Shown here: positions 1-64,000 of the stretch, piece after piece | How positions within the stretch are numbered: the first letter of the stretch is position 1 | How the letters are laid out: every line of letters starts with the position of its first letter | Source of the DNA: a bacterium | GTDB taxonomy: Bacteria; Zhuqueibacterota; Zhuqueibacteria; Residuimicrobiales; Residuimicrobiaceae | Direction of reading: 5' to 3' | Assembly (NCBI GenBank): GCA_029554865.1 | Contig: JAKPUX010000252.1 | Location: 1-64,000, forward strand | DNA: 64,000 bases | Notes under the pieces: generated by a model | The model's database searches: none | What the model saw: the letters and a program-made list of their open reading frames with translations, nothing else | What the model was told of the DNA's origin: nothing | Position numbers and translations under genes: made by a program

Positions 1-993
1 GTCGGCAGCCTCGACATGCACGGGGTGCGCGATGCGGCGAGCCGCTATGACGTCAAGGGATATGTCGATTCGGTGGCCGGACCGCTGCTCGAGCTGCTCG
101 AGGAGGAGCAGCCGAAGCGCATCGCCATCAACTATTCGGCCAACGACGTCATGGCCGACGGGCTTTCGCACGGCCTCTATCTCATCCTCGTCGACTATCT
201 TAAAGGCAGCCCCTGGGGGGAGCGGCTCGAGTCGAGCGAGGCCCTGGTGGCGGCCCTGCGCGGACGCAAATCCCCGGCCGAGCTGAGCCGGATCAAATCG
301 GCTATCCGCGAGACCCTCGACATCTATGACCAGGTCACCGCCCACGTCCGCGCCGGCATGACTGAACGGGAGGTGGCCGCCTTCATCACCGATTTAATGG
401 AGGCCCGCGGCCTTACCCCGGCCTGGTCGGCGGACCACTGTCCCTCGGTCTTTACCGGTCCGGACACCGCCGGGGCCCACGCCGGGCCGACCGGGCGGCG
501 CATCGAGCCCGGCCACATCATGAACACCGATTTCGGGGTGCGCTACGAGGGCTATGTCTCTGACCTGCAGCGCACCTGGTATTTCCTGCGCCCGGGCGAG
601 AGCGAGGCCCCGGCCGAGGTCAAACGCGGTTTCGCGACTATCCATGGAGCGATCCAGGCGGCTGCTGCGGCCCTCAAGCCCGGAGTGGAGGGATGGACCA
701 TCGACAAGGTGGCGCGGCAGTACATCATCGACGCGGGGTATGACGAGTTTCCCCATGCCCTCGGCCATCAGGTCGGCCGCAGCGCCCACGACGGGGCCGG
801 GCTGCTTTGCCCGGTCTGGGACCGCTACAAGAACCTCCCCTTTCTCAAGGTTGAGATCGGACAGGTCTACACCCTGGAGCCGCGCCTGACCGTGCCCGGC
901 CACGGCGTGGTGACCATCGAGGAGATGGTGGTGGTGACCGAAACCGGCTGCGAATTTCTCTCGGAGCCGCAGCGCGACCTGCTGGTGGTCTGA
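1..993 (+). CDS. M24 family metallopeptidase (Xaa-Pro aminopeptidase-like), 5' truncated
   Basis: The frame is open from base 1, so the gene begins upstream of the window. The visible 330 residues hold the end of a creatinase-type N-terminal domain and a complete pita-bread M24 catalytic domain. The five expected metal ligands appear in order: Asp in NTDFG, Asp in SDLQR, His in ALGHQVG, Glu in TLEPR and Glu in TIEEM. By family these enzymes remove N-terminal residues next to proline using two metal ions. No signal peptide can be judged because the start is missing. A perfect terminator follows, so this is the last gene of its unit. The family is clear; the exact substrate is not. Confidence 0.88.
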   Translation, partial: VGSLDMHGVRDAASRYDVKGYVDSVAGPLLELLEEEQPKRIAINYSANDVMADGLSHGLYLILVDYLKGSPWGERLESSEALVAALRGRKSPAELSRIKSAIRETLDIYDQVTAHVRAGMTEREVAAFITDLMEARGLTPAWSADHCPSVFTGPDTAGAHAGPTGRRIEPGHIMNTDFGVRYEGYVSDLQRTWYFLRPGESEAPAEVKRGFATIHGAIQAAAAALKPGVEGWTIDKVARQYIIDAGYDEFPHALGHQVGRSAHDGAGLLCPVWDRYKNLPFLKVEIGQVYTLEPRLTVPGHGVVTIEEMVVVTETGCEFLSEPQRDLLVV

Positions 994-1053
994 AACCCTC
1001 GGCAGCAGTGGGCTCGCTCCACCCGCAGAATTGTGATGCCATTCTCCGACTTG

Positions 1054-1086
1054 CCCCGGCGCGCCACCCGGCCCGCCGGGGTTTTT
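1054..1086 (+). terminator. Rho-independent terminator after the M24 peptidase
   Basis: An 8-bp perfect GC stem (CCCCGGCG with CGCCGGGG) and a 12-nt loop are followed directly by five T residues. It separates the peptidase from the surface-protein gene downstream. Confidence 0.75.
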
Positions 1087-1199
1087 ATTTGACCCGCGGC
1101 GGCGAAAATATTCTGCAAATGCGGCGCAAAGCACCTATTATTATTAAAGTAAATCCATCGCCAAGCATCCCGGAAAGTTCAACTGGAGGTACCGGCATC

Positions 1200-3422
1200 A
1201 TGAAGCGCCGCGCTTTTTCCCTCTTTTGCGCCCTATTCGCATTACTCACCCTGACCGCAGCCGGAGCCCAGGAGCTCCCGCCCTCTACCGCGGCGGACAC
1301 CACTGCCGTGCCCCGCACCGATCTCGCCTTGCAGAAGAGCGAGGCGGCGGTGACCTCGACCGTGGTCGCCTGGCAGGGCTTTCTCACCGACAACAACGGC
1401 AATCCCGTCACCGGCATCCTGCCGGCGCGGCTGAGCATCTGGTCGGAGGCGGGGAGCGGGACCAAGCTGTGGCAGGAGGAGCACAACCTCGACGTCTATC
1501 AGGGTTATTTCACCGCCGAGCTGGGGCGCACGATCGAACTCCCGCGCACCGTCTTCGAGGGCAGTCCGCGCTGGATCCAGCTCGAGGTCAACGGCGAGAC
1601 CCTGACCCCGCGCAAGGAGCTGCTCAATGTGCCCTTCAGCCTCTATGCCGCCAACGCCGGGGCCCTCGGCCAGGTGGCCGCCGATCAGTTCTACACCCGC
1701 AGCCAGGCCAACAGCTCCGCCAATAACGAGATCGACGCCGCCAAACTGGGCGGCAAAAAGGCGGTGGATTTCTACGACCGCTTCCAGCTCGATGCCGGCT
1801 ATGTGGCGCGCGGCAGCACCAACAGTGTCACCGGCGAGATGGTTGTGGACGGATCGATCCAGCGCTCAGATATCGGCTTCAACCTCGGTGCAGGCACCAT
1901 CACCGCCGTCACCCCAGGCAACGGCCTCAGCGGCGGGGGCAGCGCCGGCGCCGTCTCCCTCGCCCTCAACACCGAGTACGCCACCGGCCAGGCCTACGAC
2001 ACCCGTTTCGTCCGCCGCGAGGAGAGTGCTGTGGTGAGTTCGGGCATGCTGCGCGACGGCAGCGTCACTTCGGCCAAGATCGCCGACAACTCCATCCAGC
2101 CCGCCGACCTTGGCTTTGCCCTCGGCACCATCACCTCGGTCGTGGCCGGCAACGGCCTCACCGGCGGCGGGGTCACCGGTCCGGTCACCCTCTCCCTCAA
2201 CAGCAATTACCAGAACGGCAGCGCCTACGACGCCCGCTTCGTGCGCAAGGGCGAGGAGACCAGCATCACCAGCGCGATGATCAAGGACGGCGAGGTCTCG
2301 GGCGCCGACATCAAGAATTTTTCGATCACCCAGGAGGACATCGGCTTCAATCTGGGCGACATCACCTCGGTGCAGACCATGAACGGCCTCATGGGCGGCG
2401 GCATCACCGGCGACCTCACCCTGCAGCTCGAGGCGGCCTATCGCGACGGCTCTGCCTACGACAGCCGCTTCATCCAGCGGGGCCAGGTGGGCGGCATCAC
2501 CGGTCCCATGATCCTTGACGGCACCATCGAGCCGCGCGACCTCGCTTTCTCCGCCGGCGACATCACCAGCGTCACCGGCGCGAGCGGAGTCACCACCACC
2601 TCCTCCGGGCAGAGCGGGGACGTCGTCATCCGCCTCGAGGAGGGCTATCTCTCCGGGGCCGCCTACGACACCCGTTTTATCAGCAAGAATCTCGCCGGCG
2701 GCGTGACCAGCTACAATATCGAGGATATGGGGGTCCAGTCCACCGACCTCGCCGACAACATCATCCAGCAGCGCCATTTCGGCAACACCTTCAGCATGAG
2801 CAAGAATTATATCGGGGGGGCGGTTTTTAATGTCGCCAACCTCGCGGGATCCAACAGCTGGGGCATTCAGGGGAGCGGACTGACCGGGGGGGTGCGCGGC
2901 TCCAGCTCTACCGGCATCGGTGTGCTCGGCTCCGGGGCTCTCTATGGCGTCCACGCCCGCCTCGAGGGCACGACCTCGATCAACAGCTTCGCCCTTTTCG
3001 TCGAGGGCCAGGCGCGCTGCACCACCGGCGGTTGGGCCGATCTGGCCGAAAAGATCAACGGCTCCGAGGAACTGGAGGCTGGCGACGTGGTCGTCATCGA
3101 TCCCGGCTCCCGCTATGCGGTGCGGCGCTGCCGTGAGGCCGGAGATACCCGCGTGGCGGGGATCATCTCGACCAATCCGACCATCCTGGTCGGCACCCTG
3201 GTGAGCGGCGGCGGCTATCCCCTCGCCCTCAGCGGCATCGTGCCCTGCAAGGTGACCGCCGCCAACGGAGCTATTCAGCCCGGCGACCTGCTCACCACCT
3301 CGGAGGTGGCCGGCCATGCCATGAAGGCCGTCGAGATCAGGCCGGGGACGATCGTGGGCAAGGCCCTCGAGGGGCTCGAGAGCGGCACCGGCCTCATCCA
3401 GGTTCTGGCGACCCTGCACTAG
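1200..3422 (+). CDS. Secreted repeat-rich surface protein, tail-fibre-like
   Basis: The ATG at 1200 follows GGAGG at good spacing and opens a clear signal peptide (cleavage near AGAQ, residue 23); the longer open frame from 1008 has neither. The 740-residue product has three parts. Residues 50-160 form a region often seen at the start of FCB surface proteins. Residues 233-520 hold four repeats of about 67-77 residues with the pattern ITSV..GNGL.GGG.TG.VTL.L followed by Y..G.AYD.RF. Residues 610-740 form a conserved-looking C-terminal domain with two Cys. Similar Gly-rich repeats occur in phage tail fibres and adhesins, which suggests a fibrous trimer, but that is inference. No YPNPF sorting domain is present; the next gene supplies one. 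Function unknown. Confidence 0.8.
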   Translation: MKRRAFSLFCALFALLTLTAAGAQELPPSTAADTTAVPRTDLALQKSEAAVTSTVVAWQGFLTDNNGNPVTGILPARLSIWSEAGSGTKLWQEEHNLDVYQGYFTAELGRTIELPRTVFEGSPRWIQLEVNGETLTPRKELLNVPFSLYAANAGALGQVAADQFYTRSQANSSANNEIDAAKLGGKKAVDFYDRFQLDAGYVARGSTNSVTGEMVVDGSIQRSDIGFNLGAGTITAVTPGNGLSGGGSAGAVSLALNTEYATGQAYDTRFVRREESAVVSSGMLRDGSVTSAKIADNSIQPADLGFALGTITSVVAGNGLTGGGVTGPVTLSLNSNYQNGSAYDARFVRKGEETSITSAMIKDGEVSGADIKNFSITQEDIGFNLGDITSVQTMNGLMGGGITGDLTLQLEAAYRDGSAYDSRFIQRGQVGGITGPMILDGTIEPRDLAFSAGDITSVTGASGVTTTSSGQSGDVVIRLEEGYLSGAAYDTRFISKNLAGGVTSYNIEDMGVQSTDLADNIIQQRHFGNTFSMSKNYIGGAVFNVANLAGSNSWGIQGSGLTGGVRGSSSTGIGVLGSGALYGVHARLEGTTSINSFALFVEGQARCTTGGWADLAEKINGSEELEAGDVVVIDPGSRYAVRRCREAGDTRVAGIISTNPTILVGTLVSGGGYPLALSGIVPCKVTAANGAIQPGDLLTTSEVAGHAMKAVEIRPGTIVGKALEGLESGTGLIQVLATLH
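1896..2760 (+). repeat. Four in-frame coding repeats of about 67-77 codons
   Basis: These lie inside the surface-protein gene. Successive units start near residues 233, 310, 387 and 454. Units 1-3 keep the GNGL.GGG core; unit 4 is diverged (ASGVTTTSSG). The DNA copies differ, so this is an old duplication rather than recent slippage. Confidence 0.75.
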
Positions 3423-3440
3423 AAGGCCCTGAGGAGAACT

Positions 3441-3947
3441 ATGAGATACCTTAAACTGCTCACCCTGGCGCTGCTGCCGCCCCTGCTTCTGCAGGCCCAG
3501 TCCTGGAGCCTCAAGCGCACCGCCTTTGTCACCGCCGGGGGCAGGGTCGCCTCCGGCCGCTACACCGCGGTTGCGGCGGCGGGCATTCCCACCCTGAGCG
3601 GCATGGAGAGCGCCAGCTTCAGTGTCGGTCCGGTCACCGCTGTGGAACTGGCGGAGGGGCAGCGGCCTGAAGAGTTTGCCCTGCTGCAGAATTATCCCAA
3701 TCCCTTCAACCAGAGCACCACCCTGAGCTGGCAGCTGCCCCAGGCCGGGGAGGTGCGCATCGCCCTCTACACCCTGCGCGGGGAGGAGGCGGCGCTGCTC
3801 TACGCCGGCCGTCAGCAGGCGGGGATCTACCGCCTCGCCTGGGCCGGGCAGGATGGCCGCGGGCGTCCCCTGCCGAGCGGGGTCTATTTCCTCCGCTTCA
3901 CCGCCGGCGCCCATCAGCAGGTGAAGAAACTCACCCTGGTGCGCTAG
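3441..3947 (+). CDS. Small exported protein with T9SS type A sorting domain
   Basis: 168 residues. It starts at an ATG after GAGGAG and opens with a signal peptide ending near LLLQAQ. Residues 75-168 form a complete C-terminal sorting domain: LLQNYPNPFN, then an Ig-like beta-sandwich ending in KKLTLVR. Only about 50 residues of mature sequence lie between signal and sorting domain, too little for an enzyme. It sits 18 bp behind the surface-protein gene, so the two are probably co-transcribed and this could be its secreted partner or anchor. The domain call is firm; the partner role is inference. Confidence 0.85.
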   Translation: MRYLKLLTLALLPPLLLQAQSWSLKRTAFVTAGGRVASGRYTAVAAAGIPTLSGMESASFSVGPVTAVELAEGQRPEEFALLQNYPNPFNQSTTLSWQLPQAGEVRIALYTLRGEEAALLYAGRQQAGIYRLAWAGQDGRGRPLPSGVYFLRFTAGAHQQVKKLTLVR

Positions 3948-3960
3948 GAGGCCGGCAGGC

Positions 3961-4581
3961 ATGATCGTCGAGACCTTTGTCACCGGCCCCCTCGAGGAAA
4001 ACTGCTACCTGGTGCGCTCTTCTCAAGGAGAAGAGGCCGCCCTCATCGATCCCGGCGACGACGGGGAGGAACTCCTGGCGGAGCTGACGGCGCGGGGGGT
4101 GCGTCTTACCCGCATCCTGCTGACCCACGCCCATTTCGACCATGTTGGCGCGGTCGCGCTGCTGCAGCAGGCGAGCGGGGCGCAGGTGCTGCTCCATGAG
4201 GGGGAGAAGAGCATCCTCGCCGGGCTGCCCCTGCAGAGCGCCCTCTTTGGCCTCTCCGCGCCCGAACCCTTTCAGGTCTCCACCTGGCTGAAGGGCGGGG
4301 AGAAAATCGCTATCGGCAGCCTCGAGCTGCAGGTCCTTGCCACCCCCGGCCACTCGGCCGGCGGGATTTCGTTTTACGGCCACGGCCATCTTTTCCCCGG
4401 GGATGTCCTCTTCCGCAGTTCCATCGGCCGCTCCGATCTGCCGGGCGGTGATGGTGCTCTGCTGCTGCACTCCATCCGCACCAGACTCTTCTCCCTGCCG
4501 GACGAGACCATCGTCCATCCCGGGCACGGCGAGGAGACCACCATTGGTTATGAAAAGCGGTACAATCCCTTTCTGGGCTAG
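3961..4581 (+). CDS. MBL-fold metallohydrolase (glyoxalase II-like)
   Basis: 206 residues, a normal length for short glyoxalase II-like proteins. The metal motif T-H56-A-H58-F-D60-H61 is intact, with further ligands in TPGHSAGG, PGDVLF and a final HPGHG. Preferred substrates in this family are thioesters, but short members vary, so the substrate is open. The start ATG follows AGGAGG and lies 13 bp after the previous gene. The stop codon falls inside a 40-bp tandem repeat. Confidence 0.88.
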   Translation: MIVETFVTGPLEENCYLVRSSQGEEAALIDPGDDGEELLAELTARGVRLTRILLTHAHFDHVGAVALLQQASGAQVLLHEGEKSILAGLPLQSALFGLSAPEPFQVSTWLKGGEKIAIGSLELQVLATPGHSAGGISFYGHGHLFPGDVLFRSSIGRSDLPGGDGALLLHSIRTRLFSLPDETIVHPGHGEETTIGYEKRYNPFLG

Positions 4582-4656
4582 CGGCCAAGGCCGGGTGGGA
4601 ACGAGGGGGGGACTGCGCTAGCGGCCGGGGCCGGGTGGGCGCGAGGGGGGGACTGC
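4577..4656 (+). repeat. Two-copy 40-bp tandem direct repeat
   Basis: Copy 1 (4577-4616) and copy 2 (4617-4656) match at 36 of 40 positions by eye. Each contains GCTAGCGGCC and a run of seven G. Copy 1 includes the last bases of the MBL gene with its TAG stop. Confidence 0.85.
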
Positions 4657-4695
4657 GCGGATGCCGGGGCGCCGGAGAGGGTGGCGAGAATCTCC

Positions 4696-4724
4696 TTGCA
4701 AGTTAGCCTAAAAATGGTTAAAAT
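4696..4724 (+). promoter_or_regulatory. Sigma-70-like promoter of the kor operon
   Basis: TTGCAA, a 17-bp spacer and TAAAAT. The predicted transcript starts near 4731 and leaves a leader of about 65 nt before korD, which has a strong AGGAGG site. Confidence 0.65.
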
Positions 4725-4795
4725 GAGGCGCGAAAATGGGCGCTGCGGACGGTGTTCCACGCCCCAGCGCGGGTCATAACCCAGGAGGTTTAAGT

Positions 4796-5050
4796 ATGGC
4801 GGAACCCATCGGACTCGAGCGTGCCAAAATCGTAGTTCGTGAAGATGAGTGCAAAGGCTGCGGCCTCTGCATAGAAGCCTGCCCGGAACAAGTTCTGTTC
4901 GTCCACAAACATCTCAATCGTCTCGGTTACCACCCCACCGGCTACAAGGGTGAGGGCTGCACCGGCTGCGGCATCTGTTTCTACCAGTGCCCCGAGCCCG
5001 GCGCCATCACCGTCTACAAGAAGGGCTATGTCGGAGAGGAGGTGGTCTGA
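4796..5050 (+). CDS. korD: 2-oxoacid:ferredoxin oxidoreductase, ferredoxin (delta-type) subunit
   Basis: 84 residues with two complete 4Fe-4S motifs: Cys19, 22, 25, 29 and Cys55, 58, 61, 65. By family this subunit passes electrons from the TPP centre to external ferredoxin. The chosen ATG at 4796 follows AGGAGG; the longer frame from 4736 would put the promoter's downstream edge in the coding region. It is the first gene of a three-gene operon with the alpha and fused beta-gamma subunits, two bp from the next start. Confidence 0.88.
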
Positions 5051-5051
5051 G

Positions 5052-6101
5052 ATGGCGAAACAGCTGATCAAGGGGAATGAAGCCGTCGTCAAGGGGGCCA
5101 TCCTGGCCGGCTGCCGGTTTTATTTCGGATATCCGATCACCCCTGCCTCCGAGGTGGCCGAAGCGGCTGCCTACTATCTGCCCAAGGTCGGGGGGACCTT
5201 CATCCAGGCTGAAAGCGAAGTGGCGGCGATCAACATGGTTTACGGTGCTGCCTCGGCCGATGTGCGCGCCATGACCGCCTCCTCCTCGCCCGGCATCAGC
5301 CTGAAGATGGAGGGGCTCTCCTACTGCGCGGGCGCCGAGCTGCCCTTTGTGCTGGTCGATATCATGCGCGCCGGCCCCGGACTGGGCAACATCGCCCCGG
5401 AACAGGGGGATTACAACCAGATCATCAAGGGCGGTGGCCATGGCAATTATAAAGTGGTCTGCCTGGCGCCCAACAGCGCCCAGGAGATGTGCGATCTCAC
5501 CATACTCGCCTTCGACCTGGCCGACAAGTACCGCATCCCGGCCGTCCTCCTCGCCGACGGCTTTATCGGACAGATGGAGGAGCCGGTGGAGTTTCCGCCC
5601 GCGCGCACCTCGCTGCCGGACAAGCCCTGGGCTATCCACAGCGATGCGGACGACGAAAAGCGTCTCATCACCTCCATCAACCTCGAACCCGAACTGCTCG
5701 AAAAGCACAACCTCCACCTGCAGGAAAAGTACGCCGAGATCACCCGCAACGAGATCCGCTTCGAGGATTATCAGACCGCGGATGCCGAGCTGGTCATCAT
5801 CGCCTATGGCGTGGTCTCCCGCATCGTTCAGACTACTATCGATGATATGCGCGCCGCAGGCCGGAAGGTGGGCATGATGCGTCCCATCTCGCTCTGGCCC
5901 TTCCCGAGCGCCCACATCGTCGAACTGGGCGATCAGGTCAAACAATTCCTGGTGGTTGAACTCTCCGATGGACAGATGGTGGATGACGTGCGCCTGGCCC
6001 TCAACGGCAAGCGGCCGGTGCACCTCCACAACCGGATGGGGGGGATGGTCCCCTCGCCGGAAGAGGTCCAGGAGCGGGCCCTGAAAATTCTGGAGGGTTG
6101 A
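5052..6101 (+). CDS. korA: 2-oxoacid:ferredoxin oxidoreductase alpha subunit (KorA/VorB type)
   Basis: 349 residues, typical for the alpha subunit. It has the N-terminal [14 protein letters not shown] and YPITPASE region, the conserved [13 protein letters not shown] stretch, and a C-terminal domain that contacts the beta subunit. The complex oxidatively decarboxylates a 2-oxoacid to the acyl-CoA, reducing ferredoxin. 2-Oxoglutarate and branched-chain 2-oxoacids are both possible substrates; sequence reading alone does not decide between them. Translation starts two bp after korD. Confidence 0.88.
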
Positions 6102-6104
6102 GCG

Positions 6105-7538
6105 ATGGCTGAAAAAGTTCTGGCAAAAGCGGAGAGTTTTTTCGATATCTACGACCGCAATCCCAGCCCGAGCAAGGATGTGACCCATTACTGCCCGGGC
6201 TGTGGTCACGGTGTGCTGCACAAGCTGATCGCCGAGGCGATCGATGATTTCGGCATTCGCGAACGTACCGTCCTCTTCAGTCCGGTGGGCTGCAGCGTCT
6301 TCGCCTATTACTATTTCCGCACCGGCAATATCCAGTGCGCCCACGGCCGCGCGCCCGCGGCGGCGACCGGCTTCAAGCGCACCCATCCCGAGAGCATCGT
6401 CATCAGCTATCAGGGTGACGGCGATCTGGCAGCCATCGGCACGGCCGAGATCATCCAGGCGGCCAACCGCGGCGAGAATTTCACGGTCTTTTTCGTCAAC
6501 AACGCCATTTACGGCATGACCGGCGGGCAGCTCGCCCCGACCACCCTGGTCGGGCAAAAGACCACCACTTCGCCCTACGGCCGCAATCCGGCCAATGAGG
6601 GCTATCCGATCAAGGTGGCCGAGATGATCTCCACCCTCGACGCCCCGGTCTATGTCGAGCGGGTGGCGATCACCGACGCCAAGAATACGGCCCGGGTGCG
6701 CCGCGCTGTGCGCAAGGGGCTGCAGAACCAGATCGACAACAAGGGTTTTTCCCTGATCGAGGTGCTCTCGGTCTGCCCCTCGAACTGGAAGATGGACCCG
6801 ATCCAGTCCAAGCAGTGGCTGAGCGACAACATGATCCAGCAGTTCCCGCTCGGGATCTTCCGCGACCGCACCGGGGAGGTCCCGGCGGCGGAGAACAAGC
6901 GCCACATCTTTCATGTGGACGGCCTGCGCGAGGCCCTCGAGCTTCCCGTCGAGACGGAGAGTACGATCAAGGTGGCCGCGCCGGCCCCCGAGTTTCAGGA
7001 TCCCCGCATCAAGCTGGCGGGATTCGGCGGCCAGGGCGTGCTCATGCTCGGACTCATGCTGGCCGAAGCGGGCATGCACGCCGGCTACCACGTCTCCTGG
7101 ATCCCCAGCTACGGCCCGGAGATGCGCGGCGGCACCGCCAACTGCCATGTCAACCTTTCCCACCGGCGCATCGGTTCGCCGACGGTGTCGCGGCCGACCC
7201 TGCTGGTGGCGATGAATCTGCCCTCGCTCGAGCGTTTCGAGAACGAGGTGGTGCCGGGCGGGCTGATCATCTACGACACCGCCATGGTCACCCGGGCGCC
7301 CAAACGCACCGACGTCAAGGCGCTGGGCATTCCGGCTTCGACCATCGCGGACGAACTCGGCAACACCCGCGGCGCCAATATGGTCATCCTGGGGGCCTAT
7401 ATTGGCTATACCTCGATTCTGCCCAAGGAGGCCATTTTCGCCGCCATGCCCTCGCTGATCAAACGGAAGAACCTCATTCCGCTCAACGAGCAGGCGGTCG
7501 AAAAGGGGATGGAATTTGTGCGCAACCTGCGGGGTTAG
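6105..7538 (+). CDS. Fused beta-gamma subunit of 2-oxoacid:ferredoxin oxidoreductase
   Basis: 477 residues join two proteins that are usually separate. Residues 1-290 are the TPP-binding beta subunit: HYCPGCGHG near residue 28 and the TPP/Mg motif GDGDLAAIG to VNNAIYG near 104-140. From about residue 300 a full gamma subunit starts with KLAGFGGQGVLMLG and ends at the stop. The joining segment (about 285-300) is short and Ala/Pro-rich. There is no internal start with a good ribosome site that would give a free gamma protein. It lies four bp after korA, so all four functional parts come from three adjacent genes. Confidence 0.88.
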   Translation: MAEKVLAKAESFFDIYDRNPSPSKDVTHYCPGCGHGVLHKLIAEAIDDFGIRERTVLFSPVGCSVFAYYYFRTGNIQCAHGRAPAAATGFKRTHPESIVISYQGDGDLAAIGTAEIIQAANRGENFTVFFVNNAIYGMTGGQLAPTTLVGQKTTTSPYGRNPANEGYPIKVAEMISTLDAPVYVERVAITDAKNTARVRRAVRKGLQNQIDNKGFSLIEVLSVCPSNWKMDPIQSKQWLSDNMIQQFPLGIFRDRTGEVPAAENKRHIFHVDGLREALELPVETESTIKVAAPAPEFQDPRIKLAGFGGQGVLMLGLMLAEAGMHAGYHVSWIPSYGPEMRGGTANCHVNLSHRRIGSPTVSRPTLLVAMNLPSLERFENEVVPGGLIIYDTAMVTRAPKRTDVKALGIPASTIADELGNTRGANMVILGAYIGYTSILPKEAIFAAMPSLIKRKNLIPLNEQAVEKGMEFVRNLRG

Positions 7539-7547
7539 GACAAGGGC

Positions 7548-10241
7548 GTGACCATTTCGCAGTCCAATCCCGGCCATCCGTCCCTCAAACAGCGCATATT
7601 CAGCGATTTGCTGCCGTTCGTGGCCAAACCCGGCCGCTACATCGGCAATGAATTCAACATGATCCGCAAGGACCCGGCGGCGGCGGAGGTCCGCGTCGCC
7701 CTGGTCTTTCCGGATGTTTACGAGGTCGGCATGTCCTACCTGGGCTATCCGATCCTCTACCACATTCTCAATCAGCAGCCCCACATCTATGCCGAGCGCG
7801 TCTTTGCGCCCTGGCTGGACATGGCTGCACAGATGCGGGAAAAGGGAGTGGAGCTTTTTTCACTCGAGACCTTTTCACCGCTGCGGGATTTTGATCTCAT
7901 CGGTTTTACGCTCCAGTATGAGCTCAATTATACAACGATCCTCGATCTCATCGATCTGGCCGGCCTGCCCCTGCTGGCAGCCGACCGGCAGGAGGGGCCC
8001 CTCATCGTGGGCGGCGGCCCCTCGGTTTTCAATCCCGAACCCGTCGCCGAGTTTTTCGACCTCCTGGTCATCGGCGATGGCGAGGAGGTCCTGCTCGAGC
8101 TCACGGCAGCCGTGGCCAGGGCCCGGCGCGAGGGTCAATCACGGGGGGCACTCCTGCGCGCCTGCGCGCAGATTCCCGGGGTATACATTCCGCAGCTCTA
8201 CCATCCGCACCTGAACAATGCCGGCGCTTTTGCCGGACTGGAAACCCTGCAGACGGAGGCGCCGGCGCGCATCCGCAGCCGCATCGTCTCCGGACTCGAT
8301 CGCAGCCACTATTCACACCGGCCGCTGGTGCCGGTCATCGCCACCACCCATGATCGCGTCTCCCTGGAGATCGCCCGCGGCTGTTCGCGCGGCTGCCGCT
8401 TTTGCAACGCCGGCATGATCTACCGCCCGGTCCGGCAGCGCAGTGTCGACGATCTGGTCGAGCAGGCGGTCGAGAGCATCCGCAATACCGGCTATGATGA
8501 GGTTTCACTGGTTTCGCTCTCGACCTCGGATTATGAGGAGCTGGGGCCGCTCATGGAGAGGCTTCAGGCCGGGCTCGGGGAGAGGATGGTCAATATCTCC
8601 TTCCCCTCGCTGCGCCCGGAGAAATTCACCCCCGAGGTGGCCCGTTTTGCCAGGGGGGTGCGCAAGTCGGGTTTGACCCTCGCCCCCGAGGCGGGGAGCG
8701 AACGGCTGCGCGAGGTTATCAACAAAACCACCACCTCCGACGATCTGCTCCGGGCCGTCGATCTGGCCTTCCGCGAAGGCTGGAAGGTGGTCAAGCTCTA
8801 TTTCATGATCGGCCAGCCGACCGAAGAGGATGAAGACCTGCAGGGGATGGCCGATCTCATCAGGCAGGTCGTCGCCCTGGCACGGCGGCGAAGCGGCATC
8901 CGCATCAATGTTTCGGTCTCGCCCTTCGTCCCCAAGCCGGGCACGCCCTTTCAGTGGGTCGCCCAGGACAGCCCCGAGGAGACCCGGCGCAAGCTCGCCT
9001 TTCTGCGCGACCGCGTTCGCGACAAACTGGTCAAGCTGAGCTGGCGGGACGCCGAGGTGGCCCAGATCGAGGGGGTGCTCGCTCGCGGCGACCGCCGGCT
9101 CGGGCGGGTCATCCTGCGCGCCTGGCAGTCCGGCGCCACCCTGGAGGGATGGTCGGAGAATTTTCATCACGAAACCTGGCTGCGCGCTCTCGCTGAAGAG
9201 GGGCTGCAGCCGGAACAGTTCACCGGGGGCTATCCCCTCGACGCGCCCCTGCCCTGGGAGCATATCGACAAGGGAGTGACCGCCAGATTTTTGCAGGATG
9301 AGTACCGCCGCGCACTCGGGCAGGAGGTGACGCCCGACTGCCGCGACGGCCAGTGCAACCGCTGTGGCCTCATGGCCCAGCCCGTTTGCCAGGAGATTCT
9401 GCGGGGGAGCAAGAATATCCGCTCCGGCAGCGGCCGCCAGGAGTCGGCTGGGCCGGCGACGGCCGGGCCGGAAGAGGCCGGAACGCCGCCTGATCCAGGG
9501 CGGGAGGCCGGTGCGGTCGCCCACCCCCCTGCGCAGAACACTGAGGAGGGGCGCTGGGTGCGGCTGCATTATCAGCGAGGGGAGGAGGTGCGCTGGATTT
9601 CGCACCTCGATTTCATTCATGTTTTCGAACGGGCGCTGCGCCGGGCTGACTGGCCCCTGGTCTACAGTGAGGGGTTCAATCCGCACCCCCGCATCGCCTA
9701 CGGACCGCCGCTGCCCACGGGGCAGATCAGCCGGGCCGAGTATCTCGATCTGATGGTCAGGGGGAATGAGACCGGCGCGCATGTCGCCGCCCTGGCGGCC
9801 CAGCTGCCGGCCGGGATCCTCATCCGGGAGGCCCGGCTGCTGCCGGCCAAACCGCGCGCCCTGGCTGATGAGATCGTTCGCTCCGTGTGTCGGGTGACCT
9901 GGCCCACCATGGCGGAACCTGAAGATTTAAAAGCGCGCATCGAAGCCCTTATGGGGAGCAGCGAGGCCTGGGTGACGCGCAGAAAAGAGAAAGAGCCCCC
10001 CCGCCGCATCGACGTCCGCCCCTTCATCGGCGGCCTGACCCGGCAGGAGGGCGCACTGCAGATCGTAAGCCATATCGTTCACGGCAAGACCGTGCGTATG
10101 GAAGAAATTATTCGCCTGCTCTTCCCCGACGAGCCCGGCCGCGCGCAGCTGGCCACCATCGAACGGGAGCACCTCTGGATGGAAAAGGAGGGGAGACTCA
10201 TCACTCCCCTCGAGGCGGTGGAGGGCGGCATCAGAGTGTAA
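7548..10241 (+). CDS. B12-binding-type radical SAM protein fused to a DUF2344 domain
   Basis: 897 residues from a GTG start 9 bp after the kor operon. The N-terminal part resembles a cobalamin-binding domain (EVGMSYLGYPILY, then IVGGGPSVFNPEP). The radical SAM cluster is Cys279, Cys283, Cys286 (CSRGCRFC). A Cys-rich linker near residues 595-615 (DCRDGQCNRCG) leads to a DUF2344 domain from about residue 670 (WISHLDFIHVFERAL). These two families are known to occur together next to RNase G and the L21/L27 genes, exactly as here. The reaction is not established; a tRNA or ribosome-linked modification is only a guess from context. Confidence 0.85.
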   Translation: MTISQSNPGHPSLKQRIFSDLLPFVAKPGRYIGNEFNMIRKDPAAAEVRVALVFPDVYEVGMSYLGYPILYHILNQQPHIYAERVFAPWLDMAAQMREKGVELFSLETFSPLRDFDLIGFTLQYELNYTTILDLIDLAGLPLLAADRQEGPLIVGGGPSVFNPEPVAEFFDLLVIGDGEEVLLELTAAVARARREGQSRGALLRACAQIPGVYIPQLYHPHLNNAGAFAGLETLQTEAPARIRSRIVSGLDRSHYSHRPLVPVIATTHDRVSLEIARGCSRGCRFCNAGMIYRPVRQRSVDDLVEQAVESIRNTGYDEVSLVSLSTSDYEELGPLMERLQAGLGERMVNISFPSLRPEKFTPEVARFARGVRKSGLTLAPEAGSERLREVINKTTTSDDLLRAVDLAFREGWKVVKLYFMIGQPTEEDEDLQGMADLIRQVVALARRRSGIRINVSVSPFVPKPGTPFQWVAQDSPEETRRKLAFLRDRVRDKLVKLSWRDAEVAQIEGVLARGDRRLGRVILRAWQSGATLEGWSENFHHETWLRALAEEGLQPEQFTGGYPLDAPLPWEHIDKGVTARFLQDEYRRALGQEVTPDCRDGQCNRCGLMAQPVCQEILRGSKNIRSGSGRQESAGPATAGPEEAGTPPDPGREAGAVAHPPAQNTEEGRWVRLHYQRGEEVRWISHLDFIHVFERALRRADWPLVYSEGFNPHPRIAYGPPLPTGQISRAEYLDLMVRGNETGAHVAALAAQLPAGILIREARLLPAKPRALADEIVRSVCRVTWPTMAEPEDLKARIEALMGSSEAWVTRRKEKEPPRRIDVRPFIGGLTRQEGALQIVSHIVHGKTVRMEEIIRLLFPDEPGRAQLATIEREHLWMEKEGRLITPLEAVEGGIRV

Positions 10242-10255
10242 AGAAATGAGGCATC

Positions 10256-11830
10256 ATGAAAAAAGACATTATCATCAACATCTCCATCGGCGAGTCGCGC
10301 GTCGCGATCCTTGAAGACGGGCGGCTGGCGGAGCTCTATCTCGAAAAACCCGAAAATGAACGCATGGTCGGCGACATCTATTACGGCAAGGTCGCCAAGG
10401 TGATCAAGGGGATGCAGGCCGCCTTTATCGACATCGGCCTCAACCAGGACGCCTTTCTCCATTTTTCCGACGTCAGCGAGAATCTCGCCTCCTTCAACCA
10501 GATTTTCCCGAAGGAGGCTCCTGCCCCCACGCGGAGCGGCGGTAATAACAGCAATAACAGCAATAGCGGCCAGCGCCAGCACCATCACGGCCGCGATTAT
10601 AACGAACCGCAGCTGCGCACCGGCCAGCCCATCCTGGTGCAGGTGACCAAGGAGCCTATCTCGAACAAGGGGGCGCGCGTCACCACCGAAATTTCCCTGC
10701 CCGGGCGTTTTCTGGTGCTTATCCCCTACGACGACATGATCGGGGTTTCGCGCAAGATCACCAACCGCCGCGAGCGCGCCCGCCTCAAACAGCTCGGCCG
10801 CGCCATCAAACCGCAGGGCTTCGGACTGGTCATCCGCACCGTCTCCGAGGGCAAGGATGAGGAGATGCTGCGCGCCGATCTCGAAGACCTGGTCAAAATG
10901 TGGGAGAGCCTGGTCGCCAAGGTGCAGAAGAATCCGCCTCCCGCCCTGGTCCACAAGGACATGGATGTCCTCTCCAGCGTCATCCGCGATCTCTTCACCA
11001 ACGACGTCACGCGTCTGGTCGTTGACAACAAAAAGATGCACAAGCAGATCGTCAAGTATCTGCACGACGTCGCCGAATCCCTGGTCCAGCGCACCGAGTT
11101 ATATACCGGCCGCGTGCCCATCTTCGACAAGTACGGCATCGAGGCCGAGATTACCCGCAGCCTCTCGCGCAAGGTCTGGCTCAAGAGCGGCGGCTATATC
11201 TTTTTCGATCACACCGAAGCCCTCGCCGCCATCGATGTCAACAGCGGCCGCTACATCGGCAAGAAGGACCACGACGCCAACAGCCTCAAGATCAACCTCG
11301 AGGCGGCGCGCGAGATCGCCCGCCAGCTGCGCCTGCGCGACATCGGCGGCATCATCATCATCGATTTCATTGACATGGTCGATGCCAAGAACCGCAAAAA
11401 GCTGGAAGATGAGTTCATGCGCGAGCTGGAGACCGACCGGGCCCAGGTCAACATGGCCCCGATTTCGCAGTTCGGCATCATCGAGATGACGCGCGAGCGC
11501 ATCCGCCCGGCCCTGCTCTTCACCCTCAGCGATCCCTGTCCGGCCTGCCTCGGCACCGGCCGCGTCCTTTCCAAGACCACCACCATGGCGCGCATCGAGC
11601 GCTGGATCCAGCGCTACCGCGCCGAGAAGGGCGAGCACAGCCTGCAGCTGGTGGTCAATCCCGAGCTGGCCAACTATCTCTCCTCCGGCTACCGCAGCCA
11701 GGTCCTGCGCCTCTCCTGGAAGTACTGGACGCGCATCAAGCTGCTCGCCGACGAGAATGTGGCCATGGATGAGTTCCGCTTCCTGAGCAAGGACGGCCAG
11801 GAGGATCTCACCAACAAGTATTTCAGCTGA
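10256..11830 (+). CDS. rng: Ribonuclease E/G family endoribonuclease
   Basis: 524 residues, the length of RNase G rather than RNase E. An S1 RNA-binding domain (about 38-130) is followed by the catalytic core with DVNSGRYIG, the Asp-containing IIIDFIDMVD, and the zinc-link CPAC in DPCPACLGTG. It cuts single-stranded RNA in rRNA maturation and mRNA decay. Within the S1 domain, about residues 90-118 form an Asn/Ser/His-rich low-complexity insert (GGNNSNNSNSG then HHHG). The gene starts 14 bp after the radical SAM gene and precedes rplU, a conserved arrangement. Confidence 0.92.
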   Translation: MKKDIIINISIGESRVAILEDGRLAELYLEKPENERMVGDIYYGKVAKVIKGMQAAFIDIGLNQDAFLHFSDVSENLASFNQIFPKEAPAPTRSGGNNSNNSNSGQRQHHHGRDYNEPQLRTGQPILVQVTKEPISNKGARVTTEISLPGRFLVLIPYDDMIGVSRKITNRRERARLKQLGRAIKPQGFGLVIRTVSEGKDEEMLRADLEDLVKMWESLVAKVQKNPPPALVHKDMDVLSSVIRDLFTNDVTRLVVDNKKMHKQIVKYLHDVAESLVQRTELYTGRVPIFDKYGIEAEITRSLSRKVWLKSGGYIFFDHTEALAAIDVNSGRYIGKKDHDANSLKINLEAAREIARQLRLRDIGGIIIIDFIDMVDAKNRKKLEDEFMRELETDRAQVNMAPISQFGIIEMTRERIRPALLFTLSDPCPACLGTGRVLSKTTTMARIERWIQRYRAEKGEHSLQLVVNPELANYLSSGYRSQVLRLSWKYWTRIKLLADENVAMDEFRFLSKDGQEDLTNKYFS

Positions 11831-11850
11831 TCCGGAGCAGCCGGAGAGCA

Positions 11851-11957
11851 GTACGGTGCGGAGGGATTCAGGTGCGCAGCGCCTGGTCTCAGGCGGGAAC
11901 CAGTTTTTTGGGGGGTGCCCGGCGCCGGTGGGAGCCAGATTTCCGGGGGTACCCTGG
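11851..11957 (+). repeat. Degenerate intergenic repeat element, copy A
   Basis: Two related 31-bp cores lie in tandem at 11892-11922 and 11927-11957. They share GGGA-CCAG, a T run, a G run and CCC-GG. The stretch 11859-11922 aligns with 38973-39036, and the second core also resembles 35288-35317. It ends 16 bp before the rplU promoter. The 86-codon frame across it (11872-12132) looks non-coding. Confidence 0.6.
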
Positions 11958-11973
11958 TTTTTGCATTATCAGC

Positions 11974-12002
11974 TTGACATTTGTCAGAAATATGCCTATA
12001 TT
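11974..12002 (+). promoter_or_regulatory. Strong sigma-70-like promoter of rplU-rpmA
   Basis: TTGACA, a 17-bp spacer, TATATT. This is a perfect -35 with a five-of-six -10. Leader of about 40 nt to the rplU ATG. Confidence 0.8.
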
Positions 12003-12049
12003 TAATGCCATTGCTGAAAAGCCAAATTTAAACAGTACGGAGAATTTTC

Positions 12050-12364
12050 ATGTACGCGATTGTCGATATTGCCGGCGCTCAATTCAAGGTTGCGCAGAAC
12101 GATCAGATCAACGCCCCCAGGCTGGCCGGTGAGGCCGGTTCTACCGTCGAATTCGAAAAGATCATCCTGCTGAGCGGCGACAGCGGTGACGTCAAGGTCG
12201 GCAAGCCCTACGTCGAGGGCGCCAAGGTTCAGGCGACCATCGTCGGCCACGGCCAGGATAAAAAGGTCACCATCTTTAAGAAAATCAAAAGCGAAGGCTA
12301 CACCCTCTTCAAGGGCCACCGCCAGCAGCACACCACTTTGAAAATTGATGCAATTATCGGTTAG
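12050..12364 (+). CDS. rplU: 50S ribosomal protein L21
   Basis: 104 residues, full length for L21. It begins MYAIVDIAGAQFKV and keeps the C-terminal KGHRQQHTTLKI stretch that binds 23S rRNA. It is preceded by CGGAG and by its own strong promoter, and followed 40 bp later by rpmA, its usual partner. Confidence 0.97.
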   Translation: MYAIVDIAGAQFKVAQNDQINAPRLAGEAGSTVEFEKIILLSGDSGDVKVGKPYVEGAKVQATIVGHGQDKKVTIFKKIKSEGYTLFKGHRQQHTTLKIDAIIG

Positions 12365-12404
12365 ATAGCGGGCCGCCGCCCGCTCTTTTCAGGAGGATTT
12401 TCAT

Positions 12405-12656
12405 ATGGCGCATAAAAAAGGCGTTGGCTCTTCGCGCAACGGCCGCGACAGCAACCCGCAGATGCTCGGCGTCAAGAGGTTTGACGGCCAGGTGGTCCCG
12501 GCTGGAAGCATTCTCGTGCGCCAGCGCGGCACCCGCATTCATCCCGGCCTCAATGTGGGCATCGGTTCGGACGATACCCTTTTCGCTCTCAAAACGGGCA
12601 AGGTCAAATTCACCACCCACGGCAAAAGCAAAAAGATGGTCAATATCATCCTTTAG
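12405..12656 (+). CDS. rpmA: 50S ribosomal protein L27
   Basis: 83 residues. It starts directly with [16 protein letters not shown], so it is the form without the cleaved N-terminal extension known from Firmicutes. A strong AGGAGG site precedes it. The L27 N-terminus reaches the peptidyl transferase centre. The obg gene that often follows L27 is absent; a terminator ends the unit. Confidence 0.97.
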
Positions 12657-12681
12657 CTCCGGCCGGGTTTGCAGCATTTTG

Positions 12682-12709
12682 AGCGCGATGAAAGTCGCGC
12701 TTTTTTTTT
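12682..12709 (+). terminator. Rho-independent terminator of rplU-rpmA
   Basis: A perfect 7-bp stem AGCGCGA/TCGCGCT with a six-base loop runs into a stretch of nine T. Confidence 0.9.
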
Positions 12710-12755
12710 ATATCTAACGAAGCGGGGGGGAGGCTTCCAGGATAATAGGAGGTGA

Positions 12756-15266
12756 ATGATGAAAATGGTTCTGCGATGGGGGATTATTCCGGCGTTTCTC
12801 TTCTCCTTACTGGCCTGCCACGTTCCCGCCCTGGCGCAGACGCCCAGGCTCTGCATCAACGAGTATCTCGCGTCCAACTCAAAACTCAACGCCGACCCCG
12901 ATTTCAATGAGTATGGCGACTGGATCGAGCTCTACAACCCAGGGGACGTCGCCGTCCCGCTCGTCGGCTGGTATCTGACCGATAACCTCTCCCGGCCCGA
13001 CAAGTGGCGGATCACCGCCAACGTCTCCATCCCTGCCAGGGGCTGGCTGGTCATCTGGGCCGATGACCGCAACACCGGCCTGCACGCCAATTACAAGCTC
13101 TCCGCGGACGGCGAGGAGATCGGACTTTACGATTATGCCCTCAAGCCGGTCGATACCATCAGCTTCGGCCCCCAGACCACCAACGTCTCCTGCGGCCGCT
13201 ATCCCGACGGCGCCGGCGAGTGGCGCTATTTCAGCACCCCCACCCCGGGTGCGGCCAACTGGAACCAGCCCTTCGAGGGTGTCGTCTCCGACCCCCTTTT
13301 CTCCATGCCCGGCGGTTTTTACAGCGCCCCCCAGACCATCGTCCTCTCCTGCAGGGATGGCGACGCGTCCATCCATTACACCCTTGACGGCTCCGTGCCC
13401 ACCGAAGGCTCCGCCGCCTATCTCCAGCCCATCGTCATCGACCGCACCACCGTCCTGCGCGCCCGGGCCTTCCGCGCCGGCAGCCTGCCCAGTCGGGTGA
13501 TCACCAATACCTGTTTTATCGGCGAATCCGCCACCCTGCCGGTGGTCTCCCTCTCGACCAATCCGGAGAACCTGTGGGATGACCGGATTGGCATCTATGT
13601 GGTCGGCACCAACGGCGTCACCGGCTACTGCATGAGCACCCCCTGTAACTGGAACCAGGACTGGGAGCGGCCCGCCACCCTGGAGTATTACGATGAGGCG
13701 GGCCAGCAGCAGTTCCGCCTCGATGCCGGCATCAAGATCGGCGGCGGCTGCACCCGCAAGTACCCCCAGAAGCCCCTGGCGGTCTATGCCCGCAGCGTCT
13801 ACGGCAGCAGCAAGATCTATTATCCCCTCTTCGACGACCGCGGCGCCGAGGTCTACAACAATCTCGTCCTCTCCAACGGCGGCCAGGACTGGTACCGCAC
13901 CTTTTTCCGCGACGGCATGATGCAGAACCTCGTCAAGGGCCGTATGGATATCGACTGGGTCGCCTACCGGCCGGCCCTGCTCTTCATCAACGGCGAATAC
14001 TGGGGCATCCACTCCCTGCGCGAAAAGCACAACGAGCACTATCTGGAGGCGACGCACGGCATCGACCCCGACCGGGTCGACATCCTGTCCGACAACGCCT
14101 CCGTGCACGAGGGATCGAACACCCTCTACAAGCAGCTGATCGAGTACGTCGGTTCCCGGGACCTGGCGGTCAGGGAGCATTTTGACTATGTCAGCAGCCA
14201 GATCGACGTCGACGAGTATATCAACTACCTCATCGCCGAGATCTATTTCGCCAACATCGACTGGCCGGCCGGCAACATCAAGTACTGGCGTGCCTGGGGC
14301 GAGGGCAACCGCTGGCGCTGGATCCTCTTCGACACCGACCTGGGTTTCGGGGCCCACTCGGACGGGCAGTATGACGACAATTTCCTCGCTGCGGTCACTT
14401 CGCCGGTTGCTACCAGCTATGCCAATCCCCCCTGGTCAACCCTGCTGATCCGCAAGATGCTCGAGAACGAGGGCTTCCGCGACCGCTTCATACAGCGCTT
14501 CGCCGGCCACATTCAGACCACCTTTGCGCCGGAGAGGGTGGTCCACAAAATCGACAGCCTCCAGGCCCTGATTGCGCCCGAGATTCCGCGCCACAAGCAG
14601 AGATGGCCGGATGCCTTCAACCACGGCGCCACCTGGGAAGGCCAGGTCGAGACCATGCGTACTTTTGCGCGCAAGCGTCCGGAGCACATGATGGCCCACA
14701 TCGCCGCCAGGTTCGCCCTCAGCGGCACCGCCGCGCTCTCGGTGCGCTCCAACGAGCCCGCCTGGGGGCGGGTGGAGATCGAGGGGGTGGCCATGCCCGA
14801 CAGCCTCACCCTGCTCTATTTCAAGGGGATCCCCTTCACCTGCACGGCGCGGCCGGCGCCAGGCTACCGCTTCGCCGGCTGGCACGGCCTCTCCGCGTCG
14901 GGCGAAAAGAGCATCCGGCTCACCCTGACCGATCCCGGCCGGCTGATCGCGATTTTTACCCCGGAAGCGGTGGCAGTCGAGGAGGAGGGGGGCGGAGCGC
15001 CCGCGCATTTTTCCCTGCTGCAAAACTATCCCAATCCCTTCAATCCGGTGACGACGATTTCGTTCGACCTCGCCCGGCCGGAGCTGGTGACGCTTAAAAT
15101 CTACGATCTGCGCGGATCCGAGATGGCTACCCTGCTTCACCAACGGCTGGAGCCGGGTCGCCACAGCGCCCGGTTCGATGCCTCCGCTCTCGCCAACGGG
15201 GTCTATTTTTACCGCCTGGAGGCCGGCTCCTTCCGGCAGGTGCGCAAGATGGTGCTGGCCAAATAA
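12756..15266 (+). CDS. Secreted CotH-kinase protein with lamin-tail and T9SS sorting domains
   Basis: 836 residues after AGGAGGTGA; the second ATG at 12759 is equally usable. Order of parts: signal peptide (to about residue 28, ALAQ), lamin-tail domain (INEYLASNS to about 165), a chitobiase-like Fn3/hexosaminidase C-terminal module (DASIHYTLDGSVPTEG, about 180-245), a CotH domain (about 255-630, with NGEYWGIHSLREKHN and ILFDTDLGFG), a small beta domain, and a complete C-terminal sorting domain beginning LLQNYPNPFNP near residue 755. CotH domains are protein kinases in spore coats; in large secreted FCB proteins their target is unknown. Export would be Sec then type IX. Confidence 0.88.
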   Translation: MMKMVLRWGIIPAFLFSLLACHVPALAQTPRLCINEYLASNSKLNADPDFNEYGDWIELYNPGDVAVPLVGWYLTDNLSRPDKWRITANVSIPARGWLVIWADDRNTGLHANYKLSADGEEIGLYDYALKPVDTISFGPQTTNVSCGRYPDGAGEWRYFSTPTPGAANWNQPFEGVVSDPLFSMPGGFYSAPQTIVLSCRDGDASIHYTLDGSVPTEGSAAYLQPIVIDRTTVLRARAFRAGSLPSRVITNTCFIGESATLPVVSLSTNPENLWDDRIGIYVVGTNGVTGYCMSTPCNWNQDWERPATLEYYDEAGQQQFRLDAGIKIGGGCTRKYPQKPLAVYARSVYGSSKIYYPLFDDRGAEVYNNLVLSNGGQDWYRTFFRDGMMQNLVKGRMDIDWVAYRPALLFINGEYWGIHSLREKHNEHYLEATHGIDPDRVDILSDNASVHEGSNTLYKQLIEYVGSRDLAVREHFDYVSSQIDVDEYINYLIAEIYFANIDWPAGNIKYWRAWGEGNRWRWILFDTDLGFGAHSDGQYDDNFLAAVTSPVATSYANPPWSTLLIRKMLENEGFRDRFIQRFAGHIQTTFAPERVVHKIDSLQALIAPEIPRHKQRWPDAFNHGATWEGQVETMRTFARKRPEHMMAHIAARFALSGTAALSVRSNEPAWGRVEIEGVAMPDSLTLLYFKGIPFTCTARPAPGYRFAGWHGLSASGEKSIRLTLTDPGRLIAIFTPEAVAVEEEGGGAPAHFSLLQNYPNPFNPVTTISFDLARPELVTLKIYDLRGSEMATLLHQRLEPGRHSARFDASALANGVYFYRLEAGSFRQVRKMVLAK

Positions 15267-15354
15267 GGGGGCGGGAAGAGGGCGAAGGCCGGTTGTCAGC
15301 GGAGAGGCGCGGCGGCATCTCTACAAAAAGTATGCCATTCTTTCGAAATAGGAC
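15267..15354 (+). other. Gene-free stretch upstream of the gatC promoter
   Basis: No coding frame, terminator or repeat is evident here. The first part is GC-rich and the last 35 bases are AT-rich, leading into the promoter. Confidence 0.5.
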
Positions 15355-15383
15355 TTGACTCTTTAGGCCATTTGCCCTATATT
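15355..15383 (+). promoter_or_regulatory. Strong sigma-70-like promoter upstream of gatC
   Basis: TTGACT, a 17-bp spacer, TATATT. It probably drives the long gatC-kds-lpt run. Confidence 0.78.
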
Positions 15384-15587
15384 AATTGCAGTACGGATGG
15401 GCGCAGGGGCGCCCGGAGGCGCGGCTGCGGGAGTGCGGCCGCCCGGGGCCTCCGGCGGGAGCAGTCGGGTTCGTCCGCCGGGTCTGGAGGAGGCACAGCG
15501 TTCAAATCCCTTTCGACGCTCCATCACTCGTGATACACTCGGGGCTTCGCGGAAGGGTATTTTTTTGATGGAAATGAAGGGTCGCTC
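15384..15587 (+). other. Long GC-rich transcribed leader or small RNA
   Basis: About 195 nt separate the predicted transcription start from the gatC ATG. The first 130 nt are very GC-rich and can form several hairpins. The stretch ends in CTTCGCGGAAG followed five bases later by seven T, which could be a weak terminator (four-bp stem). It contains GTTCAAATCC, resembling a tRNA T-loop, but no tRNA fold fits. The open frames across it lack ribosome sites. Either a regulatory 5' leader or a separate small RNA is possible. Confidence 0.4.
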
Positions 15588-15886
15588 ATGAAGGTAACCA
15601 CCGCCGAGGTCGAGCGTATCGCCGGCCTGGCCAAGCTGGCTTTTTCGCAGGCGGAGAAGGAACAGTTCACCGCCGAGTTCAACCGCATGCTCGACTATGT
15701 CGGCAAGCTCGATGAACTCGATCTGGAGGGAGTGGAGCCGGCGACCCATCCCCTGCATTCGGACGCCCCGCTGCGTGAGGATGTGGTCACCCCCTCGCTC
15801 AGCCGCGAGGAGGCCCTGGGCAACGCCCCGGCCGCCCACGACGGATTTTTCAGCGTCCCCAAGGTGATCGGCGGGGAGGAGGGGTG

Positions 15887-15887
<1 letters not shown>
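15588..15887 (+). CDS. gatC: Asp-tRNA(Asn)/Glu-tRNA(Gln) amidotransferase subunit C
   Basis: 99 residues, the usual GatC length. It opens with KVTTAEVERIAGLAKLAF and has the conserved LDELDLEGVEPATHPL and LREDVVTPSLSREEAL segments. GatC clamps GatA to GatB in the complex that amidates misacylated tRNA. Neither gatA nor gatB is next to it; instead it leads the Kdo/LPS genes and overlaps kdsB by one base. Confidence 0.9.
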
Positions 15888-19134
<3,247 letters not shown>

Positions 19135-20106
19135 GGATGAAAATATCGATCCGGTCGCCACGGCCAGGGAGGTGCTGCGCATCGAGAGCGAGGCGGTGGC
19201 CGCACTGGCGCCGCGAGTGGGTGAGGCCTTCGCCCGGGCGGTCGAGCTGATCCTGGCCTGCAAGGGGAGGGTGATCATCACCGGCCTGGGCAAGTCGGGG
19301 ATCGTCGGTAAAAAGATCGCCGCCACCCTCACCTCCACCGGCACCTCGGCCTATTTTCTCCATCCGGTTGAGGCGGTTCACGGCGACCTTGGCATGGTCT
19401 TGAAGAATGATGTCGTGATCTGCATTTCCAAGAGCGGCAATACCGACGAAATCACCAAGCTTTTTCCGGTGCTCAAGCAGATCGGGGTTCCGGTCATCAC
19501 CATGACCGGCAATCTGCGTTCGGCTCTGGCCCAGCGCAGCGATGTCGTCCTCGATGTCGGGGTCGCTGAGGAGGCCTGCCCCCTCGACCTGGCCCCCACG
19601 GCCAGCACGACCGCGACCATGGCGATGGGTGATGCCCTGGCGGTGGCCCTGCTCAAGAAGCGGCAGTTCTGTTCCGAGGATTTCGCCTTTCTCCATCCCG
19701 GCGGCTCGCTCGGCAAGAGGCTGCTCAAGGTTTCGGAGCTGATGTTCGGCGGGGAGCACATCCCGGCCGTTCCCCCGGAGGCGACCCTGCGCGAGGTGAT
19801 TTTCGAAATCACGCGCAAGCGCTTCGGCTGCACCTGTGTGGTGGAGCCCTCGGGCCGGCTGGCGGGACTGATCACCGACGGCGACCTGCGCCGCACCATG
19901 CAGGACCACGAGAATCCAGGCGCACTGCACGCCGCTGAGATCATGAATCCTGCGCCCAAGACCATCGGCCCCGAGAGCCGCGCCCTCCAGGCCCTGCAGG
20001 TGATGAAGCATTTCAATATCATGCAGCTGGTGGTCACCGACGGGGAGGCGCATCCGGTCGGCATGCTCCATCTCCATGACCTGCTTGACGCCGGGATCGG
20101 ATCCTG

Positions 20107-21015
20107 ATGGCCCCGCTCGCGAAAAGGATCAAAAACGATCTCATCTACGGACTGGTAGTTGGCCTCATCGCCCTGCTGCGCCTTTTGCCGCGCGGCAGCG
20201 CAGCGGCTCTGATGCGCGGCCTGGCTGGAGCGGGATTCCGCCTGGCGCGCAAGGAGCGGGAAAAGACCATCCGCCATCTCACCTTGGCCTATGGCTCCGA
20301 AAAGAGCCCCGCGCAGATCGAGGCCCTGGCCGGGGCGGTCTGGAGCCATTTTGGCGTGATGGCTGTCGACGCCATCCGGCTGCCGCGCATCCTCGCCGCC
20401 GGCATCAACACCCTCGTCGAGGCGCAGGGGGTGGAGAGGCTGCGCTCGGCTTTAGGACGGGGCCGGGGCGTTATCGTCCTGACCGGCCACTTTGGCAACT
20501 GGGAACTTTTCGGGGCCTGGGTGGCGCAGAACGGCTTCCCGGTCAAGGTGGTGGGCACCTCCGCCTATGATCCGCGCCTGGACCGGATCATCGTCGGCCT
20601 GCGCAATGCGGCCGGCTATACCAACATCGCCCGCGGCAAGGGGACGCGCGAGATCATCCGCACCCTGCGCGACAACGAGGTGCTGGGCATGCTCATCGAC
20701 CAGGATACCCGCGTGGACGGTGTTTTTGTCAACTTTTTCGGCCGTGCGGCGCATACCGCCGTCGGCCCGGTGATCCTGGCACAAAAAATGGGCTGCGCCT
20801 TGCTGCCGGCCTTTATCCACCTCAAGGAGGACGGCCGCTACCTGATCGAATTCGACGAGGAGATCACTCTTACTACCACAGGCGATGCGGCCCAGGACCA
20901 GGTGGTGAACACCCAGAAAATTTCTGATGCCTATGAGCGCGCCATCCGCCGCCATCCCGAACAGTGGGTCTGGATGCATGAACGCTGGAAAAAGCAGCCC
21001 GGTGAGGGCGCCTGA
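20107..21015 (+). CDS. LpxL/HtrB-type lysophospholipid (lipid A) acyltransferase
   Basis: 302 residues. One N-terminal membrane segment (about residues 15-35) is followed by the acyltransferase catalytic pattern His128-x4-Glu133 in TGHFGNWE. The family adds a secondary acyl chain to Kdo2-lipid A at the inner membrane. ATG 20107 overlaps the kdsD stop by one base. Its place between Kdo synthesis and LPS transport genes supports the role; which position or chain it acylates cannot be read. Confidence 0.88.
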   Translation: MAPLAKRIKNDLIYGLVVGLIALLRLLPRGSAAALMRGLAGAGFRLARKEREKTIRHLTLAYGSEKSPAQIEALAGAVWSHFGVMAVDAIRLPRILAAGINTLVEAQGVERLRSALGRGRGVIVLTGHFGNWELFGAWVAQNGFPVKVVGTSAYDPRLDRIIVGLRNAAGYTNIARGKGTREIIRTLRDNEVLGMLIDQDTRVDGVFVNFFGRAAHTAVGPVILAQKMGCALLPAFIHLKEDGRYLIEFDEEITLTTTGDAAQDQVVNTQKISDAYERAIRRHPEQWVWMHERWKKQPGEGA

Positions 21016-21016
21016 G

Positions 21017-21685
21017 ATGATCCTGCGCACGCCACGTCTCTTCTGCTGCCGGCGCCGGCCGGGCCTGGCTTTGCTTGTGGCCCTCGCGCTGCTCGCTGCC
21101 GCTCCCGCCTGCCAGAAGCACAAGCCCGATGCTCCGGTTGAGGAGCAGCAGGAGGAGCAGCCGGACCAGGAGGGATGGAACTCGACCGTCCACGCCACCA
21201 AGAATGGCCGCCCCGAAGCGATCGTGACCTATGGCCACATGAAGCGCTTCAACAACCGTAAAAAGGTCTATTTTGATGAAGGGGTGAAGGTCGATTTCTA
21301 CGATCCCGAAGGGCGCATGCGTTCCCGCCTCGAGGCCGAGAACGGCGAGATGAACGAATCCACCAACGACATTATGGCCCGCGGCAGCGTGGTCGTGGTC
21401 TCGGATACGGGCATCACGGTTTTTTCCGAGAGCCTGGGCTACCGCCAGGCCACCGGCAAAATCTACTCGGATGTCGATGTGGTGCTGATCAGCGACAAGG
21501 GCGACACCCTGTATGGCAGGGGCTTCGAGTCGGACACCCGCATGCGCAACTGGCGAATCAGGGCGCTTTCCGGGGCGAGCCACGCGCGCATCGATCTCTC
21601 GGGCGAGCGTTTCAAACGGCGGCCTTCCTTCAAGCCCGATTCGAGCGCCGTACGGCCGGGCGATTCGACGGGAGTGAGGCGATGA
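21017..21685 (+). CDS. lptC: LPS export protein LptC
   Basis: 222 residues. A hydrophobic N-terminus (about 15-30) ends in AAPAC, a possible but imperfect lipobox with Cys32. The rest shows OstA-like alternation (KKVYFDEGVKVDFYDPEG, GSVVVVSDTGITVFSE). LptC hands LPS from the LptBFG transporter to LptA. ATG 21017 starts one base after the previous stop. Called mainly on fold pattern and order lptC-lptA-lptB, as in other Gram-negatives. Confidence 0.78.
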   Translation: MILRTPRLFCCRRRPGLALLVALALLAAAPACQKHKPDAPVEEQQEEQPDQEGWNSTVHATKNGRPEAIVTYGHMKRFNNRKKVYFDEGVKVDFYDPEGRMRSRLEAENGEMNESTNDIMARGSVVVVSDTGITVFSESLGYRQATGKIYSDVDVVLISDKGDTLYGRGFESDTRMRNWRIRALSGASHARIDLSGERFKRRPSFKPDSSAVRPGDSTGVRR

Positions 21686-22836
21686 AGCAGGCGGTGCGGC
21701 TGTTTTGCGCGGCTTGCTGCCTGCTGCCCGCCCTGCGGCTGCAGGGCCAGAGCAACACCCTCCAGCTCGTCCACGCCGATTCGGCGCGCGGTTTTATCGA
21801 GAACGGCCGCGTGGTGCGCGAGCTGATGGGCTCCGTGGAGTTCATGCAGGACTCGAGCCGCATGTTCTGCGACCGCGCCCTGCAGTATCCCGAAGAAAAG
21901 CTGGCCCTGTTCAGCGGCAGGGTCAGGATCATCACACCGCCGCGCGAGCTGCAGGCCGAGCAGATCTACCATTATGAGGTGCGCCGCGAGCAGATCGCCA
22001 GCGGCCGGGCGCGCCTGATCACCCCCCGGCAGCTGCTCACCGCAGATGCCCTCCACTACTTCGAAAAGGAGGAGCGGGCTCTGGCCGAGGGGCATGCCGT
22101 GATCTCGGATTCGTCGGAACGGGCCTACCTCTCGGGCGCACGCATCGAGTACCTCCGCCTCAAGGGCTATGCCCGCGTCGACGGCGATCCCCTCTTCGTC
22201 CGCCATGATTCGAGCGGGACGGACAGCATGACCGTGCGCAGCCGGCTCATGGAGATGTTCGAGGACGGAGAGCGCATCCTGGCGCGCGAAGAGGTGACCA
22301 TCACGCAGGGGGAGGTCTCGGCCCGCTGCGGCGAGATGACCTTTATGCGCAACGGGGAAAAAGTGCTGCTCACGCTCCAGCCGGAGGCCAGACGCGCTGC
22401 TGATTTTCTGCGCGGATCCGAGATCGATCTCTATCTCGACCAGCGGGTCCTGACGGGCATCGGCATTCGCGGCAGCGCGGCGGTGGTGACCCGGGTCGAC
22501 ACCCTGGCCAGCCCCAAGCCCAGGTATGACCTGATCAGCGGCGAAGAGATCTATGTCGGGATCAAAAAGAACAGCATCGACTCCGTCCACGTCCAGGGGC
22601 GGGCGACGAGCTATTATCATCTTTTCGACGATAGAAACTATCAGGGTTTCAACAAGGTGCTGGGCGACGAGCTCATGATGAGCTTTGAGGAGGAAAAGGT
22701 TGAATGGGTCGGGGTCAAGAGCGCTCCGGCCGCCTCCAATGGCATCTTTTATCCCGCAGGGCAGGAGCGGCCACTCCTCAAGGAGTTGGAGCCCCTGCTT
22801 CAGCCCTTCGGACTGCAGCCGGAATCGCCGGAATAA
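21682..22836 (+). CDS. lptA: LptA/OstA-like LPS transport protein
   Basis: 384 residues, about twice the length of E. coli LptA. Signal peptide to about residue 22 (LQGQ), then repeated beta-jellyroll elements (RGFIENGRVVRELMGSVEF, CDRALQYPEEKLALFSGRV, LTADALHYFEKEERALAEG). The length suggests two OstA modules in tandem. By family it forms the periplasmic LPS bridge. It overlaps lptC by four bp and sits 14 bp before lptB. LptD, the outer-membrane end, is not in the window. Confidence 0.8.
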   Translation: MKQAVRLFCAACCLLPALRLQGQSNTLQLVHADSARGFIENGRVVRELMGSVEFMQDSSRMFCDRALQYPEEKLALFSGRVRIITPPRELQAEQIYHYEVRREQIASGRARLITPRQLLTADALHYFEKEERALAEGHAVISDSSERAYLSGARIEYLRLKGYARVDGDPLFVRHDSSGTDSMTVRSRLMEMFEDGERILAREEVTITQGEVSARCGEMTFMRNGEKVLLTLQPEARRAADFLRGSEIDLYLDQRVLTGIGIRGSAAVVTRVDTLASPKPRYDLISGEEIYVGIKKNSIDSVHVQGRATSYYHLFDDRNYQGFNKVLGDELMMSFEEEKVEWVGVKSAPAASNGIFYPAGQERPLLKELEPLLQPFGLQPESPE

Positions 22837-22850
22837 ACAGAGAGCACGCC

Positions 22851-23588
22851 ATGGCAGATGTACCGATATTGCGCTGCACCGGCCTGAACAAGATCTACGG
22901 CAAGCGGCGGGTGGTGGATCAGGTCAGCATCGAGATCCGCAAAGGCGAGACCGTCGGACTGCTCGGCCCCAACGGGGCGGGCAAGACCACCACCTTCTAT
23001 ATGATCGTCGGCATGATCCGCCCCAACTCGGGCCGCATCTACATCGACGATCAGGATATCACCGCCCTGCCCATGTACCGCCGCGCGCGCATGGGCATCG
23101 GCTATCTGCCGCAGGAGGCCTCGGTCTTCCGCCGCCTGACCGTCGAGGAGAACATCCTCGCCATCCTCGAGACCCTGCCTCTCAACCGCAGTCAGCGTCA
23201 TGAGCGCTGCGCGCAGCTGCTCGACGACCTCGGCATCACCCGGGTGGCCAAAAGCAAGGCCTTCACGCTCTCGGGCGGAGAGCGGCGGCGGGTGGAGATC
23301 TGCCGGGCGCTGGTCACCAATCCGGGCTTTATGCTCCTGGACGAGCCATTCGCCGGAGTCGACCCCCTGGCCGTCGAGGATATCCAGCACATCGTCGCTG
23401 ATCTCAAGAAGCGCGGCATCGGGGTGCTGATCACGGACCACAATGTACACGAGACCCTTTCGATCACCGATCGCGCCTATCTGCTCTACGAGGGCAAGGT
23501 GCTGAAATCGGGCAGTGCTGAATTCCTGGCCAATGACGAAGAGGCGCGTAAACTTTACTTCGGGGAAAAATTCAAACTGGACAGGTAA
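22851..23588 (+). CDS. lptB: LPS export ABC transporter ATP-binding protein LptB
   Basis: 245 residues. Walker A GPNGAGKTT (residues 39-47), Q-loop at YLPQEASVF, signature LSGGERRR near 141, Walker B LLDEPFAGVDP near 164, and switch His in LITDHNV. It powers extraction of LPS from the inner membrane with LptF and LptG, whose genes are not here. ATG 22851 gives the family N-terminus; the longer frame from 22704 overlaps lptA. Confidence 0.93.
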   Translation: MADVPILRCTGLNKIYGKRRVVDQVSIEIRKGETVGLLGPNGAGKTTTFYMIVGMIRPNSGRIYIDDQDITALPMYRRARMGIGYLPQEASVFRRLTVEENILAILETLPLNRSQRHERCAQLLDDLGITRVAKSKAFTLSGGERRRVEICRALVTNPGFMLLDEPFAGVDPLAVEDIQHIVADLKKRGIGVLITDHNVHETLSITDRAYLLYEGKVLKSGSAEFLANDEEARKLYFGEKFKLDR

Positions 23589-23597
23589 CGGGTTGTG

Positions 23598-23618
23598 CCG
23601 GCCGCCGCTGGCGGCCGG
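23598..23618 (+). other. Perfect 9-bp GC hairpin between lptB and rpoN
   Basis: CCGGCCGCC, a GCT loop and GGCGGCCGG. No T run follows, so it is not a standard terminator. It may protect the lptB end of the message or slow polymerase before rpoN. Confidence 0.5.
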
Positions 23619-23690
23619 GGAGAAAAGTTACAGCTAACCGCATCATCAGTTTTAACATCATCGCAACGCCAGGTCTTGGAGCTTTAAACC

Positions 23691-25121
23691 ATGGTACAAA
23701 TTTCCCAAAAATTGGTCATGCAGCTCAAGCAGTCGCCGCAGCAGGTGCTGCTCTCCTCGCTGCTGCAGCTGCCGGTGCTCAGTCTTGAACAGCGCATACG
23801 CCTCGAGCTGGAGACCAACCCCCTGCTCGAACTTGAGACCGAGGAGGAACTCGCCCAGGAACTGGATGAGAATGCCGAGCAGACCCTCGAACAGGAGGAG
23901 CCCGACGAGGAGGTCGATCCTGCCGAGAAGAAGGATACCGCCGAGAAGGAGGAGATCGACTGGGAGGAGATCCTCAACGACGAGGAGAGCTATGAGGTCC
24001 GCGTTCCCCGTGAAAAAAATGTCGATACCTATGAGCGGCCCGAGGTCTACCAGGAGAGCCTGACCGACCACCTCATCACCCAGCTCAACCTTTCGCCCCT
24101 CACCGCCGAGGAGCAGGTCATCGGGGAGTATATCATCTGGAACATCAACCCCGTCGGCTATCTGGGCACCCCCGTCGAGGCCATGGCCGAGAACCTCCAG
24201 CTCGATGCCGCCACGGTCGAGCGCATCCTCGGGGTCATCCAGCGCTTCGATCCGGTCGGCATCGGCGCCCGCGACCTGCGCGAGTGTCTGCTCGTTCAGC
24301 TTCTCGAGGAGCAGCCGCACAACGAGATCGCCATCGAAATCATCCGCGACCATTTTGAGGATTTCAAGAACAAGCGCTTCGAAAAGCTCGCCAAGGATCT
24401 CGGCCTCGATCTTGAGACCATCAAGGAGATTTTCAGCCACATCACCCGGCTCAATCCCAAACCCGGCGAGGGCTACGCCTCGCTGGTGGACAACTATATC
24501 GTCCCGGACCTCGAGGTGCGCGAGGAGGATGGCGAATTCAAGGTCTATATGCACGACTGGAATGTGCCCCAGCTGCGCATCAACAATGAATACCGCAAGA
24601 TGATGCTCGACCGCAAGCACACCAGCAAGGAGACCCGGGACTATATCAAGAACCGCCTCGAATCAGCGCGCTGGCTGATCAACTCCATCCACCAGCGCCG
24701 CGCCACCATCCTGCGCGTCATGGAAACGATCATCGAAAAGCAGCACGACTTTTTCCTCCACGGCCCGGAAAAGCTCAAACCCCTCATCCTCAAGGACATC
24801 GCCGACGAGATCGGCATGGACATCTCCACGGTCAGCCGCGTCACCAACGGCAAGTACGTCCAGACCGAATGGGGCCTCTTTGAACTCAAGTACTTTTTCA
24901 GTGAAAAGATTCACAGCGATGAGGGGGAGGATGTCTCCAACAAGATCATCAAGAACCTGATCAAGGAGATCATCACCGCCGAGCCCCCGAAAAAGCCCTA
25001 CAACGATCAAAAGATCGCCGAGATGCTCAAGAAAAAGGGCTACAATGTCGCCCGCCGCACTGTCGCCAAATACCGCGAACAGATGGGGCTGCCGGTTTCA
25101 CGGCTGAGGCGCAAGATCTGA
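23691..25121 (+). CDS. rpoN: RNA polymerase sigma-54 factor
   Basis: 476 residues. Region I is Gln/Leu-rich (QLKQSPQQVLLSSLLQLPVL), region II very acidic (about 50-110), then the core-binding domain and DNA-binding domain with ISTVSRVTNGKYVQ, ending in the RpoN box ARRTVAKYRE near residue 454. It directs transcription from -24/-12 promoters and needs an AAA+ activator; no activator gene lies in the window. The lptA-lptB-rpoN order is common in Gram-negatives. A matching sigma-54 promoter is seen at 62097-62112. Confidence 0.95.
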   Translation: MVQISQKLVMQLKQSPQQVLLSSLLQLPVLSLEQRIRLELETNPLLELETEEELAQELDENAEQTLEQEEPDEEVDPAEKKDTAEKEEIDWEEILNDEESYEVRVPREKNVDTYERPEVYQESLTDHLITQLNLSPLTAEEQVIGEYIIWNINPVGYLGTPVEAMAENLQLDAATVERILGVIQRFDPVGIGARDLRECLLVQLLEEQPHNEIAIEIIRDHFEDFKNKRFEKLAKDLGLDLETIKEIFSHITRLNPKPGEGYASLVDNYIVPDLEVREEDGEFKVYMHDWNVPQLRINNEYRKMMLDRKHTSKETRDYIKNRLESARWLINSIHQRRATILRVMETIIEKQHDFFLHGPEKLKPLILKDIADEIGMDISTVSRVTNGKYVQTEWGLFELKYFFSEKIHSDEGEDVSNKIIKNLIKEIITAEPPKKPYNDQKIAEMLKKKGYNVARRTVAKYREQMGLPVSRLRRKI

Positions 25122-25169
25122 TTCCTCCCCCGGCCCCTCCTGCGAGCGGAGGCGGTCCGCGGGACCAAC

Positions 25170-25730
25170 ATGAAGGCAGTGCAGATGTCCTATCTCAAAC
25201 CAGTCCACGCCACCACCATCATCGGCCTGCGCCACAAGGGCGTGGCCGTCCTCGCCGGCGACGGCCAGGTCACCTACGGCGACATGGTGCTCAAGACCGG
25301 CGCGCGCAAGGTGCGCAAGCTCTATCACGACCAGGTGCTGGCCGGTTTTGCCGGCGGGGCTGCCGATGCCTTTACCCTTTTCGAGCGCTTTGAGGCCAAG
25401 CTCGACGAATTCAACGGCAACCTGCCGCGTTCGGCGGTGGAGCTGGCCAAGGATTGGCGCATGGACCGCTATCTGCGCCGCCTCGACGCCCAGCTGGTCG
25501 TCCTCAACAAGGAAAAGATCTTTCTGCTCTCCGGCACCGGCGATCTCATCGAGCCCGATGACACCGTCATCGCCATCGGCTCGGGCGGCCCCTTTGCGTT
25601 GGCCGCCGCGAGGGCGCTGCTGGCCCATACCCGGCTTTCGGCCCTCCAGATCGCCAGGGAGGCGATGGAGATCGCCGCGGGCATCTGCATCTTCACCAAC
25701 GACAAACTGACCATCGAGACCCTGGAATAG
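25170..25730 (+). CDS. hslV: ATP-dependent protease subunit HslV
   Basis: 186 residues. The catalytic N-terminal threonine is in HATTIIGL, so a propeptide of about 14 residues is removed (9 if ATG 25185 is used). [13 protein letters not shown] and the C-terminal [11 protein letters not shown] are conserved. It forms the proteolytic double ring that HslU feeds. It is followed two bases later by hslU. Confidence 0.95.
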
Positions 25731-25732
25731 CC

Positions 25733-27103
25733 ATGGAAATGACCCCGCAGCAAATCGTCCATGAACTGGACAAGTACATCATCGGCCAGGATGAGGCCAA
25801 ACGGGCCGTCGCCATCGCCCTGCGCAACCGCTGGCGCCGGCAGGCGGTCCCGGACGATCTGCGTGAAGAGATCATGCCCAACAACATCATCCTGATCGGG
25901 CCCACCGGGGTCGGCAAGACCGAACTGGCGCGCCGCCTCGCGCGTCTCGACAGCGCCCCCTTCATCAAGGTCGAGGCCAGCAAGTTCACCGAGGTGGGCT
26001 ATGTCGGCCGCGATGTCGAATCGATCGTCCGCGACCTCGTCGACCTGGCCGTCAATATGGTGCGCAGCGAGCGCCTGGACCAGGTGCAGGAGAGCGCCCG
26101 CGAACAGGCCATCGAGCACATCCTCGACATTCTGCTGCCCGGCTCCAGGCGTGAGAACGGCGAGGGGGGCGAAACGGCCACGGAAAAAAGGGGCACCGCC
26201 GGGGGGGCCGAAGAGGCGCGCACCCGGCGCTCGCGTAAAAAAATGCGCCGCCTCCTCCTCGAGGGTGCGCTCGACGACCGCCTCATCGAAATGGAGGTCT
26301 CCAGCGAAATCACCCCGATGATGCAGGTCATCTCCCCGGTGGGAATCGAGGAGATGGGGCTCAGCCTGCAGGATCTCTTCGGACCCTTTATCCCGAAAAA
26401 GAGCAAAAAGCGCAAGATGAGCGTGGCCGAGGCGGTGATGCTGCAGGTGCAGGAGGAGACCCAGAAGCTGATCGACATGGACGATGTCGTCCGCGAAGCG
26501 ATCTACCGGGTCGAGGAGACCGGCATCGTCTTTCTCGACGAGATCGACAAGATCGCCGGCGAGGGCGACGGCATGGGGCCGGATGTCTCGCGCAGCGGGG
26601 TGCAGCGCGATCTTCTGCCGGTCATCGAGGGGACCAATGTCATCACCAAGTACGGCATGGTCCGGACCGACCACATCCTTTTTATCGCCTCCGGGGCCTT
26701 TCACGTCGCCAAGCCGGCGGACCTCATCCCCGAGCTGCAGGGCCGTTTTCCGATCCGCGTCGAGCTGCACAGCCTCAACGCCCGCGATTTCGAGCGCATC
26801 CTGGTCGAACCCCGCAACGCCCTGACCCGGCAGTACATCGCCCTGCTCGGCACCGAGGGGGTGGAGCTGACCTTCACGCGCGGGGCGATCAGCGAGATCG
26901 CCCGCATCGCCTCCGAAGCCAACGAACGGGCGGAGAATATCGGCGCACGCCGTCTTCATACCATTCTGACCATCCTGCTCGAGGACTATCTCTTTCAACT
27001 GCCCGATCTCGAGCTCAAGGCCATCCGTATCGACAAAAGGACGGTGCAGGAGCGGCTCAGGGAGGTGATCGCCGATGAGGATTTAAGCCGCTATGTTTTA
27101 TAA
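25733..27103 (+). CDS. hslU: ATP-dependent protease ATPase subunit HslU
   Basis: 456 residues. Walker [10 protein letters not shown] (residues 56-64), Walker [12 protein letters not shown] near 265, a charged I-domain insertion (about 108-250), sensor region and C-terminal EDLSRYVL, the tail that docks into HslV. It unfolds substrates for HslV. ATG 25739 is an equal alternative start. Translationally coupled with hslV. Confidence 0.96.
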
Positions 27104-27118
27104 ATAAAGGAGGTTCCC

Positions 27119-28030
<912 letters not shown>

Positions 28031-28045
28031 AGGCAGGAGAGCGCG

Positions 28046-29017
28046 TTGAAATACACCATCGTTCGTTTCACCCCCGATGACGCCGGCGGCTGGGATGAGT
28101 TCGTCTGGTCGGCCAACAACGGCACCCTGTTTCAGACCCGGCGTTTCCTCTCCTATCACCCCGAGGGGCGGTTTGTCGACCATTCCCTCTCCTTTTTCAG
28201 CGGGGGGCGGCGCATCGCCGTGCTTCCCGCGGTCGATTTCCACGACGGTGAGCGCCGCATCCTGCTTTCGCACCGCGGGGCCTCCTACGGCGGCTTTATG
28301 GTGCGGGACACCCTCGGCATCCGCGAGAGCTTTGACCTGGTCGAGGAGACCATCGCCCACGCCCGGGCGGAGGGATTCGACGCCATCGATCTCACCCCGC
28401 CGCCGCAGATCTATTTCCGCCGGCCGAGCAACTATATCGATTTCGCCCTCGTCCAGAACGGCTTTGTCTACCGCAAGCGCGAGATCTCCAGCGTCATCCC
28501 CCTCGATTATCCCCGCGAGGCGATCCTCTCCACCTTCAGCGAGAGTTCGCGCCGCGCCGTGCGCCGCGCCCGCAAGCAGGGAGTGTTCGTGCGCGAGTCG
28601 GATGATTATGCCGGCTTTTACGAGATCCTCAAGCGCAACCTGCGGCTGCGCCACAACGTCCATCCCACCCACACTCTGGAGGAGCTGCTGCAGGTGCGCG
28701 ATCTTTTTCCGGAGCGGATCAGGCTCTTCGCCGCTTATCACGGGGAGACCATGGTGGCCGGTGTGGTGATGTTCATTTGCAATCCCCGTGTGGTGCTGGC
28801 CTTTTATATCAGCCACAATGAGGAGTACCAGCAGTACCGCGGGGTCAACGCCCTTTTTCACGACATCATCGACTGGGGGTTGTCGGAAGGCTACGGCTTC
28901 CTCGACTTTGGTATTTTCACGGTCAATGAAGATCCCAACTGGGGCCTGGCCCATTTCAAGGAGAGTTTCGGCGCCCAGGGGGTGTTTCGGGACAGTCTCC
29001 GGCTGATCCTCAAGTGA
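28046..29017 (+). CDS. FemAB-like GNAT acyltransferase
   Basis: 323 residues from a TTG start preceded by AGGAGAG. Two GNAT-like halves are visible: the central FSESSRRAVRRARKQGV and the C-terminal FYISHNEEYQQYRGVNALFHD, which match the FemAB/BioF2-like acetyltransferase pattern. Known members attach amino acids to peptidoglycan or acylate cell-surface sugars. The next genes are glycosyltransferases, so modification of an envelope glycan is likely; the donor is unknown. Confidence 0.78.
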   Translation: MKYTIVRFTPDDAGGWDEFVWSANNGTLFQTRRFLSYHPEGRFVDHSLSFFSGGRRIAVLPAVDFHDGERRILLSHRGASYGGFMVRDTLGIRESFDLVEETIAHARAEGFDAIDLTPPPQIYFRRPSNYIDFALVQNGFVYRKREISSVIPLDYPREAILSTFSESSRRAVRRARKQGVFVRESDDYAGFYEILKRNLRLRHNVHPTHTLEELLQVRDLFPERIRLFAAYHGETMVAGVVMFICNPRVVLAFYISHNEEYQQYRGVNALFHDIIDWGLSEGYGFLDFGIFTVNEDPNWGLAHFKESFGAQGVFRDSLRLILK

Positions 29018-29089
29018 GCGGTCCGGTCCTTCGAGCTATCCGCAGGCGCCCGTGAGCGCCGAGCGGCCACCCAAACTGCGCTGCGTTTA

Positions 29090-30169
29090 TTGGCCAAGCT
29101 GAAAATCCTTCATATTGCGCCCACCAACACCTCGGGGGTGCCGGGTGAACTGGTGCGCGCCGAGCGGGCCCTCGGTCACGAGAGCCGGCTGGTCACCCTT
29201 TTCCGCGACCGGCGCGGCTATTTTGAGGACATCTGCCTCAATCTGGCCTTCATCGACTTTGCCGGCACGCGCTGGATCAAGCGGCGGGTCTCCGCGCCGG
29301 AACGCCTCCGGGTCGACAACCGTCTGCGCATCCCCGGCGAGATCCCGCCGGTGTGGCGGCCTCACAGCGGCGCCGAAAGCCTGCTGGTGCGGCTGCGCGA
29401 CCGCATGTGGGCGCCGGCGATCCGCGCCGCTATCGCCCGCCACGGCCTCGACCGCTTCGACGTCTATCAGCTCGATGGCGGACTCGACTTTACCCGGGAG
29501 CCCCGCTTCATCCCCGAGATGCATCAGCGCGGCCGCAGGATCATCTGCTGCTACACCGGCAGCGACCTGCGCACACGCGGGGTCATCCCCGCCATCGACG
29601 CCCTGAGCGACCTCAATGTATCGGTGGAGTTCGATCACCAGGCCCTTCATCCGCAGCTTCATCATGTTTTTTTTCCCTTTGACTGCAGCCGCTTGCGGAT
29701 GCGGCCGGAACCTCCGGTCAGCCGACCCGTGCGCATCGGCCACGCCCCCACCAGCCGGGCGGCCAAGGGGAGTGATCAGATTCTGCCGGTGCTGCGCCGC
29801 CTCTCCGAGGAGGAGGGGATCGAGGTGGCCCTGATCGAGGGCATGCGCTATGAAGCCGCCCTCGCCCTCAAGGGGAGCTGTGATATCTTTGTCGACCAGA
29901 TCGGGGAACTGGGCTATGGCATCAACAGCCTCGAAGCCCTGGCTATGACCATCCCGGCGGCGAGCTGCCTCGCCCCCGGCTTTGCCGCGGCCTATCCGGA
30001 CCACCCCTTTGTCGAGGTCCAGGCCGCCACCCTGTATGAGGCGCTGCTGCGGCTGATCGGGGACGGGGAGCTGCGCCGGCGCCTGGGGCGGGAGGGAAGG
30101 GCGTGGGTGGCGGCGCATCATGACAGCCGCGCCGTGGTGAGGCGCATCCATACTTTGGCGGGCCTATGA
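29090..30169 (+). CDS. Putative glycosyltransferase (GT4-like fold)
   Basis: 359 residues. It begins AKLKILHIAPTNTSG, typical of a GT-B N-terminal Rossmann strand, and has a late EALAMTIPAASC segment where GT4 enzymes carry the donor-binding glutamates. The usual E-x7-E is not clear, so activity is uncertain. The TTG at 29090 has no good ribosome site; the true start is uncertain by a few codons. It overlaps the next GT4 gene by four bp. Confidence 0.7.
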   Translation: MAKLKILHIAPTNTSGVPGELVRAERALGHESRLVTLFRDRRGYFEDICLNLAFIDFAGTRWIKRRVSAPERLRVDNRLRIPGEIPPVWRPHSGAESLLVRLRDRMWAPAIRAAIARHGLDRFDVYQLDGGLDFTREPRFIPEMHQRGRRIICCYTGSDLRTRGVIPAIDALSDLNVSVEFDHQALHPQLHHVFFPFDCSRLRMRPEPPVSRPVRIGHAPTSRAAKGSDQILPVLRRLSEEEGIEVALIEGMRYEAALALKGSCDIFVDQIGELGYGINSLEALAMTIPAASCLAPGFAAAYPDHPFVEVQAATLYEALLRLIGDGELRRRLGREGRAWVAAHHDSRAVVRRIHTLAGL

Positions 30170-31254
30170 AGATTCTTTTTGCCAATACCATCCAGATGTT
30201 CGGCGGGGGCGAGGTCTGGATGCTGCGCGCGCTGCAGGCCCTTCAGCAGCGCGGCCACGAGGTGGCCCTGCTCTGCCGGCCCGGCACCGAGGTGGGGGAA
30301 AGGGCCAGGGCCCTCGGCATTACCGTCCACGCCATGCCGGTGCGGGGGGATTTCGGTCCGCTCACCATCGCCCGGGCGGCGCGCCTGCTGCGCCGCCACG
30401 GTTACCAGATCGTGTTGACCAACATGGACAAGGAGCTGCGCTTCATGGGGATCGCCGCCCGGCTGGCTGGAGGCTGCCGGGTGGTGGCCCGGCGGGGCAT
30501 CGACTATCCCCTCAAGAACCGCCTGCGCTACCGCTTCAGCTACAACCTGCTCGCCAGTGCTGTCATCGCCAACTCGGCGGCGACCAGGGCCTCTCTGCTG
30601 CGCAATGCCCCCTGGCTCAGGCCCGAGCGGGTGCACGTCATCTACAACGGCATCGACCCGCGTCCCTATGCTGCACCCGGGGAGGGGAACTTTCGCCGCA
30701 GCCTCGGCGTAGAAGAGGGCGTTGCTTTGGTCGGCTTTGTCGGCCAGCTCGATGAGCGCAAGGGGGTGGAGTGGCTTCTCCCCGCCTTTGCTGCCCTGCA
30801 CCGGGTCTTTCCGGCTAGTCGCCTCGTCATGGTCGGCGAGGGGCCGATGCGGGAATCGATCGGCGCCTGGTGCCGGGAGCACGGTCTGGCCGATGCGATC
30901 ATCCTGGCCGGCTTTTCCAGCCGCATCGAGGAGGTGATGCGCGACATCGACCTGCTGGTGCTGCCCTCGCTCTGGGAGGGCTTCGGCATCGTCCTGATCG
31001 AGGCCATGGCCGCCGGCAAGCCCTGCGTCACGACACAGGTGAGCTCGATGCCCGAGATCGTCATCGACGGCGAGACCGGCCGGGTGGTGCCGGTGCGCGA
31101 TAGCGAGGCCCTTGGCGCCGCCCTCATCGAGGTGCTCAGCGATCCCGCACGCGCGGCGGCCTGGGGGGCGGCCGGACGGCGCCGGGTGGAGCAGCATTTC
31201 ACGCTGGAGAGAATGATCGACCAGCTCGAATCCCTTTTTAAATCCCTTGCCTAG
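30166..31254 (+). CDS. Glycosyltransferase family 4
   Basis: 362 residues. GT-B fold with N-terminal MKILFANTIQMFGGGEVWM, a strand-start VHVIYNGIDPRPY at the domain junction, VGFVGQLDERKGVEWLLPAF, and the retaining-GT E-x7-E motif in PSLWEGFGIVLIEAM. It transfers a nucleotide-activated sugar, probably to a core or capsule precursor given the flanking GT9 genes. Donor and acceptor are unknown. Confidence 0.88.
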   Translation: MKILFANTIQMFGGGEVWMLRALQALQQRGHEVALLCRPGTEVGERARALGITVHAMPVRGDFGPLTIARAARLLRRHGYQIVLTNMDKELRFMGIAARLAGGCRVVARRGIDYPLKNRLRYRFSYNLLASAVIANSAATRASLLRNAPWLRPERVHVIYNGIDPRPYAAPGEGNFRRSLGVEEGVALVGFVGQLDERKGVEWLLPAFAALHRVFPASRLVMVGEGPMRESIGAWCREHGLADAIILAGFSSRIEEVMRDIDLLVLPSLWEGFGIVLIEAMAAGKPCVTTQVSSMPEIVIDGETGRVVPVRDSEALGAALIEVLSDPARAAAWGAAGRRRVEQHFTLERMIDQLESLFKSLA

Positions 31255-32389
31255 ATCGGATCAGCCGGTGAAGCCCTGGAACCGTTTCGAACAGCATTTC
31301 AAACACCGCCAGCTCGCCTTTTTGGAATCCCTGCTCGGGGTGGAGGAATGCTCCCCGGCCGTGATCGATCATGCGGCCGTGCGACGGATTATCGTCGTCC
31401 GCCAGCACGATCAACTTGGTGATTTTCTCCTCTCGACGCCGGTCTTCAAGGCCCTGCGCGGGCGTTATCCCGGAGCGGAGATCACGGCGGTGACGCGCAG
31501 CTACACCGCCAAAGTGGCCGAGCACAACGAGAACATTGACCGGGTCGTTCCCGTCTACGAACACGGCGGTGAGTGGACCCTGCAGCGCCTGCGCGAGGTG
31601 GCGCGGCTCACCGGCGCCAGGGCGGATCTGACCGTCGTTCTCAACACCGTCAGCCATTCCCTCACCAGCGATCTGATCGCGCGCTTCGCCACCCGCGGTG
31701 TTATTGTCGGTTCGGAGCACCGCCCTTTCAAGGGCACGACGCGCAACTTTTTCTATCATATCAACGCCTCCTGCCTGGAGGGGGAGCGCCACCAGAGTCA
31801 GCGCAATCTGGACATTCTCAGGCCGCTCGGCATCGAGGGGGGGGATCTCCGCGAGCACATCCACATCACGCCTGAGGAGAGCGCCTGGGCCAGGGAGCAT
31901 CTGCGCACGCTCGGTCGGGAGGAGGGGAGGGCTCTGATCGCTGTCCATCCCGGCGCCGGCAAGGCCGGCAACCGCTGGCCGGCCGGGCGTTTTGCGGCCG
32001 CGGCCAACACCCTCGGTGCCGAATTCGGAGCGCAGATCTATGTGACCTGGGGCCGGCAGGAGGGGGCCCTGGGCGACGAACTCATCGCAGGACTGGAGCG
32101 GCCGCCCCTCCACTCCCTTCATGCCGAGATCCGCAGAATGGCTGCCCTTCTGGCCGAGGCTGATCTCTTTCTTTGCAACGACACCGGGGTCATGCACGTT
32201 GGCGCTGCCGTCGGCACTCCGCTGGCGGCGGTTTTCGGCCCGACCGACCCCGCGCTCTGGAAACCCTGGGGGGAGGAGTTCGTCGCCGTGCGCGCGGAGG
32301 ACCAGCGCTGTGCTTCGGTCACACTTGAACAACTCCTCGAGCCGGCGCGCCGGGTGCTTCAGGCCGGTGTCAAGAAATACAGGATTTAA
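31247..32389 (+). CDS. Glycosyltransferase family 9 (heptosyltransferase-like)
   Basis: 380 residues. After a 45-residue N-terminal extension it shows the GT9 start RIIVVRQHDQLGDFLLSTPVFKAL, the domain-junction IAVHPGAGKAGNRWPAGRF and the donor-site NDTGVMHVGAAVGTPLAAVFGPTDP. It resembles WaaF/WaaC enzymes that add heptose to LPS core. The start is uncertain: TTG 31247 overlaps the previous gene, GTG 31268 is seven codons shorter. AT-rich sequence follows. Confidence 0.85.
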   Translation: MPRSDQPVKPWNRFEQHFKHRQLAFLESLLGVEECSPAVIDHAAVRRIIVVRQHDQLGDFLLSTPVFKALRGRYPGAEITAVTRSYTAKVAEHNENIDRVVPVYEHGGEWTLQRLREVARLTGARADLTVVLNTVSHSLTSDLIARFATRGVIVGSEHRPFKGTTRNFFYHINASCLEGERHQSQRNLDILRPLGIEGGDLREHIHITPEESAWAREHLRTLGREEGRALIAVHPGAGKAGNRWPAGRFAAAANTLGAEFGAQIYVTWGRQEGALGDELIAGLERPPLHSLHAEIRRMAALLAEADLFLCNDTGVMHVGAAVGTPLAAVFGPTDPALWKPWGEEFVAVRAEDQRCASVTLEQLLEPARRVLQAGVKKYRI

Positions 32390-32461
32390 AACAATTATAA
32401 ATATACAAATAACGATTAGAGGTCCGGTCCGCTGCCGCGGCGAATTTGCCTAAAAAAAGGA

Positions 32462-32490
32462 TTGCATTTGTAGTTTCCATTCCATATTTT
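32462..32490 (+). promoter_or_regulatory. Sigma-70-like promoter of the acidic small protein
   Basis: TTGCAT, a 17-bp spacer, TATTTT, lying in a locally AT-rich stretch. Leader of about 40 nt to the ATG at 32538. Confidence 0.55.
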
Positions 32491-32537
32491 TGGGCGATTT
32501 TTTAATCCAGATATTGTGCATTAAGACTGAGGTAAAA

Positions 32538-32834
32538 ATGGCTGCAAAAAAATTTGTTGATGACGACGAGCTGAACGAGGAGGCTCTCCCCGAAGATGAG
32601 GGCGAGGAGGAGGAAGAAGAACTCGCCGAGGATCCTGATGAAGAAGACCTCGAGGAAATCCCCGAAGATGAAGTCGAGGTCGAAGTCGAAGCCGAGGACG
32701 ACGAGGAGTGGGACGATGAGTTCTGGGATGACGATGACGAAGACTGGGAGGACGATGAGGAGTGGGACGAGGAGGACGAAGAGGATTGGCTCGACGGCAC
32801 TCCGGAGTGGGAAGGCGATGATGACTGGGAATGA
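32538..32834 (+). CDS. Extremely acidic small protein
   Basis: 98 residues, of which about 62 are Asp or Glu by my count, with only two Lys and no Arg. Seven Trp are spaced through the second half, mostly preceded by an acidic pair (EEW, EDW, DDW). The product must be highly negative and probably disordered; regularly spaced Trp in an acidic chain suggests a binding or nucleic-acid-mimic surface, which is inference. ATG 32538 follows GAGGT; it has its own promoter and terminator, so it is independent of the GT genes on both sides. Not recognised. Confidence 0.75.
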   Translation: MAAKKFVDDDELNEEALPEDEGEEEEEELAEDPDEEDLEEIPEDEVEVEVEAEDDEEWDDEFWDDDDEDWEDDEEWDEEDEEDWLDGTPEWEGDDDWE

Positions 32835-32967
32835 ACCGGTTTTCCGCCTTGATATGCAGTCTGAAGATTTGAGGCGTGCCGGCGCCGGCCGGCGGGCGAA
32901 TTGAGCCCTAGGCCATCTGGCAAGGTTTAGCATGGCGGCGATACGGCGGCTGCCGCATCGCCTCACA

Positions 32968-32996
32968 AGCCCGGAGTGAGAACCTCCGGGCTTTTT
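32968..32996 (+). terminator. Rho-independent terminator after the acidic protein
   Basis: Perfect 9-bp stem AGCCCGGAG/CTCCGGGCT, seven-base loop, then T5 counting the last stem base. The 130 bases between the gene and this site show no further feature. Confidence 0.88.
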
Positions 32997-33095
32997 CGTC
33001 CCTGGCGCCCGGCGCCGGGGTAACAGCGGAAGGAGCAGGTTACGAAGCAGCAGGAGCGGACGAAGGCCGCGGGGATATCCTTCGATCCCGGACGG

Positions 33096-34142
33096 GTGGA
33101 GAGGATACTGATCATCAAGCTGAGGGCTGTCGGCGATGTGGTGCTTTCGACCATCGTCATCGACAATCTGCGCGGGACCTTTCCGACTGCCGCCATCGAT
33201 TTTCTCACTGAAGCGGCGGCGCGGGATGTGGTCTCGGGCCATGCCCAGCTCAATGAAATCCTCATCCTCGAGCGCGCGGCTATTGCCGGCATGGATCCCC
33301 GCGATCAACTCCGGGCCAACCTCGCCTTCCTGCAGCGCGTCCGCGGCCGGCGCTATGATCTGGTCTTCGATTTCTTCGGCAATCCCCGCAGTGCCCTGAT
33401 CACGCGCTGGAGCGGGGCCGCCTGGCGGGTGGGCTATGACTATCGCTTCCGCCGGCGGGCCTATAATGTCGTTGTCCCCTCGCGCGCCGACCAGGTGCAT
33501 GAGGCGGAGTGGCACCTCGACGCTCTTACCCATCTCGGCATTCCGGTGCTATCGCGCCATCTCTCCATGGCCCAAAGCGAGGCTGCCGCGGTCCGGGCGG
33601 AGGCCTTCTGGCATGAGGCGGAGCTCGAGGGAAAACGGGTGGTGGCCCTTAACTTCAGCGGCGGCTGGCCGGCGAAGCGCTGGCCTCTGGAGCGCTTTGC
33701 CGAGCTGGCGGGCCATGTGGCCGGCCGTTATGATGCGCGCCTCCTCGCCGTCTGGGGACCGGGCGAACTGCCCCAGGCGCAGGAGCTCGCCGCCATGGCC
33801 CCCGTCCCCGTCACTCTCATCCCCGAAACCAACCTTAAGGAGCTTGCCGCACTGCTCGGGCGGGTCGATCTTCTCGTCAGCACCGATTCAGGACCGATGC
33901 ATATCGCCGCCGCCATGGGCACCCCCTGCGTGGCCCTCTTCGGTCCCACCAACCACCTCCTGCAGGGCCCTTACGGCTCCAACCATCAGATCGTCACCAA
34001 CAACAGCCTCGATTGTCTGGGCTGCAACCGCACCGCCTGCAGCCACACCAGCTGCATGCAGGGCCTGACCGTCGAGGCGGTGCTCGCCGGGGTGGACAGG
34101 GCGGTGGCCTCCCTGCCTCGCCGCCATCAGGAGCGGAGATGA
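33096..34142 (+). CDS. Glycosyltransferase family 9 (heptosyltransferase-like)
   Basis: 348 residues. GT9 start RILIIKLRAVGDVVLSTIVIDNL, junction VVALNFSGGWPAKRWPLERF, and donor-site STDSGPMHIAAAMGTPCVALFGPTN. The C-terminus has a Cys cluster (DCLGCNRTACSHTSC) seen in many heptosyltransferase relatives. The start is GTG 33096; the frame stays open upstream to 33024 but offers no standard start codon. It is overlapped by the next small gene. Confidence 0.86.
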   Translation: MERILIIKLRAVGDVVLSTIVIDNLRGTFPTAAIDFLTEAAARDVVSGHAQLNEILILERAAIAGMDPRDQLRANLAFLQRVRGRRYDLVFDFFGNPRSALITRWSGAAWRVGYDYRFRRRAYNVVVPSRADQVHEAEWHLDALTHLGIPVLSRHLSMAQSEAAAVRAEAFWHEAELEGKRVVALNFSGGWPAKRWPLERFAELAGHVAGRYDARLLAVWGPGELPQAQELAAMAPVPVTLIPETNLKELAALLGRVDLLVSTDSGPMHIAAAMGTPCVALFGPTNHLLQGPYGSNHQIVTNNSLDCLGCNRTACSHTSCMQGLTVEAVLAGVDRAVASLPRRHQERR

Positions 34143-34471
34143 AAAAGCCCGCCCACGCGATCATGCATGGGGAGGGGGGGGAATCCATCCCCTCGCTCCA
34201 CGAACTGCTTGCCCTGATGAATGAGCGCACTTCACGGCAAGCGCTCGAACTCGCCGGCGGAGAACGGGTGAGCTGGGCGGGACTGCTTTTTCCGCCCCTG
34301 GGCCGCTTTCTGCGCATCTGGCTGCTGCAGGGTCTGATCTGGCGGGGTTTTCACGGCTTCCGTCAGGCCTGGGCGGCCGCCCTGCAGTTGATGCTGCTCA
34401 GGATGAAGATCTGGCATCTGCAGAACCATATCGCGGCCCCGGACGGGCCGCAGGGGAGGGTGCGTCCATGA
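34139..34471 (+). CDS. Small protein resembling the C-terminal tail of GT2 enzymes
   Basis: 110 residues, starting ATG after GGAG and overlapping genes on both sides (by four bp each), so it is very likely translated. Residues 45-100 (LLFPPLGRFLRIWLLQGLIW then RGFHGF) resemble the last 55 residues of the following GT2 protein (ILFRPLHAFIKMYLLKRGF then RDGLPGL). That tail is the membrane-interface part of WaaE/KdtX-type enzymes. There is no catalytic domain. It may help dock a glycosyltransferase at the membrane. Confidence 0.7.
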   Translation: MKKPAHAIMHGEGGESIPSLHELLALMNERTSRQALELAGGERVSWAGLLFPPLGRFLRIWLLQGLIWRGFHGFRQAWAAALQLMLLRMKIWHLQNHIAAPDGPQGRVRP

Positions 34472-35229
34472 GCACCCTCTCGGTCATTGTTATCACCCTC
34501 AACGAGGCGCGTCACATCGAGGCCTGCCTCGAGAGCGTCGCCTGGGCCGATGAGATCATCGTCGTCGACGCCGAGAGCACGGACGAGACCGCGGCGATAG
34601 CGCGCCGTTTCACGGATAAAGTCTATATCGAGAAATTCCGCGGCTACAGCGGGCAGAAAAACTTCGCCCTTGTGCAGGCCGGGAGTGAATGGGTGCTCTG
34701 GCTCGACGCCGATGAGCGCGTGACCCCGGAGCTGGCGGAGGAGATCCGCACTACCATCGCCGGCACCCCCGCGGCGGCCGGGTATGAAATGCCTCGCAAG
34801 GCCTTCTTTCTCGGCCGCTGGATCAGACACTGCGGCTGGTATCCCGGCCACGTTTTGCGCCTCTTCCGCCGCGACTGCGGCCGCTTCGATGACCGCGAGG
34901 TGCACGAAACTTTGATCCTCAACGGGGCGAGGGGGCGGCTGCGGAGGGATCTGGAACACTATACCGACGAATCGATCGAGCACTATTTCTGGAAATTCAA
35001 CCGCTATACCACCCTCGCTGCGGAAGAATTGGCCGGCCGCGGCCGCCGCGCCGGCATGGCCAGCATCCTGTTCCGCCCCCTCCACGCCTTCATCAAGATG
35101 TACCTCCTCAAGCGCGGCTTCCGCGACGGTCTCCCCGGCCTCATCCTCTGTCTGCTCTCGGCCAACTATGTCGCAGCCAAATATGCCAAGCTCGCCGAAC
35201 GGGGAGCGCAGAACTGGAAACTGTCTTGA
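34468..35229 (+). CDS. Glycosyltransferase family 2 (WaaE/KdtX-like)
   Basis: 253 residues. GT-A start LSVIVITLNEARHIEACLES, nucleotide Asp in IIVVDAESTDET, metal motif WLDADER, and an amphipathic C-terminal tail. Related WaaE/KdtX enzymes add a glucose to the inner core of LPS. It closes the envelope-glycan run and is followed at once by repeat copy C. Confidence 0.88.
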   Translation: MSTLSVIVITLNEARHIEACLESVAWADEIIVVDAESTDETAAIARRFTDKVYIEKFRGYSGQKNFALVQAGSEWVLWLDADERVTPELAEEIRTTIAGTPAAAGYEMPRKAFFLGRWIRHCGWYPGHVLRLFRRDCGRFDDREVHETLILNGARGRLRRDLEHYTDESIEHYFWKFNRYTTLAAEELAGRGRRAGMASILFRPLHAFIKMYLLKRGFRDGLPGLILCLLSANYVAAKYAKLAERGAQNWKLS

Positions 35230-35317
35230 TGCCCCCCAAAAACAGAATCCCACCCGGATGCAATGAGTGAGGCAGCGCAGGGTGGCAGTTGGGAGCCGGA
35301 ATTCATGAGTACCCTGT
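35228..35317 (+). repeat. Degenerate intergenic repeat element, copy C
   Basis: Its first 35 bases (CCCCCCAA, then ATCCCACCCGGATG) match the first part of copy B at 38928-38962; its last 30 bases (GGGAGCC...GTACCCTG) match the cores of copies A and B. It starts at the GT2 stop codon and ends 12 bp before the STAS promoter. Confidence 0.55.
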
Positions 35318-35329
35318 GAAAATTATCAC

Positions 35330-35358
35330 TTGAACCTTTGTTTGAAATCCATTACATT
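35330..35358 (+). promoter_or_regulatory. Sigma-70-like promoter of the STAS gene
   Basis: TTGAAC, a 17-bp spacer, TACATT; leader of about 60 nt. Confidence 0.65.
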
Positions 35359-35425
35359 ACATCAGATCAGGGGGTAACGATTCAAGAATGTAAGGACGCA
35401 GTGATCTCCACGGAGGGTTGTGAGC

Positions 35426-35776
35426 ATGAATTTCAAGGTGGATACTAAAAACGATACCTATATTTTCCGGCTGCGCGAGGAGCGCCTCAATGCCCATATC
35501 GCGCCGGACCTCAAGGCGCAGCTCCTGCTCCTGATCGGGGATGAGACCAACAATGACATCCTGCTCGATCTGAGCAAGGTCAAAATCGTCGACTCTTCCG
35601 GCCTCGGTGCGATTTTACTCGGGCTGCGTCAGGCGCGCGCCAACGACCGCCGCTTCGCCCTGCTCGGCACCCACAAGCGGGTCAACAGCCTCATCCAGAT
35701 CGCCCAGGTCGGCAGTGTCCTGACCAGCTACCAGGATGAAGAGGAGGCCCTCTCAGGCATGGCGGCAGGGGAGTAG
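35426..35776 (+). CDS. STAS-domain protein (anti-sigma factor antagonist type)
   Basis: 116 residues, a single STAS domain. The phosphorylation-site region is intact: D56-S57-S58-G59 in KIVDSSGLGAIL. SpoIIAA-like proteins bind a partner kinase/anti-sigma factor when unphosphorylated. No kinase, phosphatase or sigma partner is adjacent, so it is an orphan with its own promoter and terminator. ATG 35426 is chosen because GGAGG sits nine bases upstream; GTG 35420 is too close. Confidence 0.88.
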   Translation: MNFKVDTKNDTYIFRLREERLNAHIAPDLKAQLLLLIGDETNNDILLDLSKVKIVDSSGLGAILLGLRQARANDRRFALLGTHKRVNSLIQIAQVGSVLTSYQDEEEALSGMAAGE

Positions 35777-35811
35777 CTCCATCGGCCGCTTCAGTAATAC
35801 CTGTAAAAAGA

Positions 35812-35849
35812 AAATCCCGCTCTTCCGTGAGGAGGAGCGGGATTTTTTT
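35812..35849. terminator. Bidirectional terminator shared by the STAS gene and nrdJ
   Basis: An 11-bp stem AAATCCCGCTC/GAGCGGGATTT is flanked by T runs in both directions (A-rich on the left, T7 on the right), so it can end transcription from both convergent genes. Confidence 0.88.
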
Positions 35850-35864
35850 ATCGGCCGTTGGTTT

Positions 35865-38594
35865 TCATGAGCAGCCGTCGGTGCTGCCGCAGACCAGACA
35901 CTTGTGGCAGGCCCCGTTGCGCACCATGATGGCGCCGCAGTTGTAGCAGGGCGGGGCGTCGCTCTGATCCTGAAAGCTTCTTTCGGGTTCGCCCGGCTGC
36001 GGGGTCAGATTGGCCTGTTTGAAGCCGTTGAGGGCGTCCGGTTTTTCGTTATCCGAGACCCGGTTGGCGAGGTATTTCTGCTCCAGCCAGCGGAAGATAT
36101 AGTCGGCGATCGACTTGGCGAAATGGATGGAGGGATTGGGGGTCCAGCCGTAGGGTTCGAAGTGGGTGTAGCTGAATTTGCGCACCAGCACCTCGAGGGG
36201 GACACCGTACTGGAGGCTGATCGAGATCGAGGTGGCAAAGGCGTCGACCAGGCCGGAGATGGTCGATCCGGTTTTGGCCATGGTGACAAAGATTTCGCCC
36301 GGCTTGCCGTCGTTGTACTCGCCGACGGTGATATAGCCCTCATGTCCGGCGATGGAGAACTTGTGGGTGCAGGAGCGGCGTTCATCCGGAAGCCTGCGCC
36401 TCTGCCCGGTGAAGGAGTTGTTCTCCGTGTTAGCCTGGTCTTCGCCGGCCTTGGTGACCACGGGTTGGGAGCGCTTGGAGCCGTCACGGTAGATGGCGAT
36501 TGATTTGAGCCCCAGCTTCCAGGCCTCCATGTAGACGTCAGCGATGTCGCTGACCGTGCAGTTGTTGGGCATGTTGACGGTTTTGGAGATGGCGCCCGAA
36601 AGGAAGGGCTGCACGGCGGCCATCATCCGGACATGGCCCATGTGATGGATGAAGCGGTTGCCGTTGAGGGGCATGAAGGCGCAGTCGAAAACCGGCAGGT
36701 GCTCCTTAAGCAGATAGGGCGCACCCTCAATGGTGTCTTCGCGTTCCAGGTAGGCGATGATCTCTTTGACCTGGTCGTCGGGGTAGCCCAGCCGGTGGAG
36801 GGCGGGGGTGATGGTTTTATTGACCAGCTTGAGCTTGCCGCCGCCGACGAGGCGCTTGTATTTGATCAGGGCGATGTCCGGTTCGATGCCGGTGGTGTCG
36901 CAATCCATCATAAAGCCGATGGTGCCGGTCGGGGCCAACACGGTCACCTGGGCATTGCGGAAGCCCCAGCGTTCGCCCATTTCATGGGCGTCATTCCAGA
37001 CCTCGTTGGCCGCGTCGATGAGGGCGGCAGGAACGAGGGCGGTGTTGATCTCTTCGAGAGCGGCGCAGTGCTTGCGGATGACGCGCAGCATCGGCTCGCG
37101 GTTCTTGTCGTATTCGGCAAAGGGGCCCATGGCGCTGGAGAGAATGGCCGAACTCAGATAGGCCTGGCCGGTCATCAGGGCGGTCAGGGTGGCGGCCAGG
37201 GCGCGCCCCTCGTCGCTGTCGTAGGGCAGACCGTAGTACATGAGCAGGGCGCCGAGATTGGCAAAGCCGAGGCCGAGCGGCCGGAAGAGATGGCTGTTGC
37301 GGGTGATCTGCTCGTTCGGATAGCTGGCGCCTGCGACGATGATCTCCTGGGCGATGATGAGGAGGCTGACCGCGCGGCGGAAGGCCTCGATGTCGAACTC
37401 GCCGCTCTCCCGGACGAATCTGAGCAGGTTTAGGGAGGCGAGATTGCACGACGAGTTGTCGACGAACATGTATTCGCTGCAGGGATTCGAGGCATTGATG
37501 GGGGCTGAATTGGGGCAGGTGTGCCAGTCGTTGATGGTGGTGTGGAACTGGATGCCCGGGTCCCCGCAGACGTGCGCGGCATCGGTCATCATCTTGAAAA
37601 GATCGACCGCCCGGTGGATCTCCACCACCTCGCCGCCGGTGACGGCGCGGGTCTGCCAAGGACCGTCCATCTTGACTGCCTGCATGAACTCTTCGGTCAC
37701 CCTGACGCTGTTGTTGGAGTTCTGGAAAAAGACCGAGTGATAGGCCTCGCCCCCGAAGCTGCCGTCATAGCCCATCTCGATCAGCGCCCAGGCCTTCTTC
37801 TCTTCATTGGCCTTGCAGTTGATGAATTCGACGACATCGGGATGGTCGGCATTGAGGATGACCATCTTGGCGGCGCGGCGGGTTTTGCCGCCCGATTTGA
37901 TGACCCCGGCAAAGGCGTCGTAGCCGCGCATGAAGGAGACCGGGCCGGAAGCGCTGCCGCCGGTGGAGAGCTTTTCCTTGGAGGAGCGCAGGGGCGAGAG
38001 GTTGGTGCCGGTGCCCGAGCCCCACTTGAAGAGCATGCCCTCGGTCTTGGCCAGATCGAGGATGGATTCCATGGTGTCCTCGACCGAGTTGATGAAGCAA
38101 GCGGAGCACTGGGGATGATCCTCCACCCCCATATTGAACCAGACCGGGCTGTTGAAGGAAGCCTTTTGGTTGACCAGCAGGTGGGTGAGCTCCCATTCAA
38201 AGGTGCGGGCATCCTGGAGGGAGGCAAAATAGCCCGCTTCCTCACCCCAGCGGGCGATGGTCTTGGCCACACGGTCGATCAGGGACTTGATGCTGGTTTC
38301 GGGTTGGGACGAATTTTTATGGGAATGAAAATACTTGGAGGCGACGATATTGAGGGCGGTCTGGCTCCAGAAATCCGGGGCTTCGATGTTCTCGCGATCG
38401 AAGATGACCTCCCCCTTGTCATTGGTGATGGAAGCGCTTCTAAGCTCCCAGACCAGCTCGTCGTAGGGATGCACTCCCGCCTTGGTGAAAAAACGCGGGA
38501 TGCTCAGTTTTTCTCGTTCTTTGGGACTCTCAGGAAAAAGGGTCGGTTCCACATCGATAAGCGCCATCTTCTCGGACCTGCCGTACTCCTTCAT
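35865..38594 (-). CDS. nrdJ: Adenosylcobalamin-dependent ribonucleotide reductase (class II)
   Basis: 909 residues. Active-site regions SACFINSVEDTMESI, NPCSEYMFVDNSSCNL and the barrel segments PTGTIGFMMDCDTTGIEPD are present. The C-terminus carries the Cys-rich zinc-type tail (CYNCGAIMV...CHKCLVCG) of the NrdJ group. It reduces ribonucleotides without oxygen, using B12, which suits a fermentative or facultative life. The ATG at 38594 follows AGGAG; an upstream in-frame ATG at 38657 lacks a ribosome site. No cobalamin riboswitch was seen in the leader. Confidence 0.95.
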   Translation of the reverse strand: MKEYGRSEKMALIDVEPTLFPESPKEREKLSIPRFFTKAGVHPYDELVWELRSASITNDKGEVIFDRENIEAPDFWSQTALNIVASKYFHSHKNSSQPETSIKSLIDRVAKTIARWGEEAGYFASLQDARTFEWELTHLLVNQKASFNSPVWFNMGVEDHPQCSACFINSVEDTMESILDLAKTEGMLFKWGSGTGTNLSPLRSSKEKLSTGGSASGPVSFMRGYDAFAGVIKSGGKTRRAAKMVILNADHPDVVEFINCKANEEKKAWALIEMGYDGSFGGEAYHSVFFQNSNNSVRVTEEFMQAVKMDGPWQTRAVTGGEVVEIHRAVDLFKMMTDAAHVCGDPGIQFHTTINDWHTCPNSAPINASNPCSEYMFVDNSSCNLASLNLLRFVRESGEFDIEAFRRAVSLLIIAQEIIVAGASYPNEQITRNSHLFRPLGLGFANLGALLMYYGLPYDSDEGRALAATLTALMTGQAYLSSAILSSAMGPFAEYDKNREPMLRVIRKHCAALEEINTALVPAALIDAANEVWNDAHEMGERWGFRNAQVTVLAPTGTIGFMMDCDTTGIEPDIALIKYKRLVGGGKLKLVNKTITPALHRLGYPDDQVKEIIAYLEREDTIEGAPYLLKEHLPVFDCAFMPLNGNRFIHHMGHVRMMAAVQPFLSGAISKTVNMPNNCTVSDIADVYMEAWKLGLKSIAIYRDGSKRSQPVVTKAGEDQANTENNSFTGQRRRLPDERRSCTHKFSIAGHEGYITVGEYNDGKPGEIFVTMAKTGSTISGLVDAFATSISISLQYGVPLEVLVRKFSYTHFEPYGWTPNPSIHFAKSIADYIFRWLEQKYLANRVSDNEKPDALNGFKQANLTPQPGEPERSFQDQSDAPPCYNCGAIMVRNGACHKCLVCGSTDGCS

Positions 38595-38747
38595 ACCATC
38601 TCCTCTTGTTACAAAGACAAGGATTCCCCACACGCCTGAGAGAGCGCTTTTTTCCAATGCGGTAATGTTTGGGGTTGATTATTTTGATTTGAGCAGAGGC
38701 CCCCGATCCCACAGTTCGGTTGCTTGAGTCAGGGGGGGCGTAGACTT

Positions 38748-38780
38748 CGTTGCAATGCGAAGCTGCTGCTTGCTGCAACG
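38748..38780 (-). promoter_or_regulatory. Hairpin at the 5' end of the nrdJ transcript
   Basis: CGTTGCA and TGCAACG form the outer stem, with an inner GCTTGC/GCgAAGC stem. It sits right at the predicted transcription start (about 38776). It may protect the 5' end, or mark an operator. Confidence 0.5.
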
Positions 38781-38782
38781 TC

Positions 38783-38811
38783 AATTTAGAAAAATGCCGG
38801 ACCATTGTCAA
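38783..38811 (-). promoter_or_regulatory. Sigma-70-like promoter of nrdJ
   Basis: Read on the minus strand: TTGACA, a 17-bp spacer, TAAATT. The leader to the nrdJ ATG is about 180 nt. Confidence 0.75.
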
Positions 38812-38927
38812 GTGAAAAAGTCAATATTTTGTAGTTAATTTGTGCTCCACGTCAAGCTATAGTAGGCATTGAAGTTGCAGGGAATAATCACCATGCGGCG
38901 GCTGTTGTCTCCATGGGAGGAAAATGT
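38812..38927. other. AT-rich spacer between divergent nrdJ and ribD
   Basis: Part of the 590-bp gap between the two start codons. No gene, RNA or clear motif is seen in this part; a further -35-like TTGACT lies just upstream of the nrdJ promoter. Confidence 0.4.
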
Positions 38928-39036
38928 TGATGTCCCCCCAATACGAAGTCCCATCCGAATGAAACCAAGTGTACGGAGGGATTGGAGTATACGGCGGGGT
39001 GAGTCAGGTGGAAACCAGATTTCGGGGCTACCCTGG
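38928..39036 (+). repeat. Degenerate intergenic repeat element, copy B
   Basis: This copy has both halves: a left part (TGATGTCCCCCCAATACG) shared with copy C and a right part with AAACCAGATTTCGGGG and CTACCCTGG shared with copy A. All three copies lie in the same orientation and outside genes. Confidence 0.6.
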
Positions 39037-39173
39037 AGGAAAATAGCTTGCTTTAGGGCCCAGTTATCCGTAACTTTTTCTCCAGTTTGGGGCCCTGCGC
39101 AGCGTTCCGGCCGGCGCCGGCCCTGCATTTGGATGATTCTTCGGCGGGCGGCCCGGATGAGGGCAGCCGCCGG

Positions 39174-39195
39174 AGGTGCAATGCATGCTGCACCT
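39174..39195 (+). promoter_or_regulatory. Hairpin enclosing the ribD start codon
   Basis: A perfect 7-bp stem AGGTGCA/TGCACCT encloses an eight-base loop ATGCATGC that contains the ATG at 39185. The stem includes part of the GGAGG ribosome site. This could limit ribD translation. Confidence 0.5.
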
Positions 39196-40327
39196 TAAAC
39201 GAGAGCAGACCGTGGCGAAGGATGGCTCGACCGCTTTTGATCAGCATTATATGGCCCGCGCTCTTGAACTGGCGGTCAAGGGGCGCGGCCTGGTCAGTCC
39301 CAACCCGCTGGTCGGCGCCCTGCTCGTCAAGGGGGGGCGGGTCATCGGCGAGGGCTGGCATCAAAAGCTGGGGGGTGCTCATGCCGAGATCAACGCCATC
39401 GAGCAGGCCGGCGATGAAGCCGAGCAGGCCACCCTCTATGTGACCCTTGAACCCTGCTGCCACCAGGGGCGCACCGGCCCCTGTGTCGAACGCATCTTCC
39501 GGGCCGGCATCGCCCGCGTCGTCGCCGCCATGCAGGATCCCAATCCCCTGGTCGACGGCAAGGGCTTCAACTGGCTGCGCACCCGCGGGATTGAGGTGAC
39601 CACGGGGATCCTCGAGGAGGAGGCCGCCGAACTCAACGCCGGCTACTGCAACTTTATGCTCCACAACCGCCCGCTGGTGACCCTCAAGGTCGCCCAAACC
39701 CTAGACGGCCGCATCGCCACCAGCACCGGCCACTCCAAGTGGATCTCCTCCAAGGAGAGCCGCATCGAGGCCCACCGGCTGCGTTCCCAGCACGACGCCC
39801 TGCTGGTAGGTATCAACACCGTGCTCGCCGACGATCCCCAGCTGACGGTGCGCCTGATCGAGGCGGTTTCGCCCCGCCGGCTGGTGCTCGACAGCAGCCT
39901 GCGCGTGCCCCTGGATGCGCGCATCATCGCCGACGAAATGCCGCACCGGACCACGATCCTCACCACCCCGCGGGCTTCAAAAGAAAAGATCAGCCGCATC
40001 CAGGAAAAGGGGGCGAGCGTGCTGGTGCTGCCCGAGGATGAGCACGGCTGGGTCGACCAGGGCGCCCTCTGGCGCAAGCTGGCTGAGATGGGCTGCACAT
40101 CGGTTCTGATCGAGGGGGGCAATGTCGTCGCCACCGCCTGCCTCAAGACCCGGGCGGTGGACCGGGTGGCGCTGTTCATCGCCCCCAAGATCATCGGCAG
40201 CGGCATCGACGCCGTCGGGGATCTTGGCATCCGCTCCCTCAACTCCGCCATCGAGATCGAAAAGATTAAAGTCCGTATCCTGCCCGTCGACATCCTCGTG
40301 CAGGGCCAAGTCCGCTATCTGAGCTGA
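39185..40327 (+). CDS. ribD: Bifunctional riboflavin deaminase/reductase RibD
   Basis: 380 residues. The deaminase zinc site is His66-Ala-Glu68 with Cys91 and Cys100 (EPCCHQGRTGPC). The reductase domain starts near residue 150 (PLVTLKVAQTLDGRIAT) and ends with the usual LIEGGNVVATACL segment. It carries out the second and third steps of riboflavin synthesis. First of four rib genes. No FMN riboswitch was recognised upstream; a hairpin covers its start. Confidence 0.95.
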   Translation: MLHLKREQTVAKDGSTAFDQHYMARALELAVKGRGLVSPNPLVGALLVKGGRVIGEGWHQKLGGAHAEINAIEQAGDEAEQATLYVTLEPCCHQGRTGPCVERIFRAGIARVVAAMQDPNPLVDGKGFNWLRTRGIEVTTGILEEEAAELNAGYCNFMLHNRPLVTLKVAQTLDGRIATSTGHSKWISSKESRIEAHRLRSQHDALLVGINTVLADDPQLTVRLIEAVSPRRLVLDSSLRVPLDARIIADEMPHRTTILTTPRASKEKISRIQEKGASVLVLPEDEHGWVDQGALWRKLAEMGCTSVLIEGGNVVATACLKTRAVDRVALFIAPKIIGSGIDAVGDLGIRSLNSAIEIEKIKVRILPVDILVQGQVRYLS

Positions 40328-40335
40328 GGCGATGC

Positions 40336-40974
40336 ATGTTCACAGGACTGATCGAAGAGCTGGGCCGGATTGAAGCCATCGAGCCTGTGGGCGGTGGCAA
40401 ACGCCTGGCCATCGCGGCAGCGCTGGTCCCGGCGGGGCTGGCGCCTGGCGACAGCGTCGCCGTCAACGGCGTCTGCCTCACCGTGGTGGCCTGCAACAGC
40501 GCGGGGTTCACCGCCGAGGCGGTGACCGAGACCCTTGAACGCTCCACCCTTGCTTCGCTGCGGGCTGGTGAAAGCGTCAACCTCGAACGCGCCCTGGCGG
40601 CCTCGGGGCGCTTCGGCGGCCACTTTGTTCAGGGCCATGTCGACGGGGTCGGTGAGGTGATCGCCCTGCAGCCGCGCGCTCCCGGCTACTGGCTGCAAGT
40701 AATGGTGCCCGATGCCCTGCTGCCTTTAATGGTGGAGAAGGGATCGATCGCCATCGACGGGGTGAGCCTGACCATCGCCGCCCTTGAGGGTGAGACCGTG
40801 AGTGTCGCATTAATCCCCCATTCGGCCCGGCAGACCACGCTCGGGCAGAAAAGGAGGGGGGATCAGGTCAATATAGAGTCCGATATCATCGGCAAGTACG
40901 TCCAGCGCCTGCTGGAGGGCCGTCCGGAAAAAAAGCCGCTGACGGGTGAGATGTTACATGAATGGGGATATTAG
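40336..40974 (+). CDS. ribE: Riboflavin synthase alpha subunit
   Basis: 212 residues in two similar halves, each a lumazine-binding barrel (MFTGLIEELG, GDSVAVNGVCLTV and GHFVQGHVDGVG, GSIAIDGVSLTI). It dismutates two lumazines to riboflavin. Eight bp after ribD and 11 bp before ribBA. Confidence 0.95.
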   Translation: MFTGLIEELGRIEAIEPVGGGKRLAIAAALVPAGLAPGDSVAVNGVCLTVVACNSAGFTAEAVTETLERSTLASLRAGESVNLERALAASGRFGGHFVQGHVDGVGEVIALQPRAPGYWLQVMVPDALLPLMVEKGSIAIDGVSLTIAALEGETVSVALIPHSARQTTLGQKRRGDQVNIESDIIGKYVQRLLEGRPEKKPLTGEMLHEWGY

Positions 40975-40985
40975 GCAGGTAGTGA

Positions 40986-42242
40986 GTGCGCATGAAGGAG
41001 CAATTTGTCTTTAATACCATCCCGGAAGCGGTCGAGGATCTCCGCCAGGGCAAAATTATCATCGTGGTGGATGATGAAGACCGTGAGAACGAGGGAGACT
41101 TTATCATGCTCGCCGAAAAGGCGACGCCCGAGGCGGTCAATTTTATGGCCAAACACGGGCGCGGCCTGATCTGCGTGCCGATGACCCCGGAGCGGCTGCA
41201 GGAACTCGATATCAATTTTATGGTGCGCAACAACACCGCGCTGCTCGGCACCGCCTTTACGGTCTCGGTCGACTACCGCTACGGCGGGGTGACCACCGGC
41301 ATCTCGGCCGCCGACCGCGCCGCCACCATTCTCGCCCTCACCGATCCGCAGGTCAAACCCGCCGATTTTGCCAAGCCGGGGCATATCTTTCCCATCGCTG
41401 CGGTTACCGGGGGGGTGCTGCGCCGCGCTGGCCACACCGAGGCGGTGGTCGACCTCGCCCGCGTCGCCGGGGCCTATCCGGCTGGCGTCCTCTGCGAGAT
41501 CATGGACGAGGACGGCAGCATGGCGCGCCTGCCCGCCCTCTTCAAGTTCGCCCGCCAGTTCGACCTGCGCATCATCACCGTCCGCGCCATGATCGAATAC
41601 CGCCGCCGTAACGAGATCCTCATCAACCGCGTCGCCAGCACCGATTTTCCGACCCGCTTCGGTCACTTTGCCCTGCATGTCTACGAAAGCAAGGTCGACG
41701 ACCATCATCACCTCGCCCTGGTCAAGGGTGATGTCGCCGGCGAGGAGCCGGCGCTGGTCCGCGTCCATTCGCAATGCCTCACCGGTGACGTCTTCGGCTC
41801 GATGCGCTGCGATTGCGGGGAACAATTGGAATATGCCCTGCGTGAAATCGAAAAGAAGGGTCGTGGCGTCCTCCTCTATATGCGCCAGGAGGGACGCGGC
41901 ATCGGTCTGGCCAAAAAGATCATGGCCTATGCCCTGCAGGATCAGGGCAAGGACACCGTCGAGGCCAACGAGGCCCTCGGCTACAAGGCCGACCTGCGCG
42001 ACTATGGCATCGGCGCCCAGATCCTCTGGGACCTCGGGGTGCGCAAGATCGCGCTGCTGACCAACAATCCCAAAAAGATCATCGGCCTCAAGGGCTACGG
42101 CCTCGAGGTGGTGGAGCGCGTTCCGATCGAGGTCGAGCCCAACAGCGTCAACGGCTTTTACCTCGAGACCAAGCGCGACAAGCTCGGACATCTCATCATG
42201 ATGGACGAGGAAGGCAAGCAACCAGACGTCCAGGAAAGCTGA
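40986..42242 (+). CDS. ribBA: Fused DHBP synthase / GTP cyclohydrolase II
   Basis: 418 residues. Residues 1-205 are the DHBP synthase ([13 protein letters not shown]), 206-418 the cyclohydrolase with zinc Cys residues in [20 protein letters not shown] and the GTP loop RQEGRGIGL. It supplies both precursors of riboflavin. GTG 40986 has AGGCAGG at better spacing, but ATG 40992 (MKEQFVF) is equally plausible. Confidence 0.95.
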
Positions 42243-42244
42243 AG

Positions 42245-42263
42245 AGGAGCGCTCAACGCTCCT
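42245..42263 (+). other. Intercistronic hairpin between ribBA and ribH
   Basis: Perfect 7-bp stem AGGAGCG/CGCTCCT with a five-base loop. No T run, so probably a message-stability or ribosome-spacing element rather than a terminator. Confidence 0.45.
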
Positions 42264-42304
42264 GTGAAATCCCGATACCCTGACCATTAACCCAGGTGAA
42301 TCCC

Positions 42305-42775
42305 ATGCCACACGTGATTGAAGGCCAACTTTCGGCGAGCGGAAAAAAGTTCGCCATCGTCGTCAGCCGCTTCAATGAACTGATCTGCAAAAAGCTCCTC
42401 GAGGGCGCGCTCGACTGCATCAAACGCCACGGCGGCGACCTCGACCAGGTCACCATCGCCTGGGTGCCCGGGGCGTTCGAAATCCCGGTCGCGGCCAAGC
42501 GCATTGCCCGCAGCACACAGTACGATGCGGTGATCTGTCTCGGGGCGGTCATCCGCGGGGCGACCCCGCACTTTGAATATATCGCCGCCGAGGTGACCAA
42601 GGGCATCGCCCAGGCCGGCATGGAGCTGGAGGTGCCGATCACCTACGGCGTCATCACCCCGGACAACCTCGAGCAGGCCCTCGAGCGCGCCGGCACCAAG
42701 GCCGGCAACAAGGGCTGGGATGCAGCGATGAGCGCCATCGAGATGGCCGACCTTTTTGCCCATCTCAAGGGGTAG
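42305..42775 (+). CDS. ribH: 6,7-dimethyl-8-ribityllumazine synthase
   Basis: 156 residues. [24 protein letters not shown] and [14 protein letters not shown] are all conserved. It joins the RibA and RibB products and forms 60-mer or pentameric shells. ATG 42305 is preferred over GTG 42296 by spacing from AGGTGA. Overlap-free; the next gene starts four bp later. Confidence 0.95.
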
Positions 42776-42779
42776 CCGG

Positions 42780-44951
42780 ATGAGAAGAGTGGTGGGACCG
42801 ATCCCCGTTCTTATACTGCTGCTTTGCACCCTCGCACCCCTGCGCGCGGCCGAGTGGGAGTGGCGCACCTTCACCAACGCCTCCGATGTGCGCCAGGTCC
42901 TGGCCGCCGACACCCTGGTCTGGGCCGCCACCAACGGCGGAGTGCTCAGCTACAGCCCTGTGACCGGCCGCTTCACCCCCTTTGTCAACACCGACGGCCT
43001 TGCCGGCAATGAGGTCGCCGCCGTCGAACGCGACCGGCACGGCCGCATCTGGATGGCGGCCAGCGGTGGATTGATCAATGTCTATACCCCCTCCTCCGGG
43101 CGCTGGCAGACCATCTCCGATTATGACGGCCAGAGCATCAAGGACCTGACCGTGCTCGGCGATTCCCTCTTCGTCTCTCTGGATATCGGCATCAGCCTCT
43201 TCGACGCCGGCCGCTGGGAGGTCAAGGAGACCTACAAGATCGGCCGCGTCAACCGCACCCTCATCGACGGCCGGCAGATCTGGGCAGCCTGTCCGGACGG
43301 CGTGCGCGCCTCCAACCTCGATCTCCCCAATCTCATGGCCCCGGCTGCCTGGACCCTCTATACCATCGCCGACGGCCTGCCCCACAGCGAGGCCCTCTCT
43401 CTGGCCGCCCATGAAGGCCGCATCTATACCGGCACCCTCAAGGGGCTGGGCATCTTCGACGGCACCTCCTGGCTGCCCGGCGAACTGCTCGACAACACCA
43501 TCGCCGACCTGGCGGTGTGGGGGGAGCAGCTGGCGGTATCCGCCGGCTACGCCGTCCTCAGGAGGAACGGGGCGAACAGCTACAGCCAGATCGGCAATGG
43601 TCTCGCCCAGGTCACCTCCCTCAGCGTCGACGGCAGCGGCCGCCTCTGGGCGGGGATCAGCCAGAACGGCCTCGCCTGGATCGGCCCGGAGGGCGCCGCC
43701 TGGAACAGACTCCTGCCCGACGGCCCGGCGGACAACAAATATACCGCCCTCACCTTTGACCGGAACGGGGTTCTCTGGACTGCCTCCTCCAGCGGCGGCA
43801 TCTCCCGCTACGACGGCAGCTCCTGGCGCGTCTTCAACCGCAAGAACGGCCTGCTCCCCGGCAACGACTATCGCACTCTCGCCGTCGACAACCGCAACCG
43901 GGTTTGGGCCGGAAGCTGGGGAACCGGAATCGCCCTCTTCACCACCAGCGGCGACAGCATCGCCATCGACATCCTCGATGCCCAGGACGGCCTGGCCGGC
44001 ATCTCCGTCAATCCCAATTATGTGGTCATCACCGGTCTGCATGCGGATAAAAACGGCAATATGTGGATTCTCAACTACCAGGCCGACAATCTGCAGATCC
44101 TCGCCGTCGTCGACTCCCTCGGCAACTGGCAGTATTTCACCACCCGCGACGGCATCAAATCGAAACTGACCACGGCGATCGCCTCCGACCAGAACAACCG
44201 GGTCTGGATCGGCACCCAGGACCGCGGCATCAGTGTCCTCGATCACAACGATACCCCCTTCAACAAGTCGGATGACGACCTCAGCCAGGGGCTGAGCACC
44301 GAAGACGGCCTCAACAGCCTCGCCATCCGCACCCTCGCCTGCGATGCCGACGGAGTGATGTGGATCGGCACCCCGGAAGGGCTGGAGTACTGGTACGAGG
44401 GCGCTCTCAATCCGCGCTATCAGGTCATCAATGACGACATCAATGTCGTCTCCGTCGATGTGCGCAACAACAAATGGATCGGCACCAGCGGCGGCATGAG
44501 CATGTTCGAGGCCGACGGCTACACCTGGCGCCATTTCTCCACTTCCACCAGCGCCCTGGTCGGCGATAACGTCACCTCCTTCGCCTTCAACGAGCACACC
44601 GGACAGCTCTATATCGGCACCACCAACGGCCTCTCGCGGCTGCAGACCCCTTTCACCCGGCCGGCGGCCAATCTGAGCAGGCTCGCGGGATATCCCAATC
44701 CCTTCACGCTGGAGGGCCCGGGTGCGCTTTTCTATATCGAGAACCTGGCCGATAAGGCCACTGTACGCATCTACACCCCGGAAGGACGCCTTATTCGGCA
44801 TATCCCCGCCGTACAGATCCATGGCTCGCGCACAATCTGGGACGGCCGCAATGACCGCGGCGAACTGGTCGCCAGCGGCATCTATCTTTTCCTGGCCACC
44901 ACCGAGTCGGGCGAGGCCGGATCGGGCAAAGTGGCGGTCATCCGCCCCTGA
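42780..44951 (+). CDS. Exported two-propeller protein with sorting domain, PorZ-like
   Basis: 723 residues. Signal peptide to about residue 23 (LRAA). Residues 25-630 are repeated blades of the two-component-regulator propeller type (VWAATNGGVLSYSP, LWTASSSGGISRYDG, VWIGTQDRGISVLD, MWIGTPEGLEYW), enough for two propellers. Residues 635-723 are a beta-sandwich starting at AGYPNPFT, the sorting-domain family. No membrane helix or kinase is present. This layout and length match PorZ, the T9SS surface component that supplies anionic LPS in Porphyromonas. The PorZ link is inference; the domains are visible. Confidence 0.78.
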   Translation: MRRVVGPIPVLILLLCTLAPLRAAEWEWRTFTNASDVRQVLAADTLVWAATNGGVLSYSPVTGRFTPFVNTDGLAGNEVAAVERDRHGRIWMAASGGLINVYTPSSGRWQTISDYDGQSIKDLTVLGDSLFVSLDIGISLFDAGRWEVKETYKIGRVNRTLIDGRQIWAACPDGVRASNLDLPNLMAPAAWTLYTIADGLPHSEALSLAAHEGRIYTGTLKGLGIFDGTSWLPGELLDNTIADLAVWGEQLAVSAGYAVLRRNGANSYSQIGNGLAQVTSLSVDGSGRLWAGISQNGLAWIGPEGAAWNRLLPDGPADNKYTALTFDRNGVLWTASSSGGISRYDGSSWRVFNRKNGLLPGNDYRTLAVDNRNRVWAGSWGTGIALFTTSGDSIAIDILDAQDGLAGISVNPNYVVITGLHADKNGNMWILNYQADNLQILAVVDSLGNWQYFTTRDGIKSKLTTAIASDQNNRVWIGTQDRGISVLDHNDTPFNKSDDDLSQGLSTEDGLNSLAIRTLACDADGVMWIGTPEGLEYWYEGALNPRYQVINDDINVVSVDVRNNKWIGTSGGMSMFEADGYTWRHFSTSTSALVGDNVTSFAFNEHTGQLYIGTTNGLSRLQTPFTRPAANLSRLAGYPNPFTLEGPGALFYIENLADKATVRIYTPEGRLIRHIPAVQIHGSRTIWDGRNDRGELVASGIYLFLATTESGEAGSGKVAVIRP

Positions 44952-44998
44952 GCAATTCAAATTAACTTGTCCGTTATTACAATTTTCCAAAAATCCGC

Positions 44999-45028
44999 TT
45001 GATAATATCTCGCCAATTCCGTTAATTT
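44999..45028 (+). promoter_or_regulatory. Sigma-70-like promoter upstream of recN
   Basis: TTGATA, an 18-bp spacer, TAATTT in a short AT-rich stretch. The leader is about 110 nt. No LexA-type box was recognised. Confidence 0.45.
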
Positions 45029-45144
45029 AGAGTAGTTACAGGAGCGAACCGGGTTGGGGAGGAGACTATCAGTCGCGCCGGCGGTGCGCGGGGCAAAGGG
45101 ATAAGGCCTCAGATGCGGCGCCGGAAAAGGTTTTTAACAAGAGC

Positions 45145-46860
45145 ATGCTCACTTTTCTCTACGCGAAAAACTATCTCCTCATCGATGAACTCAAGGTTGG
45201 CTTCACGCCGGGACTGAATATCATCACCGGCGAGACCGGCGCGGGCAAATCGATCCTCATCGGCGCCCTCGGCGCTGTGCTGGGCGACCGCCTCGGCAAA
45301 GAGGTGATCCGCGGCGGGTCCGACAAGGCGGTGATCGAGGCCGAATTCCTCGTCTCTTCGCTGCCGGCGGCCGCGGCCTTTCTGCGCGAGAAGGAGATCG
45401 AGGAGCAGGGCGAAAGCCTCCTGCTGCGCCGTGAGGTGCATGCCACCGGCAAGAGCCGATGCTTCATCAACGACACCCCGGTACCCCTGCCGGTTCTGAC
45501 CGAACTGGGCGATCTGCTCGTCGATCTGCACGGCCAGCATGAGCATCAGCTCCTCCTCAGGGTCGCCAACCACGGCCCCTATCTGGACGCTTTCGCCGGG
45601 CTGGAGTCCGATCTGGAGGCCCTCAGGGAGGCCTATCAGGAACTGACCGCCGCGACGCAGGAACTGCGCGCCGTGGAGGAACAGGCTGCCGAGTTGGCCC
45701 GCTCCCGCGATTACATGGCCTTTCAGCTCCAGGAGATCCGGGCGGTGGCCCCGGCAGCCGATGAAGAGGAGGAGCTGCAGCGCGAGGAGCAGATCCTGCG
45801 CAATGCCGAACTGCTCTTCGAGCGCACCGCGCAAATTTTCACCCGGCTCTACGAGTCGGAGGGCTCGGCTGCCGAACAGCTGACCGCAGCCGCGGCCGAT
45901 CTCGCCCAGCTGGCAGCCATCGACAGCCGCTTCAGCGCCATGCAGGGCGATTGCCAGAGCGCGCGCATCCTCGTCGACGAGCTGGCCAAGAGCGTGCAGC
46001 ACTACAATCAGGCCATCGCCTTCGATCCGGAGCGGCTCGAAAAAATCCGTCAGCGTCTGGCGGCCCTGACCGCCCTCAGGCGCAAGCATGGCGGCAGCCT
46101 GGCCGACATCATCGCCCTTGGCGACAGGCTGGAGCGGGATCTGGGGCTGGTCGACAACCTCGAGGCGACCCTCGCCCGGCTGGGCAGGGAACGAGAAGCG
46201 GCGCGCAGCCGGCTGGCCGGGATCAATGCCGGGCTCTCCGGCAAGCGCCATGGTGCCGCGGAGGATTTCAGCAGCCGGGTGGCCGCCGTCCTCGCGCTTC
46301 TCGGCATGCCGCGCGCGCAGTTCGCGGTTGCCCAACACTCTACGCCCGCCGCTGATGAGCCCTGGGTCGAGCTGGAGGGGCAGCGGGTCCGCATCGGAGC
46401 GCGCGGCTCCGACCACCTCGAGTACCTGCTCTCCGCCAATCCGGGTGAGGAGGCCAAGCCCCTGGCGGCCGTGGCCTCGGGCGGCGAGATTTCGCGCGTC
46501 ATGCTCGCCCTCAAGACCCTGCTCGCCGAAGCCGACCGGGTACCGGTGCTGATCTTCGACGAGATCGACATCGGCATCAGCGGGCGCATTGCCCAGGCGG
46601 TGGGGCGCAGTCTCAGGGAGCTGGCCGCGAGCCATCAGGTGCTCTGCATCACCCATCTGCCGCAGATCGCCGGCATGGCCGATCATCATTTACTGGTCGA
46701 AAAGGGGGGGGACGAACATCAGACGCGCACGACGATTCGTCCCCTTTCGCAGGAAGAACGCGTGGCCCAGGTAGCCGCCCTCATCGGCGGCGATGTGGTC
46801 ACCCAGGCCCATCTGCAGAGCGCCAGCGAGCTTATCGCGGCCGCTGCCGGCGGGTCCTGA
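45145..46860 (+). CDS. recN: DNA repair protein RecN
   Basis: 571 residues, full length. SMC-like: Walker A GETGAGKSI near residue 30, long coiled-coil arms (about 155-365), signature VASGGEISRVMLALK and Walker B PVLIFDEIDIGISG, then LCITHLPQIAGMAD. It gathers broken DNA ends in recombination repair. It has its own promoter and no coupling to its neighbours. Confidence 0.95.
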   Translation: MLTFLYAKNYLLIDELKVGFTPGLNIITGETGAGKSILIGALGAVLGDRLGKEVIRGGSDKAVIEAEFLVSSLPAAAAFLREKEIEEQGESLLLRREVHATGKSRCFINDTPVPLPVLTELGDLLVDLHGQHEHQLLLRVANHGPYLDAFAGLESDLEALREAYQELTAATQELRAVEEQAAELARSRDYMAFQLQEIRAVAPAADEEEELQREEQILRNAELLFERTAQIFTRLYESEGSAAEQLTAAAADLAQLAAIDSRFSAMQGDCQSARILVDELAKSVQHYNQAIAFDPERLEKIRQRLAALTALRRKHGGSLADIIALGDRLERDLGLVDNLEATLARLGREREAARSRLAGINAGLSGKRHGAAEDFSSRVAAVLALLGMPRAQFAVAQHSTPAADEPWVELEGQRVRIGARGSDHLEYLLSANPGEEAKPLAAVASGGEISRVMLALKTLLAEADRVPVLIFDEIDIGISGRIAQAVGRSLRELAASHQVLCITHLPQIAGMADHHLLVEKGGDEHQTRTTIRPLSQEERVAQVAALIGGDVVTQAHLQSASELIAAAAGGS

Positions 46861-46998
46861 CCACCCGCAGGGGCGCGGTGGTGAAGCAGCACGGGTTGGG
46901 GTGTGATTCGGAGCAACTACAGAACGCAGCGCTATTGAGCCGAGAGATCAAGCAACCGGTCTACCTTAACTGTCAGGCATCCTAGCAACGAGGTTCAC

Positions 46999-48030
46999 AT
47001 GAACAGTCAATCACGTTCCGTCTGGGCGGTTTCGATCGCCCTGGTCGTCATCTTCGTCGGGCTTTTCCTGGTCTGTGCGCAGCGCCGGGGTACTGTCGCG
47101 GGGGGTGATGACCTTTCCAGCAACGACGAGGAGTTTCGTCAGGAACTGCTGCAGCTTCTCGACCTCACCGAGGGTGAGGGTGGGGCAGAGGGAGAGGCTG
47201 CGCAAACCGATGAAGCAGATCTCGCCCTGGCCGACGAGCTTGCGCAGGGCAGCGATGAAGAGTCGGCCGAGAACGCTGACGCCGCCCTCACTGATGACGA
47301 GCTGCTCGCCCTTCTCGGTGCGGAGAATGAGACCGGCGACGAAGCCGCCGCGCTCGGACAGCAGGAACCCCCGCCCGCCGCGGGAACGCAGCTGGAGAGC
47401 GAGCCGGTGACCACAACGGCCACCATGGGGCTGACGCCGGAAATGTTTAACAAGATGCGCACCGACATCAGCCGCCTAGAGAGCGCGCTCGAGCGCAGCA
47501 GCGCCACGGTGGACAGCCTGCAGAGCATCATCGCCAATCGCAATGCCAGGCTGCAGGAACTGGAGAGCCGCAAGGCGACCCCCCGCATCGTCATCCCGGA
47601 TCTGTCGAAAACCGCCAAAAAGCCCGCCCGCGCCGCCGCTTCGACTGCTGCCGCGGGAGGCAGCGCCTTCGAGGCCGCCTACGAGCGCGCGCGCGCCAAA
47701 TTCGAGCAGCGCAGCTACCAGGCTGCGATCGATGAATTCTCCGCACTGCTCGCCCAGTATCCCGACCACCAGCTCGCCGACAACTGCCAGTACTGGATCG
47801 GCGAATGTTACTTCGGTATGAAAGAGTACCAGAAGGCAGTGGTCGAATTTCAGAAGGTCTTCTCCTACTCCGAAACCGACAAGCATGACGACGCCCAGCT
47901 CATGGTCGGGCTCTCCTATGTCCGCTCGAACCAGGCGGAGCTGGCACAAAAGGCCTTCGGCACTTTCCTCGACAACTATGCTGGGAGCGAATATACTTCG
48001 GTCGCCAAGCGCTATTATCGCAACATTTAA
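46999..48030 (+). CDS. Membrane-anchored TPR protein, YbgF/CpoB-like
   Basis: 343 residues. An N-terminal membrane segment (about 8-27) ends at a Cys without a proper lipobox, so it is probably an anchor. Residues 35-140 are acidic and low in complexity, 150-195 a short coiled coil, and 220-343 three TPR units (AYERARAKFEQRSYQAAIDEF, YWIGECYFGMKEYQKAVVEF, YVRSNQAELAQKAFGTFLDN) typical of the YbgF C-terminus. CpoB works with Tol-Pal at the division site; no tol genes are near, so the role is uncertain. dnaE follows 14 bp later. Confidence 0.78.
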   Translation: MNSQSRSVWAVSIALVVIFVGLFLVCAQRRGTVAGGDDLSSNDEEFRQELLQLLDLTEGEGGAEGEAAQTDEADLALADELAQGSDEESAENADAALTDDELLALLGAENETGDEAAALGQQEPPPAAGTQLESEPVTTTATMGLTPEMFNKMRTDISRLESALERSSATVDSLQSIIANRNARLQELESRKATPRIVIPDLSKTAKKPARAAASTAAAGGSAFEAAYERARAKFEQRSYQAAIDEFSALLAQYPDHQLADNCQYWIGECYFGMKEYQKAVVEFQKVFSYSETDKHDDAQLMVGLSYVRSNQAELAQKAFGTFLDNYAGSEYTSVAKRYYRNI

Positions 48031-48044
48031 GCAAGAGTTACCGC

Positions 48045-51000
48045 GTGAGCCGGTTTGTCCATCTCCATAACCACTCCCACTACAGCCTTCTCGACGGGGC
48101 CTGCCGCATCGAGGATCTCGTCGAGAGGGCGGAAAAACAGGGCATGCCGGCGATCGCTCTCACCGACCATGGCTGCATGCATGGGGTCATCAGCTTTTAC
48201 AAAAAGGCCACCAAGGCAAAGGTCAAGCCCCTGATCGGCTCCGAGGTCTATGTCGCCCCGGGCAGCCGTCTGGAGAAGCAGCCCGATCCCGGCACGGGAG
48301 GCACCGCTTTCCATCTCGTCCTGCTCTGCAAGGACATGACCGGTTACCGCAACCTCATGAAGCTGGTCTCGGCCGGCTATCTGGAAGGTTTCTACTACAA
48401 GCCCCGCATCGACCGCGCCCTGCTGCGCGAACATCATGAAGGATTGATCGCCCTCAGCGCCTGCCTCAAGGGAGAGGTCAGCCAGCGGCTGCTGCGCGAG
48501 AACGAGGAGCGCAGCCGGGCCGCCATCGCCGAATACCACGACATCTTCGGCGAAGATTTCTACCTCGAAGTCCAGAATCACGGCATCCGCGAAGAAGAGA
48601 CCGCCCGCAGCGCCATCTTTGGCTTTTCTCAAGAGATGGGCATCAAGGTGGTGGCGACCAACGATATCCACTATCTTGAAAAGGGGCACGCCGAGGCCCA
48701 TGACATCCTCCTTTGTCTGCAGACGGGCAAGGATTTCGAGGATGCCACCCGCATGCGCTACAACACCCGGGAGCTCTATTTCAAGAGCGAGGCGGAGATG
48801 GCCGAGGCTTTCCCGGACCATCCCGAGGCCCTGCTTAACACCCTGGAGGTGGCGGAAAAGTGCGACCTCCACCTTGATTCCCGGACCTTTCACCTCCCCG
48901 TTTTCCAGCTGCCGCCCGAGCACGCCGGCAAGAGTCTCGACGACTATCTCGCCGAGGTGGCCCGGGCCGGCCTGCGCGAGCGCTATCCGGCGGTGACGCC
49001 GGAGCTGGAGAAGCGGCTGGAGTATGAACTCGAGATGATCAAGCGCATGGGCTATGCGGGTTATTTTCTCATCACCGCCGATTTCATCAGCTATGCCCGC
49101 AGCCAGGACATCCCGGTGGGGCCCGGCCGCGGCTCAGCCGCCGGCAGCCTGGTCGCCTACGTGCTCAGGATCACCAATCTCGATCCGATCCGCTACGACC
49201 TCATCTTCGAACGCTTTCTCAATCCCGAACGCATCTCGATGCCCGACATCGACATCGACTTTTGCTACGAGCGCCGCGAAGAGGTGATCCGCTACGTCAA
49301 GGAAAAGTACGGCTACAGCAACGTCTGCCAGATCATTACCTTCGGGACCATGGCGGCGAGGGCCGTCATCCGCGATGTCGGGAGGGTCCTCAAGATCAAC
49401 TATTCCGAGGTCGACCGCATCGCCAAGCTGGTGCCGGAACAGCTCAAGATCAAGCTCAAGGAGGCCCTGCAGAATGTCGCCGAGCTGCGGCAGATCTCCG
49501 AGAAGGATGAGACCGGCCGACGCCTCATCGAGCATGCCCTCGTCCTCGAGGGACTGGCGCGGCACGCCTCCACCCACGCCGCCGGCGTGGTCATCACCCC
49601 GGAAGAGCTGACCAACTACGTGCCGCTCTACAAGACCAAGGAGGGCGACATCACCACCCAGTACGACATGAAGTCGCTGGAGGAGGTGGGTCTGCTCAAG
49701 ATGGATTTTCTCGGCCTGCGCACTTTGACGGTGATCCAGAAGGCGATCAAGGCCCTGGCCGCCCGGGGCATCCGGATCGACATCGACGCCATCCCGCTCG
49801 ATGATCCCAAGGTCTACGAAGTCTTCGCCCGCGGCGAGACCATCGGCCTCTTCCAGTTTGAAAGTTCGGGCATGCAGGAATATCTGCGCAAGCTCAAGCC
49901 CACCTGTCTGGAAGACCTCATCGCCATGAATGCCCTCTACCGTCCGGGGCCCATGGATTACATCAACGATTTCATCCGCGGCAAGCGCGATGCTGCCTCG
50001 ATCAGCTATCTCCATCCCCTGCTCAGGCCCCTGCTCGAAGAGACCTATGGCATTGCGGTCTATCAGGAGCAGGTGATCAAGATGGCGACGGAGGTGGGGG
50101 GTTTTTCGCTCGGCAACGCCGACCTGCTCCGCCGCGCCATGGGCAAGAAAGATCTGGAAATCATGGCCAGGGAGCGGGTTCATTTCACCGACGGGGCCAA
50201 CCAGCGCGGCGTGCCGAACAAGGTGGCCGATGAAATCTACGACCAGATGGCCAAGTTCGCCGGCTACGGCTTCAACAAGTCCCATGCCGCCTGCTACTCC
50301 CTGGTCGCCTATCAGACAGGCTTTCTCAAAGTCCACTACCCGGCCGAATTCATGGCGGCGAACCTGAGCAGTGAAATGAGCAGCACCGCGCGGGTGGTGG
50401 TCCTGCTCGAGGAATGCCGCCGCATGGGTCTGGAGGTGCTGGCCCCGGATGTCAACGAAAGTTTCGCCGATTTCATCGTCAGCGAAGGGCGCATCCGTTT
50501 CGGCCTCGGGGCGGTCAAGAATGTCGGCCGCGGGGCCATTGAGGCCATCGTCGCCGGCCGTGAGAAGAAGGGGCGCTTCGCGACCCTGGTCGATCTGGTC
50601 TGCGCCATTGACCTGCAGGCGGTGAACAAGAAGGTCCTGGAAAGTCTCATTCAGGCCGGGGCGATGGATTCCCTGGCCGGAACCCGGGCGCAGAAATTCG
50701 AGGGCCTCGAGGAGGCCATCAATTACGCCCAGGCGATCAACCGCAGCGCGGCCCTCGGCCAGTTCTCCTTTTTTGACGGCGGCGAGGAAAAGGGCGAGGA
50801 GAGTGAGAGCTTGCGGCCCCCCCTCCCCCTGGTGGCCGACTGGCCCGAGGGCGATGCCCTCAACCGCGAAAAGGCGATGCTCGGTTTTTATCTCACCGGC
50901 CACCCCCTCGACCGCTTTCGCGAGGATATCCGTTCGCTTTCCACCGTCCCCCTCGATCAGGCCGGGGAGTGCAAGGACAACAGCAAGGTCCGCCTCTGCG

Positions 51001-51482
51001 GGCTGATCACCGAAGTCAAGACCCTCCTTGACCGCAAGCAGCGGCCGATGGCCTTTTTCAAGGTCGAGGATTTCACCGGCAGCATCGAGGGACTTACCTT
51101 CGCCGAGGCCTACGACAAGAATCGCGCCGCCATCCAGGTCGATCAGATCGTCATGGCTCTCGGCCGGATCAGCACCCGCGAGGGCGACGCCCCCAAGCTC
51201 GTCGTCGAGGAGGTCATCCCCCTCGAGGAGGCGCGCAAGCGCTTCACCCGCAGCCTCTTTCTCTCTCTCGACCCCGGTTCGGCCGATGAGGAGCTGCTGG
51301 CCGGGCTCAAGCAGACCCTCAGCGAATTCACCGGAAGCGTGCCCCTCTTTCTGCGCATCAAGGGGTCGGATGACGGCGACTATTTCCTGCGCTCCCGCTC
51401 GATCACGGTCACACCGAGTCTGGCGCTGCTCGATCGCCTGCGCGCGCAGGTGGGGCGGGAGAATGTCTGGGTGGGGGCCTGA
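48045..51482 (+). CDS. dnaE: DNA polymerase III alpha subunit
   Basis: 1145 residues from a GTG. The PHP domain opens with HLHNHSHYSLLDGA; the catalytic palm has D401 and D403 in PDIDIDF; the finger motif GRGSAAGSL is present, and an OB-fold near residues 980-1060 (VRLCGLITEVKTLLDRK). The PHP His residues look intact. It is the main replicative polymerase. The start has only a weak ribosome site. Confidence 0.96.
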   Translation: MSRFVHLHNHSHYSLLDGACRIEDLVERAEKQGMPAIALTDHGCMHGVISFYKKATKAKVKPLIGSEVYVAPGSRLEKQPDPGTGGTAFHLVLLCKDMTGYRNLMKLVSAGYLEGFYYKPRIDRALLREHHEGLIALSACLKGEVSQRLLRENEERSRAAIAEYHDIFGEDFYLEVQNHGIREEETARSAIFGFSQEMGIKVVATNDIHYLEKGHAEAHDILLCLQTGKDFEDATRMRYNTRELYFKSEAEMAEAFPDHPEALLNTLEVAEKCDLHLDSRTFHLPVFQLPPEHAGKSLDDYLAEVARAGLRERYPAVTPELEKRLEYELEMIKRMGYAGYFLITADFISYARSQDIPVGPGRGSAAGSLVAYVLRITNLDPIRYDLIFERFLNPERISMPDIDIDFCYERREEVIRYVKEKYGYSNVCQIITFGTMAARAVIRDVGRVLKINYSEVDRIAKLVPEQLKIKLKEALQNVAELRQISEKDETGRRLIEHALVLEGLARHASTHAAGVVITPEELTNYVPLYKTKEGDITTQYDMKSLEEVGLLKMDFLGLRTLTVIQKAIKALAARGIRIDIDAIPLDDPKVYEVFARGETIGLFQFESSGMQEYLRKLKPTCLEDLIAMNALYRPGPMDYINDFIRGKRDAASISYLHPLLRPLLEETYGIAVYQEQVIKMATEVGGFSLGNADLLRRAMGKKDLEIMARERVHFTDGANQRGVPNKVADEIYDQMAKFAGYGFNKSHAACYSLVAYQTGFLKVHYPAEFMAANLSSEMSSTARVVVLLEECRRMGLEVLAPDVNESFADFIVSEGRIRFGLGAVKNVGRGAIEAIVAGREKKGRFATLVDLVCAIDLQAVNKKVLESLIQAGAMDSLAGTRAQKFEGLEEAINYAQAINRSAALGQFSFFDGGEEKGEESESLRPPLPLVADWPEGDALNREKAMLGFYLTGHPLDRFREDIRSLSTVPLDQAGECKDNSKVRLCGLITEVKTLLDRKQRPMAFFKVEDFTGSIEGLTFAEAYDKNRAAIQVDQIVMALGRISTREGDAPKLVVEEVIPLEEARKRFTRSLFLSLDPGSADEELLAGLKQTLSEFTGSVPLFLRIKGSDDGDYFLRSRSITVTPSLALLDRLRAQVGRENVWVGA

Positions 51483-51483
51483 G

Positions 51484-52044
51484 ATGAGCCCGGCGAAAAA
51501 GGCCAGCGATGCGGAGATCTGCCGGCGCCTGGCCGGACTGGTGCGGGCCGAGACTCTGGGCCTTGAGGAGGCGGATTGGCGTGCTTTTTGCGCGCGCATG
51601 GAGCGCACCCTTTGCGCTCCGGCTCCGGCCGGCGGCGGGCTGCTCATCCACATCGACGGCGCCGCCCGCGGCAACCCCGGCCCGGCGGCCATCGGGGTGA
51701 TCCTTGCTGAATCCGGCGGCCGCACCGTGCGCGAACACGGCGCCCGTATCGGCGAAACCACCAACAACGTCGCCGAGTACCGCGCCCTGCTTTGCAGCCT
51801 CGAGCTGGCCCGGGAGATGGGCGCCGACCACCTCACCGTGCACAGCGACAGCGAACTGCTGGTCAAACAGATGAACGGCCTCTACCGCGTCAAGAACGAG
51901 CAGCTCCTTCCGCTCTATCTCCAGGCCCGCGCCCTCTGTGCAGGATTCTCTTCCGTGGAGATCGCCCACGTTCCGCGCAGCCGGAACCGCCGCGCCGACC
52001 AGCTCGCCAATCTGGCGCTCGATACCCCTGACCCGAAAGCATGA
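51484..52044 (+). CDS. RNase H-like protein (type I family)
   Basis: 186 residues. Active-site acids Asp58 (HIDGAARGNPGPAAIG), Glu98 (NNVAEYRAL), Asp122 (HSDSELLVKQM) and Asp172 (RRADQLAN) are all present, so it should cut RNA in RNA-DNA hybrids. Residues 1-50 form an N-terminal extension unlike E. coli RNase HI. ATG 51484 starts one base after the dnaE stop, so both are co-translated. Confidence 0.88.
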   Translation: MSPAKKASDAEICRRLAGLVRAETLGLEEADWRAFCARMERTLCAPAPAGGGLLIHIDGAARGNPGPAAIGVILAESGGRTVREHGARIGETTNNVAEYRALLCSLELAREMGADHLTVHSDSELLVKQMNGLYRVKNEQLLPLYLQARALCAGFSSVEIAHVPRSRNRRADQLANLALDTPDPKA

Positions 52045-52137
52045 GCGGCCCTGCGGCTGCGCCTGCCCCCGGCGGCCCTGCACTGCGACTTTTTCCTTAT
52101 CCCGGTTATTCACTGTTCAACAGGCTGGACCTCAACA

Positions 52138-53208
52138 ATGGAATCCAAAAAACTTAAAGCAAGACTGGAACTGGAAGACGGCTCGGTCTATCACGGCTTC
52201 TCCTTCGGCGCCCAGCACACTACAGCCGGCGAGGTGGTCTTCAACACCAGTATGGTCGGTTATCCGGAGACCCTCACTGATCCCTCCTATCACGGCCAGA
52301 TTCTGGTCCTGACCTACCCCCTCATCGGCAATTACGGCGTGCCCGGCAGCGATGTGGTCGACGGCATCGAACGCAATTTCGAATCGGACCGCATCCACGT
52401 GCACGGGTTGATCGTCTCCGAGTACTCTTCCGAATACAGCCACTGGAACGCCCGGCGGAGCCTGGGCGAGTGGCTGACGCAGAACGGCATTCCCGCCCTC
52501 TCCGGGATCGACACCCGCGCCCTGACCAAGCGGCTGCGCGACGAGGGCACCATGCTCGGCCGCATCCTCTTTTTCGCCGAGGAACAGACCTTTTACGATC
52601 CCAACAAGACCAATCTGGTCGCCGAGGTGAGCCGGCGTGAGCCGGTCGAGTACGGCGAGGGCGACAAGAAGGTCATTCTGGTCGACTGCGGCGCCAAGAA
52701 CAACATTCTGCGCGGCCTGCTTCATCTTAACCTGCGCGTGCGCTGCGTGCCCTGGAATTATGATTTCAGTGGCGAGGAGTATGACGGCGTCATGCTCTCC
52801 AATGGCCCGGGCGATCCCAAGATGTGTGTTGAGACTATCCAGATCATCCGCAAGGTGATGGAGCGCAGCCGCCCCATCTTCGGGATTTGCATGGGCAACC
52901 AGCTGCTCGCCCTGGCTGCGGGCGCCGACACCTACAAACTCAAGTTCGGCCACCGCAGCCAGAACCAGCCCTGCGTCGAGGTGGGGACCAAACGCTGTTA
53001 CATTACCGCGCAGAACCACGGCTTCGCCGTCGACGGGCGCACCCTGCCTGCCGGCTGGGAACCCTGGTTCGTCAATGCCAACGACGGCACCAATGAGGGC
53101 ATCCGGCACCGCTCCAGGCCCTTCATGAGTGTCCAATTCCATCCCGAAGCGGCCCCGGGGCCGGTCGATACCATGCTGTTGTTCGAAGACTTTAGCAGGA
53201 TGCTCTAA
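52138..53208 (+). CDS. carA: Carbamoyl-phosphate synthase small subunit
   Basis: 356 residues. N-terminal domain LELEDGSVYHGFSFGA and the glutaminase domain with nucleophile Cys251 (GICMGNQLL), His335 and Glu337 (QFHPEAAPGP). It supplies ammonia to CarB. It overlaps carB by one base. The product feeds argF at 27 kb and pyrimidine synthesis. Confidence 0.95.
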   Translation: MESKKLKARLELEDGSVYHGFSFGAQHTTAGEVVFNTSMVGYPETLTDPSYHGQILVLTYPLIGNYGVPGSDVVDGIERNFESDRIHVHGLIVSEYSSEYSHWNARRSLGEWLTQNGIPALSGIDTRALTKRLRDEGTMLGRILFFAEEQTFYDPNKTNLVAEVSRREPVEYGEGDKKVILVDCGAKNNILRGLLHLNLRVRCVPWNYDFSGEEYDGVMLSNGPGDPKMCVETIQIIRKVMERSRPIFGICMGNQLLALAAGADTYKLKFGHRSQNQPCVEVGTKRCYITAQNHGFAVDGRTLPAGWEPWFVNANDGTNEGIRHRSRPFMSVQFHPEAAPGPVDTMLLFEDFSRML

Positions 53209-56200
53209 TGGCTGAAAAAGTGATCATTCTGGGGAGCTCCGCCCTCAAGATCGGTGAAGCGGGCGAATTTGACTATTCCGGCAGCCAGGCGATCAAGGCC
53301 CTCAAGGAAGAGGGCATCAAGACCATCCTGGTCAATCCCAACATCGCCACCATCCAGACCTCCGAGCATCTCGCCGACGAGGTCTACTTTCTGCCGGTGA
53401 CCCCCTATTTTGTCGAGCAGGTGATCAAGAAGGAAAAGCCGGATGGCATCCTGCTCGGTTTCGGCGGCCAGACCGCCCTCAACTGCGGGGTCGAGCTGGA
53501 GCGGGAGGGAATTCTGCGCCGCTACGGGGTAGCTGTGCTCGGTACCCCGGTTGAGGCGATCATGAACACCGAGGACCGCGATCTCTTCACCGCCAAACTG
53601 CGCCAGATCGACGTCAAGGTGCCGCGCAGCCACGCGGTCACCTCGGTCGAGGAGGCGGAGCGGGTGGCCGGCGAGATCGGCTACCCGGTGATGATCCGCA
53701 TCGCCTACGCCCTCGGCGGCCTCGGCTCGGGCATCTGCCGCAGCGTCGAGGAGGTGCGCGAGCGCGCACACAAGGCCTTCAGCTACACCCGCCAGATCCT
53801 GGTGGAGGAGTATCTGCTCGGCTGGAAGGAGATCGAATTCGAGATCGTCCGCGACCAATACGACAACTGCCTTTCGGTCTGCAACATGGAGAATTTCGAT
53901 CCCATGGGGATCCACACCGGCGAGAGCATCGTCGTTGCCCCGAGCCAGACCCTCACCAGCAGCGAATACCACAAACTGCGCGCGATCGCCATCCGCACCG
54001 TGCGCCATCTCGGCATTGTCGGTGAATGCAACATCCAGTACGCTCTGGATCCCTTTTCCGAGGATTATCGGGTCATCGAGATCAACGCCCGGCTCTCGCG
54101 CAGCTCAGCCCTCGCCTCTAAGGCGACCGGCTATCCCCTTGCCGCGGTGGCGGCCAAGCTGGCCCTCGGCCACAGCCTCATCGATCTGCCCAACTCAGTC
54201 ACCCGCGTCACCAAGGCGAGCTTTGAACCCGCCATCGACTATGTGGTGGTCAAGATCCCGCGCTGGGATCTGAAAAAGTTCCGCCAGGTTTCGAAAAAAA
54301 TTGGCTCCTCGATGAAATCGGTCGGCGAGATCATGGCCATCGGCCGCAAGTTCGAGGAGGCCCTGCAAAAGGGGCTGCGCATGCTCGAGATCGGCTTCGA
54401 CGGGGTGGTGCTCAACCGGCCCTTCGAAATCGGCGATCTGCGCGAGGAGCTGGCCGAACCGACCGACCTGCGCATCTTCGCCATCCCTGAGGCCATGGAG
54501 CAGGGGATGGATATCGACGAGATCCACGCACTCACCCACATCGACCGCTGGTTCCTCCACAAGATCGCCAACATCGTCGCCATGAAAGAACGGCTCGGCG
54601 AGGTGGGCGAACAGCGCTGCCCGCGCGACATCATGCTTGAGGCCAAGCAGCTGGGCTTTTCCGACACCCAGATCGGCCGCGCACTCGGGCAGGGCGAGGA
54701 GGAGATCCGCAAGCTCCGCAAGGCCTATGGCCTGGCCCCATGCGTCAAGCAGATCGACACCCTCGCCGCTGAATACCCGGCCCAGACCAACTATCTCTAT
54801 CTGACCTACAACGGCGAGGAGGACGATGTCTCCTTCAACGCCCGCAACTCGGTGATGGTGCTGGGCAGCGGGGCCTACCGCATCGGCAGCTCCGTCGAAT
54901 TCGACTGGTGCTGTGTCAATTCGGTGATGACCCTCAAGCAGCTCAACTACCAGACCATCATGGTCAACTACAATCCCGAGACCGTCAGCACCGACTATGA
55001 CGTCTGCGACAAGCTCTACTTCGATGAACTCAGCTTCGAGGCGGTCTGCGACATCTACGACAAGGAGAAGCCGCTCGGGATCATTCTTTCCATGGGCGGA
55101 CAGATCCCGAACAACCTTGCCCTGCGCCTTCATAACGTGGGGGTGCGGGTGCTGGGCACCTCGGCCTTGAGCATCGACAGCGCCGAGGACCGCCACAAGT
55201 TCTCCCGCCTGCTCGACCAGCTCCACATCGACCAGCCGGCCTGGGCCGAACTCACCTCCATAGAGCGGGCGATCGCCTTCGCCGCTGAGGTCGGCTACCC
55301 GGTGCTGGTGCGCCCCTCCTACGTCCTGAGCGGGGCGGCGATGAGCGTCGCCTCCAATGATGCTGAACTGGAAAAATTCCTCAACAAGGCGGCCAGGATC
55401 TCCTCCGACCATCCGGTAGTCATTTCCAAATTCATCGAGAACGCCAAGGAGATCGAGATTGACGCCGTCGGCAACGAGGGCGAGCTCCTGGTCTACGCCA
55501 TCAGCGAGCATGTCGAAAACGCCGGGGTCCATTCCGGCGACGCCACCATTGTGCTGCCGCCGCAGCGGACCTTTCTGGAGACCACGCGGCGGGTCAAAAA
55601 GATCGCCAGCCGTATCGCAGCGGCCCTCAAGATCAACGGCCCCTTCAACATCCAATTCGTCGCCAAGGACAACGAGGTCAAGGTGATCGAGTGCAACCTG
55701 CGCGCCTCGCGCAGCTTTCCCTTCGTCTCCAAGATCTTCGACATCAACTTTATCGACCTGGCGACGCGGGTGATTATGGGCCATCATCCTCCGCGCATCG
55801 ACCGCTCGGCCTTCGACCTCGAGTATGTCGGGGTCAAGGCTCCGCAGTTCTCCTACACCCGCCTCAGCGGCGCCGATCCCACCGTAGGGGTGGAGATGGC
55901 CTCCACCGGCGAGGTCGCCTGCCTGGGCGACGATTTCGACGAGGCCTTTCTGCTCTCCCTGCTTTCGGTCGGCTACCGCCTGCCCATCCGCAATGTCCTG
56001 CTCTCGACCGGTCCGATCGAGACCAAGGTGGAGTTTCTCGCCGCCACCCGCAAGCTGCAGGAGATGGGCATCCAGTTCTTCGCCACCGGCGGCACCGCGC
56101 GTTTCATGGCGGAGAACGGCATTCCCGCCCGGCAACTGCACTGGCCGCTCTCGGAGAAGAAACCGGGTGTGCTGGATTACATCAGCGAGCGCAAGATCGA

Positions 56201-56393
56201 TCTGGTCATCAATATCCCCAAGAATTACCAGGAGGAGGAGTTGACCAACGATTATATCATCCGCCGGGCGGCGGTCGATTATGCCATCCCGCTCTTCACC
56301 AACATGCAGCTGGCGCGGCGCTTTGTCGAGGCCCTGAGCCGCAAATCCCTCAAGGAGCTGCAGATCAAGAGCTGGCGGGAGTATCTGCAGTAG
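53208..56393 (+). CDS. carB: Carbamoyl-phosphate synthase large subunit
   Basis: 1061 residues. Two ATP-grasp halves (first with ALGGLGSGI, second with RPSYVLSGAAMSVA), separated by an oligomerisation region and ended by a methylglyoxal-like allosteric domain (LAATRKLQEMGIQFFATGGTA). Complete with no frame break. Confidence 0.96.
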   Translation: MAEKVIILGSSALKIGEAGEFDYSGSQAIKALKEEGIKTILVNPNIATIQTSEHLADEVYFLPVTPYFVEQVIKKEKPDGILLGFGGQTALNCGVELEREGILRRYGVAVLGTPVEAIMNTEDRDLFTAKLRQIDVKVPRSHAVTSVEEAERVAGEIGYPVMIRIAYALGGLGSGICRSVEEVRERAHKAFSYTRQILVEEYLLGWKEIEFEIVRDQYDNCLSVCNMENFDPMGIHTGESIVVAPSQTLTSSEYHKLRAIAIRTVRHLGIVGECNIQYALDPFSEDYRVIEINARLSRSSALASKATGYPLAAVAAKLALGHSLIDLPNSVTRVTKASFEPAIDYVVVKIPRWDLKKFRQVSKKIGSSMKSVGEIMAIGRKFEEALQKGLRMLEIGFDGVVLNRPFEIGDLREELAEPTDLRIFAIPEAMEQGMDIDEIHALTHIDRWFLHKIANIVAMKERLGEVGEQRCPRDIMLEAKQLGFSDTQIGRALGQGEEEIRKLRKAYGLAPCVKQIDTLAAEYPAQTNYLYLTYNGEEDDVSFNARNSVMVLGSGAYRIGSSVEFDWCCVNSVMTLKQLNYQTIMVNYNPETVSTDYDVCDKLYFDELSFEAVCDIYDKEKPLGIILSMGGQIPNNLALRLHNVGVRVLGTSALSIDSAEDRHKFSRLLDQLHIDQPAWAELTSIERAIAFAAEVGYPVLVRPSYVLSGAAMSVASNDAELEKFLNKAARISSDHPVVISKFIENAKEIEIDAVGNEGELLVYAISEHVENAGVHSGDATIVLPPQRTFLETTRRVKKIASRIAAALKINGPFNIQFVAKDNEVKVIECNLRASRSFPFVSKIFDINFIDLATRVIMGHHPPRIDRSAFDLEYVGVKAPQFSYTRLSGADPTVGVEMASTGEVACLGDDFDEAFLLSLLSVGYRLPIRNVLLSTGPIETKVEFLAATRKLQEMGIQFFATGGTARFMAENGIPARQLHWPLSEKKPGVLDYISERKIDLVINIPKNYQEEELTNDYIIRRAAVDYAIPLFTNMQLARRFVEALSRKSLKELQIKSWREYLQ

Positions 56394-56427
56394 CTGCGGC
56401 GGCCGGATCGATCGACTAAAAAATCAC

Positions 56428-56456
56428 TTGTGCTTGTGCATAAATTTCGATAAAAT
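56428..56456 (+). promoter_or_regulatory. Sigma-70-like promoter of the CsgG-like gene block
   Basis: TTGTGC, a 17-bp spacer, TAAAAT. The leader is about 22 nt and contains the CGGAG ribosome site. Confidence 0.6.
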
Positions 56457-56484
56457 CCAGAAGATGTCCTAACCGGAGTACGCC

Positions 56485-57186
56485 ATGAATGGGATGAAGT
56501 TTTGGATGGTGATCCTGCTCGCCGGCCTTGCCGTGTGCAGCCTGTGGGCGGCGGATGAACCGCAGGGGGTGCGTACCCTCGCCGTGCTCGATTTCGAGAA
56601 CAACAGCCTCAAGGACAAGGAGGAGATGGCGCCCCTCTGCAAGGGCCTCGCCGACATGTTCATCACCGAGTTGAGCAAGGTCCGCCAGTTTCAGCTGGTC
56701 GAGCGCGCCAATCTGCAAAAGATCCTCTCAGAGATGAGCCTCGGCCAGACCGGGGTGATCGAGGAGTCGGCCGCCCAGGAGGTGGGCAAGATGCTCGGGG
56801 CGCAGAATCTGGTCCTCGGCTCTTTCATGCTCATGTTCGACGGCAAGCTTCGCATCGACGCGCGCCTGGTCGAGGTCGAGAGTGGCAAGACCCTGATGGC
56901 CGAGGAGGCGACCGGATCTCCCGACGATCTCGCCAAGCTGGTCACCCGACTGGTCAACCGCAACATCGAGAGCCTGAATGTCGAGCTGTCGGGGGAGGAG
57001 AAAAAGGCCCTTCGGCAGGCCGACAACCGTTCCTTTGACGCCGCCCTTCTCTTCGCCCGCGGCCTGGATTTCGAGGAAAAAGGCGATCTGGCGAATGCCC
57101 GCAAGTGCTATGTGCTTGCGCTCAAGCACAACCCCAGGTTCCGCCGCGCCCGCATCCGGCTCGAGGCCTTGAAGAACACCAACTGA
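56485..57186 (+). CDS. Exported CsgG-like protein with a C-terminal TPR
   Basis: 233 residues. Signal peptide to about residue 22 (SLWA). Residues 28-155 follow the CsgG/FlgO-like pattern: AVLDFENNSL, GLADMFITELSK, FQLVERANLQKIL, then GAQNLVLGSFMLMFDGKLRIDARLVEVESGK. The C-terminus holds one TPR-like unit (AALLFARGLDFEEKGDLANA). It lacks the lipid anchor and the transmembrane hairpins of pore-forming CsgG. By family this is an outer-envelope assembly protein. It heads a block of four exported proteins. Role not known. Confidence 0.75.
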   Translation: MNGMKFWMVILLAGLAVCSLWAADEPQGVRTLAVLDFENNSLKDKEEMAPLCKGLADMFITELSKVRQFQLVERANLQKILSEMSLGQTGVIEESAAQEVGKMLGAQNLVLGSFMLMFDGKLRIDARLVEVESGKTLMAEEATGSPDDLAKLVTRLVNRNIESLNVELSGEEKKALRQADNRSFDAALLFARGLDFEEKGDLANARKCYVLALKHNPRFRRARIRLEALKNTN

Positions 57187-57222
57187 TCCGCCAGCTTTTT
57201 CTGAACGCAGTGAGAGGCAACC

Positions 57223-58611
57223 ATGGTCAAACATCCTGTTCGTTACGGCGGTGCGCTTTTTGTTCTGTTACTCGTCCTCTTCCAGAGCTGCGCCCCGGCC
57301 CAGCAGAACCTCGGTCATGAGCTGATTGAGCGCGGGGAGTATGCCCGGGCGGTGCGTCCGCTCAAGATGGCGATCGCCCAGGACTATACGGACGTCCAGT
57401 CCATCCGCGACATGGGCATCGCCATGTACCACGCCGGCAAGCTCAAGCTCGCTCGCGGTTTTCTCCGTCTTGCCCTCAGCCGTGCCCCCAAGGATATGCC
57501 GACCCTCTATTACCTCGGCATGGTCTATGAACTCGAGGGGCAAATTGATCAGGCCCTCCAGCACTACAGCCGCTATACCCAGCTCAATCCCGCACGCAAG
57601 ATGCGCCAGACTGTCGAAGGCCGCATGCAGGTTCTCGTCCGCCAGCAGATGGCCGCCCAGATCAAGGCCCTGCTCGAGCAGGAGGAGGCGCTCGAGGCCT
57701 CCCCGGCGCCTGAAAATTCAATCGCCGTCCTCTATTTCACCGATCTTTCCGGCAATCCCGATTTCGTCCCCCTGCGCAAGGGGCTGGCGGAGATGCTGAT
57801 CACCGATCTCGCCCAGGTCAAGAGTTTGCAGGTAGTGGAGCGTGCGCGCATGCAGATGCTGCTCGATGAGATGGGGCTGGGCATGACCGGCCTGGTCAAG
57901 GAGGAGACCGCCCCGCGCATGGGCCGGCTTCTCAAGGCCGGCCGAATCGTCCAGGGCACTTTTTCCGGCGCGGATGCCAAAATGCTGAAAATCGATGCAC
58001 TGCTGGCGACGGTGGGGGTGGAGACTCCCGCCGCGGCGGAAAAGATCTCGGGCTCCCTGGAGGAGTTTTACCAGCTCCAGAAGGATCTGGTCTTCAATCT
58101 CATCGACGTCATGGGGCTGCGCCTTTCCCGCGGCGAGCGGGAGGCGATCCAGCGCATCCCAACCAAAAATTTGACCGCCTTCATGGCCTGGTGCCGCGGA
58201 CTCGATGAAGAGGACCGCGGCAACTGGCAGGGCGCCCAGGAGCAGTTCCGGGCCGCGGTCAGCGCCGATCCCGCTTTTCAGTCCGCCATCGACGCCATCG
58301 GGCGCAGCGCGGCCTTCGCCTCTTTCTCGCCCAGGCCGGAGACGGCTCCGCCGTCGCTGCTGGCCGAAGCGGGCGGGAGGGATGACCGGCGGGAGAGCAC
58401 GCGCCTGCCCTCCGGCGGCGCTGCAGCGGTCCCGTCAGCCAGCGCGGGTGATTTGATCACCATCGACCTGCTCAGCCGCGCAGCAGCCCAGATCACCCCC
58501 GGTTTTGTCCCCGGGGTGGAGTCGCGCAAGCCCACCACTGAATCCTCCACCATCGGCATCGGCACCGGCATCCCGCTGGAGGTGCGCATCCAGTTGCCCG
58601 TCAAACCGTAA
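57223..58611 (+). CDS. Putative lipoprotein with TPR and CsgG-like domains
   Basis: 462 residues. A signal peptide ends at Cys23 (LFQSC), a plausible lipobox. Residues 30-130 are TPR units (ERGEYARAVRPLKMAIAQ, AMYHAGKLKLARGFLRLALS, YELEGQIDQALQHYSRYTQL). Residues 165-300 repeat the CsgG-like pattern of the gene before (AVLYFTDLSGN, GLAEMLITDLAQ, LQVVERARMQMLL, AGRIVQGTF). One more TPR follows, then a disordered tail rich in Ser, Pro and Gly ending in EVRIQLPVKP. The matching cores suggest duplication of one ancestor followed by domain rearrangement. 36 bp after its relative. Confidence 0.75.
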   Translation: MVKHPVRYGGALFVLLLVLFQSCAPAQQNLGHELIERGEYARAVRPLKMAIAQDYTDVQSIRDMGIAMYHAGKLKLARGFLRLALSRAPKDMPTLYYLGMVYELEGQIDQALQHYSRYTQLNPARKMRQTVEGRMQVLVRQQMAAQIKALLEQEEALEASPAPENSIAVLYFTDLSGNPDFVPLRKGLAEMLITDLAQVKSLQVVERARMQMLLDEMGLGMTGLVKEETAPRMGRLLKAGRIVQGTFSGADAKMLKIDALLATVGVETPAAAEKISGSLEEFYQLQKDLVFNLIDVMGLRLSRGEREAIQRIPTKNLTAFMAWCRGLDEEDRGNWQGAQEQFRAAVSADPAFQSAIDAIGRSAAFASFSPRPETAPPSLLAEAGGRDDRRESTRLPSGGAAAVPSASAGDLITIDLLSRAAAQITPGFVPGVESRKPTTESSTIGIGTGIPLEVRIQLPVKP

Positions 58612-58644
58612 CCCGCAGCCATGATCCGCAGCAAGGAAAGCCCT

Positions 58645-59769
58645 ATGATCGAGCAACGCAAAGCACCACTTCGCCTCCTCACCGCCCTGATCCTCGCGGC
58701 CTGTCCGGCCCTCTTCGCCCAGCCTGCCATGCTTCAGCGCGCCCGCGAGGGGACCGCCTCGGCTTCCGCTGTCCTGAATCTCTGGCAGGTTGAGGATGAG
58801 CAGGTCCGCCAGATCGCCATTCCACTCACCTTTCTCTATCCGGTCAACGAGCAGCTTCAGCTTACCATCGGGGCCGGGCCTGCCTTCAGCACCTTCGAGG
58901 GCTCGGGCGAGGCCGCCCTGAACGGATTCTCCGACACCCGCTTCGGCGGCAGCTATCTCTTCAAAAATGAGCGGCTGCTTGCCACCTTCGGGATCAACCT
59001 CCCCAGCGGCAAGCACGCCCTCAACGGCGAGGAGCTGAGCGTGGCCAATATCCTCGCCCTGCACGCCTTTGATTTCACCGTCCCCATCCTCGGCCAGGGT
59101 CTGGATGTCAGCGCCGGACTGGTTTCCGCCTTTCCGCTCGGCGGCATGGTCGCCGGCCTGGGGGCGGGATTTCTCATGCGCGGGGCTTTCGAGCCCTTTG
59201 AAAACGGCAGTGTCAAGTATAATCCGGGCGAAGAGATCACCCTCTCGGCGGCGGTTGACCTTCCCCTGCAGCGCCGTAAAAAACTGATGTTCGATGCCAA
59301 TTACACTATCTACACCGCGGACAAGGCGGGGGGGAGCAAACTCTTCCAGGCGGGAAACCGCATCACCCTGCAGGCGATGGCCTGGTTCCCCGGCGAGAGC
59401 GCCGGAGTGCTGCTTATGGCCCGCGACCGCATCCGCGCCGCCAATAAAATCGTCAGCAACGACGATCTCATCCCGGAGCGTCAGAACAGCAACGGCAATG
59501 AACTGGAGCTGCTCGCCATGGTCTCGCTGCCTCGCAGCGCCTATACCACCCTGCGCGGGGTGATCGAGGGCAAAATTTACAGCAACAACGCCTACGACAT
59601 CGGCGGAGCCACCATCGGTGGCATCGGCGCCGGCCTGAGCAAGATTTTCACCCCCCATCTCTCCCTCGAGCTGGATGGCCGTTTCTACTTCGGTTCAATG
59701 GAGACCGGCATCGATAAGGTCGGCCTCACCGGCCTGCGCGCGACAGGCGGCCTCAAGTACCGTCTTTAA
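58645..59769 (+). CDS. Predicted outer-membrane beta-barrel protein
   Basis: 374 residues from ATG 58645, which follows AAGGAAAG; ATG 58621 is possible. Signal peptide to about residue 26 (ALFAQ). The rest alternates polar and hydrophobic residues in short strands joined by Gly/Asn turns (LLATFGINLPSGKHALNG, LTIGAGPAF, HLSLELDGRFYFGS) and ends in GLKYRL, a typical barrel finish with an aromatic near the end. Family not recognised. It lies 33 bp after the CsgG-like lipoprotein, so it may be the membrane part of the same system. Confidence 0.72.
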   Translation: MIEQRKAPLRLLTALILAACPALFAQPAMLQRAREGTASASAVLNLWQVEDEQVRQIAIPLTFLYPVNEQLQLTIGAGPAFSTFEGSGEAALNGFSDTRFGGSYLFKNERLLATFGINLPSGKHALNGEELSVANILALHAFDFTVPILGQGLDVSAGLVSAFPLGGMVAGLGAGFLMRGAFEPFENGSVKYNPGEEITLSAAVDLPLQRRKKLMFDANYTIYTADKAGGSKLFQAGNRITLQAMAWFPGESAGVLLMARDRIRAANKIVSNDDLIPERQNSNGNELELLAMVSLPRSAYTTLRGVIEGKIYSNNAYDIGGATIGGIGAGLSKIFTPHLSLELDGRFYFGSMETGIDKVGLTGLRATGGLKYRL

Positions 59770-59789
59770 TCAGGTTCAGGAGTCCCTCT

Positions 59790-60998
59790 ATGTTCTGTAA
59801 AATTGCAGCAATGAAAAGCCCCGCGGCCCTGATCCTCCTCGCCCTCGCTCTGGCCGGATGCAGCGAGCAGCCCGGCCAGCCTGGACGGGATACCGCTATT
59901 CGTCTCAACCTCCGCTTTCTCCCCCCCGGCGAGCGCTCCGCCTTTCCCGGGACGGAGGAGGAGACGGCGAGCCTGGGCAAATCGGCGCGGCTGGTCGAAG
60001 ACCAGGTGCTGCTGCTCCACTGCGACGACGAAAGCCTCGCCGTCGCGACCGATGCCAGCCTCTACCGCAACAATTTTCAGCTCTTCAGCATCGAGTATGC
60101 CAACTCGGAAAACGCCGCGCTTAAAAAAGCCCTGGTTTTCAACGGCGACAATTCGTACGGCCTCAGCACAGCCTATGAAAGCAAGGCGGGGATCCTCAAC
60201 GGCACGCACGGTTTTTCCTTCTCCTGCCGCTTGCAGATGACCGGTGCCGGCATGATAGGGGAGAAGCGCATCTTCGACCGGCACGACCCCCTGGGCGGAT
60301 ACACCATCGGGGTCATCACCTCGCCCCTCGCCTACACCCCCAGGCTCTTTCTGAAAATCAAGCAGGAGGGCGTCGAGACCATCCTCACCAGCAAGTCGGT
60401 CCTGACCCCGGGCACATGGTATAAAATCAGCGCCGGCTATGACCAGAACCGGCTGGCGATCTCCATCAACGACAAGGCCGACACCACCCTCGCCCACCGC
60501 GGCCTGGTCTCGCCCTCGGCCCGTCCCACGGTCCTCGGCGCCGGCTGGAACGGCGACCTCATCGGTTACCCCTTCAACGGCCTGCTGGATGAAATCTCGC
60601 TGACCACTACGGTGGACTATTACGACTTTGAACAGATCCGCGTGGCTGTCGTCGATCTCTCCGACTATGACAACATCAGCGACTTTTACAGGACCAAGGG
60701 GATGGAGATGGCCGATTCACTCTACCACCTGGAGGAGTCGGGCACCGGGGCGCCCTCCTGGGAGGCCTATGGGCAGGTCTTCCGGGATATTGGCCTCGAG
60801 GTGGTTTACAACCAGAATCTGGGAATTGACAAGGGCTTCGCCGCCGGGACCATCCGCGGTGTTGAAGGAGGGAACCTGATCTTCGTCGGCGCCATTCAGG
60901 ACGGCGCAGTGATCTACAGCGGCGGCGGTTTCGTCTGGACCACCGGCGATGCCATGGCCGATGTGGTGATTGAACTCGAAAGTTATGAAGGGAAATGA
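59790..60998 (+). CDS. Lipoprotein with a LamG-like domain
   Basis: 402 residues. A perfect lipobox LAGC puts the lipidated Cys at residue 24. Residues 70-275 resemble a concanavalin/LamG sandwich (ALVFNGDNSYGLS, HGFSFSCRLQM, GTWYKISAGYDQNRLAISIND, GYPFNGLLDEISL), a fold that often binds sugars. Residues 285-402 have no recognised family. ATG 59790 follows CAGGAG. It is the last of the block; two terminators follow. Confidence 0.75.
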   Translation: MFCKIAAMKSPAALILLALALAGCSEQPGQPGRDTAIRLNLRFLPPGERSAFPGTEEETASLGKSARLVEDQVLLLHCDDESLAVATDASLYRNNFQLFSIEYANSENAALKKALVFNGDNSYGLSTAYESKAGILNGTHGFSFSCRLQMTGAGMIGEKRIFDRHDPLGGYTIGVITSPLAYTPRLFLKIKQEGVETILTSKSVLTPGTWYKISAGYDQNRLAISINDKADTTLAHRGLVSPSARPTVLGAGWNGDLIGYPFNGLLDEISLTTTVDYYDFEQIRVAVVDLSDYDNISDFYRTKGMEMADSLYHLEESGTGAPSWEAYGQVFRDIGLEVVYNQNLGIDKGFAAGTIRGVEGGNLIFVGAIQDGAVIYSGGGFVWTTGDAMADVVIELESYEGK

Positions 60999-61012
60999 AT
61001 CCTGAATGAGGG

Positions 61013-61042
61013 GGCGGCGGCCGGATCCGGCGGCCGCCTTTT
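61013..61042 (+). terminator. GC-rich stem-loop with short T run
   Basis: Outer stem GGCGGC/GCCGCC around a CCGGATCCGG palindrome, then four T. Probably the first of two terminators of the exported-protein block. Confidence 0.55.
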
Positions 61043-61060
61043 GAGGTGGAGTATGGCTCG

Positions 61061-61085
61061 GGCCGGCGGTGACGCCGGCCTTTTT
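61061..61085 (+). terminator. Rho-independent terminator of the exported-protein block
   Basis: Perfect 8-bp stem GGCCGGCG/CGCCGGCC with a four-base loop and five T. The minus-strand gene ends 15 bp further on. Confidence 0.85.
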
Positions 61086-61099
61086 GATTTCTGATTGTT

Positions 61100-62062
61100 T
61101 CAGGCGCGGGTGAGCAGCCGCTGCCGGACCAGTTCTGCGACCTCCATCGCCGCACTGCCGCGCAGTAGCATGCCGACCTGCCCTGCCGCCTCGCTTTTTT
61201 TGATGTTCTCATCCTCTCCGATTTCACCCCAGGACGAGAGAGTGATTCCCATCGCCTGCAGGAGGAGTTCCTGCATGGCCTGGATGCGCCGCCGCTCCAT
61301 GCCCGCCCCCGCGCGGTTGATAACCAGCCTCGGCTTGTAGCCATCCAGCCCCTCCTGGATGACTGTACAGAGGTGGGGGTGCGCCTCACCATGGCGGGCG
61401 AGAAAGGCAGGCAGGGTTCTGATCTCCCCCGCCCGGGTGATATCCCCGCATCGGCTCAGACGCCCGAAAAGATCCGGCCAATGGCGTGAGCGGTGCTGGA
61501 TACGGCGGAAAAAGCCGGTGCGGATGAACTGATAGGATTCAAGGAGAGAGGAGTTGGGCAGACGGGCGACGACGATGGGGAGGTCCGCCGCAAGAAAAAG
61601 GTCGAGATGGGGATAGCTGGGTCCCTGGCCGCAGTCGATCACGATATACTCTGCGCTCAGCCTGTGCAGATGCAGAAGGATCTTCTGCTTGGCGGCCAGG
61701 GAGAGGCGGGTATGGCTTTGCACCGACGGCGAGCCGGTGATGAGGTAGAGGTTCTTGTTGTCGACGGGACGCGGCAGGATGTTGATATCGGCGTCGCGCC
61801 GCTGGAGAAAATGGTGCAGGAACTGATCGCTGACCGGAAGGCGGGTGCGACCGTAGAGCCCGGCAGCGGCGAGATCGCTGTCGAGCAGGATGGTCCTGTG
61901 GCCCTTGCGGGAGAGGGTCAGGGCAATGAGCCAGCAGAGGGCGGTTTTGCCGCAGCCCCGGCCGCCCGAGCCGACGGAGATGATGCAGGCGGCCGGGGCT
62001 GTGCCGGTATCGGGCTCGGCGAGGAGCTGGTCGAGGTCCAGTGCAGCGAGATCGGCAAACAT
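61100..62062 (-). CDS. MinD/ParA-type P-loop ATPase (FlhG-like)
   Basis: 320 residues. A short N-terminal segment leads to a P-loop written G-S-G-G-R-G-C-G-K-T, a deviant Walker A with Arg where the signature Lys of MinD/ParA (KGG.GKT) is expected. Further landmarks are ILLDSDLAAAGLYG, the Asp of YIVIDCGQGPSYP, and LVINRAGAG. Members place flagella, pili, chromosomes or division proteins; FlhG is the nearest by layout, but no FlhF, flagellar or pilus gene is near. AAAGGA precedes the ATG. A sigma-54 promoter lies 35 bp upstream. Confidence 0.78.
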   Translation of the reverse strand: MFADLAALDLDQLLAEPDTGTAPAACIISVGSGGRGCGKTALCWLIALTLSRKGHRTILLDSDLAAAGLYGRTRLPVSDQFLHHFLQRRDADINILPRPVDNKNLYLITGSPSVQSHTRLSLAAKQKILLHLHRLSAEYIVIDCGQGPSYPHLDLFLAADLPIVVARLPNSSLLESYQFIRTGFFRRIQHRSRHWPDLFGRLSRCGDITRAGEIRTLPAFLARHGEAHPHLCTVIQEGLDGYKPRLVINRAGAGMERRRIQAMQELLLQAMGITLSSWGEIGEDENIKKSEAAGQVGMLLRGSAAMEVAELVRQRLLTRA

Positions 62063-62096
62063 GGAGTATCCTTTGTTTGGTCTTGACGAGCACTAA

Positions 62097-62112
62097 TGCA
62101 AGACCCGCGCCA
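62097..62112 (-). promoter_or_regulatory. Sigma-54 (-24/-12) promoter of the MinD-like gene
   Basis: On the minus strand TGGCGCG-N4-TTGCA, matching TGGCACG-N4-TTGCW at all but one base, with the required GG-N10-GC spacing. Predicted start near 62086, about 24 nt before the ATG. rpoN itself is encoded at 23691-25121. Confidence 0.7.
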
Positions 62113-62202
62113 GGAACAGTCTGTTTGCCGGCCCAATCAGGTCATGAAAAACAGTATGTTAAATTGCATCCTCACCGCCTGCCCCGCGCGACCGGGTAAA
62201 GT

Positions 62203-62217
62203 ATGCGCACTGTGCAT
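62203..62217. promoter_or_regulatory. Inverted repeat, candidate activator site
   Basis: ATGCGC-N3-GTGCAT, one mismatch from a perfect dyad, centred about 124 bp upstream of the predicted sigma-54 start. That is the usual distance for an enhancer-binding activator. Confidence 0.4.
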
Positions 62218-62291
62218 GACACCTGTCCTCTTTTAGTGACGGCCGAGCTCCCCTCCCCTTTAACACGGTTTTTCCGGCCGGGCCGGACTGT

Positions 62292-63104
62292 TTATCGGGC
62301 GCTCTCCGCCGCCTTGAGATGGTCCACCTCGGTGCCCATCAGGCTGTGGGGGATGGCGAAGGCGATCAGGGTGACGAGGGCGGCGGCGAATACCCACTTG
62401 CGCGCCTGGGGATTCCTGCGCACGGCCAGTGCGGCGGCGATCCAGGCCACCAGGGCGATCAGGGTTTTATTGTCGGTCAGATCGGTGCCGAAAGGGATGC
62501 CGGTCCAGTATTCGCCAAAGGCGTATTTCTGCACCAGCGGGCCGAAGATCATCCCCCCGATAAAGATGACCGCCAGGGTCCACCAGGTCCACGCCTTCAG
62601 GTCAGCCCCTTTTCTGAGGGCCTCCAGGCCGGCGCGGGTGGAGAGGAGCATCCCGAAAAACATGATGAAAATGTGCGGGATCAGCACGGAGGCGGGGACG
62701 GAATGGCGAAAGCGGGTGACGACCACGCCGGTCTCCGGGATGCGCACTATCTGCCCCTGCTCCTCGACTTCAATGTAGTACTGCATCTTGCCCCCGGTCG
62801 GCTGTTCCGGCAGATCGGCCCTGAAGCGGTCCCCGGCTGCGGGCATCGGCACCGTGCTCCAGTCATCGTTCGAGTTGAGGCGGCGATAAAAAAGGGCAGC
62901 CCGGGCGGCCCCGCTGCCGGCGGGTAAGCTGACGCTGTGGTCCTCGCCAATGACGTGGGCGCAGGGCAGTTTGTAGGCGGCGCTCTGGCCCTCCAGAACG
63001 AAATTTCCGCGCTCGGGATGGGTGGGTCCGGTCATGCGCTGGTAGACTGCGGAGGCGAGGGTGATGACCAGGGCGAGAAACCAGAGGAGAATGGAGCGTT
63101 TCAT
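62292..63104 (-). CDS. Membrane protein with periplasmic domain and four C-terminal helices
   Basis: 270 residues. An N-terminal hydrophobic segment (5-22) is followed by a soluble domain of about 110 residues with beta-strand pattern (AALFYRRLNSNDDWSTVPM, KMQYYIEVEEQG), then four membrane helices (about 135-152, 172-190, 212-229, 236-254). His occurs near the helix starts (VLIPHIFIMFF, IPHSLMG), possibly metal or heme ligands, but that is weak. ATG 63104 follows GAGGT; the longer frame from 63251 includes non-coding sequence. Not recognised; same strand as the MinD-like gene. Confidence 0.72.
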   Translation of the reverse strand: MKRSILLWFLALVITLASAVYQRMTGPTHPERGNFVLEGQSAAYKLPCAHVIGEDHSVSLPAGSGAARAALFYRRLNSNDDWSTVPMPAAGDRFRADLPEQPTGGKMQYYIEVEEQGQIVRIPETGVVVTRFRHSVPASVLIPHIFIMFFGMLLSTRAGLEALRKGADLKAWTWWTLAVIFIGGMIFGPLVQKYAFGEYWTGIPFGTDLTDNKTLIALVAWIAAALAVRRNPQARKWVFAAALVTLIAFAIPHSLMGTEVDHLKAAESAR

Positions 63105-63191
63105 AGAAACCTCATTGGATGGATTTGTTTCAGGGCATGCATTAGCAAAAACAGACCGCGCAGGCGGCTTATTCCACACACTGCAAAAGGG

Positions 63192-63220
63192 TTGATAATG
63201 ACGGCGGAAAATTGTACATT
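63192..63220 (+). promoter_or_regulatory. Sigma-70-like promoter of the SUMF1-type lipoprotein gene
   Basis: TTGATA, a 17-bp spacer, TACATT; leader about 50 nt. Confidence 0.6.
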
Positions 63221-63277
63221 GCATAAATGAGCATTCACCACCCGGCTTCATCTCAACGATATCGCAAGAGGGAATGT

Positions 63278-64000
63278 ATGCGAAACCATATGCAGCCCCT
63301 GCTTCTCCTCCTCCTGCTCGCCGGCCTCTTCATCTCGTGCAAGGATAAAAAGGCCATCGAGAGCGGGATCGAGTTCGTCAAGGTAAACGGCGGCCAATTC
63401 CAGATGGGAGACACCTTCGGCGACGGCGACAGCGATGAGCAGCCCGTCACCGAGACCAGGGTCGGGGATTTTTACCTCGGCAAGACCGAGGTGACCGTGG
63501 CGCAGTTCCGCCGTTTTGTCGATGCGACCGGTTATGTGACCGAAGCGGAAAAGGAGGGCAGCGGTTGGGCCTGGACCGGGGAAAAGATCGACCGCATTCC
63601 CGGCGCGGACTGGCGCAATTCCGGCTTCGAGCAGGGCGACTTCCATCCGGTGATCAATGTCAGCTGGAATGATGCCATGGCCTTTTGTGACTGGGCGGGC
63701 TGCCGGCTGCCCTCAGAAAAAGAGTGGGAATATGCCTGCCGCAGCCGCGGCCAGAAGATCAAATACAGCTGGGGGAATGATTTTCCGCGCGGCGCCAAAG
63801 GGGGCAACATCGCCGACGAGAGCGGGGCCGCCGGCTATCCCCTGCGGAGCTGGTTCAAGGGCTACAGCGACGGCTTTGTCTTCACTGCTCCTGTCGGCCG
63901 CTTCGAGGCCAACGGCCTGGGGCTTGTGGACATGACCGGAAATGTGCTCGAGTGGTGCTCCGATCTCTATGAGGAATACCTCGGCTATCTGCCTCCGAAC
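63278..64000 (+). CDS. SUMF1/FGE-type sulfatase-modifying-domain lipoprotein, 3' truncated
   Basis: 241 codons are visible and the frame runs off the window. A signal peptide ends at Cys21 (FISC), a plausible lipobox. From residue 33 the formylglycine-generating-enzyme fold is clear: FVKVNGGQFQMGD, YLGKTEVTVAQFRRFVDATGY, HPVINVSWNDAMAFCDWAG, RLPSEKEWEYACR, and MTGNVLEWCSD at the end. The copper-binding Cys pair of true FGE lies beyond the visible part, so activity cannot be judged. Many bacterial members are binding or regulatory proteins instead. ATG 63278 follows AAGAGGG. Confidence 0.88.
   Translation, partial: MRNHMQPLLLLLLLAGLFISCKDKKAIESGIEFVKVNGGQFQMGDTFGDGDSDEQPVTETRVGDFYLGKTEVTVAQFRRFVDATGYVTEAEKEGSGWAWTGEKIDRIPGADWRNSGFEQGDFHPVINVSWNDAMAFCDWAGCRLPSEKEWEYACRSRGQKIKYSWGNDFPRGAKGGNIADESGAAGYPLRSWFKGYSDGFVFTAPVGRFEANGLGLVDMTGNVLEWCSDLYEEYLGYLPPN

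Follow-up and report, generated by a model that had tools for sequence, protein, structure and literature searches.

What do four consecutive genes for exported proteins, two of them with CsgG-like cores, do together in a bacterium that has not been cultured? The genes (A to D, Table 1) lie towards the end of the 64,000 nucleotides of DNA that were analysed (the window), part of a metagenome-assembled genome (4.3 Mb, 408 contigs, 94% complete) most closely related, among named genomes, to those of candidate division KSB1 (KLAP87, UBA2214-type). We find that the block is real and conserved in this uncultured KSB1-lineage bacterium, and that its core unit is the pair B and C, around which accessories and cargo, A and D, vary. 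The reading we lean towards, on the combined analysis, is that A–D are a surface-protein display (export/anchoring) module in which C would be the barrel of the cargo and B its periplasmic adaptor.

Table 1 Coordinates of the four-gene block and its borders within the window.
Feature	Position	Strand	Product	Description	Basis
Gene A	56485-57186	+	233 aa	Signal peptide, CsgG/LpoB-type core ~24-170, one C-terminal TPR	Pfam, alignment
Gene B	57223-58611	+	462 aa lipoprotein	TPRs 28-157, CsgG core 166-297, TPR 303-366, disordered tail 390-453	
Gene C	58645-59769 (alternative ATG 58621)	+	374 aa	Outer-membrane beta-barrel, ~16 predicted strands, FadL/CymA-like monomeric type	
Gene D	59790-60998	+	402 aa lipoprotein	LamG domain inserted in second domain	Pfam, alignment, profile comparison
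Terminator hairpin 1	61005-61050	+		-26.9 kcal/mol, z -3.44	
Terminator hairpin 2, with T run	61060-61085	+		z -3.65	
carA-carB	52138-56393	+		Conserved upstream neighbours, outside module	

The layout given in a preliminary description of the locus, four genes on the plus strand separated by 36, 33 and 20 bp, agrees with our coordinates, as do the export signals on all four products and the two terminators, each of which folds better than 200/200 shuffles. The single promoter placed at 56428-56456 was not recovered, a sigma-70 consensus scan giving no plus-strand site there, although this consensus may not be that of the host. Within the block no RNA families were found. Upstream, the carA-carB order is kept in two relatives with the block (G004 and G012) and carB in a third (G005), whilst the block is present without carA-carB in G009 and G010. 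The genes 3' of D differ between relatives, including a DUF2809 membrane protein and a transporter of the Na-sulphate symporter family (L045:4544-4933, L042:1220-1618, L043:10185-11588), which places the 3' border of the block at D. Just past the terminators the window holds a ParA/MinD-like P-loop protein (61100-62062, minus strand) with a weak, sub-cut-off Pfam match to CbiA, and at 63227-64000 a lipoprotein with a formylglycine-generating-enzyme-type (FGE-sulfatase) domain, truncated by the window end.

Rather than being scattered in relatives, the genes were found to travel together in a neighbourhood survey, with A-B-C-D or a preserved part of it recurring in other genera of the order, across three of its families. 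G004, G009, G010 and G012 have the complete block, as does G005, whose C escaped the simple gene caller but was recovered by a barrel search; the flanks differ in some. In G001, G006 and G011 only part of it is preserved, either because a contig ends there or because A is missing. A count over 63 genomes of the class, with thresholds of E 1e-30 for B and 1e-3 for C, gave 38 with both genes, 24 with neither and one, 73% complete, with B only; C is present in 51 of 82 genomes of the phylum. Counting as a pair any B and C on the same strand within 12 kb, we obtained 55 B-C pairs among the fetched neighbourhoods, and many of the C copies lacking a B lie at the end of a contig or follow a giant gene that overruns the fetched stretch. 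Beyond KSB1, the pair is present in records from Ignavibacteria, Zixibacteria and Gemmatimonadota, accompanied there by other third genes whose products are exported. The B-C pair of a record titled Actinomycetota (L058, JAACEJ010000750.1) very closely resembles the one in a Calditrichota/KSB1 record (L055), and the title is probably wrong; the L055 and L058 loci also enter the B-C tree, as G011 and G012.

The histories of B and C run in parallel, their tree distances correlating with r = 0.80 (54 of 55 pairs). Ten genomes hold two or three B-C pairs, and paralogues were re-paired only inside these multi-copy genomes, so that the species tree is kept; the re-pairings gave a mean r of 0.557 and a maximum of 0.790, with 0/5,000 reaching 0.80, a result that speaks for co-inheritance and not for binding, as blocks copied whole give matching trees even without contact. 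The cargo layout clusters strongly on both trees, with 2-3 changes on the B and C trees versus 16.4 with shuffled labels.

The third gene beside B-C changes between loci, yet it encodes an exported protein of surface type. Three layouts recur: that of the window, A-B-C-lipoprotein; B-giant-C, in many cases with A after it; and a B-C pair with a larger protein behind it. The giants of the second layout span 1,200-2,970 aa, contain BNR-propeller, ASH or LamG domains and end in a type IX secretion system (T9SS)-type tail, a C-terminal domain that is absent from D and from the short cargo lipoproteins. D is, as had been proposed, a LamG-type lipoprotein (Laminin_G_3 at 5e-7 by Pfam, with a lipobox), its LamG sitting inside another domain which, by alignment, relatives of ~190 aa carry without LamG; at some B-C loci the third gene is a short lipoprotein with this same non-LamG domain. 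By profile comparison, D and the Ignavibacteria cargo lipoproteins have homologous cargo domains (hhalign 98%, or 97.6% once signal peptides are removed), homology to the Zixibacteria cargo is possible (93.5%, dropping to 70% without signal peptides), and in the Gemmatimonadota cargo lipoproteins the domain is not detectable at profile level. D is the presumed surface cargo, in which no known surface-export signal was found. As a candidate C-specific docking module we considered the region preceding the T9SS tail of the giants, however, its profile also matches many giants whose genomes have no C, and it has no match in the window's genome, so that no C-docking signal was found. Elsewhere in the window, a T9SS-type sorting tail ends an 836 aa protein (12756-15266).

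C had been taken for an outer-membrane barrel, and AlphaFold2 models it confidently as a beta-barrel (pLDDT 88, pTM 0.80, ~16 strands). Among solved structures, Foldseek places the model closest to FadL-type, CymA and OmpG monomeric barrels; FadL gives the best E-value (3.8e-10) but a TM of only ~0.45, and CymA a TM of 0.51-0.52, which narrows the predicted fold to a monomeric barrel and no further. Similarity to any named family is weak: no Pfam family matches C of the window above cut-off, Phenol_MetA_deg is reached by 2/29 of its relatives (best 3.6e-5) and a PDB sequence search with C returned nothing. Two shuttle families and Slam were considered and set aside. None of 29 C homologues has a Pfam match to PorP_SprF or PorV, the window's genome has no PorP_SprF, and hhalign of C to PorV-like proteins gave 3.5% with a shallow profile; no SlipAM/DUF560 match appeared up to E 1 for C or up to 0.1 for the 29 homologues, and a TPR_Slam match on B was below cut-off.

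For A and B, the claim of a shared CsgG-like core in differing domain orders was borne out, A being CsgG-TPR and B TPR-CsgG-TPR, with both above the Pfam CsgG cut-off of 20.8 bits (A 67.6 bits, 1.3e-18; B 35.1 bits). Homologues of A match CsgG in 10/10 and LpoB in 9/10 cases at E<=0.01. In seven orthologues the signal peptide of B ends with an invariant Cys, and the disordered tail of B closes with a conserved GFVPGxESRxPTTE, of which GF(V/I)PGxESR is conserved in the KSB1 orthologues and largely so in paralogues; Foldseek with the AlphaFold2 model (pLDDT 82) returned TPR matches only. Global hhalign of the A and B profiles against one single CsgG sequence was too weak for use. CsgG cores also occur in other settings. 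In Ignavibacteria (L060:11440-13506, L068:12493-14517) a large CsgG-core protein follows the B-C-cargo genes, occupying the position of A; for L060, Pfam detects a caspase (Peptidase_C14) domain fused to it. In Bacteroidota (L092-L107, L113, L119, L122), outside the B-C module, there is a tandem CsgG-core pair (~435 and 694 aa) which the A and B profiles match equally, often followed by another large gene.

Could the CsgG cores themselves be the export channel? CsgG membrane hairpins, two per subunit, build the curli pore. In the A homologues the first hairpin segment, from the GS turn to the RVVN strand, measures 15 residues versus 37 in E. coli K-12 CsgG, the second is also missing by inspection, and the hairpin region of the B model has just three short strands. 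With these hairpins missing, neither A nor B makes a curli-type pore, and any membrane crossing would therefore be through C. Neither the genes of the block nor its conserved neighbours include curli subunits, CsgE or CsgF; for the subunit this absence had been claimed before. Curli-type secretion through a pore of A and B, for which the above-cut-off Pfam matches would speak, is thus given next to no credence here, and such a pore is rejected. The same cores admit a housekeeping interpretation, an envelope-maintenance unit with A and B as LpoB-like regulators of cell-wall synthesis, C as a porin and D as a stress lipoprotein. It draws on the LpoB similarity of the A homologues, two distant ones of which exceed the family cut-off (26.0 and 28.7 bits), but A of the window misses it (16.5 versus 22.3 bits) and was not accepted as an LpoB, no cell-wall synthase lies nearby, and a patchy joint presence with giant surface cargo is ill-suited to housekeeping; we consider this interpretation improbable.

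Two further alternatives give C another role. In PelBC, a lipoprotein ring surrounds TPRs beneath a barrel (PMC12141448), and this solved arrangement of PelC ring, TPR and barrel, together with the sugar-binding type of the LamG domain, would fit a polymer exporter with C as the passage for a polysaccharide, A and B as the lipoprotein ring with TPRs and D as the binder of the polymer outside. However, no glycosyltransferase or polymer-modifying gene lies in the block or is conserved beside it, and what varies between loci is cargo-like proteins, so that a polymer exporter has little probability. Alternatively, C may be a divergent T9SS shuttle, the cargo leaving via SprA and C collecting and anchoring it as SprF does for SprB, with B replacing PorE. 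The giants with T9SS-type tails immediately upstream of C, like the cargo genes of sprF, speak for this, and the window's genome encodes SprA and 80 T9SS-type tails; SprA is also found in 62/63 genomes of the class and in 15/16 other genomes with B-C, but being near-universal in the class its presence is uninformative on whether B-C depends on it, and we dropped it as a link. Against a T9SS shuttle stand the lack of a match of C to PorP_SprF or PorV at family or profile level and the cargoes, D and the short lipoproteins, that have no T9SS tail. We regard it as unlikely, though less so than the polymer exporter.

In several phyla a TPR-CsgG lipoprotein and its own barrel are found again, with surface proteins beside them that change from locus to locus, and the display module is therefore probably a surface export or anchoring machine. 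Of the earlier proposal of an envelope assembly or secretion machine, the kind of function is supported, and the genes move together, but not the CsgG core as its secretion part, in the absence of hairpins, nor all four genes as one unit. The course of events that follows is inferred, from the contacts among B, C and D and the formation of a ring to the location at the surface and the direction of transport. B and D would reach the outer membrane as lipoproteins and C would fold into it as a barrel. B would lie on the periplasmic side, where its TPRs may hold the cargo or the barrel loops, its CsgG core and A probably forming a lipoprotein ring beneath the barrel, with A as a further ring or coupling subunit and the conserved flexible tail of B docking to C. 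C would then act as a cargo-specific exit or anchor that places D outside, where the LamG domain could bind a ligand. At other loci the same B-C pair would serve other cargo, including the giants with T9SS tails.

A bolder version, which we hold to be rather unlikely, would make the module an outer-membrane protein export system in its own right, found widely within the Fibrobacteres-Chlorobi-Bacteroidetes lineages and around them. Diverse cargo would then be moved or flipped to the surface not by SprA or Slam but by a dedicated barrel together with a CsgG-core lipoprotein ring. The module is conserved and apparently undescribed: the earlier remark that no named system matches it stands, as no tested family fits and no paper on this gene set was found in the literature searched. 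If the display reading is true, a recurrent, multi-copy cargo-barrel-adaptor module with interchangeable cargo would explain the surface placement of large adhesins and lipoproteins in several uncultured phyla, and the CsgG fold would gain a non-pore role. The module also allows one to ask whether barrels are specific for neighbouring cargo beyond the known T9SS and Slam families.

Among known systems, the CsgG curli channel has the core domain family in common with A and B but differs in its transmembrane hairpins and its curli genes. In Slam, which serves surface lipoproteins, TPR and barrel are parts of a single protein. Here the two are separate genes, with no DUF560/SlipAM match and an additional CsgG core; the likeness to Slam, or type 11 secretion (DUF560), lies in TPR and barrel beside a surface lipoprotein or soluble cargo (PMC8406197). 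PelB-PelC likewise has a barrel, TPRs and a ring-forming periplasmic lipoprotein (PMC12141448), in contrast to the block its barrel and TPR are fused and it works with polysaccharide genes. In the T9SS, a PorE-PorP-cargo complex forms in P. gingivalis, and in F. johnsoniae the cognate porP/sprF-like barrel gene lies immediately downstream of the cargo gene (PMC12618676, PMC9143113). B differs from PorE in having TPRs and a CsgG core with neither beta-propeller nor OmpA-type peptidoglycan-binding domain, C falls outside the PorP/SprF and PorV families by Pfam and profile, and many B-C cargoes, unlike T9SS cargo, are lipoproteins without the T9SS tail. Membership of a PorP- or Slam-type family thus finds no support on sequence, and our claim is that B-C would work like these systems, not that it is one of them. 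The block resembles PorE-PorP-PG1035 and SprF-SprB, in which a TPR lipoprotein and an outer-membrane barrel are co-encoded with a variable, often giant, surface cargo (PMC9143113, PMC12618676): the barrel gene C adjoins its cargo gene as in the PorP/SprF shuttles, it lies directly downstream of the giant cargo gene as sprF does of sprB, and several paralogous sets occur in one genome.
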